Assembly: GCA_021324185.1 (NCBI GenBank)
Contig: JAJPJN010000159.1
Span: forward strand, 1 to 44,268
Direction: 5' to 3'
Source: Terriglobia bacterium
GTDB lineage: Bacteria > Acidobacteriota > Terriglobia > Bryobacterales > Bryobacteraceae
DNA length: 44,268 nt
The notes beneath the pieces were generated by a model. It made no database searches and had not been told where the DNA came from. It was given only the letters and a program-made list of their open reading frames with translations. A program made the position numbers and the translations under genes. Position 1 is the first letter of the stretch. Each line of letters opens with the position of its first letter. Shown piece after piece: positions 1 to 44,268 of the stretch.

Positions 1-45
1 CTTTGCGTTCTCGCGGTTTGCTTTGACTTGTGCGGCTGTCGCCAT
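1..45 (-). CDS. N-terminus of a conserved hypothetical protein, cut by the window edge
   Basis: Reading the minus strand from 45 gives ATG followed by 14 sense codons, MATAAQVKANRENAK, before the window ends. This opening resembles a family of short hypothetical proteins that I know from acidobacterial genomes, which start with a similar Q-x-x-ANRENA segment. A ribosome binding site AAAGGAA lies about 8 nt upstream on the minus strand (about 54-60), which supports the start. The gene is divergent from the phosphoesterase at 291, leaving about 245 bp between them. Function is unknown, and only the first 15 residues are visible. Confidence 0.6.
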   Translation of the reverse strand, partial: MATAAQVKANRENAK

Positions 46-290
46 TTTTGAAAATTCCTTTCTTTGTGGTGTTGGAAAAAGAAAAACGCCGGAGAGCGGT
101 GAGGCTCGACCGGCGTGTTCCGGGAAATCTATTGCTACTATTAGTGTCTCATGGGGCTGCAAGGGTTTGGAGGCAAATGGTTCATAACAAAGGAGAAAGA
201 GGCTGTGACCGGGCGATGGGCGACTCGCGCGTGTGGCTGTCGGCCAGGAAGTGTATACTCGGTTCGCTGAAAGGGAGATTGCAACATCCG

Positions 291-1673
291 ATGAACCGCC
301 GGCGCTTCACGCAAACCCTCTTGACGGCCGGGGTGGGAGCTGTAGGCGCGGCCACAGGATGCGTCGCGCGAGTCCCTCCACATCCGGCGCCACCGCCCGG
401 TCCGTTACCAAACCCCACCAATGTGAACCCTGCGAACTCCGGCATCGAGCATGTGGTCGTGGTCGCCATGGAAAACCGGAGCTTCGATCATTTTCTCGGC
501 TGGCTTCCCCACGCTGACGGAATACCCGCCGGGCTCAGTTATGTGGACACACGAGGCGTATCTCACGCGGTCTATTCGCTGGACAGCGATTACACGGGAT
601 GCGGTCATAAGGTACCGAACAACTCTTATGGCAGCCCGAATCTCACCGCCTATGACAACGGACGCATGGATGGGTTCTTGCGAGTCCCGGGGAATGACAT
701 CTACAGCATCGGCTACTACAGCGCGGCGGAGCTTCCGTTTCTTTCGGCGCTGGCCCAGGCGTACACGACGTGTGACCACTGGTTTGCCCCGATACTGGCT
801 GAGACTTTCCCGAACCGCATGTTCCTGTGGGCGGCGCAGACGGACCGGCTCTCAAACACGCTAGCGATCAGTGAACTGCCGACCATCTTCGATTCGCTGT
901 CAAAGGCCGGAATCTCGCATCGCTACTATTTCGGAAACGTCCCTTATCTTTCCTTGTGGGGTCTGAAATATGTAACAGTTTCGGCGGACTTCGATGACTT
1001 TCTCTCTGACGTTGGTTCCGGCAATTTGCCGGCAGTTTCGTTCCTCGATCCGAAATTTACGGTGTTGGATGACGGCCTCGGGAATGACGACCACCCGCAT
1101 TCGGACATTCGTAACGGCGACGCGTTTTTATCGCAAGTGTTCCACGCGGTGACGCGCGGACCGAAGTGGTCCAGCACGGTTCTGATTGTCATTTTCGATG
1201 AGTGGGGCGGCTTCTTCGATCATGTTGCTCCACCCCGCGGAGTGGCGCCGAATGGCCTGGACACGAATCTGGTGAATGGGGCCGCGCTGCTCGGGTTTCG
1301 GGTACCGGCCGTGATCGCCTCACCATTCACACGCGGGAACAACCAGGTCGATTCGACGGTTTACGATCATACTGCCATCCTGAAGCTGATTGAGTGGCGT
1401 TGGGGATTGTCACCGCTGACAGCGCGTGATGCATCTCCCGCGATTGGCAACCCGGTGGCGAAATTCAATTTCTCATCTCCGGATACGGGCGTTCCCAGCC
1501 TGCCGAGTCCTGGGGCGATTCGCGGTCTGCCATGCGCGCTGCAAGGATTGGAAAGCAAGGCAGTACCGGCGGGAGCGGCGCAGGCGCCGGGTTCCACGGA
1601 GTTCGGGAATCTGAGCCGGAGCCAAACTGTTCGCGATTGGCTGAGCCGTCCTCAGTTTAAGAAGATCAGGTGA
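291..1673 (+). CDS. Exported phosphoesterase (phospholipase C / acid phosphatase family)
   Basis: A 460-residue protein of the phosphoesterase family PF04185, whose members cleave phosphate monoesters or phospholipids outside the cytoplasm. The ATG at 291 is preferred over starts further upstream because it begins a twin-arginine signal, NRRRFTQTLL, followed by a small hydrophobic stretch and ATGC, which could be a weak lipobox. A Pro-rich linker follows. Family motifs visible are ENRSFDHFLG near residue 60, where Glu and Asn are the usual metal ligands, AETFPNRMF, DEWGGFFDHV and DHTAILKLIEWRWGL. The enzyme therefore looks intact. Substrate cannot be decided between phospholipid and small phosphate esters. 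Its last 40 codons and 3' flank recur as a degraded copy near 2709-2879. Confidence 0.88.
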   Translation: MNRRRFTQTLLTAGVGAVGAATGCVARVPPHPAPPPGPLPNPTNVNPANSGIEHVVVVAMENRSFDHFLGWLPHADGIPAGLSYVDTRGVSHAVYSLDSDYTGCGHKVPNNSYGSPNLTAYDNGRMDGFLRVPGNDIYSIGYYSAAELPFLSALAQAYTTCDHWFAPILAETFPNRMFLWAAQTDRLSNTLAISELPTIFDSLSKAGISHRYYFGNVPYLSLWGLKYVTVSADFDDFLSDVGSGNLPAVSFLDPKFTVLDDGLGNDDHPHSDIRNGDAFLSQVFHAVTRGPKWSSTVLIVIFDEWGGFFDHVAPPRGVAPNGLDTNLVNGAALLGFRVPAVIASPFTRGNNQVDSTVYDHTAILKLIEWRWGLSPLTARDASPAIGNPVAKFNFSSPDTGVPSLPSPGAIRGLPCALQGLESKAVPAGAAQAPGSTEFGNLSRSQTVRDWLSRPQFKKIR

Positions 1674-2064
1674 GGAGTTGAGGGTGGGTGTTTGGGGCTG
1701 GCGATCGGCAAAGTAGTCAAGTGCCCAGGACGTATAGAGCCGCCGCGTATTGTAGGTGGAGTGGTTAATGCCGGTCGATGGGGCGGGATAGCCCTAACAA
1801 ATACGACTGGCTGCCCGTAAACCGCAGCGTATGGCTAACCCTTGAAGACTGGGCGAACTAATGTCCGCCGACCTGACTCCGTAGCGATTAGGAATGACAA
1901 GTCCCCTAGGGTCCGCTGTAGTTTCGGATTGCCCGTAATACGCAATAATCCGCCGAACTGATCGGCCGTGCTGGTTCTTGCAATAAACTATGCCGACGTC
2001 AACGTTGAAGCGGCGGAGCCAAGCCACGCCGGGCTGCGTTTACTTTCGCAGTCGAATCGAAAGG
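1674..2064. other. Intergenic stretch with no supported gene
   Basis: About 390 bp between the phosphoesterase and a small minus-strand gene. The first 45 bases recur after the degraded phosphoesterase copy (2825-2879), so they belong to the duplicated block. Beyond that, the open frames on both strands are short, lack ribosome binding sites and show no recognisable domain. I see no tRNA, terminator or repeat. Confidence 0.5.
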
Positions 2065-2415
2065 TTAATAGGAACTGGCGGATCCTGTCGTTGAAAAAAA
2101 GCGCCACTCAGACGACTTTCGAATCGGCAGCCGGCCGAGAGCCTCGCGGAAGTCCCCGATACTTTGGCATTCGACAAGCACCAGAATAATGTGCTTGGTC
2201 TCGCCGGCATGTCGCATCTGTTCGTAAGCTGCGTAAATCGGCGCTGTATCAGTCAGACCGGGAATGACCGGAGCGAATAACTTCCTGTAGCCCGGGACGT
2301 TCATCGCATCCCGGATGAGATCGGGTTCGATTTTGACGGTTAGCGAAGTCTCGCCCTGCCGCTGCTGTGAGGCGAGCGCATCGAGGATCTCGTTTATAGG
2401 GTTCTTGGGTGTCAA
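2065..2415 (-). CDS. Small conserved-looking hypothetical protein
   Basis: A 116-residue frame starting with TTG at 2415. The start is chosen because AAAGGAAAA lies about 7 nt upstream on the minus strand. The sequence looks like a soluble alpha/beta protein: a charged N-terminus (ILDALASQQRQGETSL), a segment VKIEPDLIRDAMNVPGYRKLF, and a beta-rich stretch KHIILVLVECQ. No family is recognised, and there is no signal peptide or membrane segment. It stands alone, between the phosphoesterase and the degraded copy of that gene's 3' end. It may have arrived with whatever split the two copies (inference). Confidence 0.5.
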   Translation of the reverse strand: MTPKNPINEILDALASQQRQGETSLTVKIEPDLIRDAMNVPGYRKLFAPVIPGLTDTAPIYAAYEQMRHAGETKHIILVLVECQSIGDFREALGRLPIRKSSEWRFFSTTGSASSY

Positions 2416-2708
2416 TGTATTTTCCTTTTGTGTATGGATGGGGGGTCGGTTTCAATTTGCAATTTCAGGATGATGTCGTGATCCGTTTCTCATGCAAGGG
2501 CGGAACACGCCTCGTACTTGGGGTTCACAATTCAAATGTTGAGGATTGCTTCAGGCTCGGAAGGAATTACACCTTGGCGGCAACCGAGGCCGTGAGACGC
2601 TCAGAAACTACTGCATCTCACTTCTACGAATGATATGCGGCGGGCCACACGAATGTCAAGAGGAACCATTCGAGCCCGTGGCACTCGAAGGGCAGCGTTA
2701 TAGAAGGC

Positions 2709-2879
2709 TTGGGAAGCAAGGCAGTGCCGGCGGGAGCGGGGCAGGCGCCGGGTGCCACCGAGTTCGGAAATCTGAGCCGGAGCTGTCCGCGATTGGCTGA
2801 GCCGTTCTCAGTTTAAGAAGACCAAGTGAGGACTTAAGGGTGGCGGGTGTTTTGCGGCCGCGATCGGCGGTGTCAGCAA
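2709..2879 (+). pseudogene. Degraded duplicate of the phosphoesterase gene 3' end
   Basis: This stretch aligns base for base, with scattered substitutions, to 1550-1719, which covers the last roughly 40 codons of the phosphoesterase, its stop and the flank after it. Translated, it gives GSKAVPAGAGQAPGATEFGN and then NLSRS, matching the C-terminus encoded at 1550-1620. Next, a 5-base loss relative to 1623-1633 shifts the frame and ends it early. No 5' part of the gene is present. The preceding 2416-2708 holds no gene I can support. The copy is a remnant of a tandem duplication or of recombination between relatives. Confidence 0.75.
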
Positions 2880-2968
2880 AGATGACATAGCGGCTGCTGG
2901 ATATGGCGGAAATGCAGATTCACCGCTTCATGCCGTCGAAGTCCGCACGCACTCCCTACCTATGCAGC

Positions 2969-3583
2969 CTATCTGCCGCCTCCCGCATTTCGCAGAGTCC
3001 TGAGGAATTCAATATCGCGTTGCAGCTTACGAGCAACGCCTTGGTTAAGCGCAGCTATCAAGGCAAATCCGACGACACATGCTACGGCCGTATGGACGAT
3101 TGCGGACTGCGACAGCTCAAAGCCGGTACCCCTCGAAGAGGGAAGCCGGGAGAGCCCAAAAACAAACACCACCATGCCCGGCAACAGCGGCAGCAAATAC
3201 CAGTTCCAAATCCTGCGAAGTAGATCGCGTTGCCGCTCAAGCTGCGTTATCAGGAAATCGAGCGACGCCGCCGCCACAGCATCCGAGGGAACGCTACCGG
3301 CCGAGCCGTGGCGAGCAAGTTGCCAACTGACATAAGCAACACCAAGAGCAATCAAAATCGTGCCGGTGCGTAGAAGAACCGTCTCGAAGTGCAGAAAGAA
3401 ATATGCGCACAGCGCTCCTATCAGCACTGCCGCGCCAAACTCCCCGATATTTCTCCAACGTATTCTCGATTGCAGCCGGTACGCTCTTTGCTGCAACTCC
3501 TGCTCCGACATCACGACTGGCTTCTCCGTCTGACTTCGCCAAGCCCACCGCAGGTGGTCCGTGAGGTTGTTATCGTTCTCCAT
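2969..3583 (-). CDS. Membrane protein paired with ECF sigma factor
   Basis: A 204-residue protein with a soluble N-terminal segment of about 45 residues and then hydrophobic helices. Two lie in series (FGAAVLIGALCAYFFL, and a second around TGTILIALGVAYVSW), followed by a cytoplasmic or periplasmic loop and two more (WYLLPLLPGMVVFVFGL and IVHTAVACVVGFALIAAL). A basic C-terminal tail RKLQRDIEFLRTL follows. Its ATG at 3583 overlaps the end of the sigma factor gene by 14 bp, so the two are translationally coupled. Position and topology suggest a membrane partner that modulates the sigma factor. It lacks a recognisable zinc-binding anti-sigma motif, so the anti-sigma role is inference. Confidence 0.72.
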   Translation of the reverse strand: MENDNNLTDHLRWAWRSQTEKPVVMSEQELQQRAYRLQSRIRWRNIGEFGAAVLIGALCAYFFLHFETVLLRTGTILIALGVAYVSWQLARHGSAGSVPSDAVAAASLDFLITQLERQRDLLRRIWNWYLLPLLPGMVVFVFGLSRLPSSRGTGFELSQSAIVHTAVACVVGFALIAALNQGVARKLQRDIEFLRTLRNAGGGR

Positions 3584-4091
3584 GCTTTAACTCCGTTCCA
3601 TGAAATTTTCGAACCAATACGTTCTTGATCCGGTGCACTTTCGTCGTAACCGCACCGGAAGACATTCCGGTGATTTCCCCAATTGCCGGTGCGTCCATGC
3701 CCTCCAGGTAACACAGGATAATCTGACGGTCGAGCGGATTCAAACGCCGGATTAATTCCATGAGTTTTTCAAACGCCTGGCGCCGGTCCAGGACCATCTC
3801 GGCATCTTCCTTGTTGGCCGCCACGTCCAGTTCTTCAAGGCTCACCGTGCGCCGCATTCTCTCCCGCACGCGACGCAGGACATGGGAGGCGGCGACGTTG
3901 TGAGCGACCCGATACACCCATGTTCGGAGCGAGCACCGGCCATCGAAGCTTCTAAGGCTTTTCCACAGCGCGACATGAATGTCTTGAAGCAGATCCCGAC
4001 AGATTTCCGGATCAGCTTCGTACGCCCGGGCTAACCGGTTTATGGCAGCCCCATATTCAAGGGCGACATCCCCGTAGCTGATTTTGCTCAA
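3570..4091 (-). CDS. ECF-family RNA polymerase sigma factor
   Basis: A 173-residue sigma factor, the normal size for the extracytoplasmic-function group. Region 2 is seen in DPEICRDLLQDIHVALWKSL and TWVYRVAHNVAASHVL, the parts that bind core polymerase and melt the -10. Region 4 is seen in LNPLDRQIILCYLEGM followed by the helix-turn-helix IGEITGMSSGAVTTKVHRIK. It starts at a TTG (4091) with a strong AGGGGG ribosome binding site about 8 nt upstream. It is the first gene of a two-gene operon with the membrane protein at 2969-3583, a layout usual for ECF sigma/partner pairs. No target promoter motif could be identified. Confidence 0.92.
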   Translation of the reverse strand: MSKISYGDVALEYGAAINRLARAYEADPEICRDLLQDIHVALWKSLRSFDGRCSLRTWVYRVAHNVAASHVLRRVRERMRRTVSLEELDVAANKEDAEMVLDRRQAFEKLMELIRRLNPLDRQIILCYLEGMDAPAIGEITGMSSGAVTTKVHRIKNVLVRKFHGTELKHGER

Positions 4092-4554
4092 TGAAGCTTC
4101 CCCCTTAATTCGCCTCCACCGTACAAAGTTTTTGACGCCCTACATCGAGATAGTCACCAGGAGCGGCTAACTCTTACAGGTGCGGTTCACCTTTTTAGTG
4201 ATTTCAAGAAGTTCGAAAGGATATGGGCAGCGGGAGCCATAAGCATCTCCTGCATGGTCCGCGATCCGGAAACTGCTAGCAGATACGGCCGATAAATCCG
4301 CTTATGTCTGCCGATCTGCCGGAATAAAGCGCCAGGGGGGAAATGGGGGTGATCGCCGCAAGACGCGCATGTCGATTTTCTTGACGCCTTCGACTCGGCG
4401 CATGCCAGCGGCCAGGCTGGCGCTCAGGAGGCCGGAATCAGAAGCCTCGTAGGCGGCGCACGGCCCCTAATCGCAGATTGACGGTACCCGGAGCACGGCC
4501 ACTTCCGTCTTGTTTCCGAGAGCGCTATTTTAAGGCGAGGTGTTGAATCTTTCC
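4092..4554. other. Intergenic stretch with no supported gene
   Basis: About 460 bp upstream of the sigma factor operon and after the DinB-like gene. It must hold the sigma operon promoter (minus strand). I see no convincing -35/-10 pair, no coding frame with a ribosome binding site, and no RNA gene. Confidence 0.5.
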
Positions 4555-5103
4555 TCAAAAATCATACTTTGGTCCCACATCGGGCGGCGTCAATCCCTTC
4601 GAACGCATAAACATGTCTGCTTGCCCCAGCATAAAAGTCGTTCGGGCGTAAGCGTCCCAAAAGATATCAAACCTCGTTTCCCGGCGTCCCTTGTAAGCCG
4701 CCACCTGCAAAACATCGGCGTCGGTCATAGTTTTTAATCCGCTGATGCAGTAATCGTAAGCTTCAGTAAGATTTTCGATAACTCCCGCTTTGCTGGGATC
4801 CATTGGCTTGTCGAAAGCGGACTGGAACCTCTCGGGAGCCCGCGTGTGAAGCGCCATCGTGCACCCGAGCACATCAGCAAGCGCGATTCCGTTCAGTTGT
4901 CCTGCCAAAGTGAACTCATGCTCGGGAGCTTTAAATAAGTAAAGATTTGCCGGCACTGTCTGTGCTATTGCCAGCGCCAAATCTTTGGATTTGTCCCAAT
5001 GCTGAACTAAGTTCTCGACAACGCTGCGGTCTGGGCTTTGCGCGAAGATTGAAGAGTTCGCAAAAAGCATTAATGCGAAAGCCAAGGAATGCCTGAGACG
5101 CAT
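4555..5103 (-). CDS. Exported DinB-superfamily-like protein
   Basis: A 182-residue protein with a typical Sec signal peptide (RLRHSLAFALMLFANSSIFAQ). The mature part reads like a four-helix DinB/YfiT fold: an early helix VENLVQHWDKSKDLALAIA, the segment EHEFTLAGQLNGIALAD, and a C-terminal helix ending in MFMRSKGLTPPDVG, similar to the 'LRLKGIVPP' ending of many DinB proteins. The metal-binding histidines expected in 'LAHIA' and in the final 'HDNEHYGQ' helix are replaced here (LNGIA; RTTFMLGQ). If it is a DinB relative it is probably not a metalloenzyme. The role is unknown. It stands alone. Confidence 0.68.
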   Translation of the reverse strand: MRLRHSLAFALMLFANSSIFAQSPDRSVVENLVQHWDKSKDLALAIAQTVPANLYLFKAPEHEFTLAGQLNGIALADVLGCTMALHTRAPERFQSAFDKPMDPSKAGVIENLTEAYDYCISGLKTMTDADVLQVAAYKGRRETRFDIFWDAYARTTFMLGQADMFMRSKGLTPPDVGPKYDF

Positions 5104-5283
5104 GCCGGTGGTGCTCCTTCCCCGTTCGATAATACGCTAAGTTAGGCCCGCGACTTGTTGACGTGAAACGCGCATCCCATAGATCGGAGTTCCAAGGTCG
5201 CGTTAAACGCCCATATCGTCGCTTTCACCATCGGTCGACCCTGTTAACCAAGGGTCTAGCGGATTTCAGGCGATCAGTGCTCT

Positions 5284-5679
5284 CTAAGGCTGACACGACC
5301 CAAAGTCCCTGATTATTCCGTGTACTTCAAAGACCCAAGTGCCGCCGCTTTGCTTGCGCCTCTTGCCCTGCAACGTCATCCGGTCACCCGGCTTGATACT
5401 TATCGAGTCGGCGGAAAGGGCGTAAATCCGCTTGTCCTTATCGTCGGACACGCTGATCCCGTTTGGCCCTGAGGTAACGCAGCCCGTAATGGCGCTCTTC
5501 TTGTTTCTCTGGTGAACGACAAGAACGGTTACGGCTACGGCAACAGCCGCACTCACCACCGCGATTCCAGTCACGATTAACTTGGCATCCGTCCCAATAT
5601 TATCTGCGTGAGCTGGCTTCGCAAGTGTTGCGACAACAATCGCAATTAGGACTGCACGGCATAGGGTTCTGGCAGGCAT
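5284..5679 (-). CDS. Small exported or membrane-anchored protein of unknown function
   Basis: A 131-residue protein. The start ATG at 5679 has AGAGGAGG about 5 nt upstream. A signal peptide (LCRAVLIAIVVATLAKPAHA) is followed by a second hydrophobic span (LIVTGIAVVSAAVAVAVTVLVV) ending in basic HQRNKK, so the protein is likely anchored in the membrane. The C-terminal 70 residues (ITGCVTSGPNGISVSDDKDK through DFGSCQP) form a small beta-rich domain with two Cys. It resembles short repeated acidobacterial proteins with a 'KPGDRMTLQGK' segment, a family with no function known to me. Confidence 0.7.
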   Translation of the reverse strand: MPARTLCRAVLIAIVVATLAKPAHADNIGTDAKLIVTGIAVVSAAVAVAVTVLVVHQRNKKSAITGCVTSGPNGISVSDDKDKRIYALSADSISIKPGDRMTLQGKRRKQSGGTWVFEVHGIIRDFGSCQP

Positions 5680-6035
5680 GCGGCCTCCTCTTTAGACGAA
5701 ATTCTTGATCTGTTTGAATTCCCTGGAGTATATTCCAACGAACATCCGGATTCTTTTTCAACTGTATTGTCCATGAAGTCTGGTGCTCTAACCGCCAGAC
5801 GGAGCCCAGCGTACCCGAGGCTACCGATAATAAAAAAAACTTTGGAGTGAAACAACCCCTCGCGAGTCGGCAATGGCGACCAAATTTGAGTCATTTGTTC
5901 ATCACGAATGGTGAACGCTTGCGCAGGAGCTGCAGCGCGGGTCGGAGATGTGCAGCAATTCGAAGATGTCGTGAACGCCAAGACGGTCCGCGATAACCTT
6001 TATATGTTGTTTTTTCATTGAAGAGGTTTTTTCAC
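5680..6035. other. Divergent intergenic region without a supported gene
   Basis: About 355 bp between the small membrane protein (minus) and the carboxylesterase (plus). It is more AT-rich than the surroundings, for example around 5825-5845. Both promoters should lie here, but no clear element pair stands out. Short frames exist near 5890-6015 on both strands. None has a ribosome binding site or a family resemblance that I trust. Confidence 0.45.
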
Positions 6036-7646
6036 ATGTACGGTTCGGCATTGGTGATTCCGCTACGTCTTGCCGCACTGACGGCGATTGCGGCAGTGAT
6101 GTATGGGGCGCTGCCCACGCAGATCCACACTGCCTCAGGCGTTGTCGAAGGCGTGCGCAGCGCGGACGGAAAAGTGGCGGTGTTTGAAGGCATTCCGTTC
6201 GCCGCGCCTCCGGTGGGCAAGCTGCGCTGGCAAGCGCCGCAACCTGTGGCGGGCTGGGAGGGTGTGCGGAAAGCGACTGCATTTGGGCCGCGCTGCATGC
6301 AGGCGCGGATTTACTCAGACATGATCTTTCGCGATCCAGGGCCGAGCGAGGACTGTCTTTATCTGAATGTCTGGACACCGGCGAACTCAGCAGAAGCGAA
6401 TCTGCCGGTGATGGTATGGATCTATGGCGGAGGGTTCGCGGCAGGCGCAGCCTCCGAGCCGCGACAGGATGGGTCGAAGCTGGCCGAGAAAGGCGTTGTG
6501 GTGGTTAGCATGAACTACAGGCTGGGCGTATTCGGTTTTTTCGCGCATCCGGAATTAACCAAGGAATCGCCGGAACATGCGTCGGGCAACTATGGGCTAC
6601 TCGATCAGGCGGCGGCGCTCAAATGGGTGCAGAAGAACATAGCGGCATTCGGCGGCAACCCGGGTAACGTGACGATCTTCGGCGAATCGGCCGGTTCTAT
6701 TTCGGTGAGCGCCCAGATGGCTTCGCCGCGGTCCAAGGACTTGATCAAGCGTGCGATCGGCGAAAGCGGTTCGATGTTTATGCTGATTGCTCCGACGGTT
6801 TCGCTCGAAAAAGCTGAGCAGCAGGGGCGCGATTTCGCCGCTGCGGTTGGAGCGGCCGATCTCGAGGCACTGCGGGCGATGCCAGCGAAGCAACTGCTCG
6901 ACGATTCACAGCAGCAGCGATCGAAATTCCGATTCTGGCCGATTGTGGACGGCTATTTTCTGCCGCAACAGCCGAAGGAAATCTACGCGGCGGGCAGGCA
7001 GGCACATGTGGCATTGCTGGCCGGGTGGAACACGGACGAGCAACCGGCGGCCGCATTTTTCGGCAAACAACCGGAGACGATAGAGAGCTACGCGGCGCGT
7101 GTGAAGGCGCTGTACGGCGAGCACGCGGACGAGGTGCTGAAGCTTTATCCGGCGGGCAACGAGGCGCAGATGAAGCAATCGGCCGGGGCGCTGGCGGGTG
7201 ACCGCTTTATCGCTTACAGCACCTGGAAATGGATTGAAGACCAGATGAAGACGGGCGAGTCGGCTGTTTATCGATATCATTTCGAGCAAGCGCCGCCGCA
7301 ACCGGCGGGAACGGCGAGCCGCGGGGCCTATCACTCGGCTGATATCGAATACGTTTTCGAGACGCTGGATTCGAAGAACCTGCCGTGGACGGAGGCAGAC
7401 CGCAAGCTGTCGGACATCATTTCTTCGTATTGGACCAATTTCGCCAGGAACGGTAATCCGAACGGCAAAGGTCTGCCGAAGTGGCCGCAGTATACGAAGA
7501 ACGATGGCTATGAAGTAATGCACCTGGTGGAAGGAGCGGGCGCGACTCCGCATGCGGCACGCGATACTCTCGGGCCGCGCTACAAGCTGCTGGATCGGAT
7601 ATCGGCCGAGAGCGCGGGCGCAAGTGCGCCAAATTCGGGCAGATAA
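6036..7646 (+). CDS. Type-B carboxylesterase, exported
   Basis: A 536-residue carboxylesterase (esterase/lipase type B family), which hydrolyses carboxylic esters. A hydrophobic leader (LRLAALTAIAAVMYGALP) suggests export. Visible motifs are VFEGIPFAAPPVGKLRWQAP, EDCLYLNVW, the oxyanion-hole motif YGGGF near 130, and the nucleophile elbow GESAGS with Ser218. The catalytic His is probably in GAYHSADIEYVF. ATG 6036 is preferred over an in-frame TTG at 6018 because the GAAGAGG binding site lies between them. The length is normal and no defect is seen. It is a single-gene unit, convergent with the dehydratase at 7700. Confidence 0.93.
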   Translation: MYGSALVIPLRLAALTAIAAVMYGALPTQIHTASGVVEGVRSADGKVAVFEGIPFAAPPVGKLRWQAPQPVAGWEGVRKATAFGPRCMQARIYSDMIFRDPGPSEDCLYLNVWTPANSAEANLPVMVWIYGGGFAAGAASEPRQDGSKLAEKGVVVVSMNYRLGVFGFFAHPELTKESPEHASGNYGLLDQAAALKWVQKNIAAFGGNPGNVTIFGESAGSISVSAQMASPRSKDLIKRAIGESGSMFMLIAPTVSLEKAEQQGRDFAAAVGAADLEALRAMPAKQLLDDSQQQRSKFRFWPIVDGYFLPQQPKEIYAAGRQAHVALLAGWNTDEQPAAAFFGKQPETIESYAARVKALYGEHADEVLKLYPAGNEAQMKQSAGALAGDRFIAYSTWKWIEDQMKTGESAVYRYHFEQAPPQPAGTASRGAYHSADIEYVFETLDSKNLPWTEADRKLSDIISSYWTNFARNGNPNGKGLPKWPQYTKNDGYEVMHLVEGAGATPHAARDTLGPRYKLLDRISAESAGASAPNSGR

Positions 7647-7699
7647 AGCCAGAACCATTGCACCGCGAGTCATACGTTCCGCTCGGCGGGGAGTAAAGA

Positions 7700-8653
7700 C
7701 TACGATTGCTTGGAGACGATGGCGGCGAACGTGTCCATATTGATGTTGCCTCCCGAGACGATGCACACGATCTTTCCGTTTCCGGCTCTTCCGGTGAGTG
7801 CACAAGCGACGGCGCATGCGCCGGCACCTTCGGCAATGATGCGATTCCGTTCAGCTAGCAAGCGCACGGCTTTCTGCACGTCGCCTAATTGGGCAACGAT
7901 TGTTCCATCTAACAGGGCTTTGGCGCGTTCAAACATCTGCGGGAACACTGTCTTTGCTCCCATGCCGTCGACGAACGTGGGCTGATAAGGAACGGTCTGC
8001 GGCGAACCGGCTTCGAACGATGGGGTCAGGGGAGCCGCAGTAGCCACTTCCGCCGCATAGATTCTCGCGGCCCGGCGAACGCTGCGCATGGCGGCAGCAA
8101 TGCCGCATGCGAGACCACCACCGCCCCAGGGCACGACGACAGCATCTACGCCGGGGAGATCCTCGGCAATTTCCAGACCGATGGTGCCGTTGCCGGCCAT
8201 CACGTTCACATCGTCGAAGGCATGAACGAAGGTTCCAGGGATTCCTGGATAGGCGCGCCGCTCGAAGGTTGTCCACCACTCGTCGAAGGGCACTTGGAGG
8301 ACGTTTGCTCCGAGTCTGCGAATGGCTTCGATCTTCGTTTGTGGCGCGGTGTTTGGAGCAATGACGGTACAGGGGATACCGAGAGCCCGCGCTTGCCAGG
8401 CAACGCCTTGGGCCATATTTCCGGCCGAGGCGGTTAAGACGCCGACGCGCAGATCCTCAGGCGCGATGTGGGCGATGGCATTGGCGGCGCCGCGAATTTT
8501 GAACGATCCGATCGGTTGCAGATTCTCGAGCTTCAGATAAATTTCAGCAGGCGCTTCGCTGAGATTGAGGCGCACCAAAGGCGTGCGAACAGCCGATCCC
8601 CGGATTTCGACTCGCGCGCGTTCTATTTGCGCCAGAGAAGGTATGAGTTCCAT
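7700..8653 (-). CDS. PLP-dependent threonine/serine dehydratase (or serine racemase type)
   Basis: A 317-residue fold-type II PLP enzyme. The cofactor lysine is Lys52 in SFKIRGA. The phosphate loop is WGGGGLACG, and the C-terminal SGGNIN is the typical end of the family. The single-domain length without an ACT regulatory domain fits catabolic threonine/serine ammonia-lyases, which release ammonia and a 2-oxo acid, or serine racemases. Sequence alone does not separate them. The ATG at 8653 has no strong binding site. It is convergent with the carboxylesterase and divergent from the metal-related operon starting near 8.7 kb. Confidence 0.88.
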   Translation of the reverse strand: MELIPSLAQIERARVEIRGSAVRTPLVRLNLSEAPAEIYLKLENLQPIGSFKIRGAANAIAHIAPEDLRVGVLTASAGNMAQGVAWQARALGIPCTVIAPNTAPQTKIEAIRRLGANVLQVPFDEWWTTFERRAYPGIPGTFVHAFDDVNVMAGNGTIGLEIAEDLPGVDAVVVPWGGGGLACGIAAAMRSVRRAARIYAAEVATAAPLTPSFEAGSPQTVPYQPTFVDGMGAKTVFPQMFERAKALLDGTIVAQLGDVQKAVRLLAERNRIIAEGAGACAVACALTGRAGNGKIVCIVSGGNINMDTFAAIVSKQS

Positions 8654-8713
8654 TTGCGCTCAGAACAAGCATATAGTCGCGGATGATTGCGATTCTGTTG
8701 CCCCGCGTAGTCC

Positions 8714-9157
8714 ATGCTTGCCGCCGGGCGCGAGAGGCCTCGCCGGTGCGCGCGTAATCCGTATCTGGCAGCCGATTTGTTGTATATTCGAAGTGAATTG
8801 CTGCGGGCGCTGGCCAGTTTGCTTCTTTCGTTGCTGCTCGTCACCACTGTGATTTGGGGCGGCTGTTTGTCTTGCGAACAGTACTTCATGTTTGGACAGT
8901 CGCATGGTTGCTGCAATCCTGACAGGCATTGCAAAAGGAAAGCACCCGTCAAAGACAACTCGATTCGCGACTGCAAACAAATTGCCTTCCATCATCAGGC
9001 GGGGATTGACCTTCACTTCGATTTCCCACTCGTGTCCGGGGAGGCGATCGCTTTACCCGCTGGCAATATGGAGGGGCTGCCGCATTGGCGCGATGTGCTC
9101 CCAATCGATCCATCACCGCCTGATTTGCAACTCCTGCATTCCACGTTCCTGATTTAA
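8714..9157 (+). CDS. Cys-rich single-span membrane protein, first gene of metal operon
   Basis: The frame runs from an ATG at 8714, but the first 28 residues look non-native. A TTG at 8798, giving MLRALASLLLSLLLVTTVIW, is a likely alternative start. The hydrophobic leader is followed by GGCLSCEQYFMFGQSHGCC and then PDRHCKRK, a cluster of five Cys plus His that suggests metal binding or redox chemistry. After this comes DCKQIAFHH and an unremarkable tail. I recall similar 'WGGCLSC' proteins in acidobacteria but no function. The gene lies 95 bp upstream of the barrel gene, in line with the HMA and MerT-like genes. A role in the same metal pathway is inferred from this context. Confidence 0.68.
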   Translation: MLAAGRERPRRCARNPYLAADLLYIRSELLRALASLLLSLLLVTTVIWGGCLSCEQYFMFGQSHGCCNPDRHCKRKAPVKDNSIRDCKQIAFHHQAGIDLHFDFPLVSGEAIALPAGNMEGLPHWRDVLPIDPSPPDLQLLHSTFLI

Positions 9158-9158
9158 G

Positions 9159-9247
9159 CCTCCTTTCAACTCGCGAAAAGCATTTGCGTGCGTTTTTTGC
9201 GCTCTGCCGGCGCCCATTTCGGCAGGGGATGGCGTGTTGAAAGGAGG
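9159..9247 (+). promoter_or_regulatory. Inverted repeat masking the ribosome binding site of the barrel gene
   Basis: CCTCCTTTCAAC at 9159-9170 is the exact reverse complement of GTTGAAAGGAGG at 9236-9247. The second arm contains the ribosome binding site AAGGAGG of the gene starting at 9253. After a T/T mismatch three more pairs are possible inward (CGC with GCG). The loop holds another hairpin, CTGCCG (9204-9209) with CGGCAG (9220-9225). In an mRNA spanning both genes the long stem would hide the ribosome binding site. Translational control is inference. The pairing itself is read directly from the sequence. Confidence 0.6.
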
Positions 9248-9252
9248 AAAAT

Positions 9253-10110
9253 ATGCCGCATTCACATTTCGGCCGGTTCGGTGTCGCACTAGGTGTTGTT
9301 ATGGCGATCGTGCCGCATTTGAGCGGCGCCGATCATGGCCCGGTGTTTGGATTAGCGACCCCAACGAATCCGCAGGGAGGCTGGAGTTTCGACCTCGGCG
9401 CCAACGGGCGTGGTGGGACTGGGGGAGTTACTTCGGCGATCGAGGCCGAACTGAGCTACGGGGTAACGCAAAATCTGAAGCTCGCTGTATCCGGGCCGGT
9501 CGTGTTCGAGCCAGACCCGTATCCACGCTCATCGGTGACAGAAAACACGCCGATCAGCGGCGATTTCAGCGGGCTTGCATGGTGGCGATTTCAAAAAAAG
9601 GATTTTGCTGGCAAGCGGTTTGAAAGTACCGCAGTGGGAGGAATTCTGTTGCCGGGCCCGCAGCAACAGGCCGGAGTTTATCGCGGCCTGAATAGCGGCG
9701 TGGGGTATCTGGGCGGGGCAGTGACTGGCCTGGCTTCGCGCAGCCAATATGTCTGGGCCGGCGCAAGCTATCAGCGATACGCCGAATCCAAGGGCGATCG
9801 CCGACCTGACTTACTGTCCTACACGGCTGTTTACGGCTATCGTCCGCGCTCCTGGCGTACCGACTACCCGCGCTGGGATTGGCGCATATTCGGGGAGTTC
9901 ACAGGCGAGCGGGCCGGGGCGCTTGAGCGGCAAATGGTCGAGCTGCCCGGCAGTCAGGCGAGCCAAATGTTCCTCGGGCCGAGTGTGCTCGGTGTTTATC
10001 GGGCAATCGGGATTGAGGCCGGAATCCAGTTTCCGGTTTATCGGGATGCGGGACCGCTCTTTCCCAAAGAACGTTACCGATTTGCCATCAACTTTGCTTA
10101 TTTCTTCTGA
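9253..10110 (+). CDS. Outer-membrane beta-barrel protein of the metal operon
   Basis: A 285-residue protein with a signal peptide (GVALGVVMAIVPHLSGA) and alternating amphipathic strands typical of small outer-membrane barrels (SAIEAELSYGVTQNLKLAVS, SQYVWAGASYQRYAES). It ends in FAINFAYFF, a terminal Phe and aromatic strand that fits the barrel assembly signal. It starts at ATG 9253 behind AAGGAGG, which is the 3' arm of a long inverted repeat. It lies 12 bp before the HMA gene. Context suggests an outer-membrane component linked to metal binding or transport. No specific family is certain. Confidence 0.78.
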   Translation: MPHSHFGRFGVALGVVMAIVPHLSGADHGPVFGLATPTNPQGGWSFDLGANGRGGTGGVTSAIEAELSYGVTQNLKLAVSGPVVFEPDPYPRSSVTENTPISGDFSGLAWWRFQKKDFAGKRFESTAVGGILLPGPQQQAGVYRGLNSGVGYLGGAVTGLASRSQYVWAGASYQRYAESKGDRRPDLLSYTAVYGYRPRSWRTDYPRWDWRIFGEFTGERAGALERQMVELPGSQASQMFLGPSVLGVYRAIGIEAGIQFPVYRDAGPLFPKERYRFAINFAYFF

Positions 10111-10122
10111 AAGGACTCAACC

Positions 10123-10623
10123 ATGAGAAAGAGATTTTCGCTTATCGCATGCGCTTTGCTGCTCGCGTCCATACCGGGGCGAGCGGAGCTACTCGAAGTC
10201 GATCTATCGATCTTCGGCATGGATTGAATGACGTGCGCCCACATCGTGGATGTGGCATTGAAGAAAGTGCCCGGAGTAGAGGCGGTGGATGTGAGCCTTA
10301 ACAAAGGAGTCGCCAAGATCAAACTGAAGCCGGGCAATGCCGTATCTGTCCCGCAGTTCTGGCAACTGTTGCACGAGAAAGGCTACACGCCGAAAGTCAC
10401 AGCGGTTTCCGTGCGGGGTGAGCTTGCGGGCGGAGCGGGGCGGTTGCAACTGAAAGTTTCCGGCACGAAAGACGTCCTCGATCTCGCTCCCGATCCGAAG
10501 AATGCAGCCGCGTACAACGATGCTGCGAAAAAGATCGGGCAGTCTGTCGTCATTCAGGGCGTCATGCTGCCGGGAAAGGACCTCAAAGCAGTGGTGCCGC
10601 TCCAAGTGGGTCAAGTGCAATAG
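10123..10623 (+). CDS. Periplasmic HMA (MerP-like) protein with in-frame TGA, probable selenoprotein
   Basis: Translation from ATG 10123, with AAAGGA about 7 nt upstream, gives a signal peptide (RKRFSLIACALLLASIPGRA). It then gives LLEVDLSIFGMD, a TGA at 10225-10227 (codon 35), MTCAHIVDVALKKVPGVEAV and the rest of a heavy-metal-associated domain to about residue 95. A second small domain ends at 10623. Family members have GMxCxxC at this spot, so TGA replaces the first metal-binding Cys and gives UxxC. The frame is otherwise open (165 sense codons plus the TGA). An ATG directly after the TGA (10228) has no binding site and would lose both the signal peptide and half of the motif. A hairpin suited to SECIS follows the TGA. 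Most likely selenocysteine (inference). A nonsense mutation is the alternative. Confidence 0.75.
10234..10257 (+). promoter_or_regulatory. SECIS-like hairpin just after the in-frame TGA
   Basis: CCACATC (10239-10245) pairs perfectly with GATGTGG (10249-10255) around a GTG loop at 10246-10248. TG (10234-10235) and CA (10256-10257) can close it further beyond a 3-nt bulge. The loop starts 18 nt after the last base of the TGA. Bacterial SECIS elements are known to sit immediately downstream of the UGA, with the apical loop about 16-37 nt away and a G among the first loop bases. All three hold here. The three-base loop is at the small end of the range. Function is inferred. Confidence 0.6.
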
Positions 10624-10631
10624 GGAGGAAG

Positions 10632-11060
10632 ATGCACTCAACAATGATCGTTGCGAAGCCGCGCTCTCGCTCGGGCGCGCTGAGCTACCTCTCGCTTTTC
10701 ACGTCTTTGGGAACCCTGCTGTGCTGCGCGCTCCCCTCGTTACTGGTCCTTTTCGGATTGGGGGCAACCGTTGCGTCAGTGCTATCGGAAGCCCCATGGC
10801 TGGTCGCTATGTCACATCACAAAAACCGGGTGTTTCTCATTGCGGGGGTCCTGATCTCGGCCAGCTTCGTTTATGTATACGCGATTGGGCCGAGGCTTCA
10901 GGCTCGAACGCGCCCTTGTGAGCCGAGCGACCCGAGCGCATGCGAGACAGCAAGCCGTTTCAGCCGTATCGTGCTCTGGTGTTCGGCCGTTTTGTATTTG
11001 ATCGGATGCTTCACGGCGTATCTTCTTGGCCCGATCCTCGTGCATTTCGATCAAACTTGA
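10632..11060 (+). CDS. MerT-like small membrane metal transporter
   Basis: A 142-residue protein with three membrane spans: one around LGTLLCCALPSLLVLFGLG, then VFLIAGVLISASFVYVYAIG, then IVLWCSAVLYLIGCFTAYLL. The vicinal Cys31-Cys32 pair in the first span and the loop motif RPCEPSDPSACET between spans 2 and 3 match the two Cys sites of mercuric transporter MerT (CC in helix 1; CEPxD...C in the loop). In MerT systems, MerP passes the ion from the periplasm to the first Cys pair. The HMA protein 8 bp upstream is the natural partner here. The binding site GGGAGGA is close to the ATG. The metal (Hg, Cu or another soft metal) is not decidable. Confidence 0.75.
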   Translation: MHSTMIVAKPRSRSGALSYLSLFTSLGTLLCCALPSLLVLFGLGATVASVLSEAPWLVAMSHHKNRVFLIAGVLISASFVYVYAIGPRLQARTRPCEPSDPSACETASRFSRIVLWCSAVLYLIGCFTAYLLGPILVHFDQT

Positions 11061-11162
11061 GCGACTCCGGAAGGGAGCGCGCGCTGCAACCTAACTCACT
11101 GGTTCCATACGTTACTTTTTGATGGACTGGACACGCTTAGGACGAACATGGTCAAGAGCCGC

Positions 11163-11168
11163 TATGAT
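11163..11168 (+). promoter_or_regulatory. -10 element of a possibly leaderless antitoxin transcript
   Basis: TATGAT ends 7 nt before the ATG at 11176, so transcription would start at or next to the start codon. No good -35 is seen 17 nt upstream. A GAGG touches the start codon too closely to work as an ordinary binding site, which fits a leaderless message (inference). Confidence 0.35.
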
Positions 11169-11175
11169 CTGAGGT

Positions 11176-11454
11176 ATGGAACCGCAGGTGTTGCACATCA
11201 CGGAAGCCGATCTGGCTCGGGATGTTCGCGCCATTCTGCAACGGGTCGAAAGCGGCGCGGAAATTATCATTAAGCGGGATGCTCAACCGGTAGCTATACT
11301 GCGTGCGGCTGTTCCGCTCCGGCGCAAAATCTCCAAGTGCATTGCGCTGTTATCGGACGACTCTCAAGCCACTATCGATCCCGACTTTGCGAAGGATGTT
11401 GATGCGGCGGTCGCAGCTCATCGGGAGCCGCCGGAGCGGCCTGCTTGGGACTAA
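11176..11454 (+). CDS. Phd/YefM-type antitoxin
   Basis: A 92-residue protein. The N-terminal pattern ITEADLARDVRAILQRVESG followed by AEIIIKRDAQPVAILR is characteristic of Phd/YefM antitoxins, which bind their own promoter through the N-terminal part and neutralise the toxin through the C-terminal tail (here DFAKDVDAAVAAHREPPERP). Its stop overlaps a short frame that looks like the beginning of a PIN-domain toxin. That toxin is truncated, so the antitoxin appears orphaned. It lies between the metal operon and ftsK. Confidence 0.8.
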   Translation: MEPQVLHITEADLARDVRAILQRVESGAEIIIKRDAQPVAILRAAVPLRRKISKCIALLSDDSQATIDPDFAKDVDAAVAAHREPPERPAWD

Positions 11455-11537
11455 TCCTCGATTCGTCGGCTACGGCGCGACCGTCCGGGTGCATGGACCC
11501 AGGAGCGCCTTCCGCTCGGAAGGAAATTTTGCCATAA
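11445..11537 (+). pseudogene. Truncated PIN-domain (VapC-type) toxin remnant
   Basis: From a TTG at 11445, overlapping the antitoxin end by 10 bp, the frame reads MGLILDSSATARPSGC. PIN toxins paired with this antitoxin type commonly begin with a similar LILDSS strand, in which the Asp is the first catalytic acid. After about ten residues the resemblance stops, and the frame ends at 11537 after 30 codons. The other acidic residues of a PIN nuclease are absent. Either the toxin was deleted with only its start left, or the match is accidental. The overlap position favours the first. Confidence 0.5.
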
Positions 11538-11573
11538 TAAAAGCGCTCTGGTAGTATTCTTCCGCTACGGCGG

Positions 11574-13973
11574 ATGACGTTTCTCTCACCGTCTCGCTAT
11601 AACCGGCTCAATGAAGCCGTAGGTCTCTTATTGTTTCTGCTCGGCCTGGCGGTATCGCTGAGCCTGGTCTCCTATTCCCCGCTCGATCCGTCGTGGGACA
11701 CAGCTACGGGATCGACGCATATCCACAACCTATTGGGCCTGTTTGGCGCGAAATGGGCCGATTTTCTGCTGCAGGTATTCGGCATCAGCGTATTTCTGCT
11801 GCCCATCCATATTTGGGCGCTGGGGTGGAAATGGGTGCGTTCCTCGCCGATCGAGAGTCCCTGGTTCCGTGTTTTTGGCAGCCTTGCGCTGTGGTTCTGC
11901 ATTTCGACCGCCTGCGGTTTGATTCCCAAGCCGTGGCTGATTAGCGGCTCCATTCCGCCGAGCGGCATTGTTGGGATGGCGATCTCGGATTTCCTGATTG
12001 CGCGCTTCGAAGTGGCAGGGGCGGCGATCATCACGGCCGGCTCCGGGATTGTGGCGCTCTACTTTGCATCGACCTTTGAAGTTTCCACGTTGATGCGCTG
12101 GTTGAGGGGCCCGATTGCGCGGTGCAGATCGTGGGCCGAGCGCTGGCGAGCCGCCCGGCAGGCACGCCGCTTGCGTGCGATTGAGCGCGCCAAAGCCCGC
12201 GCAGCCGAGCGCGCCGCGCGCCGTGAAGCCGCCATGGAATCTGCGCGCCCGCGCCGCCGCAGGGACAGTGCGGTTCCACAGCCCGTGGCCGAGGCAACTG
12301 CGCCGTTCGATACAGCTCCGCCGCCGGTCGTTGAGGAGGCGCGGCCGGCCGAAGAAGAGCATGAGATCCCGATCCGGCCGCTTGAATATGAGCCGAGCCC
12401 GCGCAGTGAATCCGCTGCGGAAGAGCCGGAACCGCTTACGGCCACGTTTTCCGATGCTTTCGAACCGGCCCACATGCCAGCTAAGAAACGGCGCGCTTAC
12501 CGGCTGCCGGGCACAGATCTACTGAACGAAGTGCCTGCCGGAAACGGCTATGACAGCCAGGAACTGAAGGAGATCGCAAGCCGCATTAAGTCGAAGCTGG
12601 AAGAGTTCAACGTGCGCGGCTCGGTGGTGCAGATCAATCCCGGCCCGGTTGTCACCACCTTCGAATACAAGCCGGAAGCGGGCGTGAAGTACAGCCGCAT
12701 TACGACGCTGAATGACGATCTTTGCCTTGGGCTGCAGGCCGAATCAGTTTTAATCGAGCGCTTGCCGGGCAAACCAACGGTGGGCATCGAGGTGCCGAAC
12801 ACAAAACGCGAGCTGATCAGTCTGCGCGAAATTCTGGAGTCGGATGCGTTTCATGATTCGCCTTCGCGCATGACGATTGCGCTCGGCAAAGATATCAACG
12901 GCCGCATCAAAGTGGCCTCGCTTGAAACGATGCCGCACCTGCTGATCGCGGGCTCAACGGGATCAGGCAAAAGCGTGATGCTGAACGCCATGATCATGTC
13001 GTTCCTGTACAAGGCGACGCCGGACGAGGTGCGGATGATCATGGTGGACCCCAAGCGTGTCGAGCTGGGGATCTATGAAGGTATTCCCCATCTGCTGACG
13101 CCGGTTATTACGGAGCCGAAGAAGGCGACCAATGCGCTGCGCAACGCGGTGCTCGAAATGGAGCGGCGGCTGAAATTGCTGGCAGCCCAGGGCGTTCGCA
13201 ACATCGATCAATATAACCGCAAGATGGCGCAACTGCGGCAGGAGCCGCGCGGGTTGTTTGACGATCCGGATGAAGATGAAAATCTGCGCCCGCTGCCTTA
13301 TGTTCTGATTCTGATTGACGAGCTGGCGGATCTGATGATGCTGGAGCGCGCCAATGTGGAAGAGTGCATCACCCGGCTGGCGCAGATGGCGCGGGCGGTG
13401 GGTATGCATCTGGTTCTCGCAACGCAGCGGCCGAGTGTTGACGTCATCACCGGGCTGATTAAGGCCAATTTCCCGTCGCGCATCAGTTTCCGGGTGGCGA
13501 CGCGCGTCGATTCGCGCACGGTTCTGGACACGATGGGCGCGGAACATCTGCTGGGGAAAGGCGACATGCTTTTCCTGCCTCCGGGTTCTTCCCGGCTGAC
13601 GCGCGTACACGGCGCTTTTGTGACCGAGACCGAAACGATTCGCGTGGTCGATTTCTGGAAGGAGCAGGCCGCGCCGGAATACGACGAAAGTTTCCTGTTG
13701 ACGCCGCCCTCGGAAGAGGGTGAAGAAGAGGCAGAAGTCTTCGACGGCGAGCAGGACCCGATGTATGAAGATGCGGTGCGGGTGGTGGTGGAGATGGGCA
13801 AAGCATCGACATCCACGCTGCAGCGGCGTTTGCGCCTGGGCTATGGGCGGGCAGCGCGCATTCTGGATATGATGCAGCGCGACGGCATCATCGGGCCGCC
13901 GGATGGAAGCAAGCCGCGCGAGGTATTGAAACGCCCCGACTGGCTGCGCGAAGCTGACGCCCAGTTACGATAG
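11574..13973 (+). CDS. ftsK: DNA translocase FtsK
   Basis: A 799-residue FtsK/SpoIIIE protein, which pumps DNA at the division septum so that chromosome dimers are resolved and segregated. It has four N-terminal membrane spans (residues about 15-165), a basic, Ala/Arg-rich and acidic linker (about 180-310), then the motor domain. Walker A is GSTGSGKS starting at about residue 460, with the Walker B region VLILIDELADLMM. A C-terminal winged-helix gamma domain (DAVRVVVEMGKASTSTLQRR through ARILDMMQRDGIIGPP) recognises the KOPS sequences. The length is typical of a short-linker FtsK. It is followed at 10 bp by cmk, so the two may be co-transcribed. Confidence 0.97.
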   Translation: MTFLSPSRYNRLNEAVGLLLFLLGLAVSLSLVSYSPLDPSWDTATGSTHIHNLLGLFGAKWADFLLQVFGISVFLLPIHIWALGWKWVRSSPIESPWFRVFGSLALWFCISTACGLIPKPWLISGSIPPSGIVGMAISDFLIARFEVAGAAIITAGSGIVALYFASTFEVSTLMRWLRGPIARCRSWAERWRAARQARRLRAIERAKARAAERAARREAAMESARPRRRRDSAVPQPVAEATAPFDTAPPPVVEEARPAEEEHEIPIRPLEYEPSPRSESAAEEPEPLTATFSDAFEPAHMPAKKRRAYRLPGTDLLNEVPAGNGYDSQELKEIASRIKSKLEEFNVRGSVVQINPGPVVTTFEYKPEAGVKYSRITTLNDDLCLGLQAESVLIERLPGKPTVGIEVPNTKRELISLREILESDAFHDSPSRMTIALGKDINGRIKVASLETMPHLLIAGSTGSGKSVMLNAMIMSFLYKATPDEVRMIMVDPKRVELGIYEGIPHLLTPVITEPKKATNALRNAVLEMERRLKLLAAQGVRNIDQYNRKMAQLRQEPRGLFDDPDEDENLRPLPYVLILIDELADLMMLERANVEECITRLAQMARAVGMHLVLATQRPSVDVITGLIKANFPSRISFRVATRVDSRTVLDTMGAEHLLGKGDMLFLPPGSSRLTRVHGAFVTETETIRVVDFWKEQAAPEYDESFLLTPPSEEGEEEAEVFDGEQDPMYEDAVRVVVEMGKASTSTLQRRLRLGYGRAARILDMMQRDGIIGPPDGSKPREVLKRPDWLREADAQLR

Positions 13974-13983
13974 CCCAAGGGGC

Positions 13984-14685
13984 ATGAGCGCAAAACGAAT
14001 CATCGTCGCTATCGACGGTCCGGCAGGCGCAGGTAAGAGCACACTCGCTAAGCGCGTAGCGGAGAAACTGGGATACATCTACGTGAATAGCGGGGCCATG
14101 TATCGCGCGGTCGCGCTTTGGGCGCTGCGGCTGGGCGTCGCCTTGAACGACATGCATCGTCTGGAGCAGTTGGCGAGGGAAGCCAAGATTCGCCTGTCGC
14201 TCAGCGACGGCCGGATTTTTTTGAACGATGAAGATGTTACGGAAGCGATTCGGGACCGAGCGGTTTCCGATGCCGCATCCAAAGTATCCGCCGTTCCGGG
14301 CGTGCGCCGCGCTCTCGTAAAGCTGCAGCGGCAGATAGCCGAGGAGAACAGCATCGTGATGGATGGACGGGATATCGGCTCAGTGGTGTTTCCGGGCGCG
14401 CAGGTGAAAATATTTCTCGATGCCGATCCCAAGGAACGCGCGCGCCGCCGCGCGCTCGAACTGCGCGGTCAGGGCGAGGACGCGGACGTGCATGTTGTGG
14501 CCGGCGAACTGCAAAAGCGCGACGATCGGGACCGGAAGCGGACGGAAGCCCCGCTGGTGCAGGCGCCCGACGCTGAATTAGTTGATACGACGGCCCTGAC
14601 GCCCGAGGAGGTGGAAGAAACGGTCCTGCGCATTATTCGCGCGAAGACCTCGGACGGCAAAGCGGCTACCGGGCAAGGCGGATGA
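13984..14685 (+). CDS. cmk: Cytidylate kinase
   Basis: A 233-residue cytoplasmic (d)CMP kinase that transfers phosphate from ATP to CMP or dCMP in nucleotide recycling. The P-loop IDGPAGAGKST lies at residues 9-19. It is followed by LGYIYVNSGAMYRAVAL and the CMP-binding MDGRDIGSVVFPGAQVKIFL. The lid region contains the RARRRALELRGQGED arginines, and RDDRDRKR follows. The length is normal for the bacterial enzyme. The start ATG at 13984 is 10 bp after the ftsK stop, which suggests one transcript. Confidence 0.96.
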   Translation: MSAKRIIVAIDGPAGAGKSTLAKRVAEKLGYIYVNSGAMYRAVALWALRLGVALNDMHRLEQLAREAKIRLSLSDGRIFLNDEDVTEAIRDRAVSDAASKVSAVPGVRRALVKLQRQIAEENSIVMDGRDIGSVVFPGAQVKIFLDADPKERARRRALELRGQGEDADVHVVAGELQKRDDRDRKRTEAPLVQAPDAELVDTTALTPEEVEETVLRIIRAKTSDGKAATGQGG

Positions 14686-14706
14686 TGCGCGTGGCACCGC
14701 GATGGC

Positions 14707-15294
14707 GTGCGCGCCAGGGACGCGCCCAATAAAACCGTGAGATATCTGGCGCTGCTGCGCGGCATCAACGTGGGTGGAAAAAATGTGGTGAGCATGAGCG
14801 AGCTGCGCGCCTGTTTCGAGCGCCTCGGCTTGCAGAATGTAAGCACGTACATTCAGAGTGGAAACGTAATTTTCGAAAGCTCCAGCAGGAGCACGGCCAA
14901 GCTGTCGAGAACGATTGAGCAGGCCGTTTCGGCAGCACGCGCAAAACGGGCGTACACGGTGGTTGTGGTGTTATCACACGAGCAGCTTGCGGACGTGGTA
15001 GAAAAAGCACCGGCGGGATTCGGCGCTGACCTGGCGCAATATCGCTATGACGTAATCTTTCTGCGCGCGCCGGTCTGCGCCCGAGACGTGCTGCCGGATA
15101 TTCGCATCAACCCGGCAGCCGATCAGGTATTGGCCGCGAACGGCGTTGTTTATTTTCAGAGGCTCATCGCGGAGGCAAGCAAGAGTTATCTGGCGAAGCT
15201 GGCCGGCCACAGTCAATATAGAGCGATGACGCTTCGGAACTGGAATACGGCTTTAAAGCTCTATGAGCTGATGGGTGTGAGGGAGCGGCTGTAA
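14707..15294 (+). CDS. DUF1697 family protein
   Basis: A 195-residue protein. YLALLRGINVGGKNVVSMSE near the N-terminus, followed by LGLQNVSTYIQSGNVIFES, is the signature of the DUF1697 family, a widespread cytoplasmic family without an established function. The C-terminal part YLAKLAGHSQYRAMTLRNWN is also usual for the family. The GTG at 14707 gives a short leader. A GTG at 14737, immediately before RYLALLRG, matches the usual family start and is equally possible. It lies 21 bp after cmk in the same direction. Confidence 0.9.
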   Translation: MRARDAPNKTVRYLALLRGINVGGKNVVSMSELRACFERLGLQNVSTYIQSGNVIFESSSRSTAKLSRTIEQAVSAARAKRAYTVVVVLSHEQLADVVEKAPAGFGADLAQYRYDVIFLRAPVCARDVLPDIRINPAADQVLAANGVVYFQRLIAEASKSYLAKLAGHSQYRAMTLRNWNTALKLYELMGVRERL

Positions 15295-15379
15295 AGCGGT
15301 GCGTCCGAAGGCGGCGGCTTGATGCCTGAGAAGACTCTGCCACTCACGAAGAGATCGTAAGTCGATTCAGTTGAAACCC

Positions 15380-15447
15380 GGCAGTGGCAAGGGTGCTGCA
15401 ACGGTCTCAAAACCGCGCTAAGTACTTGAGCCCTTTGGTACGTGCTG
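15380..15447 (+). repeat. Copy 1 of a ~70-bp structured intergenic repeat
   Basis: The block starts GGCAGTGGCAAGGG and ends CCCTTTGGTACGTGC. It matches 17921-17990 in its flanks (GGCAGTGGCAAGGG, GTGCAACGGT or GCTGCAACGGT, CTAAGT, TTGAG, CTTTGGTA), while the middle varies. GGTCTCAA can pair with TTGAGCCC with one mismatch. It lies about 40 bp before the TPR gene. Nature unknown. Confidence 0.5.
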
Positions 15448-15484
15448 CTTTCCCGGAAAACTGCTAAACTTCTAAACACGCGGT

Positions 15485-16972
15485 GTGGACAATGTCAGCC
15501 AAACTTCGTTCAATCAGTCGACCGAGGTGAGCGCCGCGGCCGTTCTGGCCGCCTTGGAACAGATTGTCAACAGTCCCGAATTCGGCAGAATCGAGCGGCC
15601 TGCCCGCTTTCTGCGCCACCTGGTGGAAACAGCCCTTCGGGGCGAGACTCACCGCCTTAAAGAGAGTGTTTTGGGAATCGAGGTGTTCGGGCGCCCAGCA
15701 TCCTGGGATCCTCGTCTGGACGCTATCGTCCGCCAGGAAGCCGCAAGACTGCGCAAACGGCTTTCCCGCTATTACGAGACGGTAAAAAGCCCACCCCTCA
15801 CACGCATTGAGATACCGGTGGGCACGTACGTCCCGGTGTTTCGCGGCGTTGCACAGCGTGACGAACCAGTAGCTGCCCCGGCGCCAGCAGAGACGCCGCC
15901 GTCCATCAGGCTAACGAGATCGCGGCGCCGCGTCTATGCTGCTGCGGCATCCGTTCTATTGCTGATCGCTGCCTCAGTCGTGACATGGATCTGGACACAC
16001 AGGACGCCTGCACCGCACAAAGTCAATCCGGTGGCACACGATTTCGTAGTAAAAGGACGGTTCGATCTGCAAGAGGGCACTACCGGCGGTGTGAAGCGGG
16101 CGGAGGCCGATTTTCAGCAGGCCATCGATGCGGATCCCAATTACGCCGCCGCTTACATCGAGCTGGCAAAGGCCAGGCTCGCCGAAGCTCCCGCGCGCGG
16201 ATCCACTTTTCGCACGGAGCAAGAACGTGACAGCGTGGAGGAGCTGTCGCGCAAAGCGCTGCAACTCGATCCCAATCTCTCAGATGCCCATGCCTTGCTC
16301 GCCGGGCTGGCGATGCAATACGAATGGGATTGGAGCACAGCCGAGCGCGAGTTTCGCCTGGCGTTACGAGGTGATCCTAGCGCCAAGGTAGAGTTTGCCT
16401 ACGCCTTCTTTCTCCTGTTTCATCGCCGTTTCGCCGAAGCCGACGAGCATCTCAGCCGCGCGCAGGAAATGAACCCGTTTGATACCGCCAACATGCTGGA
16501 TCTGAGCCAGGCTCGATACCTCGAGGGCCGCTTTGCGGAGGTTCGCGAAATTTCCCAACGATTGTTGGCGCTGCATCCCACGCTGCCGGCCGCCCAAGCT
16601 AGTGTCGCCGGAAGTTATATCTGGGATGGGCGCCCGCAACTCGCCCTCACTGCGCTCGACAAAGTCGACAAATCCTTTCCCGCGCTCCCTTTTTATCGAG
16701 CCATGGCGCATGCGCGGGCCGGACAGCGCGAAGAAGCGCTTGCGATCATCCGCCCCTATGAGGAGAGATACCCGAATTCGGGAGTGGCGTTGCAGTGGAT
16801 TGCGAAAGTATACGCTTTAGTCGGCGACGAGCCAAATACCGTGAAGTGGCTGGAGCGATCGGCGGACCAGCGCGAATGGCAGGTACTCACGGTCGCGGTA
16901 AATCCGGTATTCGCACCCATGGAAAATTCGACCGGTTTCCGTGCGCTAAAGCGCCGAATGGGACTGGGGTAA
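15485..16972 (+). CDS. Membrane-anchored winged-helix-like / TPR protein
   Basis: A 495-residue protein with a GTG start. Residues about 15-115 (LAALEQIVNSPEFGRIERPA, RLKESVLGIEVFGRP, DAIVRQEAARLRKRLSRYY) form a DNA-binding-like domain often found in front of TPRs in acidobacteria. It ends in an IEIPVGTYVPVF strand like the winged helix of CadC-type regulators. One membrane span follows (RRVYAAAASVLLLIAASVVTW, about 141-162), then TPR helices to the C-terminus (FQQAIDADPNYAAAYIELAK, ALQLDPNLSDAHALLAGLAM, and further repeats). The topology resembles membrane-bound regulators that sense outside the membrane through repeats and bind DNA inside. That role is inference. Confidence 0.8.
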   Translation: MDNVSQTSFNQSTEVSAAAVLAALEQIVNSPEFGRIERPARFLRHLVETALRGETHRLKESVLGIEVFGRPASWDPRLDAIVRQEAARLRKRLSRYYETVKSPPLTRIEIPVGTYVPVFRGVAQRDEPVAAPAPAETPPSIRLTRSRRRVYAAAASVLLLIAASVVTWIWTHRTPAPHKVNPVAHDFVVKGRFDLQEGTTGGVKRAEADFQQAIDADPNYAAAYIELAKARLAEAPARGSTFRTEQERDSVEELSRKALQLDPNLSDAHALLAGLAMQYEWDWSTAEREFRLALRGDPSAKVEFAYAFFLLFHRRFAEADEHLSRAQEMNPFDTANMLDLSQARYLEGRFAEVREISQRLLALHPTLPAAQASVAGSYIWDGRPQLALTALDKVDKSFPALPFYRAMAHARAGQREEALAIIRPYEERYPNSGVALQWIAKVYALVGDEPNTVKWLERSADQREWQVLTVAVNPVFAPMENSTGFRALKRRMGLG

Positions 16973-17056
16973 ACTTCGTCGCCCGGTGGGTTCAGAAAAG
17001 TTCGGTAAGGGCATCGCGATGGGCAGCGATGCCCAGAGAGCGTTAGCAGCCGGCGC

Positions 17057-17857
17057 TTATGTGCGACGACGCCGTATCCAAAACATCACCGGGAGCCCCA
17101 GTCCGAGCAGCAGGAACGACGCCGGTTCCGGTGCGGCGCCCACAGGACTCGCGCTCGAATAAATGGAACTCACCTGCGCGGCTGAAAGATCGTAATTCCA
17201 AACGCCGACTTCATCGATACCGCCGTTGAAATAGCGCCCCCCGAAAACCGAGCTTGCGCCGATCCAGAAGGCTCCTGTTTTGTTTGTGCCCGATCCCACG
17301 TTACCGCTCGAAACCAGGCTTCCATCCCAATAAATGTCCTGCGTATTGGTAGTGGCGTTATACGTTGCGGCAATCATGTGCCATTGCCCAATAAGCGACG
17401 CCGTGGCCGGTGTATAGGAGACAGCACTACCGCCGCCGGAGTAGAAGTACAGCTTGTTATCGTTTTGAAATTGCAAGTCGAAATCATTACCGACCTGCGA
17501 CTCGCCAGCGATATAGTAAGTACCGTTAGGGGACGGCAGCGATGCCAGATTGACCCACGCCATCATGCTTCCGGCCGTGTTGATGCCGCCTGATAGGCTT
17601 GTCGAGGCATATTGCTGGGACGCGCTACTCAATTTGAGATAGTTGTTACTCGGTTCTGCTACCGCTCCGGGGCTGCCTTCGCCAGCTCCGTTCACGTATG
17701 TGGTGACATATCCATTGACCTGGCTGCTGCCGTTCACGGTTTCGAGCCGGAAGTAAGCCAGTGGATTGGTGGAATTCACCGTCGAGATGAAATCCGCCTT
17801 CATAAAAGACGGACCGCTGACGCACAGTAATAAACTGGCAAATAAGAGTTGCTTCAT
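17057..17857 (-). CDS. Exported LamG-like protein with PEP-CTERM sorting tail
   Basis: A 266-residue protein starting at ATG 17857, chosen for GGAGGAG about 7 nt upstream. An in-frame start further upstream (17896) would add a non-signal leader. A signal peptide (KQLLFASLLLCVSGPSFMKA) is followed by a concanavalin/LamG-like beta-sandwich: AYFRLETVNG, MMAWVNLASLPSPNGTYYIA, WHMIAATYNATTNTQDIYWD, GGIDEVGVWNYDLSAAQVSS. The C-terminus PEPASFLLLGLGLPVMFWIR followed by RRRT is a complete PEP-CTERM signal: PEP box, hydrophobic span, basic tail. The known route is processing by an exosortase, which is not encoded in this window. The ligand is unknown. Confidence 0.87.
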   Translation of the reverse strand: MKQLLFASLLLCVSGPSFMKADFISTVNSTNPLAYFRLETVNGSSQVNGYVTTYVNGAGEGSPGAVAEPSNNYLKLSSASQQYASTSLSGGINTAGSMMAWVNLASLPSPNGTYYIAGESQVGNDFDLQFQNDNKLYFYSGGGSAVSYTPATASLIGQWHMIAATYNATTNTQDIYWDGSLVSSGNVGSGTNKTGAFWIGASSVFGGRYFNGGIDEVGVWNYDLSAAQVSSIYSSASPVGAAPEPASFLLLGLGLPVMFWIRRRRT

Positions 17858-17920
17858 ATCATTCTCCTCCGCAAGATTGTGACTTCTCAACAGCATCCTA
17901 AGGTGGGCGGTAGGGAATCT

Positions 17921-17990
17921 GGCAGTGGCAAGGGGTGGTGCAACGGTAGCGAGAGGTCTCTAAGTGATTGAGACCTTTGGTAGATGCGCC
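17921..17990 (+). repeat. Copy 2 of a ~70-bp structured intergenic repeat
   Basis: Matches the block at 15380-15447 in the same orientation. Here AGGTCTC pairs perfectly with GAGACCT around a nine-base loop, TAAGTGATT. The flanking genes (17057-17857 and 18015-19460) are both on the minus strand, so this copy lies antisense to them. That argues for a dispersed repeat rather than a leader element of one gene. Confidence 0.5.
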
Positions 17991-18014
17991 GTCTTTACAA
18001 GAGACTTGCAGTGA

Positions 18015-19460
18015 TCACTTGAACACAATCGTGCTTTCGCCGGAGTACTTGTGATAGTTGCGAAATTCGATCGTGTTCTTGGTGCAGTATGATGTGCCGC
18101 GATTACAGGCCAGCACTTCGGCTTTCACGGGCAGGAGAAACTTCGCGGGCGTGCCCAGCGATATCGGTTCGTAGTCGACGGCCGTCTGCACTTCGTCGTC
18201 GGGGAAATCCTTGGGAATTTTGTCTGCGCCGTATTCGATGCGCCGGACCTCGCCGGTGGATTTGATCAGCCACACACTGCCGCTATAGGCGGGATGCAGC
18301 GACTGGCTGCCGACGGTGATGGTCCAATCGGAATTCGCCAGGGGCACTTTGAAATCGTAGACAGCGGCTGCTTCGCCGTTGATGTTCGTTGATTCCGCAA
18401 ATTTGAAGTCCGCGCGGCCGGGATCAAAGAGGCTGCGCAAGCTGGACGCAAACTCGCCGGTCGAGGTAGATCCGCCCAGATCCATCATGCTCTTATTGGT
18501 GCGCTTGCCGCCCACGGTGATGTCGCGATATTGTTCCTTGCCGTCTTCGTAGATCACCTTGGCGGTTACGATGTCGACCGCCTGCCAGCCAGATGAGCGC
18601 GACTGTTCGTAATAGCGCGTCGTGTTCTGCTCACAGATGAAATTGGGAAGCCCCTGGTTGTAGCTATGGGCCCAATCGAAGGCTCGCGCCAGCGTCTCGT
18701 CGGAGGCGGTGGTCACGGCTTTGGGCCGCTCGGAATCGCTATCGATGGTGAAATCGTCAGAGCCGCTTCTTGGCGGGGGCGCCGCTGCTTTCGGGGGATT
18801 GGCAGGTTTGCTGGCTGCCGCAGCCGGCACATCATCGTCGGAAGATGATTTTTGTCCGCCGCCACGGCGCAAAACGGGCCGGCCGGGGGCCTCGAGCGGG
18901 CGATCAAGAATGGTGGGCCGCGGCTCGTCGCCGGCAGATGCTGCGCGCGGCGACATCATGGGCCTGCCTCCGGGGGACATTTCGCCGGGAGGAGGCGCAT
19001 CCTTCAGCAGATTCACCTGGGTGGCGGTCAGGAACGCCTCATCGTCTTCGAGCGCATCGATGTGCACAGTGGTGCGGGGGACGATTTGGCTGGATGAGAT
19101 GTCCTGGCCGGCTCGGGTAAATTTTGTTTGCGGCGTCAGGGTCAGCGAGATCTCGCGGCCGTCATCGGTGCCGATCACCAGTTTTTTGGAGTCGAAGGCA
19201 AGCGTGATGCCTTCAGCAGTGAAATTCGGCTGCGCGGCCTCATTCTGCTTCTGATCCTTTTTCTTGCTGCGCTTGGGAATGCTGATGCCGCCACCGGGGC
19301 CTTGGCCGGGCGGATATTGGCCCGGCGGATACTGCCCTGGAGGATATTGTCCTGGAGGGTATTGGCCGGGTGGATATTGACCTCCCGGCGGGTAGGTTCC
19401 CGGAATCTGCGCCATCGCGCCTATCGCCAAGGCAACTGCGCAAACAAACAGCCTGTACAT
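18015..19460 (-). CDS. Secreted protein with PPGQY repeats, unknown function
   Basis: A 481-residue protein with a signal peptide (YRLFVCAVALAIGAMAQ). Six tandem PPGQ(Y) units follow at residues 24-53, then a basic patch KRSKKKDQKQ. A small beta domain (GITLAFDSKKLVIGTDDG to RTTVHIDALEDDEAFLTATQ) resembles an RNA/metal-neutral 'DUF5666-like' barrel, though this is a weak match. A Pro/Ala-rich linker follows, and then a C-terminal domain of about 230 residues (ARAFDWAHSYNQGLPNFICE, WTITVGSQSLHPAYSGSVWL, VLACNRGTSYCTKNTIEF) that I associate with acidobacterial secreted proteins of unknown role. It is probably periplasmic or surface-exposed. Confidence 0.75.
   Translation of the reverse strand: MYRLFVCAVALAIGAMAQIPGTYPPGGQYPPGQYPPGQYPPGQYPPGQYPPGQGPGGGISIPKRSKKKDQKQNEAAQPNFTAEGITLAFDSKKLVIGTDDGREISLTLTPQTKFTRAGQDISSSQIVPRTTVHIDALEDDEAFLTATQVNLLKDAPPPGEMSPGGRPMMSPRAASAGDEPRPTILDRPLEAPGRPVLRRGGGQKSSSDDDVPAAAASKPANPPKAAAPPPRSGSDDFTIDSDSERPKAVTTASDETLARAFDWAHSYNQGLPNFICEQNTTRYYEQSRSSGWQAVDIVTAKVIYEDGKEQYRDITVGGKRTNKSMMDLGGSTSTGEFASSLRSLFDPGRADFKFAESTNINGEAAAVYDFKVPLANSDWTITVGSQSLHPAYSGSVWLIKSTGEVRRIEYGADKIPKDFPDDEVQTAVDYEPISLGTPAKFLLPVKAEVLACNRGTSYCTKNTIEFRNYHKYSGESTIVFK
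19302..19391 (-). repeat. 15-bp coding tandem repeat (PPGQY)
   Basis: About six 15-base units, each encoding PPGQY, lie in the N-terminal part of the secreted protein. The units differ at third positions (plus-strand forms include GGATATTGGCCCGGC and GGATATTGTCCTGGA). The protein sequence is therefore kept while the DNA has drifted. Such runs can change in number by slippage. Confidence 0.8.
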
Positions 19461-19499
19461 AGAACCTCAATTAGACGCACGGGGTTGGCGCCCCGGTTG

Positions 19500-20552
19500 C
19501 TACCACTCGAGCAGGATCAGTTCAGAACAGAATGCCGGCCCCATAGCGGCCAGCAGGCCCCAGGAGCCCGGCGGCGGACGTTTGTTCTTCAAGAACTGCT
19601 CTAAAACGAACAAAACAGAAGCAGAGGACAGGTTTCCGGTCTTGCGCAGACAGTCCCAGGAGACCTGCAAGGCTCCGTTCACGAGGCCCAGTGCGGTTTG
19701 GGTAGCTTCAAGTACTTTGGGACCTCCGGTGTGAATCACCCAGCTCTGGATGTCATTCTTCGAAAGGTCATGATCGGCCAGGAACTCGTCGACGTCGCGG
19801 CCCAGGTTCTTTTCGATGACTTCGGGGACGTCGCGGGAAAGCACAATGCGGAAACCTGCTTCGGAGATGTGCCAGCCCATAACGTACTCGGTGTCGGGGT
19901 AAAAGACGGAGCGGGTGGCAACGATACGTGGTCCGGGGGCGCCCGTCGCCTCCGAGCCGGCCACAATGACGGCGGCGGCGCCATCGCCGAAGAGGCCGGA
20001 GCTGATCAGGTTTGCGACCGACAGATCATCCTTCTGAACGGTCAGCGAGCAAAGCTCGACGGAGAGTAGCAGCGCGGCCTCACGCGGGAACGCCTTGACG
20101 TAATCGGCGGCGCGGGCGATTCCTGCCGCTCCCGCTACACAACCTAATCCGAAGACCGGGACGCGCTTCATGCGCGGGTTCAGCCGCATGCGGTTCATCA
20201 GGCGGGCTTCAATGGAGGGGCTGGCAATGCCTGTTACAGAGACAAAAAAGAAGGCCCCAAGCTGGTCCGCGGCGATACCGGATTCGCGCAGCGCGCGGCA
20301 GATCGCCTGCTCACCGAGGTCCATTGCAACCTGTATCCAGCGATCGTTCGCCTGGCCCCACGTGGCGGGCGGATACTCTTCCATGGGCAGCGCAAGATAG
20401 CGGCCGTCGACCTGGGCGGCGCTGTGCAGGCGTTCGAGAATGTCGAGACGGTTTAAGCGCGGGCTCCAGTACCGGCGGAATCCTTCGAGCAGTTGCTGCT
20501 GCGGGTAATAGTGCGGCGGGAGAGCGGTGGAGGCAGCGGCGATTCTCATACT
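19500..20552 (-). CDS. Type III polyketide synthase (chalcone/stilbene synthase family)
   Basis: A 350-residue thiolase-fold enzyme, the usual type III PKS length. The catalytic triad is visible: Cys137 in FGLGCVAGAAG, His273 in VIHTGGPK, Asn306 in KTGNLSSAS. Such enzymes extend an acyl-CoA starter with malonyl-CoA to make pyrones, resorcinols or chalcone-like products. The C-terminal GPAFCSELILLEW is close to the family's usual GPG loop but reads MGPAF. The ATG 20552 is taken as start because homology begins there. A GTG at 20624 would add 24 unremarkable residues. There is no methyltransferase or oxidase next to it. It is divergent from the sensor kinase. Confidence 0.92.
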   Translation of the reverse strand, partial: SMRIAAASTALPPHYYPQQQLLEGFRRYWSPRLNRLDILERLHSAAQVDGRYLALPMEEYPPATWGQANDRWIQVAMDLGEQAICRALRESGIAADQLGAFFFVSVTGIASPSIEARLMNRMRLNPRMKRVPVFGLGCVAGAAGIARAADYVKAFPREAALLLSVELCSLTVQKDDLSVANLISSGLFGDGAAAVIVAGSEATGAPGPRIVATRSVFYPDTEYVMGWHISEAGFRIVLSRDVPEVIEKNLGRDVDEFLADHDLSKNDIQSWVIHTGGPKVLEATQTALGLVNGALQVSWDCLRKTGNLSSASVLFVLEQFLKNKRPPPGSWGLLAAMGPAFCSELILLEW

Positions 20553-20687
20553 GCCGGGCGGCGCGATTCGTTGTAGTCCACTGTCGTCATCATACGCTTG
20601 CGGGCGGGTTGAAGGGCTGGGCACACCCTACGCGCCGCCGTCTTCCAGCTATAAACCGCATCTGCGGCTCCGATATGTGTAATCAGG

Positions 20688-23600
20688 ATGCGCATTCGGG
20701 CGCCACGCCGGGTCTTTGTCTTAATCCTGCTGCTGCAGTGGACCATTGTCGCCCGTGCCCAGCGGTATACGTTTCAGTCCTATGACAAGGGGATCACGAA
20801 TCCCAATGTCAGTTGCATGCTGCAGGACCGCATTGGTTACTTGTGGATCGGCACGCAAAATGGACTGTTTCGTTATGACGGCGGCGGGTTTCAGGAATTC
20901 GGGCGTCCGGACGGGCTCAACGGCACATTTATCGTGGCGCTCCAGCAGGACAGCCGGGGCAATCTCTGGGTGGGCACCACCGAGGGCCTATATTATCGCG
21001 AGGAGAAAGCCGGACGTTTCCAGGCTATCAACTACCAGGGACAGCCGATCGAGGTGCGGGCCGGCTCAACGCTTGCCAATGCAGCGGACGGCAGTCTGCT
21101 GGCGGTTACGCCGCAAGGGCTTTTTCAGATCAGCTCTCAACTCAATACCCAATCCACTACTCAACCTAATACGCGCTCCTGGAAGTGCCAGCGGCTGCCC
21201 GGCATGGATCCGTCACTGCCGGTATGGAGTGTAATCGCCAATCCGGATGGCTCCATTGTGACCGGCTGCGGAGACGCACTGTGCCGTTTGAATGGAGGCA
21301 TCCTCACCGTTTGGGACACCCGGAACGGGCTGCCGGCCGACCGATGGATGCTGCTGGTTCGCGATAGCAACGGGGCGCTGTGGGCCCGCGGGCGCAATCA
21401 CGTCGCGGTGCTCATGCCTGCGGAGTCGCAGTTTACGCTGCACGATTTGCCCGATCTTCCGGGCCGCAGCTCTTATCCGGCTCTGGCCGAGGATCGGGAT
21501 GGCGAGATGCTGGCTTCGCTAGGAACGTCCGTCGCGCGGTATGAGGGAAGGGGCTGGCGCGTGTTTACCAAGGCAAATGGCTTGGGCGAGGCCAGCATTA
21601 CGTCTCTTTTGGTCGATCGCGAGGGCCTGGTGTGGCTGAGCCTGCTGGGGCGTGGCGTTCGCCGCTGGCTGGGCTACAAGGAGTGGGAAAACTGGAACAG
21701 CAACGATGGTCTGCAAAACGACACGGTCTGGAGCATCCTGCGCGATCACAAACAACGTGTGTGGGCTGCCGATGAGGGCGGCATTGCGTACATGGCTCCC
21801 GGACGGAACACGTTCCAGCCCTGGTGCCGGCCGGGAATTCACTGCGACAAAGCATTCAGCCTGCAGGAATCGAAAGACGGCAACGCGATCTGGGCAGCCA
21901 CGGCCTCCGGGTATGCGGTGCGGATCAACGAGCAGACGCTCGAAGCACAACAATACAAAGTCGACAACGCACTTTATGAAGTTTTGGAAGATACACCCGA
22001 TCGCGTGTGGGCCACCGGATCGGGGGGGCTTTTCCGTGGGGAACGCAGCGGCAGCGAGTGGCGTTTCGAGCACGTGGATGCGCCGCGGCTTCCGAAGAGG
22101 CGCGCCTTTGATTTAGAATTCGATCCGCAACATCGCCTCTGGGCCGTTTTCTACGACGGAATCTTTCGTCTCGATAGCGACGGGTGGACGCACATCGAGA
22201 TCAGCCCGGCGCGTCTGGGGGGCCATCCGCGCAACATTGCTATCGATCTATCGGGCCAGGTATGGCTCGATGGAGGCTTTCCGGGCGTGGTGCGCCTGCG
22301 GATCAGCGGTTCGACGGTGGCCGGTATCCAGACTTTCACCAAGCCGCAACTCGCTTCCGATCTTGTCGTCACGATGGCGATTGACCGGCGCGGCTGGATG
22401 TGGATCGGAGGCGATCAGGGGATCGATGTTTACGACGGCAGTAAGTGGCGCCGCTTCTCGGTGCATGACGGGCTGAGTTCGAACGGCATCGCCGAGCGCG
22501 CGCTGTATGCCGATGCGGATGGCAGCGAATGGATCGGATCGAGCGCCGGAATCTCCCATTTTCTGAATCCTTCGGTGAATACAGCGCCGCCGTCACCGCC
22601 GCTTATCACCGCTGCCAATTACGGTGACGAGGATCTGCTGAACGGAACCGCAAGCGCTTTTCGTTGGAACACAAAACCTCTGCACATCGCTTTTACGGAT
22701 CTGACGTTTCGCAACGAAAACTACCTTCATTTCCGATACCGCCTGGCCGGACTGGAACAGGACTGGGTGGAGACTTCGGCGCGTGAACTGCGCTACCCGC
22801 GCCTGCCGCCTCGCTCTTACAAGTTTGAAGTGGCGGCAGTCGATACCAGCACCGGAAAATCCTCCCGGGTGCGCAGCGTTCAATTCCAGATTCTGCCGCC
22901 GGTATGGGCAACCAAGCCCTTCTGGGGCGCGATGTTTGTGCTGTTTCTGCTGGTAGTGCGGATTTGCTGGCGGTGGCGCATCAAAGTTCTGGTCGCCCAA
23001 CAGCACGAGCTCGAAGACCTGGTCCGCGCGCGGACTGAAGAACTCGACCGCAGGCTAGTTGAGCAACAGCAACTCAAGAAAGAAGCCGAGAGCGCCAATC
23101 AAGCGAAAAGCGAATTTCTGGCGATGATGAGCCATGAGATCCGCACGCCGCTAAATGGCGTGATCGGCATGACGAATCTGCTCGCGGAAACGGAACTTAC
23201 CGAGGAGCAGCGCGAATACACGCGCACCATCCGTGAATCGGCGGATTGCCTGTTCCGAATTATCGGGGATATTCTCGATTTCTCCAAAATCGAAGCCAAC
23301 AAGCTGGAACTCGAATCCATTGAATTCGAGCTTCAACCGGTGGTCCGGGACGCGGCTGCCATTGTGGCCGAGCAGGTGAGGCGCAAGCAACTTGCCTTCA
23401 CGATCGATTTCGACGAACGCCTGCCGGCATTCGTGATGGGCGATTCTGCCCGGTTGAAGCAGGTACTTCTCAATCTGCTCTCGAATGCAGTAAAGTTCAC
23501 CGATCGCGGCAGCATTCGAGTAGAAGTGTCGTTACAGGAACAGACCCACAAGAACGAGGCTGTGATTCGGTTCACAGTGTCAGACACGGGTATCGGCATC

Positions 23601-24269
23601 TCGGCCGAGGCGCTGCCATTGTTGTTCAAAAGCTTTTCTCAGGCGGATGCGTCTACTACACGGAGGTTCGGTGGCACAGGTCTTGGACTCGCCATCTCGA
23701 AACGCTTAGTTGAACGAATGGGGGGCGAAATTGGTGTCGAGAGCGCCCCCTCCCGTGGGAGCCGGTTTTGGTTCACGGCGAAATTGCCGATAAGCCGAAA
23801 TAGCCAAGCAAATATGCAAGGACTCGGCGCACTACAAACCGCACTGGCGAATCCTCAGCCGGGAGCAGCCAGCCGCGGGCGCGTTTTGGTCGCCGAAGAT
23901 AACCCCATCAATCAGCGAGTGGTGGCAATCCTCTTAACAAAGCTGGGTTATACGCCTGACTTGGTTGGCGACGGCAAACAAGCCTTGGAGAAAGTACAGG
24001 AACAGAGCTACGACGTAGTTCTGATGGACTGCCAGATGCCGGTGATGGATGGCTATGAGGCCACTGCGGCGATTCGCTCTTTGCCGAACGGCTGCTCGCA
24101 TGTTCCGATCATTGCGGTGACCGCCAATGTGCTGGCCGGAGAACGCGAGAAATGTCTGGCTTACGGCATGAACGACTACATTCCCAAGCCGATCAGCCGC
24201 GACAGTCTGGAAAAAGTCCTGCAAAAATTCGTGCACGAGCCTGAACCGGCGACGACCGAGCGGGCCTGA
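20688..24269 (+). CDS. Hybrid sensor histidine kinase with two-component-regulator propeller
   Basis: A 1193-residue one-protein two-component system. After a signal peptide ([16 protein letters not shown]), about 650 residues form repeated beta-propeller blades, with motifs such as [35 protein letters not shown] and [23 protein letters not shown] domain follows ([14 protein letters not shown]), then a membrane span ([15 protein letters not shown], about 745) and a coiled coil. HisKA follows with His816 in [12 protein letters not shown], then the HATPase with [15 protein letters not shown] and [10 protein letters not shown] receiver domain with Asp1114 in [16 protein letters not shown] ends the chain. 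No DNA-binding output is present, so an outside partner or a phosphorelay is expected. HTCS relatives in Bacteroidetes sense glycans; the ligand here is unknown. Confidence 0.95.
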
Positions 24270-24457
24270 TTCGAATCGGAGCCCTATGCCCCGGGGTATC
24301 CCGTCCCGGCTTATTCCGAAAATGAGGGATCCACTTCGACGTTGGCCCGCAGCCAGGCGGCAAACGCGGGCTCGGATAGTGTTCGAGCGGCTAGGGTGCT
24401 GCCCCTACGGCCACTTCTTTGGCGAGAATTCCGGGCGCGTTCACGTACCTATTCCAC

Positions 24458-25645
24458 GTGGCCACTGCTGTCGTCAGTCATGAGGAAAATCTACACTGGC
24501 TTGCGCTGCGCATGCTGCCCGGTTTGGGGGGCGTGACTACACTGCGCCTGCTTGAAAAATTGAGTTCGCCGCAGGCGATCTTTCGCGCCTCGGTTTCCGA
24601 ACTGGAAAGCCTGGGCGTCAGCCCCGCGCTGGCGAGAAACATTGCCAGTGGCTGTTCGTTTGAGGATGCGGTCGATCAGCAGCAAAAGGCACTCAGCGCC
24701 GGCGTCACTCTCATTCCCATTCAGGATGCGCGCTATCCGGCGCGGCTGCGCGAGATTTTCGATCCGCCGATTGTTCTTTATGCGCGCGGCGAAACGGAAC
24801 TGCTGCGATCCCATGGGATCGCTGTCGTGGGCACGCGCCGTCCAACTCCCTACGGAATTGCCGCGGCGGAACGGCTGAGCGCCGATCTGGCGAAAACCGG
24901 CCTTAGTATTATCAGCGGTCTGGCGCGTGGAATCGATACCGCGGCCCACCGCGCCGCGCTGGCTGAAGAGGGGAAGACTATCGCGGTCCTGGGATGCGGC
25001 ATCGATGTCGTGTATCCCTCGGAAAATCGAAAGCTCTATGAGGAAATTGCCCGGCGGGGTCTGCTGGTCTCTGAATTTCCCCTGGGCGCTCCCGCATACC
25101 CCCAGAATTTTCCGATCCGCAATCGCATCGTGAGCGGGCTCTCGCTGGGAGTAGTCATCGTCGAAGGCGCCCAACACAGCGGTTCGGCGATTACCGCCAA
25201 GCTGGCGATGGATCAGGGGCGCGAAGTTTTCGCCGTGCCGGGCAACATTACATCGAAAATGAGCTGGGGACCGAACCTATTAATAAAAGATGGCGGCGCC
25301 AAGCTGGTGCAGGAATGGACAGACATCACCAATGAACTTCCCGCAACGGTTCGCCGCGACCTGGTGGCCGAAGCGCAGCAGCGCCTGGCTGAGGCGAACG
25401 GCGATTTTTTTCCCCCGGACGATTCGGCGGGGGGAGCGCCACGGCTGGAGGCGCCCGAGCCCCTTAAAGTACTCGCAAACAAGCTGCTGGCCCGCTTGCA
25501 AGTTGATGTACCGCAGCAACTTGACAGCCTGCTTGAATCTTTCGAGGGCGTCAGTTCATCAGAATTGATCGCAGCCCTCTTTGACCTGGAAATGTCAGGC
25601 CTCGTGCGCCAGCTCCCCGGGAAGAACTTTGTCAAGGTGTGGTAA
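24458..25645 (+). CDS. dprA: DNA-processing protein DprA (Smf)
   Basis: A 395-residue protein if started at GTG 24458. A TTG at 24419 is also in frame, and neither has a clear binding site. DprA binds incoming single-stranded DNA and loads RecA in natural transformation. An N-terminal helix-hairpin-helix/SAM-like region (LHWLALRMLPGLGGVTTLRL) precedes the Rossmann-like core: AVVGTRRPTPYG, GLSIISGLARGIDTAAHRAA, VLGCGIDVVYPSENRKLYEE, FPIRNRIVSGLS and VVIVEGAQHSGSAITA. A C-terminal winged helix (LDSLLESFEGVSSSELIAAL) follows. All core motifs are intact. It lies 79 bp before topA, an order (dprA-topA) common in bacteria. Confidence 0.96.
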   Translation: MATAVVSHEENLHWLALRMLPGLGGVTTLRLLEKLSSPQAIFRASVSELESLGVSPALARNIASGCSFEDAVDQQQKALSAGVTLIPIQDARYPARLREIFDPPIVLYARGETELLRSHGIAVVGTRRPTPYGIAAAERLSADLAKTGLSIISGLARGIDTAAHRAALAEEGKTIAVLGCGIDVVYPSENRKLYEEIARRGLLVSEFPLGAPAYPQNFPIRNRIVSGLSLGVVIVEGAQHSGSAITAKLAMDQGREVFAVPGNITSKMSWGPNLLIKDGGAKLVQEWTDITNELPATVRRDLVAEAQQRLAEANGDFFPPDDSAGGAPRLEAPEPLKVLANKLLARLQVDVPQQLDSLLESFEGVSSSELIAALFDLEMSGLVRQLPGKNFVKVW

Positions 25646-25724
25646 AAAGGGTAGCGTTCTCGGAACCGGCAGATTCTGCGGCAACGAGTGTAACCAGTCT
25701 CACATCGGATAAGAAGTAAAGAGT

Positions 25725-28157
25725 ATGTCTAAATCTCTCGTCATCGTCGAATCCCCCGCGAAGGCGAAAACTATTGGGAAGTATCTGGGGAAACAGTTCA
25801 TCGTCAAGGCCTCTCTGGGGCACGTGAAGGATCTGCCGAAGAAGGATCTGGCTGTGGACGTGGAGCGCGACTTCACGCCTCACTACGAAATCATTGAGGG
25901 CAAAAAGAAGCTCATCTCAGAGCTCAAGCAAGCGGCAAAGACAGTCGATTCCGTGTATCTGGCGGCTGACCCGGATCGCGAAGGCGAGGCCATCTGCTGG
26001 CATCTCAAAGAAGAGCTGGAGCCCAAGAAAGCCGGCAAACCGGCGATTTTCCGGGTGATGTTCAACGAGATCACCGCGAATGCAGTGAAGCGCGCTTTCG
26101 AGAAGCCGCTGGAAGTGAACGTCCATCTGGTGGAAGCGCAGCAGGCCCGCCGCGTGCTGGACCGCCTGGTCGGCTACAAAATCTCTCCGCTGCTTTGGGA
26201 CAAGGTTCGCCGCGGCCTCTCTGCGGGACGTGTCCAAACGGTCGCGGTGCGCCTGATCGTCGAGCGCGAGCGCGAAATTCGTGCGTTTGAAAAGCAGGAA
26301 TACTGGACCATCGATGTTGCGCTGAACGCAAAGAAGCCGCCGGTGCTGACGGCCCGGCTGAACAAACGCGGCGAGGAGACTCCGGCGGTCGGCAATGAAC
26401 AATCGGCCAACGCGATTGTCTCCGACCTGGAAGGCGCCTCTTATGTTGTCCGCTCCGTCACCACGCGCGAGAAGAAGCGCAATCCCGTTCCACCCTTCAT
26501 CACTTCGACGCTGCAGCAGGAATCCTCGCGGAAGCTGCGCTTCAGCGTGAAGCGCACGATGATGCTCGCGCAAGGCCTGTATGAGGGCAAGGAGATCGGC
26601 AAAGAAGGGTCGGTCGGACTTATCACTTATATGCGTACGGACTCGACGCGCGTTTCCGAAGACGCTTTGGGTGAGGTGCGCGGCTTTGTGTCCGAGAAAT
26701 ACGGCGCCCACTATCTTCCGCCAGCGCCCAACATCTACAAAACGAAAAAGGACGCGCAGGATGCGCACGAAGCGATTCGCCCCACCTCGGTTCTGCGCAC
26801 GCCTGAATCGCTGGAAGGCTATCTTGCCGAAGACGAGCTGAAGTTGTACCGGCTGATCTGGATGCGCTTCGTCGCCTCGCAAATGATGCCGGCGCTGTTC
26901 GATCAGACCACGATTGACATTGAAGCCAACGGCAGGAGCGGCGTCGAGTATCTGTTCCGCGCCACCGGCAGCGTGCAGAAGTTCGATGGTTTTTTGCGCG
27001 TGTACGAAGAAGGCAAAGACGTCAAGGACGAAGAAGACGAGGACCTGAAGCACAAGCTGCCCGCGGTTTCCGAAGGCGAGATTCTCAAGTTCAAGGAAAT
27101 CAAGCCAGAGCAGCATTTCACCGAGCCGCCACCGCGCTATACGGAAGCGACGCTGGTCAAGAAGCTGGAAGCCGATGGCGTTGGGCGCCCATCCACTTAC
27201 GCTTCGATTCTGTCGACCATTCAGGATCGGGAGTATGTGAAGAAGGAAGGCGGCAAATTCGTTCCGACCGAACTGGGCATGGTGGTGACGGATCTTCTGC
27301 TTGAAAGCTTTAACGATCTGTTCGATGTGAAGTACACCGCGCGCATGGAAGAAGAGCTGGACGAGATCGAAGAGGGCAAGCTCGCCTGGCGTGATGCAAT
27401 GGCGGAGTTCTACGAGCGCTTCCAAAAAGATCTGGAACACGCCGCCCGCAACATGACCGATATCAAACGCATGGAGCGGCCCACGGATCTGGTCTGCGAA
27501 AAATGCGGCAAGCCGATGGTCATCAAATGGGGCAAGCACGGCAGCTTCATTGCCTGCACGGGCTATCCGGAGTGCACCAACACGCGTGAACTCACGGTGG
27601 ACCTGCCCGACGTCGATACGGCCAATTTGGGCGAGCAGGATGAAGGCGAGTATTGCGAGAACTGCGGGCGTCCGATGGTTCTGAAGAAAGGGCGTTTCGG
27701 CCAGTTCTTTGCGTGCTCCGGGTATCCCGAGTGCAAAACAACCAAGCAGATTGGGGGCGAGCAGCGCAAAGATGTGCCGCTCGAGGAAGAATGCCCGCAG
27801 TGCGGCAGCAAGCTGGTGCAGAAGTACGGGCGCTATGGCGAGTTCGTCGCCTGCAGCAATTATCCGAAGTGCAAGTACGTCAAGCAGAAAACGATTGGCG
27901 TTCCGTGCCCGAACTGCTCAGAAGGCGAGATTGTGGAGCGCAAATCGAAACGCGGGCGGACGTTCTATGGCTGCAACCGCTATCCGGATTGCGACTTCGT
28001 CGCCTGGGGCAAGCCCATTCAGGAGAAATGTCCGGAATGCGGCAGCAGCTATTTGATTGAGAAGTGGCTGAAAGCCGGGCCCGTCGCGCAATGCCCGAAT
28101 GCGGAGTGTAAATACAAACACCCGCTGGTTCCGGAACCGCAAGCGAGCGTGGCGTAA
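25725..28157 (+). CDS. topA: DNA topoisomerase I
   Basis: An 810-residue type IA topoisomerase that relaxes negative supercoils. The TOPRIM domain starts at the N-terminus (LVIVESPAKAKTIGKYLG; acidic ADPDREGEAICWH). The active-site tyrosine is Tyr302 in LITYMRTDSTRVS. The central domains contain FNEITANAVKRAF and VGRPSTYASILSTIQDR. The C-terminus carries four Cys4 zinc-finger repeats (CEKCGKPM...CTGYPEC; CENCGRPM...CSGYPEC; CPQCGSKL...CSNYPKC; CPNCSEGE...CNRYPDC), then a divergent fifth (CPECGSSY...CPNAEC). The length is normal. It lies directly after dprA on the same strand. Confidence 0.98.
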   Translation: MSKSLVIVESPAKAKTIGKYLGKQFIVKASLGHVKDLPKKDLAVDVERDFTPHYEIIEGKKKLISELKQAAKTVDSVYLAADPDREGEAICWHLKEELEPKKAGKPAIFRVMFNEITANAVKRAFEKPLEVNVHLVEAQQARRVLDRLVGYKISPLLWDKVRRGLSAGRVQTVAVRLIVEREREIRAFEKQEYWTIDVALNAKKPPVLTARLNKRGEETPAVGNEQSANAIVSDLEGASYVVRSVTTREKKRNPVPPFITSTLQQESSRKLRFSVKRTMMLAQGLYEGKEIGKEGSVGLITYMRTDSTRVSEDALGEVRGFVSEKYGAHYLPPAPNIYKTKKDAQDAHEAIRPTSVLRTPESLEGYLAEDELKLYRLIWMRFVASQMMPALFDQTTIDIEANGRSGVEYLFRATGSVQKFDGFLRVYEEGKDVKDEEDEDLKHKLPAVSEGEILKFKEIKPEQHFTEPPPRYTEATLVKKLEADGVGRPSTYASILSTIQDREYVKKEGGKFVPTELGMVVTDLLLESFNDLFDVKYTARMEEELDEIEEGKLAWRDAMAEFYERFQKDLEHAARNMTDIKRMERPTDLVCEKCGKPMVIKWGKHGSFIACTGYPECTNTRELTVDLPDVDTANLGEQDEGEYCENCGRPMVLKKGRFGQFFACSGYPECKTTKQIGGEQRKDVPLEEECPQCGSKLVQKYGRYGEFVACSNYPKCKYVKQKTIGVPCPNCSEGEIVERKSKRGRTFYGCNRYPDCDFVAWGKPIQEKCPECGSSYLIEKWLKAGPVAQCPNAECKYKHPLVPEPQASVA

Positions 28158-28193
28158 GTACACAAGCAAACTGCCAGAATAGAGGCAGGCACA

Positions 28194-28457
28194 ATGAGCG
28201 CGCATCCCAAGAACGTCCGGCTGCCCGAAACAACACTGGCGGCGTTCCGCGATGCAGCCATACGCGAGCAAAAGACCATCGATGAGCTGGCGAATGAATT
28301 GCTAATGACGGCGCTCGCTAACAAACAAGAGCGCAAGCTGCGTCTGATTGCTCTCATGGAGCAAGGCCGCTCAGATGCCAGCAAAACGCATCCGGGCCTT
28401 AATGAGGACGCAGTGGTCGACATCATCCATGCCCATCGGTCCCAACGCCGCCGATAA
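28194..28457 (+). CDS. Ribbon-helix-helix-type antitoxin
   Basis: An 87-residue protein. KNVRLPETTLAAFRDAAIRE followed by QKTIDELANELL fits the strand-helix-helix pattern of RHH/CopG-like antitoxins. The C-terminal tail (NEDAVVDIIHAHRSQRRR) would contact the toxin. The stop codon is immediately followed by the GTG of the PIN toxin gene, the classic layout of a VapBC-like operon. The toxin reading frame is broken, so the antitoxin may now act alone or be decaying. Confidence 0.75.
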   Translation: MSAHPKNVRLPETTLAAFRDAAIREQKTIDELANELLMTALANKQERKLRLIALMEQGRSDASKTHPGLNEDAVVDIIHAHRSQRRR

Positions 28458-28924
28458 GTGAATCGTGCTACTTTCGACACGAACGTCTTTATCTCCGCCT
28501 TAACGCACCACGGCCCGCCTGCACGCTTATGCTGGCTGCAGACGGCATCTTGCGCCTTCAGTTATCGCAAGCCATTCTTGACGAGACGCTGGAAGTGCTG
28601 GGGCGCGATTTCACCTGGCCGCAGGAGCGGATCGAGGAAACGCGCCTTCTGCTGTTCGGCATCAGCCAGTTGGTTACTCCACACGTGAAACTGGACGTCG
28701 TCAAGCGGGATGCCGACGATAATAAAATCCTCGAGTGCTCGCTCGCCTCCCACTCGGATTACATTGTGACCAGCGACAAGGAGCTCCTCGACCTTAAACA
28801 GTATGGAGGTGCTGCCATAATCAAACCTATTGATCTTTTGAGACTGTTGCAGCATAGGGCGCGCACTGAGCGTGGACATGTGCCCCGCAGTAGGAATTTA
28901 ACCTATGGAAACTGGAGCCGTTGA
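28458..28924 (+). pseudogene. PIN-domain toxin gene broken by a frameshift
   Basis: The GTG at 28458 gives NRATFDTNVFISALTHHGPP, the N-terminal strand of a PIN ribonuclease with the first catalytic Asp. At about 28520-28529 the matching frame jumps: the remainder (LAADGILRLQLSQAILDETL, ADDNKILECSLASHSDYIVT, SDKELLDL) is in the -1 frame, beginning next to ATG 28529. One extra base near 28525 would restore a normal PIN protein of about 150 residues. The original frame runs 76 codons into nonsense. I see no slippery heptamer. Re-initiation at 28529 would make a toxin lacking the first Asp. It is therefore a pseudogene, unless the sequence has an error. Confidence 0.75.
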
Positions 28925-28953
28925 CCGGGATTGAACCGGTGACCCAGTCCTTA
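28912..28953 (-). repeat. Copy of the tRNA-Thr 3' end, likely attachment site
   Basis: Positions 28912-28944 are identical over 33 bases to 30274-30306, which cover the CCA, acceptor 3' strand, T arm and variable loop of tRNA-Thr. Nine further bases match with two differences. The 5' part of a tRNA is missing. The fragment has the same orientation as the complete tRNA, and the 1.4 kb between them lies beyond the tRNA 3' end. This is the arrangement left by integrase-mediated insertion into a tRNA gene. No integrase is present, so an old or mobilised element is inferred. Confidence 0.65.
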
Positions 28954-29079
28954 CGGCTTTATAAGGCTGTTCGTAAAATCCCGAACCGTTGCTGCCGATA
29001 GAACCTTATGGGGGTTCGGGCACCTTGCGGCAGTGAACCATCCGCTATCCGGCTCTGCACTCCTGTCTCGACCGGTGGG

Positions 29080-30350
<1,271 letters not shown>

Positions 30351-30362
30351 GCTAGTGAGCAA

Positions 30363-30451
30363 TGGTGGACAGGGAAGGATTCGAACCTTCGTACCTCGCA
30401 AGGAGGGACAGATTTACAGTCTGTTGGCTTTAACCACTCACCCACCTGTCC
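30363..30451 (-). tRNA. tRNA-Tyr (anticodon GTA)
   Basis: On the minus strand, acceptor GGACAGG pairs with CCTGTCC. The anticodon loop is CTGTAAA with GTA. A long variable arm (CCCTCCTTGCGAGG) marks a class II tRNA, as expected for bacterial tRNA-Tyr. The T loop is TTCGAAT, and the CCA is encoded. It is first in the tRNA-Tyr/tRNA-Thr pair. Confidence 0.96.
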
Positions 30452-30490
30452 GGGTCCTTCCGTCTTAACCGGAGGTCATCTAACGAAACG

Positions 30491-30499
30491 AGAATAGCA
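30491..30499 (-). promoter_or_regulatory. Candidate extended -10 for the tRNA pair
   Basis: On the minus strand TGCTATTCT combines a TG extension with a TATTCT -10, about 33 nt before the mature tRNA-Tyr 5' end. No good -35 is seen. This is consistent with a tRNA leader but weak on its own. Confidence 0.35.
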
Positions 30500-30513
30500 C
30501 AGCCAGACGGCCC

Positions 30514-30534
30514 GGCAGCCCTCCCCGAGCTGCC
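30514..30534 (-). terminator. Hairpin after the aldehyde dehydrogenase gene
   Basis: GGCAGC and GCTGCC form a perfect six-base stem around a nine-base loop, 11 nt beyond the dehydrogenase stop codon. There is no T run, so it may only slow or protect the transcript end rather than terminate it. It also precedes the tRNA promoter. Confidence 0.35.
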
Positions 30535-30545
30535 CCTAAGTACAA

Positions 30546-31988
30546 TTAGCCGGTGCCGCCGAAGGAGATCAATTTGGTCTCGAGATACTCGTGCAAGCCC
30601 TCCGAACCAGCCTCTTTGCCGAGACCACTTTCTTTCCACCCGGTAAACGGGACTTCGGTGCTTTGCGGAGTCCATTCATTGATGCCAATCATTCCGAATT
30701 CGAGGCGTTCGGCGGTGCGAATGGCGGCGCGCAGGTCGTTTGTCCAAACATACGCTGCAAGGCCGTAGCGAGTGCGATTTGCCAGCTCGATTGCGTCGTC
30801 TGCGCGATCGAAACTGCTGACTGTAAGCACCGGCCCGAAAATCTCGTTTTCAAACAGCGGCATAGCCGGTTGTACCTGTGTCACGACTGTGGGTTCGTAA
30901 AAGTAGCCACGCGGCTGAGAATCCGGGCGCTTTCCACCAAGGGTGACCTGCGCTCCCTGCTCGCGCGACTCACAGACGAGCTGCTCGACGCGGTTCCGCT
31001 GGCGCGAGTTAATCAAAGGGCCAACATTGGTTTCCGGCAATAATCCGTCTCCGAGACGAAGCTGGGATGCGGCGATTGTGACTCGATCAACGAACTCGCG
31101 CGCGACAGCCTTGTGTACGAGAAACCGCTGCGGCGCGATGCACACTTGACCACTGTTGCGGAACTTGGCAGCTATGGCCCCGGCGGCAACCTGATCGAGA
31201 TCCACGCCCGGGAAGATCAGCACGGGAGCATTGCCGCCGAGTTCCAATGAGAGCCGTTTGACCGTTCTGGAAGCGCCGTCCATTAGCAGCTTGCCTACTC
31301 GCTGGCTACCGGTGAAGTGAATTTTAGCGCACTTTTCGTTGTGCAACATTTCCTGGCCCATGCTGGCGGGATCGCCATTGATCAGGTTTACGGCACCGTT
31401 GTCGATTCCCACCTCAAGCAGTATGTTGACCATCTCCATGGCAGTGAGAGGGGTGTATTCTGATGGCCGAATCACGACCGTGCAGCCGGAGGCAAGTGCG
31501 GCCGAGGCTGCCCGCGCGATGTTGTAGGCCGGAAAGTTCCACGCTGTTATCAGCCCGACCACGCCGATTGGCTGATGGATGACGAGTTGACGTTTAGCAA
31601 CATTGCGCGACGGCACCCAACGGCCATATGCGCGTTTGGCCTCTTCGGCAAACCATTCAAACAGATCGGCTGCAACGACCCATTCTCCTTTGGCCTGCAG
31701 AAGCGGCTTGCCGCTTTCCAAGACGGTCGTATGCGCGAGATGTGCGGAGCGATCACGAATCAGGTCAGAGGCTTTCTTCAGAAGAGTGGCGCGTTCATAA
31801 GCTGTTTTTTGCGACCAGGAGGGGAAGGCCGCCGCTGCTGCCTCAATCGCCTGCCTGCAATCGTCACCGTTGCCGAATGGAACGGTCCGAACGATTTCCT
31901 CTGTTGCCGGATTCAAGACGTCCCATCGGCCAGCATTCGATGCATCGGTCCAGGTTCCACCAATCAACTGGCGATATTCGTAGTTCAT
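30546..31988 (-). CDS. NAD(P)-dependent aldehyde dehydrogenase (semialdehyde type)
   Basis: A 480-residue ALDH, most like the succinate-semialdehyde dehydrogenase group. Catalytic Cys283 lies in GQVCIAP, general base Glu249 in SLELGGNAP, and oxyanion Asn151 in TAWNFPAYN. The IHFTGSQRVGKLL cofactor loop and FGPVL are intact. The cofactor-binding position usually written KPSE reads RPSEYTP (Arg174), a mild oddity. Its ATG overlaps the end of the amidohydrolase gene as ATGA, so the two are coupled. In the operon it would oxidise the aldehyde made by the aminotransferase to a carboxylic acid, as in GABA or omega-amino acid breakdown (inference). Confidence 0.94.
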   Translation of the reverse strand: MNYEYRQLIGGTWTDASNAGRWDVLNPATEEIVRTVPFGNGDDCRQAIEAAAAAFPSWSQKTAYERATLLKKASDLIRDRSAHLAHTTVLESGKPLLQAKGEWVVAADLFEWFAEEAKRAYGRWVPSRNVAKRQLVIHQPIGVVGLITAWNFPAYNIARAASAALASGCTVVIRPSEYTPLTAMEMVNILLEVGIDNGAVNLINGDPASMGQEMLHNEKCAKIHFTGSQRVGKLLMDGASRTVKRLSLELGGNAPVLIFPGVDLDQVAAGAIAAKFRNSGQVCIAPQRFLVHKAVAREFVDRVTIAASQLRLGDGLLPETNVGPLINSRQRNRVEQLVCESREQGAQVTLGGKRPDSQPRGYFYEPTVVTQVQPAMPLFENEIFGPVLTVSSFDRADDAIELANRTRYGLAAYVWTNDLRAAIRTAERLEFGMIGINEWTPQSTEVPFTGWKESGLGKEAGSEGLHEYLETKLISFGGTG

Positions 31989-33571
31989 CTCTCGTAGACC
32001 TTGTTACCAGCAAGAAAGGTCATGTCGACACGAATCTCGGGGAGCGCCTCGGGTTCTACGGCCAGCGGATCAGCCGAGAGCACGGCCATGTCAGCCCACT
32101 TTCCTGGCGCCAAAACACCTCTCTCTTGCTCGTCTCCGGACGCGATTGCACCGGCGACGGTGTGGCCGTACAGCGCTTCCTCAACCGTGATCGCCTGAGC
32201 CGGAAGGATTGTCTTACCGCTTTTGGTGCGCCGGGTAACGGCCGCATACATTCCCAAAAGAGGATTCTCGTCGTCTACAACGGGGGCATCAGATGAGAGC
32301 GCAACAATTAAACCGGCGTCCAACATGGAGCGAATGGGATAGGTGCGAGAAAAGAGACATTCGGGAACCATTTCGATGAAATTGTCGCCAAGCGCGTGGA
32401 TGAAGATAGCCTGTGGAACCGAGATTAAGCCGAGTGCAGCGGCACGACGAAGTTGCCTGCTGTCCGGGAGAGCAAAATGCTCGATACGGTGAGGACTGCG
32501 CATCCGATTCTGCCCAAGCGTTTCGTAAACCGAGAGGACCAGGTCGATGGCAACATCGCCGATGGCATGAATGGCGATTCTCCAACCACCGTCGTGGGAT
32601 TCCTGGCAGAGGTACTGGAGCTCTTCTTTTTGAAAGCGAAGAGTTCCGGTCGTATTTGCGTGGCGGTACGGAACACTTAACGCCGCAGTCGCACCGCTAA
32701 GTCCTCCATCGGCGAGAAATTTCACCGTGTCGACACGCAGCATGGGGGAGAGATGCTGCTTCGGTAGCGGAGCAGGATTCGCGTAGCCATCGATACAACG
32801 CAGGGGCATCACCGATACGCGAGCGGGTAACGCGCTTCGGGCATCCATCTCGATATAAATGTTCAGTAACTCAGGCGTTACTCCGCAATCCGAAGATGCA
32901 GTGATCCCGAATGATAGCTGACGCCGGAGGGCGGCCGTGATCATGTGTTCATAATCAGAGTGCGTTGGGGCTGGTAAGACGCGATTGATAAGGCCCATCG
33001 CGGTTTCGTGAAGCAGCCCGGTCGGCTCCCCGTGCCTGTCAAGCTCAATGAGACCGCCGGGAGGAAGGGGGGTGCGGGCATCAATGCCAGCAAGTTTTAG
33101 TGCAGTGCTATTCGCCGCGTAAATGTGCCCGCACGTCCGTATCAAAACAACCGGGCGGTTGGAAGCCACGCGATCGAGTTCCTGGCGCACCGGTCTGCGA
33201 TGTTCAACCATCTCGATTTCGTTGAAGCCCCTCCCGAGCAGCCACTGGCCGGGAGGCAACTGCCTGTTGCGTACTGCGACGGCATCCAGCAGAGCGTCGA
33301 TGCTTGCGGTATGCCGAAGATCGAGCATCGTAGTGAGCAGATGGCCCATTTTCCAGACATGCGCATGGGCGTCTGTGAATGCCGGGATGACGGTCCGGCC
33401 TTCCAGGTCAATAACAGTCGCCGTCACGGGCACGTCTTTCCGGAGCGTCTGAGAATCTCCGATGGCTAAGATGCGGCCGTTCCGGATCGCAATACCAGTC
33501 GCTCTACGCCCGTTGTCCAAGGTAAGTACGTTGGCGTTAACGAGCAGCAGGCTGCCTGATGGATGGTTCAT
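31985..33571 (-). CDS. Cytoplasmic amidohydrolase (YtcJ-like)
   Basis: A 528-residue metal-dependent amidohydrolase of the amidohydrolase_3/YtcJ group. The metal motif DAHAHVWKMG is at about residue 70, with PGQWLLGRGFNE following. Later family stretches are VKFLADGGLSGATAAL, WRIAIHAIGDVAIDLVL, HRIEHFALPD and LSSDAPVVDDENPLLGMYAA. No signal peptide is present, so it acts inside the cell, unlike its paralogue at 37122-38831. It overlaps both neighbours by 4 bp (33568-33571 and 31985-31988), which ties it tightly to the aminotransferase and aldehyde dehydrogenase. It probably cleaves an amide or lactam bond to release an amine; the substrate is unknown. Confidence 0.92.
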   Translation of the reverse strand: MNHPSGSLLLVNANVLTLDNGRRATGIAIRNGRILAIGDSQTLRKDVPVTATVIDLEGRTVIPAFTDAHAHVWKMGHLLTTMLDLRHTASIDALLDAVAVRNRQLPPGQWLLGRGFNEIEMVEHRRPVRQELDRVASNRPVVLIRTCGHIYAANSTALKLAGIDARTPLPPGGLIELDRHGEPTGLLHETAMGLINRVLPAPTHSDYEHMITAALRRQLSFGITASSDCGVTPELLNIYIEMDARSALPARVSVMPLRCIDGYANPAPLPKQHLSPMLRVDTVKFLADGGLSGATAALSVPYRHANTTGTLRFQKEELQYLCQESHDGGWRIAIHAIGDVAIDLVLSVYETLGQNRMRSPHRIEHFALPDSRQLRRAAALGLISVPQAIFIHALGDNFIEMVPECLFSRTYPIRSMLDAGLIVALSSDAPVVDDENPLLGMYAAVTRRTKSGKTILPAQAITVEEALYGHTVAGAIASGDEQERGVLAPGKWADMAVLSADPLAVEPEALPEIRVDMTFLAGNKVYER

Positions 33572-35613
33572 GTGCGCGCCGTGGTGGACGCGCGCCGGTA
33601 TTCGTTTGAAGCAGCGAAGGCTTCAATCGCTCTGCCTACGGCGTTCAGGCCTTCACGCAACATTTCCTCCGGCATGTTCAGCGGCGGTAAGAAGCGGATA
33701 CAGTTACTGAAGAGCCCCGCGCGAATCAGCAAAACTCCATTAGAAACAGCAGCGCGTACGATGGAAAGCGTTTCTTCGGGAGAGAGTGGCGCCTTCGATT
33801 CGCGATTGGAAACAAGCTCGATCAGCATCATGGGACCGAGGCCTCGCACATCGCCGACGACGGGCCATTTCCTTTGCCATTGGCCCAACACCTCACGTAG
33901 TAAGTCGCCCAAACGATTGGCGTGTGCGAGAAATGCCGGTTGCCGAATCATCTTTAATGACGCAATAGCGGCCGCACAGGCCACGGGGCTGCCGCCGTAG
34001 GTACTGCCGAGGCCACCGAGGTGGGCCGAATCCATGATTTCCGCTCTTCCTGTGACCGCACCGATGGGCATCCCTGCGGCGAGAGACTTCGCCGAGCAAA
34101 TCATATCCGGCACGATCCCGTAGTGTTCGATGGCAAAGATGCGGCCGGTTCGACCAGACCCGCACTGCACCTCGTCGGCAATCATCACGATGCCGTGCTG
34201 TTCGCTCAATTCCCGGATGCGCTTGAGAAATAACGCCGGCACAGGAAGAAAGCCGGCTTCACCCTGTACGGGTTCAATGATAATGGCGGCAACAGCGGAG
34301 GGATCCGCCTGAGCAGTGAATGCATGCTCCAGTTGTTGAATGCTGAATGCGAGATACTCGTCCGGCGTCATGCCGTTCGGAGTGCGATAGACGTTCGGAA
34401 TCGGCAGGCGCACGATTTCAGGGGCGAAAGGTCCAAATCCCTTCTTGAACAAACCATACTTACTGGTCAAGCTGAGGGTAAGCAGCGTACGTCCGTGATA
34501 GGCGCCTTCAAAACAGATGATGGTTGAGCGGCCTGTATACTTGCGCGCGAGTTTAACTGCGTTTTCAATCGACTCGGCGCCGCTGTTAACCAAGATGGTC
34601 TTCTTTGGAAATGTCCCCGGAGTGAGTTCATTCAGCAGTTCCGCCAATTCGAGGTAGGATTCATAAGTTGCGACCAAGGCACAGGGGTGAATGAATTTAT
34701 CGGCTTGCTGCTTGATTGCGTCGACTACTAGCGGCGGTGTGTGGCCGACCGCCAACATGCCGATGCCGCCCGCTAAATCGATCAGTGTATTGCCATCGAC
34801 ATCGAAAACCAGTGCACCATCCGCCGCTTCCACCACCGCGTCTGTTGCACAGGCCAAGCCGGAGGGAAGCGCGGCTGCGCGGCGCGCCAGCATCTGCTTT
34901 GCTTTCGGCCCTGGAATCTCGGTATTTAATCGGATGTAAGACATGGCATTCTTTCGCGATGCGCCCTTTATGTTTTGCGATCTGTCCATCACGAGCAGAA
35001 CGCTATAGTTCTCACAAACAGGATCGTTGAGGTAATTGGCGAGCAGACCGCGGGGCTCGAAACCGGCGCGGATCTGCACAGAAATAGTCGGGTCCCAAAT
35101 TTCGGCAGCCAGAACGCGTTGATAGTATTCGGCGACAGACAGTTTCCCCTTGAAGGCAGCATATCCGGGCAACATTCCTGCCGTGACCTGGCCTTTGAGA
35201 CCGAGACGCCAAACGAGTTCCTGACGTGCTGCATAAAGCGCGGTCGCCAGACCGCGGCCTCTGTAATCGGGATGGACACCGATATCGGCGCCGTAAAGCC
35301 AACTGCCGTCCGGTTGATGAGAGGTAAGCCAGCCACCCTGAATGATTTCCGAAAAAGTGTGATTGATATGGGCAAAATTGAAGTCAAGGCGCAATGTGGT
35401 CGTTGCACCAACCACTCGCTGCCCGTCGAGCGCAACGAATTGCCCGGCTTGGAACAGTTCAATATGTCTGATATAGTGATGCGCTTTAAAGCGTTCGTGA
35501 TCGGCTAATGTGGGAAAGCAAATGCGTTGCAGCCCCTCCAGTTGCGAAGCGTGAGCGGGACGGGCGTGCGCGATGACTAAGCCGTCAGAAAGCTTTCGAT
35601 AATACCAGCGCAC
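33568..35613 (-). CDS. GNAT acetyltransferase-class III aminotransferase fusion
   Basis: A 681-residue protein with two enzyme modules. Residues 1 to about 210 are a GNAT-like acyltransferase domain (GADIGVHPDYRGRGLATALY is motif A; ICFPTLADHERF, AGMLPGYAAFKG). From about 225 a complete class III aminotransferase follows: GALVFDVDGNTLIDLAGGIG, ILVNSGAESIENAVKLAR, FEGAYHGRTLL, IADEVQCGSGRTG, and the PLP lysine in CSAKSLAAGMPIGAV. An internal start before MSYIRLNTEIPGP would give the aminotransferase alone. The GTG start at 35613 has a GAGG about 5 nt upstream. It is the first gene of the minus-strand operon, with an operator-like site overlapping its promoter. It likely transaminates a terminal amine (GABA-like). 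The role of the GNAT part is unknown. Confidence 0.9.
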   Translation of the reverse strand: MRWYYRKLSDGLVIAHARPAHASQLEGLQRICFPTLADHERFKAHHYIRHIELFQAGQFVALDGQRVVGATTTLRLDFNFAHINHTFSEIIQGGWLTSHQPDGSWLYGADIGVHPDYRGRGLATALYAARQELVWRLGLKGQVTAGMLPGYAAFKGKLSVAEYYQRVLAAEIWDPTISVQIRAGFEPRGLLANYLNDPVCENYSVLLVMDRSQNIKGASRKNAMSYIRLNTEIPGPKAKQMLARRAAALPSGLACATDAVVEAADGALVFDVDGNTLIDLAGGIGMLAVGHTPPLVVDAIKQQADKFIHPCALVATYESYLELAELLNELTPGTFPKKTILVNSGAESIENAVKLARKYTGRSTIICFEGAYHGRTLLTLSLTSKYGLFKKGFGPFAPEIVRLPIPNVYRTPNGMTPDEYLAFSIQQLEHAFTAQADPSAVAAIIIEPVQGEAGFLPVPALFLKRIRELSEQHGIVMIADEVQCGSGRTGRIFAIEHYGIVPDMICSAKSLAAGMPIGAVTGRAEIMDSAHLGGLGSTYGGSPVACAAAIASLKMIRQPAFLAHANRLGDLLREVLGQWQRKWPVVGDVRGLGPMMLIELVSNRESKAPLSPEETLSIVRAAVSNGVLLIRAGLFSNCIRFLPPLNMPEEMLREGLNAVGRAIEAFAASNEYRRASTTART

Positions 35614-35630
35614 GCAACCTCGTCTCGAAC

Positions 35631-35649
35631 CTTACGATAATTTGACAGG
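35631..35649 (-). promoter_or_regulatory. Operator-like site A over the fusion gene promoter
   Basis: On the minus strand CCTGTCA-AATTA-TCGTAAG. The right half and spacer match the perfect palindrome at 40631-40649, and the left half is divergent. A candidate minus-strand promoter, TTGTTG (35656-35661), 16 nt, TATCGT (35634-35639), places the site over the spacer and the -10. Confidence 0.5.
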
Positions 35650-35673
35650 GTAGCACAACAAGCGCTGTTCGGC

Positions 35674-35703
35674 TTGCTCCGTTCAGATAAAAAACTGTAT
35701 ACT
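35674..35703 (+). promoter_or_regulatory. Promoter of the permease gene
   Basis: TTGCTC (35674-35679), an 18-nt spacer and TATACT (35698-35703) predict a transcript start near 35710. This places transcription downstream of an in-frame TTG at 35674. It therefore decides for GTG 35731 as the permease start. Confidence 0.5.
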
Positions 35704-35711
35704 TCGATAAC

Positions 35712-35730
35712 CTTGCAGGATTATCGCAAA
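35712..35730 (+). promoter_or_regulatory. Operator-like site B before the permease
   Basis: CTTGCAG-GATTA-TCGCAAA: the right arm TCGCAA and the left TTGC match the palindrome at 40631-40649. It begins just after the predicted start of transcription and ends at the GTG codon, overlapping the AGGA binding site. A bound protein would block both initiation and, in the RNA, little else. This fits a repressor site. Confidence 0.55.
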
Positions 35731-37104
35731 GTGGAGCCGCTGCATCTGGTCCGTACGCTGGGTGTAAGCGACTTGGTCTGGCTGTATATGGCAGCGGTTG
35801 TGAATCTGAATTTTATTCCGGTGGTAGCGGCAGAAGGTGGCCGGGCGATCTGGCTTTGGGGCGCAGCGATTTTACTTTTTTTCATTCCTCAGGGCATTGC
35901 GGTGCTCGAATTTGCAGAGCGCATGCCGGGCGAAGGTGGTCTTTATTTGTGGACCAAGGAGACCTATGGTGATTTTTCAGGATTTGTGTGCGGCTGGTGC
36001 TATTGGCTCACGAATATGTTCTTCGTCCCATCACTATTGTTCTATGTCACCGGTGTGACAGCATACACGCGAGCAGGCAATCTGGCTGAAAACCGGCTCT
36101 TCTTCTTCGCTTTGACAACGGTGCTTCTTTGGCTGACGATTTTGGCTAATATTCGCGGCCTGGGAGTTGGCAAATGGGTGAACAATATTGGGGGCATCGG
36201 TTCTCTGGTGATAGCGTTCGCACTTGTCAGCTTGGCCGCGCTTGTCATTGGGCGAGAGAATCGGCCGGCATGGAATGCGTTTGCATTGGGAAGCATCCAT
36301 TCGTTTCCGCTTCCTATGCTGGCAGTTGTTTGCCTGGCCATGGTGGGTCTGGAAATTGGCCCGGTTATGGGAGACGAAGTGCATCATCCCAGGCGAACTT
36401 TTGCGCGATCGATTTTTTTGGGAGGCGTTTTGTGCGCCGTCACCTATGTGGGCGCTACGTTGGCATTAGTAGTGTCGGTTCCGCAATTGGAGATCGGCGT
36501 AGTTCAGGGCCTCATGCAGGCAATCGACCGGCTGAGCAAGGGACTCGGTGTGTCATGGGTTCTACTACCTTTGGCAGTGCTGATGGTCAGCTCCATTGTG
36601 GGCTCCACATCGGCATGGGTAAGCGGTTCTGCACGAATTCTGTTCGTTTGTGGATTAGATCGCTACCTTCCGAAAAGACTGGGACGGGTGCATCCGCGAT
36701 TCGGCTCCCCGCATGTAGCTCTCACAATGTTCGGCCTCTTATCATCGGCGATTATCGCTATGAGTTTTGCCGGAGCCTCGGTAAAGGACGCCTATCTGAC
36801 TTTGTTGGACTTAGCCGTCGCGCTTCAGATGATCTCTTACCTTTATCTTTTCGCTTCGTTGATGAGGTTGGCGTTTTCGAAGCGATTCGAGCGAGTATAC
36901 TTCCGACGCGCGCCGCTTTGCCTGGCCGGCGTTGTTGGATTGGCGATGACGCTGCTGGGATTCGTTGTGGCTTTTGTTCCATCGAGCCAGATTTCTTCCA
37001 TCTGGTCGTTTGAGCTGAAGATGTTTCTCACTTTCGGAATTCTGGTTGGTATCGGCTGCGGTCTGTTTGTTTACTACCGGAAGCAGAGATCAATTTCATC
37101 GTGA
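35731..37104 (+). CDS. Amino acid/amine permease (APC superfamily)
   Basis: A 457-residue inner-membrane transporter with about twelve spans. It begins MEPLHLVRTLGVSDLVWLYM, as is usual for this APC branch, and has the conserved EFAERMPGEGGLYLWTKETY in the TM2-loop region (PGEGG). MVGLEIGPVMGDEVHHPRRT lies in TM6, with the ARILFVCGLDRYLPKRLGRV segment later. GTG 35731 is chosen over TTG 35674 because the promoter lies between them. It is transcribed divergently from the aminotransferase-amidohydrolase-dehydrogenase operon, and its own promoter carries the same operator motif. It probably imports the amine or amino acid that those enzymes degrade. Confidence 0.92.
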   Translation: MEPLHLVRTLGVSDLVWLYMAAVVNLNFIPVVAAEGGRAIWLWGAAILLFFIPQGIAVLEFAERMPGEGGLYLWTKETYGDFSGFVCGWCYWLTNMFFVPSLLFYVTGVTAYTRAGNLAENRLFFFALTTVLLWLTILANIRGLGVGKWVNNIGGIGSLVIAFALVSLAALVIGRENRPAWNAFALGSIHSFPLPMLAVVCLAMVGLEIGPVMGDEVHHPRRTFARSIFLGGVLCAVTYVGATLALVVSVPQLEIGVVQGLMQAIDRLSKGLGVSWVLLPLAVLMVSSIVGSTSAWVSGSARILFVCGLDRYLPKRLGRVHPRFGSPHVALTMFGLLSSAIIAMSFAGASVKDAYLTLLDLAVALQMISYLYLFASLMRLAFSKRFERVYFRRAPLCLAGVVGLAMTLLGFVVAFVPSSQISSIWSFELKMFLTFGILVGIGCGLFVYYRKQRSISS

Positions 37105-37121
37105 ACTTACTCAGCATCAAC

Positions 37122-38831
37122 TTACTGCCATCCAGGTGCGCGGTAAACGAATCGTCCTCCTATGCAATTGAGAAGAACTTGCGTAGCGCCGATTTGACCA
37201 GGATCAACGGTTAGCAGATTTTGCGAGAGCAGCACAAAATCCGCCGCTTTACCGGGCGCGAGAGAACCTTCGGTTTTCTCGCGATGGCCCGCAAAAGCCG
37301 CATCGATGGTGTAGGCGCGCAAAGCTGTAGTTCTATCGACACGTTGCTGCGGCTGCCATCCTCCAGGTGGCTTGCTTTGTGCGGTCTGACGAGTGATCGC
37401 GACCTGTATTCCTTTAAACGGATTCTGTGTCACTACGGGCCAATCGCTGCCGAACGCCAAGCACGCGCCCGCTTTGTGCAAGCTCTGCCACGCGAAGCCG
37501 CGCGTTGCTCGCTCGGGGCCGACGCGCGTGGCCCAGACGTCCAGGATATTTGCATTTGGATCAGCGTGCAGTGGCTGCATACTGGCGATGACTCCTAGCG
37601 TATGGAAGCGTGGAATATCCGCCGCGCTGACGAGTTCGATGTGCTCTACACGATTACGCAGATCGGCGCTTTTGTTTCCGCGTTGGGCGGCTGCGTAGGC
37701 ATCCAAACAGAGGCGAACGGAAGCATCGCCAATTGCATGCGTAAAGATCTGATAGCCGAGCCGATTCACTTGTACTACGGCTCGCTTGTATTCGACCGGA
37801 TCCCAGAACAGTTTTCCATTGAGATGTGGATTATCGGAATACGGAGCGAGTAACACGGCGGTATGCGATTCGATGACCCCATCGAGGTAAAACTTAACAG
37901 CACCGGCGTGCAGCCATTCGTCGTGATAGTGGCGCGCTGCATCCCGGAACTCTTCGAGCCACACGCCTTCGGGCATTTGCGGCGCAGGCAGATATTGCGC
38001 CATGTAAAAGCGAAGTGTCAGTTCGCCCTGTGAGCGCAAGCGTGAATAGAGTGCGATCTCAGGCACGTCATACCCGGCGCTGTGAACGCGCGTCAGGCCG
38101 AGGCGGCGCGCCTCGGCTAATCCTGCGCGCAGTGCGTTCAACTTTTCCTGATCAGAGGGCGGCGGGATAACGCGGCGAATCAGATCCTGCGCCGGACGTT
38201 CTTTCAGGACACCAGTAGGCTCGCCTGTGGCAGGGTCGCGGACAATCACTCCTCCGGACGGGTCGGGCGTGTTTCGGGTGATGCCCGCAATGCTGAGAGC
38301 TTTGCTGTTCACCCAGGCGCTGTGGCCATCAAACGCACGCAGATAGGCAGGGCGATTAGGCAGTATTGCATCCAAATCTTTTTTATCCGGCAGTGCGGCT
38401 TGCCCAAAATTGGAGTAGGTCCAGCCGCGGCCCTGAATCCAAGAGGCGCCAGGGTGAGTATCTGCATATTGCCGGATACGCTGCTGCAATTCGTAGAGAT
38501 TCGATGCGCCTTCGAGATGAACACGCATCATTGTGAGCGAGCCTTCCAGGAAATGAATGTGGCAGTCGACCAATCCCGGCATAATGAAGCGCCCTTCCGC
38601 ATCGATCACCTGCATGCCGGGCTTCTTAAGGGCTGCGATTTCGCGATTACTACCTGCGGCGATGATCGCTCCCTTGGCAATGGCCAAAGCTTCCGCAAAG
38701 GGCTGGCGCGCATCCATAGTGAGAATACGGCCGTTGGTGACGAGAGTGCCTGCGCTTTGCCCCTCGATGGTCCAAGGAAAAAGGGGCACAGCGGTGGCTT
38801 TGAGAAAGCGGCGCCGGTTAATCGCGGGCAT
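37122..38831 (-). CDS. Exported amidohydrolase (YtcJ-like) with Tat signal
   Basis: A 569-residue paralogue of the cytoplasmic amidohydrolase at 31985-33571. Starting at ATG 38831 gives PAINRRRFLKATAVPLFPWT, a twin-arginine signal. Metal motif DCHIHFLEGSL; later VKFYLDGVIESHTAVLL, YQIFTHAIGDASVRL, NRVEHIELV and FGSDWPVVTQNPFKGIQVAI. The start overlaps the end of the upstream gene (38818-39597) by 14 bp, so they form one operon. Its place outside the cytoplasm suggests a first hydrolytic step on a substrate too large or too modified for the permease (inference). Convergent with the permease, 17 bp apart. Confidence 0.92.
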   Translation of the reverse strand: MPAINRRRFLKATAVPLFPWTIEGQSAGTLVTNGRILTMDARQPFAEALAIAKGAIIAAGSNREIAALKKPGMQVIDAEGRFIMPGLVDCHIHFLEGSLTMMRVHLEGASNLYELQQRIRQYADTHPGASWIQGRGWTYSNFGQAALPDKKDLDAILPNRPAYLRAFDGHSAWVNSKALSIAGITRNTPDPSGGVIVRDPATGEPTGVLKERPAQDLIRRVIPPPSDQEKLNALRAGLAEARRLGLTRVHSAGYDVPEIALYSRLRSQGELTLRFYMAQYLPAPQMPEGVWLEEFRDAARHYHDEWLHAGAVKFYLDGVIESHTAVLLAPYSDNPHLNGKLFWDPVEYKRAVVQVNRLGYQIFTHAIGDASVRLCLDAYAAAQRGNKSADLRNRVEHIELVSAADIPRFHTLGVIASMQPLHADPNANILDVWATRVGPERATRGFAWQSLHKAGACLAFGSDWPVVTQNPFKGIQVAITRQTAQSKPPGGWQPQQRVDRTTALRAYTIDAAFAGHREKTEGSLAPGKAADFVLLSQNLLTVDPGQIGATQVLLNCIGGRFVYRAPGWQ

Positions 38832-39597
38832 AGAGTTCGTCGGCAATGACCGCCTCTTTCTCGATACGGAGGTTCTGTTTATTTTCGCTAGCGGCCCTCC
38901 AAACTGCATCGCTTTGCAATTGCGCCCGGACTTTGGCGACTACCTGTTCGCGGCGGCCGAAACTTTCGTCGTCTTTGTATTTCAAAACAATAAGAGAATC
39001 CCAGGGCCTTCCTGCCGTGTACCGCTGCAGATACAACTGATAACCCGAAAGGACGTCCTCCTTCATCCAGCCGCTAAACTGTGGCAGGACGTAATCGTCC
39101 GCGTACTTCAGGTAAGCAGCCGTGGGGACGGAATACGCATAGGGAATGACGAAATATACCGGTGTCGGGGCACTTTTAGAGGAAAATGCCTGCCGGACGA
39201 GATCGACGGGGTACGTTTCGATACTCGCAACTATCGCAATCAGGGGCTCCGAAAGGCCCGCAGGCATGTTCGCTTCCACATGACGCCAGCGAGCTACCTG
39301 TTCATAGCTGCTGAAAGCCAGCAGCGCAAGCGCATCCCATGTATTTGTGTCAACGTACCGGCTGAACAGCAAGTGATATTCGAGCAGCATGCCCTCGGAC
39401 TTTAATTGCTCAAAATGAGGTAGCGTTTCGCGGCTAAGCCGCCGCCGGAACTCGACGCGCTGGGAGGGCTGGCATTTGTATTGAATTACTAATGCGACGG
39501 GACCGCTCCCCGCGGGATTTTGTAGCGGTGCGGCGCTGCCGGATAAACCGAGGAAGAAAGCAAAGGTGAGCAGCATAAGTAGATGAGCGCGCAGCAT
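38818..39597 (-). CDS. Exported protein of unknown function in the catabolic locus
   Basis: A 259-residue protein. The signal peptide LRAHLLMLLTFAFFLGLSGSAA supports ATG 39597; longer starts would put the signal inside the chain. The mature part has two similar halves: VALVIQYKCQPSQRVEFRRR with HFEQLKSEGMLLEYHLLFSR, and DYVLPQFSGWMKEDVLSGYQ with LYLQRY. Each could be a ferredoxin-like half of a dimeric alpha/beta barrel (NIPSNAP-like); I am not certain. It is first in an operon with the exported amidohydrolase. Its promoter lies in the operator region at 39601-39636. Confidence 0.72.
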   Translation of the reverse strand: MLRAHLLMLLTFAFFLGLSGSAAPLQNPAGSGPVALVIQYKCQPSQRVEFRRRLSRETLPHFEQLKSEGMLLEYHLLFSRYVDTNTWDALALLAFSSYEQVARWRHVEANMPAGLSEPLIAIVASIETYPVDLVRQAFSSKSAPTPVYFVIPYAYSVPTAAYLKYADDYVLPQFSGWMKEDVLSGYQLYLQRYTAGRPWDSLIVLKYKDDESFGRREQVVAKVRAQLQSDAVWRAASENKQNLRIEKEAVIADELYARD

Positions 39598-39600
39598 AAA

Positions 39601-39636
39601 CTTACGAAGTTTGCACAAATTCCGTAAGGTTGTCAA
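39601..39636 (-). promoter_or_regulatory. Operator-like region D with promoter of the exported operon
   Basis: On the minus strand TTGACA (39631-39636), 17 nt, then CAAACT forms a promoter just before ATG 39597. Overlapping it on the plus strand are CTTACGA-AGTTT-GCACAAA (39601-39619) and TTTGCAC-AAATT-CCGTAAG (39610-39628), each a diverged form of the 40631-40649 palindrome. The outer arms CTTACG/CGTAAG (39601-39606, 39623-39628) are themselves complementary. The regulator gene starts on the other side, so the region may also serve autoregulation. Confidence 0.5.
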
Positions 39637-39653
39637 ATTGCAACAAGTGACAG

Positions 39654-40529
39654 ATGGCACCGGTTTTATACTTGACGCAAGGAATGGCCCAAGCGAAGAA
39701 GAGAGCGCGCCGGCAAATAGGAGTGCGGCCTCACGCGCCTGAAGGGGCGCTCAGGATTGGCAAAGTGGCCCAAACGTTGGGAATCTCTGCGTCGATGATT
39801 CGCGCTTGGGAGAAACTGGGACTGATTCGCCCCGCGCGCACCGACAGTGCTTATCGGCTATACGGCAGGGAGGACATCCGCATCTTGCGCCGCGCCGTCT
39901 ACCTGCGGCGGGTTAGCGGCTTGAACGCCCCGGCCATTCTCAAACAGCTCCGCGAGGAGGGCCTGGTTTCCACCCGGCGGGTGGGGGGCGCCGATACAGC
40001 GTCGATTGGGCCGCGTTTGCGCAATTTGCGTGTGCAGCGCGGCGAGTCATTGGCCACCGTCGCACGCGCATTGAATCTATCGATCGGTTTTCTGAGCAAC
40101 CTGGAGCGCTCGCAAAGCAGCGCGTCAGTCGGCATTGCTCACAAGCTTGCGCATTACTACGGCGCGAACCTTCTCGATTTCTTTAGCTCTTCTGCGAATG
40201 CGGGCCCATTGGTTCGCGCAGATCAAAGAAAGCGTTTGCAAGGCGGCGAGGGCGTGGAGATGGAGTTGCTGGCGTGGGGAAAAATTGTGATGGAGCCGCA
40301 CCTGTTTCGAATCGGACCGGGCGCGGGGAGCATTGAGCCCTATTCGCACGAAGGCGAAGAGTTTTTGTTCGTGATCAAGGGCCGGTTAAATATCGCGCTT
40401 GATAGCCAGGAGTACCGGTTGCGCACCGGCGACAGCTTTTATTTCCAGAGTTCGACCCAGCATCGGTGGGAAAACCCGGGCTCGACGGAAACGCTGGTGC
40501 TTTGGGTCAATACGCCGCCCACTTTTTAA
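39654..40529 (+). CDS. Transcription regulator with MerR, XRE and cupin domains
   Basis: A 291-residue protein with three modules. Residues about 33-100 are a MerR-type winged helix (LRIGKVAQTLGISASMIRAW, LIRPARTDSAYRLYGREDIR). Residues about 118-178 are an XRE helix-turn-helix (LRNLRVQRGESLATVARALN, LSIGFLSNLERSQSSASV). Residues about 210-289 are a cupin (PYSHEGEEFLFVIKGRLNIA, YRLRTGDSFYFQSSTQHRW), which in XRE-cupin regulators such as PuuR senses the substrate. Two DNA-binding domains in one chain are unusual. The ATG at 39654 is used; ATG 39684, giving MAQAKKRARRQ, is a real alternative. It lies in the middle of the catabolic locus, between operator-like sites D and C, and is the obvious candidate to bind all four sites. 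Confidence 0.88.
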   Translation: MAPVLYLTQGMAQAKKRARRQIGVRPHAPEGALRIGKVAQTLGISASMIRAWEKLGLIRPARTDSAYRLYGREDIRILRRAVYLRRVSGLNAPAILKQLREEGLVSTRRVGGADTASIGPRLRNLRVQRGESLATVARALNLSIGFLSNLERSQSSASVGIAHKLAHYYGANLLDFFSSSANAGPLVRADQRKRLQGGEGVEMELLAWGKIVMEPHLFRIGPGAGSIEPYSHEGEEFLFVIKGRLNIALDSQEYRLRTGDSFYFQSSTQHRWENPGSTETLVLWVNTPPTF

Positions 40530-40591
40530 CGCACACGCCCAATCTTGGCCCTGCTCGGGTCTACAACATCCACAGAGCATTCAGTTAATGC

Positions 40592-40621
40592 TTGACACTG
40601 GCCTGCGGTTACGAGTATTCT
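40592..40621 (+). promoter_or_regulatory. Promoter of the second aminotransferase operon
   Basis: TTGACA (40592-40597), an 18-nt spacer and TATTCT (40616-40621) predict a start near 40628. This lies just before the palindrome at 40631-40649 and about 70 nt before ATG 40697. Confidence 0.65.
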
Positions 40622-40630
40622 CGATCAAAG

Positions 40631-40649
40631 CTTGCGAAATTATCGCAAG
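40631..40649 (+). promoter_or_regulatory. Operator-like palindrome C, best copy
   Basis: CTTGCGA-AATTA-TCGCAAG: perfect 7-base arms around five bases. It starts within about 3 nt of the predicted transcription start, an ideal repressor position. Related, weaker sites occur at 35631-35649, 35712-35730 and 39601-39628, all in promoters of the same locus. Confidence 0.7.
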
Positions 40650-40696
40650 GTTGTCGTTTGGATGGATTGCAAAGCCGTACCGGACCTAAACGCTCG

Positions 40697-42037
40697 ATGA
40701 AATCGATTCTGCTGAAGACCTCCATCCCCGGGCCGCGCTCGTCGGAGCTAGCGCGCCGAAGAGATAGTGCCGTGGCGCGCGGTGTGTACCAGAGCACGCC
40801 GATTTTTGTCAGACAAACGGAAGGAGCGGTGATCGTAGATGTTGACGGTAATCGTTTCATCGATTTAGCGGGCGGTATTGGATGCCTGAACGCGGGGCAC
40901 CGGCCCGAAGCAGTCGTCGATGCGATACGCCGGCAGGCGGAGTCATATCTGCACACTTGCTTCATGGTGACGCCTTATGAGCCATATGTACGGCTGGCGG
41001 AAAAGTTGAATGAATTAGCGCCGGGCCCCGGCCTGAAAAAGACTGTGTTCTTCAACAGCGGCGCGGAGGCAGTGGAAAACGGTGTAAAAATTGCGCGCGC
41101 TTATACCCGACGGCCCGCGATTCTTTGTTTCGAAGATGCGTTTCATGGGCGCACTATGATGGCTCTTTCGCTCACCAGCAAGACGCATCCGTATAAAGCA
41201 GGATTTGGGCCGTTTGCGAGTGAGGTGTATCGTGCGCCTCTTGCAAGCTGTTACTGCAAGAACGGGACAGACTTTGCGAATGTTCTAGAAGACATTTTTG
41301 CGCGGAGTGTAGCTGCTGAGTCTATTGCAGCGGTGATTGTCGAGCCGGTTCTGGGTGAGGGCGGATTCTTTGCTCCGCCGCCCGAGTTTTTTACGACGTT
41401 GCAGAGCCTCTGCCGCCGCAACGGCATTCTGCTTATCGCGGATGAAATACAAACCGGATTCGCGCGCACCGGCCACATGTTTGCGAGCGAGCACTTCGGA
41501 TTCGAGCCGGACCTGCTTTTGACTGCAAAGACGCTGGGCGGAGGTCTTCCACTGGCAGCGGTGACGGGCAAAGCCGAAATCATGGATCATACGCCACCCG
41601 GATCGCTCGGCGGCACTTTTGGGGGTAATCCTCTGGCATGTGCGGCAGCGCTTGCCACTATCGAAATTATTGAGCGCGAGGGCCTGTGCGATCGCGCCCG
41701 TTTTCTGGGTGAGCGTTTTCGAAAGCGCGCCAGCAACTGGGCCAAACGGTACTGCTTTATCACGGACGTAAGGGGGCTCGGCGCCATGCAGGCTTTCGAG
41801 TTTACGCGGGATGGAGACCGCGACGAACTAGCCTCCGCGCTGACAAGATTCTGCCTGACAAACGGCGTCATCCTTTTGACCGCCGGAACCTATTCGAATG
41901 TCGTGAGATTGCTGATGCCGTTGGTGATTACCGACGCCGAATTCGAGGAAGCGATGGAGGTGGTGGAGCGTGGGTTGGCTGCACTTGAAACCGAGCGCGC
42001 CCCGGACCTTGTCACTTCCGGGAGACCATCGCTTTGA
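40697..42037 (+). CDS. Class III aminotransferase (GABA/omega-amino acid type)
   Basis: A 446-residue PLP enzyme resembling 4-aminobutyrate and related omega-aminotransferases. Motifs: GAVIVDVDGNRFIDLAGGIG, TVFFNSGAEAVENGVKIARA, FEDAFHGRTMMALSLTSK, IADEIQTGFARTGHMF with Asp and Gln contacting PLP, and the PLP lysine in LTAKTLGGGLPLAAV. Start ATG 40697 (MKSILLKTSIPGP) lies downstream of the promoter and palindrome; an earlier in-frame ATG at 40588-40592 would lie in the -35. It is a paralogue of the aminotransferase half of the fusion at 33568-35613 and shares the IPGP N-terminus. The stop overlaps the next gene by one base. Confidence 0.93.
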   Translation: MKSILLKTSIPGPRSSELARRRDSAVARGVYQSTPIFVRQTEGAVIVDVDGNRFIDLAGGIGCLNAGHRPEAVVDAIRRQAESYLHTCFMVTPYEPYVRLAEKLNELAPGPGLKKTVFFNSGAEAVENGVKIARAYTRRPAILCFEDAFHGRTMMALSLTSKTHPYKAGFGPFASEVYRAPLASCYCKNGTDFANVLEDIFARSVAAESIAAVIVEPVLGEGGFFAPPPEFFTTLQSLCRRNGILLIADEIQTGFARTGHMFASEHFGFEPDLLLTAKTLGGGLPLAAVTGKAEIMDHTPPGSLGGTFGGNPLACAAALATIEIIEREGLCDRARFLGERFRKRASNWAKRYCFITDVRGLGAMQAFEFTRDGDRDELASALTRFCLTNGVILLTAGTYSNVVRLLMPLVITDAEFEEAMEVVERGLAALETERAPDLVTSGRPSL

Positions 42038-43053
42038 TGAATAAGAAAACGATTCTGCTGGGAACTGCCCTAATTGCGCTAGGTATCCTCCCGGTGTTAG
42101 CACAGGAAATTGCGCCACCGAAGGAAGGCGAGCTGAATAAGTACATCAGCCGCGATCCGAAAGATGTGATGACCGCTCTCAACCTGCTGACGCAAAACAT
42201 TTACGAAGAGGAAGTGGACACGAGCCTTGTCCTGTTTCTGCTGCAGTACGGGAACCACGTCCATGTGCGGCGATTTTTCTATCCGGCAGCTGACAGAGAA
42301 ATGGTTCCGGCATATATTTTCACACCAGCGAGCTTACAACAAAACGTGCGCGCGCCGGGGCTGTTGATAGTGCACGGCGGATTCCACGAAAAGCTGGACT
42401 GGCGCTACTTTCACCTGATTGATCTGGCGGTCTCTAAGGGTTACGTCGTGATGTTTCCCGAATACCGCGGCAGCAGCGGCTACGGCGAGCAAAACTTCAA
42501 AAACGATTATGGCGTCACTGATGTCGCCGACGTGCTCTCCGCGGGGGATTATCTGAAGACGCAGAACGATGTTGATCCGGCAAGAATCGGAATCCTGGGA
42601 CATAGCCGTGGAGGAATGACTACGCTGCTGGCGATTGAACGTGACCCGAAACGATTTCAAGTTGCAGTGGATATTGCCGGGCTGGCCGACTTTCTCGCTT
42701 ACATGAGCTATAAGCCGGACGACCGCCGGATGGAAGTAGCCAAAGAGCCGCACTTCAAGGGACAGTTGCCAATTGACAATCTGGCTGCCTACATGGACAT
42801 AACGCCGCTGAACTATGTGGATAAGATCCAGACTCCTCTGCTGGTGCTAGCGACCACTGGAGACAAAATTGTGCCATACGCGCTGAATAGCGGCCGGCTA
42901 ATCGAGCTTTTAAAAGCGCACGGAAAAGTATTTGACTCGCACACTTACACCAACGCACCGGGCGGCCATGTGTTTCTGTTTGGCGACAGCGAAGAGGCGC
43001 GTGACTGCTTCGAGCGAGCATTTGACTGGCTCGGCAAATACCTCAAGCCGTGA
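42037..43053 (+). CDS. Exported alpha/beta hydrolase of prolyl-oligopeptidase type
   Basis: A 338-residue S9-like hydrolase. The signal peptide KKTILLGTALIALGILPVLAQ sends it out of the cytoplasm. Core motifs: LLIVHGGFHEKLDWRYFHLI, FPEYRGSSGYGEQNF, nucleophile Ser190 in GHSRGGM, acid in LATTGDKIVPYA, and His in NAPGGHVFLFGD. There is no N-terminal propeller, so it is a stand-alone catalytic domain that may act on small peptides, amides or esters. The ATG at 42037 overlaps the aminotransferase stop (TGATG), indicating translational coupling. Confidence 0.9.
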   Translation: MNKKTILLGTALIALGILPVLAQEIAPPKEGELNKYISRDPKDVMTALNLLTQNIYEEEVDTSLVLFLLQYGNHVHVRRFFYPAADREMVPAYIFTPASLQQNVRAPGLLIVHGGFHEKLDWRYFHLIDLAVSKGYVVMFPEYRGSSGYGEQNFKNDYGVTDVADVLSAGDYLKTQNDVDPARIGILGHSRGGMTTLLAIERDPKRFQVAVDIAGLADFLAYMSYKPDDRRMEVAKEPHFKGQLPIDNLAAYMDITPLNYVDKIQTPLLVLATTGDKIVPYALNSGRLIELLKAHGKVFDSHTYTNAPGGHVFLFGDSEEARDCFERAFDWLGKYLKP

Positions 43054-43070
43054 ATATTGAGAGGTACGGA

Positions 43071-44268
43071 ATGTTGTTTCACAAAAGCAGGATCGAATTT
43101 CACCCGGCGTTGATGCTCACTCTGTTGGTAACCATCTCTCCGGCATATCTGCGGGCGCAAACGGCGGCTGCTGAATTGCGAGGGACTGTTGTGGATCAAA
43201 GCGAGGCATTCGTTCCCGGCTCAACTGTATCTGTGCAAAACCTCGGCACCGGCATCATTCGCACTACCAAAACGAATGATTCCGGCGTCTACAGCGTACC
43301 CGATTTGCCTCCCGCTACTTACGAGGTGACGGTTTCGGCGTCGGGATTCGCTACGCAACGCATGGTTAACGTCATTCTAACTGTTGGGGCTCAACAGGTA
43401 CTGAATTTCAAATTGACCGCGGCTCAGGTGAACTCTACGGTGGAGGTGACGAGCTCAGCGCCTCCCATTGAATTAGCCACTTCGGCGCTGGGTGGCGTTG
43501 AGGATTCTAAAACAACACGCGAATTGCCCTTGAACGGACGCGACTGGACACAATTGGCTACGCTGCAGCCAGGAGTTACGACGGTGAATACCCAGAACAC
43601 TCTGAACGGAAGCTCTTCCAACAGGGGTAGCCGGGGATTTGGAACTGAACTATCAATCAATGGCGGCCGGCCCACTCAGAACAGCTACTTTTTGGATGGT
43701 ATCAGTCAAAATGATTACGCTAACGCATCTCCGGGCAACGTGCTTGGTTTGACGCTTGGTGTAGACGCAATTCAGGAATTTTCGGTCCTTACTTCGGATT
43801 ACAACGCCAGTTATGGCCAAACCTCAGCAGGTGTCATTAACGCTGTAACTCGCTCCGGCACAAATCAATTTCACGGCGATGCATACGAGTTTCTGCGGAA
43901 TGACATTTTTGATGCACGGAACTTCTTCGACGCGAGTAAGCCTCCCTTTCGCCGGAATCAATTCGGCTTGGCAGCGGGCGCTCCGATCAAGAAAGATAAG
44001 ACTTTTATCTTCGCCAATTACGAAGGTCTCCAGCAGGCACTGACAACCACGTCGATCGCGATTGTGCCATCAGCTGCTGCCCGGCAAGGATATCTTTCAA
44101 CCGGAAAGGTTACCGTCAGTGCGGCAGTAGCGCCATTCTTGGCTCTTTGGCCGCTTCCCAACAATGGGCTGATCGGCGCTGGCGATACGGGCCAATATCT
44201 CTTTACGGCAAAAACCCCATCTAGCGAAAACTTTGGGGCGCTCCGATTGGACCAATTCTTTTCGAATA
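43071..44268 (+). CDS. Oar-like TonB-dependent receptor, N-terminal part, cut by window edge
   Basis: Open from ATG 43071 (GAGAGG about 7 nt upstream) to the window end, 399 codons without a stop. After a signal peptide (LMLTLLVTISPAYLRAQ) comes a carboxypeptidase-regulatory domain (AELRGTVVDQSEAFVPGSTV, GVYSVPDLPPATYEVTVSAS). Then comes a plug domain with DGISQNDYANASPGNVLGLT, QEFSVLTSDYNASYGQTSAG and VINAVTRSGTNQFHGDAYEF. This is the architecture of the large Oar-type outer-membrane receptors that are abundant in Acidobacteriota. It lies 17 bp after the hydrolase and is probably in the same operon. It would import the substrate of the locus or a fragment of it (inference). The barrel lies outside the window. 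Confidence 0.92.
   Translation, partial: MLFHKSRIEFHPALMLTLLVTISPAYLRAQTAAAELRGTVVDQSEAFVPGSTVSVQNLGTGIIRTTKTNDSGVYSVPDLPPATYEVTVSASGFATQRMVNVILTVGAQQVLNFKLTAAQVNSTVEVTSSAPPIELATSALGGVEDSKTTRELPLNGRDWTQLATLQPGVTTVNTQNTLNGSSSNRGSRGFGTELSINGGRPTQNSYFLDGISQNDYANASPGNVLGLTLGVDAIQEFSVLTSDYNASYGQTSAGVINAVTRSGTNQFHGDAYEFLRNDIFDARNFFDASKPPFRRNQFGLAAGAPIKKDKTFIFANYEGLQQALTTTSIAIVPSAAARQGYLSTGKVTVSAAVAPFLALWPLPNNGLIGAGDTGQYLFTAKTPSSENFGALRLDQFFSN

Follow-up and report, generated by a model that had tools for sequence, protein, structure and literature searches.

The window analysed here, a 44,268-nucleotide stretch of DNA from a Terriglobia bacterium, contains a gene (10123..10623, forward strand) whose in-frame TGA at 10225..10227 is, judging from the sequence and its homologs, almost certainly read as selenocysteine (Sec), where it would supply the first ligand of an HMA site. 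The fuller proposal, that the product is an exported selenoprotein which carries a soft metal through Sec35 and Cys38 and feeds a MerT-like transporter, is less secure as a whole but still probable. Within it, genomic evidence supports the recoding and the conservation of the flanking genes, the fold of the HMA and C-terminal beta domains is given by prediction, and we infer export, metal binding, which metal is bound (Hg, Cu or the like) and which way transport runs.

Gene and predicted protein

The gene, on contig C109, would encode 166 amino acids with Sec at residue 35 and a TAG stop at 10621-10623; its genome totals 4.70 Mb and is 96.85% complete and 0.67% contaminated. Read out from 10123 to 10620, the frame holds the single TGA at codon 35 and no further stop, bearing out the initial annotation, which had placed a lone TGA on the first HMA Cys of an otherwise intact frame. 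The site motif is GMD-TGA-MTC, in which TGA stands for the first Cys of GMDCxxC; the second ligand, Cys38, is encoded by TGC (10234..10236, +), a codon that is itself TGA in UxxU relatives. Upstream of the ATG at 10123 is the sequence AAAGGA (10110-10115), and its AGGA (10112..10115, +), 7 nt 5' of the ATG, resembles a Shine-Dalgarno site. Ordinary annotation would likely stop the gene at codon 34 and so miss the protein.

By eye, the protein begins with a signal-peptide-like stretch (10123..10185, +; RKR, a hydrophobic core and PGRA/EL), and an HMA domain occupies residues 28-88 (10204..10386, +), scoring 39 bits against PF00403 with the TGA entered as Cys (gathering cut-off 24.8). The remainder is predicted to form a C-terminal beta domain (10387..10617, +; beta-beta-beta-alpha-beta-beta), where the pLDDT of the AlphaFold model is about 86-94, the mean for the whole protein being 86; folded from its single sequence, this domain has a pLDDT of 47. 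Structural matches are to MerP (1osd, Z 12.2) and to CopZ-type chaperones and cover mainly the HMA part. In domain and fold the earlier label of 'MerP-like' is apt, but it does not extend to the MerP equivalog (TIGR02052), against which the protein scores 35.1 bits for a cut-off of 92.55. In all, 13 NCBIfam models matched the protein, each of them below its cut-off.

Selenocysteine machinery and distribution of the TGA codon

A lack of Sec machinery in the genome had been named in the initial annotation as grounds against recoding, and this objection falls away. The genome carries a tRNA-Sec (72 bits; ARAGORN anticodon TCA, that is UCA) together with SelB, SelA and SelD (profile scores of 376.7, 500.9 and 364.5 bits), and all four exceed the curated cut-offs.

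Reading of the motifs identified 28 genes from 24 genomes, the window included, in which a TGA coincides exactly with the codon of an HMA ligand Cys; they comprise 14 UxxC genes (one of which, in G047, is decayed), 13 UxxU genes and one CxxU gene. A protein search of 200 relatives matched 46 genomes at E <= 1e-6, with TGA flagged in eight including the window's own genome, and a profile search of 396 genomes of the phylum matched 67; the 396 are a sample of a larger phylum, so the counts are lower bounds. Motifs were read at every place that either search had flagged for TGA, save G524 (one TGA, one TAA), and G462, which was flagged with TGA yet had motifs that read as Cys, was left out of the count. 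The same TGA is present in JAFAUR010000055.1, from a MAG named 'Acidobacteriaceae bacterium' whose protein matches that of G004, and the two were counted once. No relative turned up when plasmid records were searched at the protein level. The nearest kin of the window gene share 85, 69 and 59% identity with it and all have the TGA, which recurs in separate assemblies. The gene is patchily distributed, being present in 2 of the 17 genomes of the window genus (the window genome and G004), and the G004 copy also has the TGA.

G176 (L055, L056) encodes two UxxU paralogs, with TGA at both ligand codons, and one UxxC paralog, while in G564 (L096) Sec (GLAUPFC) and Cys (GLSCPFC) paralogs adjoin at 5217 and 6223. 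The CxxU site of G386 (L104; position 5193 of the reverse complement) reads GYLCGNU and is followed about 20 nt after the TGA by a hairpin that does not reach significance alone (p 0.18). An extra HMA-like frame with the motif GMTUDSC is found in G286 (L089, 6394-8289) by a deiodinase-related protein, the latter recognised with a sub-cut-off score.

Of the 24 TGA genomes, 20 have SelB above cut-off, and so do 170 of the 200 relatives, a frequency among relatives that leaves no enrichment in the TGA genomes. The four genomes short of the SelB cut-off are fragmented or 65-85% complete. In G455 and G478 (72 and 65% complete) the SelB matches are partial and sub-cut-off and no tRNA-Sec match was found, G478 having SelA; G004 has a tRNA-Sec (TCA anticodon) and SelA with SelB not above cut-off; and G056 has a tRNA-Sec (TCA anticodon) with no SelA or SelB match above cut-off. 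For the association of Sec with its machinery, the Cys genomes are the informative side. Homologs bear either residue at the position of codon 35, a comparison that the initial annotation had proposed: TGA in the near kin and Cys in four members of the same clade. In a tree of 32 rows, the window gene falls inside a clade of 14 rows (100/99) made up of ten UxxC and four CxxC sequences. The four CxxC rows (G168, G191, G337 and G569), all of one genus, form their own subclade (100/100) beside G399, on a branch (92/86) that is under the starred threshold in a midpoint-rooted tree with some long branches. In these four genomes, each 99% complete, neither SelA nor tRNA-Sec nor a SelB score above cut-off was found; a tRNA-Sec match in G337 was rejected as the gene is a tRNA-Ile. 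G399, a UxxC genome of the same family, has SelB, SelA and tRNA-Sec. The Cys genus has a fifth genome, G353, whose match is split over two frames and which was kept out of the Cys count; there too, SelB above cut-off, SelA and tRNA-Sec were not found. The pattern of sequences fits a Sec-to-Cys change upon loss of the machinery in the Cys genus, a known type of event (PMC1794560), and as the Cys cases are all in one genus they perhaps represent one such event. Distant Cys HMA homologs are common in SelB-positive genomes.

Recoding versus termination

Were the TGA a real stop, the window gene would be a pseudogene or the product of an assembly or sequencing error. One substitution suffices to turn TGC or TGT into TGA, and the G047 copy does have a frame broken further downstream and a neighbourhood reduced to a remnant. 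G047 apart, however, the relatives' frames downstream of the TGA are open, the same TGA recurs in 24 genomes, and no Sec machinery was found in the genomes that carry the four Cys forms. The part of the window gene 3' of the TGA is under purifying selection (window versus G004: dN/dS 0.17, with 65 substitutions distributed 18/8/39 over codon positions 1/2/3), in line with the earlier remark that the intact frame is not typical of a decaying gene. This selection, and the fact that the same HMA Cys codon is hit in relatives down to 25% identity, place the TGA beyond chance. We therefore reject pseudogene and sequencing error on the basis of the recurrent TGA, the open frames and the purifying selection, and regard a real stop as highly improbable.

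Termination at the TGA followed by a restart at the ATG at 10228, giving two separate peptides, has just as little to recommend it, as the initial annotation had held. A TGAATG stop-start junction does occur in 4 of 11 close genes (the window and three relatives), but these are all of one clade and the codon after the TGA is Ala or Glu in the remaining 7 of 11, indicating that the restart is not conserved. The restarted product would moreover be without the first ligand and the signal-like start, and on these two grounds we reject this possibility. Recoding of the TGA as Sec remains the preferred reading.

SECIS-like hairpin

Bacterial SECIS elements have a set spacing from the TGA and a G in the loop. 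A conserved hairpin is present just downstream of the TGA, as seen from covariation and synonymous-site conservation; in the window it is CCACATC-GTG-GATGTGG (10239..10255, +; conserved core 10241-10253), with the loop from 18 nt after the TGA. The genes were grouped by eye after a constrained test into A3 (11 UxxC genes) and A4 (14 mostly UxxU genes, one UxxC), leaving out three of the 28 genes (G564, the second G321 gene and G386) that belong to neither. The A3 hairpin, AC(A/G)(U/C)-CGUGN-(A/G)(U/C)GU, has a fixed place with its loop from 17-18 nt after the TGA in all 11 genes, and is predicted unprompted by RNAalifold. All 44 of its 44 cells are paired, and two of the four pairs show two-sided changes. 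Its covariation score, which kinship inflates, was reached by none of 500 shuffles and is lower when the partners are slid; two further measures, how many pairs are two-sided and how many pair types occur, are no better than in shuffles (315/500 and 500/500 as high). The A4 hairpin differs and lies four columns further on, with 87% of its cells paired and one pair occurring as GC, CG and AU. Across ten UxxC genes (G047 omitted), the only invariant third positions within codons 1-55 after the TGA are those of codons 5, 6, 7 and 9, all within the hairpin, and the joint chance for three of these codons is ~2e-8 by pooled codon usage with kinship uncorrected. The loop codon GTG is replaced by ATC or ATT in the four Cys genes.

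Folding energy alone does not make the case for a SECIS element, as its tests were weak or null. For the 47 nt after the TGA compared with synonymous shuffles, Fisher p is 0.024 over the 28 Sec genes (3 of 28 below 0.05), with a p of 0.21 for the window gene alone, 0.13 and 0.79 for control stretches, and 0.24 for eight Cys rows that include some distant paralogs (2 of 8 below 0.05, both in G564). With the hairpin constrained, the values are 0.083 for the 28 Sec genes (1 of 28 below 0.05), 0.26 for the window and 0.11 for the eight Cys rows. In the G564 Cys paralog the hairpin is still strong (z about -3, p 0.005), perhaps as a remnant SECIS.

Gene neighbourhood

The HMA gene lies 12 nt after one gene and 8 nt before another on the same strand. 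The upstream partner (9253..10110, +; 285 aa, from the ORF list) looks like an outer-membrane protein by eye, gave no Pfam or NCBIfam match, and has homologs beside the HMA gene in relatives. The downstream partner (10632..11060, +; 142 aa) is MerT-like, with a PF02411 match at E=0.034 (14.6, below the gathering cut-off of 32.9) and a Cys-Cys in its first hydrophobic segment; MerT itself has a Cys-Cys pair in the first membrane segment. Both partners are near full length in 11 of the 15 genomes of the subgroup (the clade plus G047 and G176, the latter for its UxxC copy), in G004 on two contigs. Besides the remnant in G047, there is G056, where the MerT-like gene is accompanied by no more than residues 148-285 of the outer-membrane-like protein; in G150 the MerT-like gene was not detected; and G112 is missing most of the neighbourhood, with nothing left of the outer-membrane-like protein but its final 31 residues.

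Cys-Cys is found in 15 of 16 aligned MerT-like proteins, window included, and Cys-TGA in one (G297). At 4098-4100 of this G297 locus (L091) the MerT-like partner reads LICUTLP, and a perfect 7-bp hairpin with a GGTC loop from 27 nt after the TGA accompanies it, suggesting that the MerT-like partner may itself be a selenoprotein. MerR-type regulators occur some 4 kb or less from the HMA gene in G142, G176, G261, G564 and G286 (5 of 5 tested, chosen by eye from the ORF lists of six loci), all with scores below equivalog cut-offs, and MerTP and P-type ATPase genes are found near some relatives. Elsewhere in the window, the only Rfam gathering matches are tRNA-Thr(GGT) and tRNA-Tyr(GTA) at 30275-30451 on the minus strand.

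Proposed function and relation to known systems

In the mechanism that we propose, ribosomes would read the UGA at 10225-10227 as Sec with the genome's own SelA, SelB, SelD and tRNA-Sec, guided by the small hairpin whose stem starts 11 nt downstream of the UGA. The product, a MerP/CopZ-like HMA domain followed by the C-terminal beta domain, would be exported, and its Sec35 and Cys38 would together grip a soft metal ion. MerP hands metal on to MerT, and here the MerT-like protein would most likely receive the ion at its Cys-Cys pair; the outer-membrane-like protein would let metal in or out. Selenolate is softer than thiolate and forms more readily, properties that would favour ions such as Hg(II) or Cu(I), and the changed soft-metal affinity that the initial annotation attributed to the putative UxxC site is plausible.

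The main rival to this reading accepts a selenoprotein but assigns it to redox chemistry by thiol/selenol exchange instead of metal carriage. UxxC is also a redox motif, the matched structure 1osd is oxidised MerP, and a likeness to thiol oxidoreductases is reported for most predicted selenoproteins (PMC9312934). The HMA fold and site argue for metal carriage instead, as do the MerT-like partner with its Cys-Cys or Cys-TGA and the MerR-type, MerTP and P-type ATPase genes near some relatives. On balance we consider a redox role unlikely, though with a far stronger claim than termination or restart, and favour the metal carrier.

The window protein resembles MerP in being an HMA metal carrier beside a MerT-like gene; to our knowledge, the known MerP has Cys only, and its TIGR02052 model spans 92 positions without a C-terminal domain. 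HMA selenoproteins are already known. NCBIfam model NF041115 (UxxU_metal_bind) likewise describes an HMA-type domain with Sec in place of the ligand cysteines, but spans 74 positions, against the 166 residues, signal-like start and C-terminal domain of the window protein, and the match scores 45.8 for a cut-off of 95. NF045683 (MerT_CopZ_Se) couples a MerT-like part to an HMA part with Sec, as the window locus does, in the form of a fusion rather than two separate genes (score 16.1, cut-off 375). A Sec-containing MerP and a 'putative mercuric transport protein' are rows of the GOS survey (PMC2398784), and MerT-type selenoproteins with a C/SxxU motif appear in a review (PMC13188914); these share Sec in MerP and MerT relatives with the window system. 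The GOS MerP row lists two sequences and no motif, too little to judge sameness with the window family. What is new here is a variant that lies under all 13 NCBIfam cut-offs, extends across many families of one phylum and provides a natural Sec/Cys comparison. By title and abstract start, no recognisable account of the window family was found in the open-licence literature among the matches listed.

Sec as a metal ligand has been proposed and is described as still open in the review (PMC13188914). With Sec and Cys versions in related bacteria that differ in their Sec machinery, what selenium contributes at a metal site can be put to a direct test. Most predicted selenoproteins are redox-like (PMC9312934), whereas the window family would have Sec at a metal site. 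Tentatively, and at somewhat short of an even chance, the loci may belong to an Acidobacteriota selenium metal relay in which an outer-membrane protein works with a periplasmic HMA carrier that has Sec as one or both ligands and with a MerT-like membrane protein that has Cys-Cys or Cys-Sec, one hairpin serving the two UGAs, 9 nt apart, of the UxxU genes. If this relay is true, it would be a selenoprotein pathway for holding and moving metal, and not for redox catalysis.
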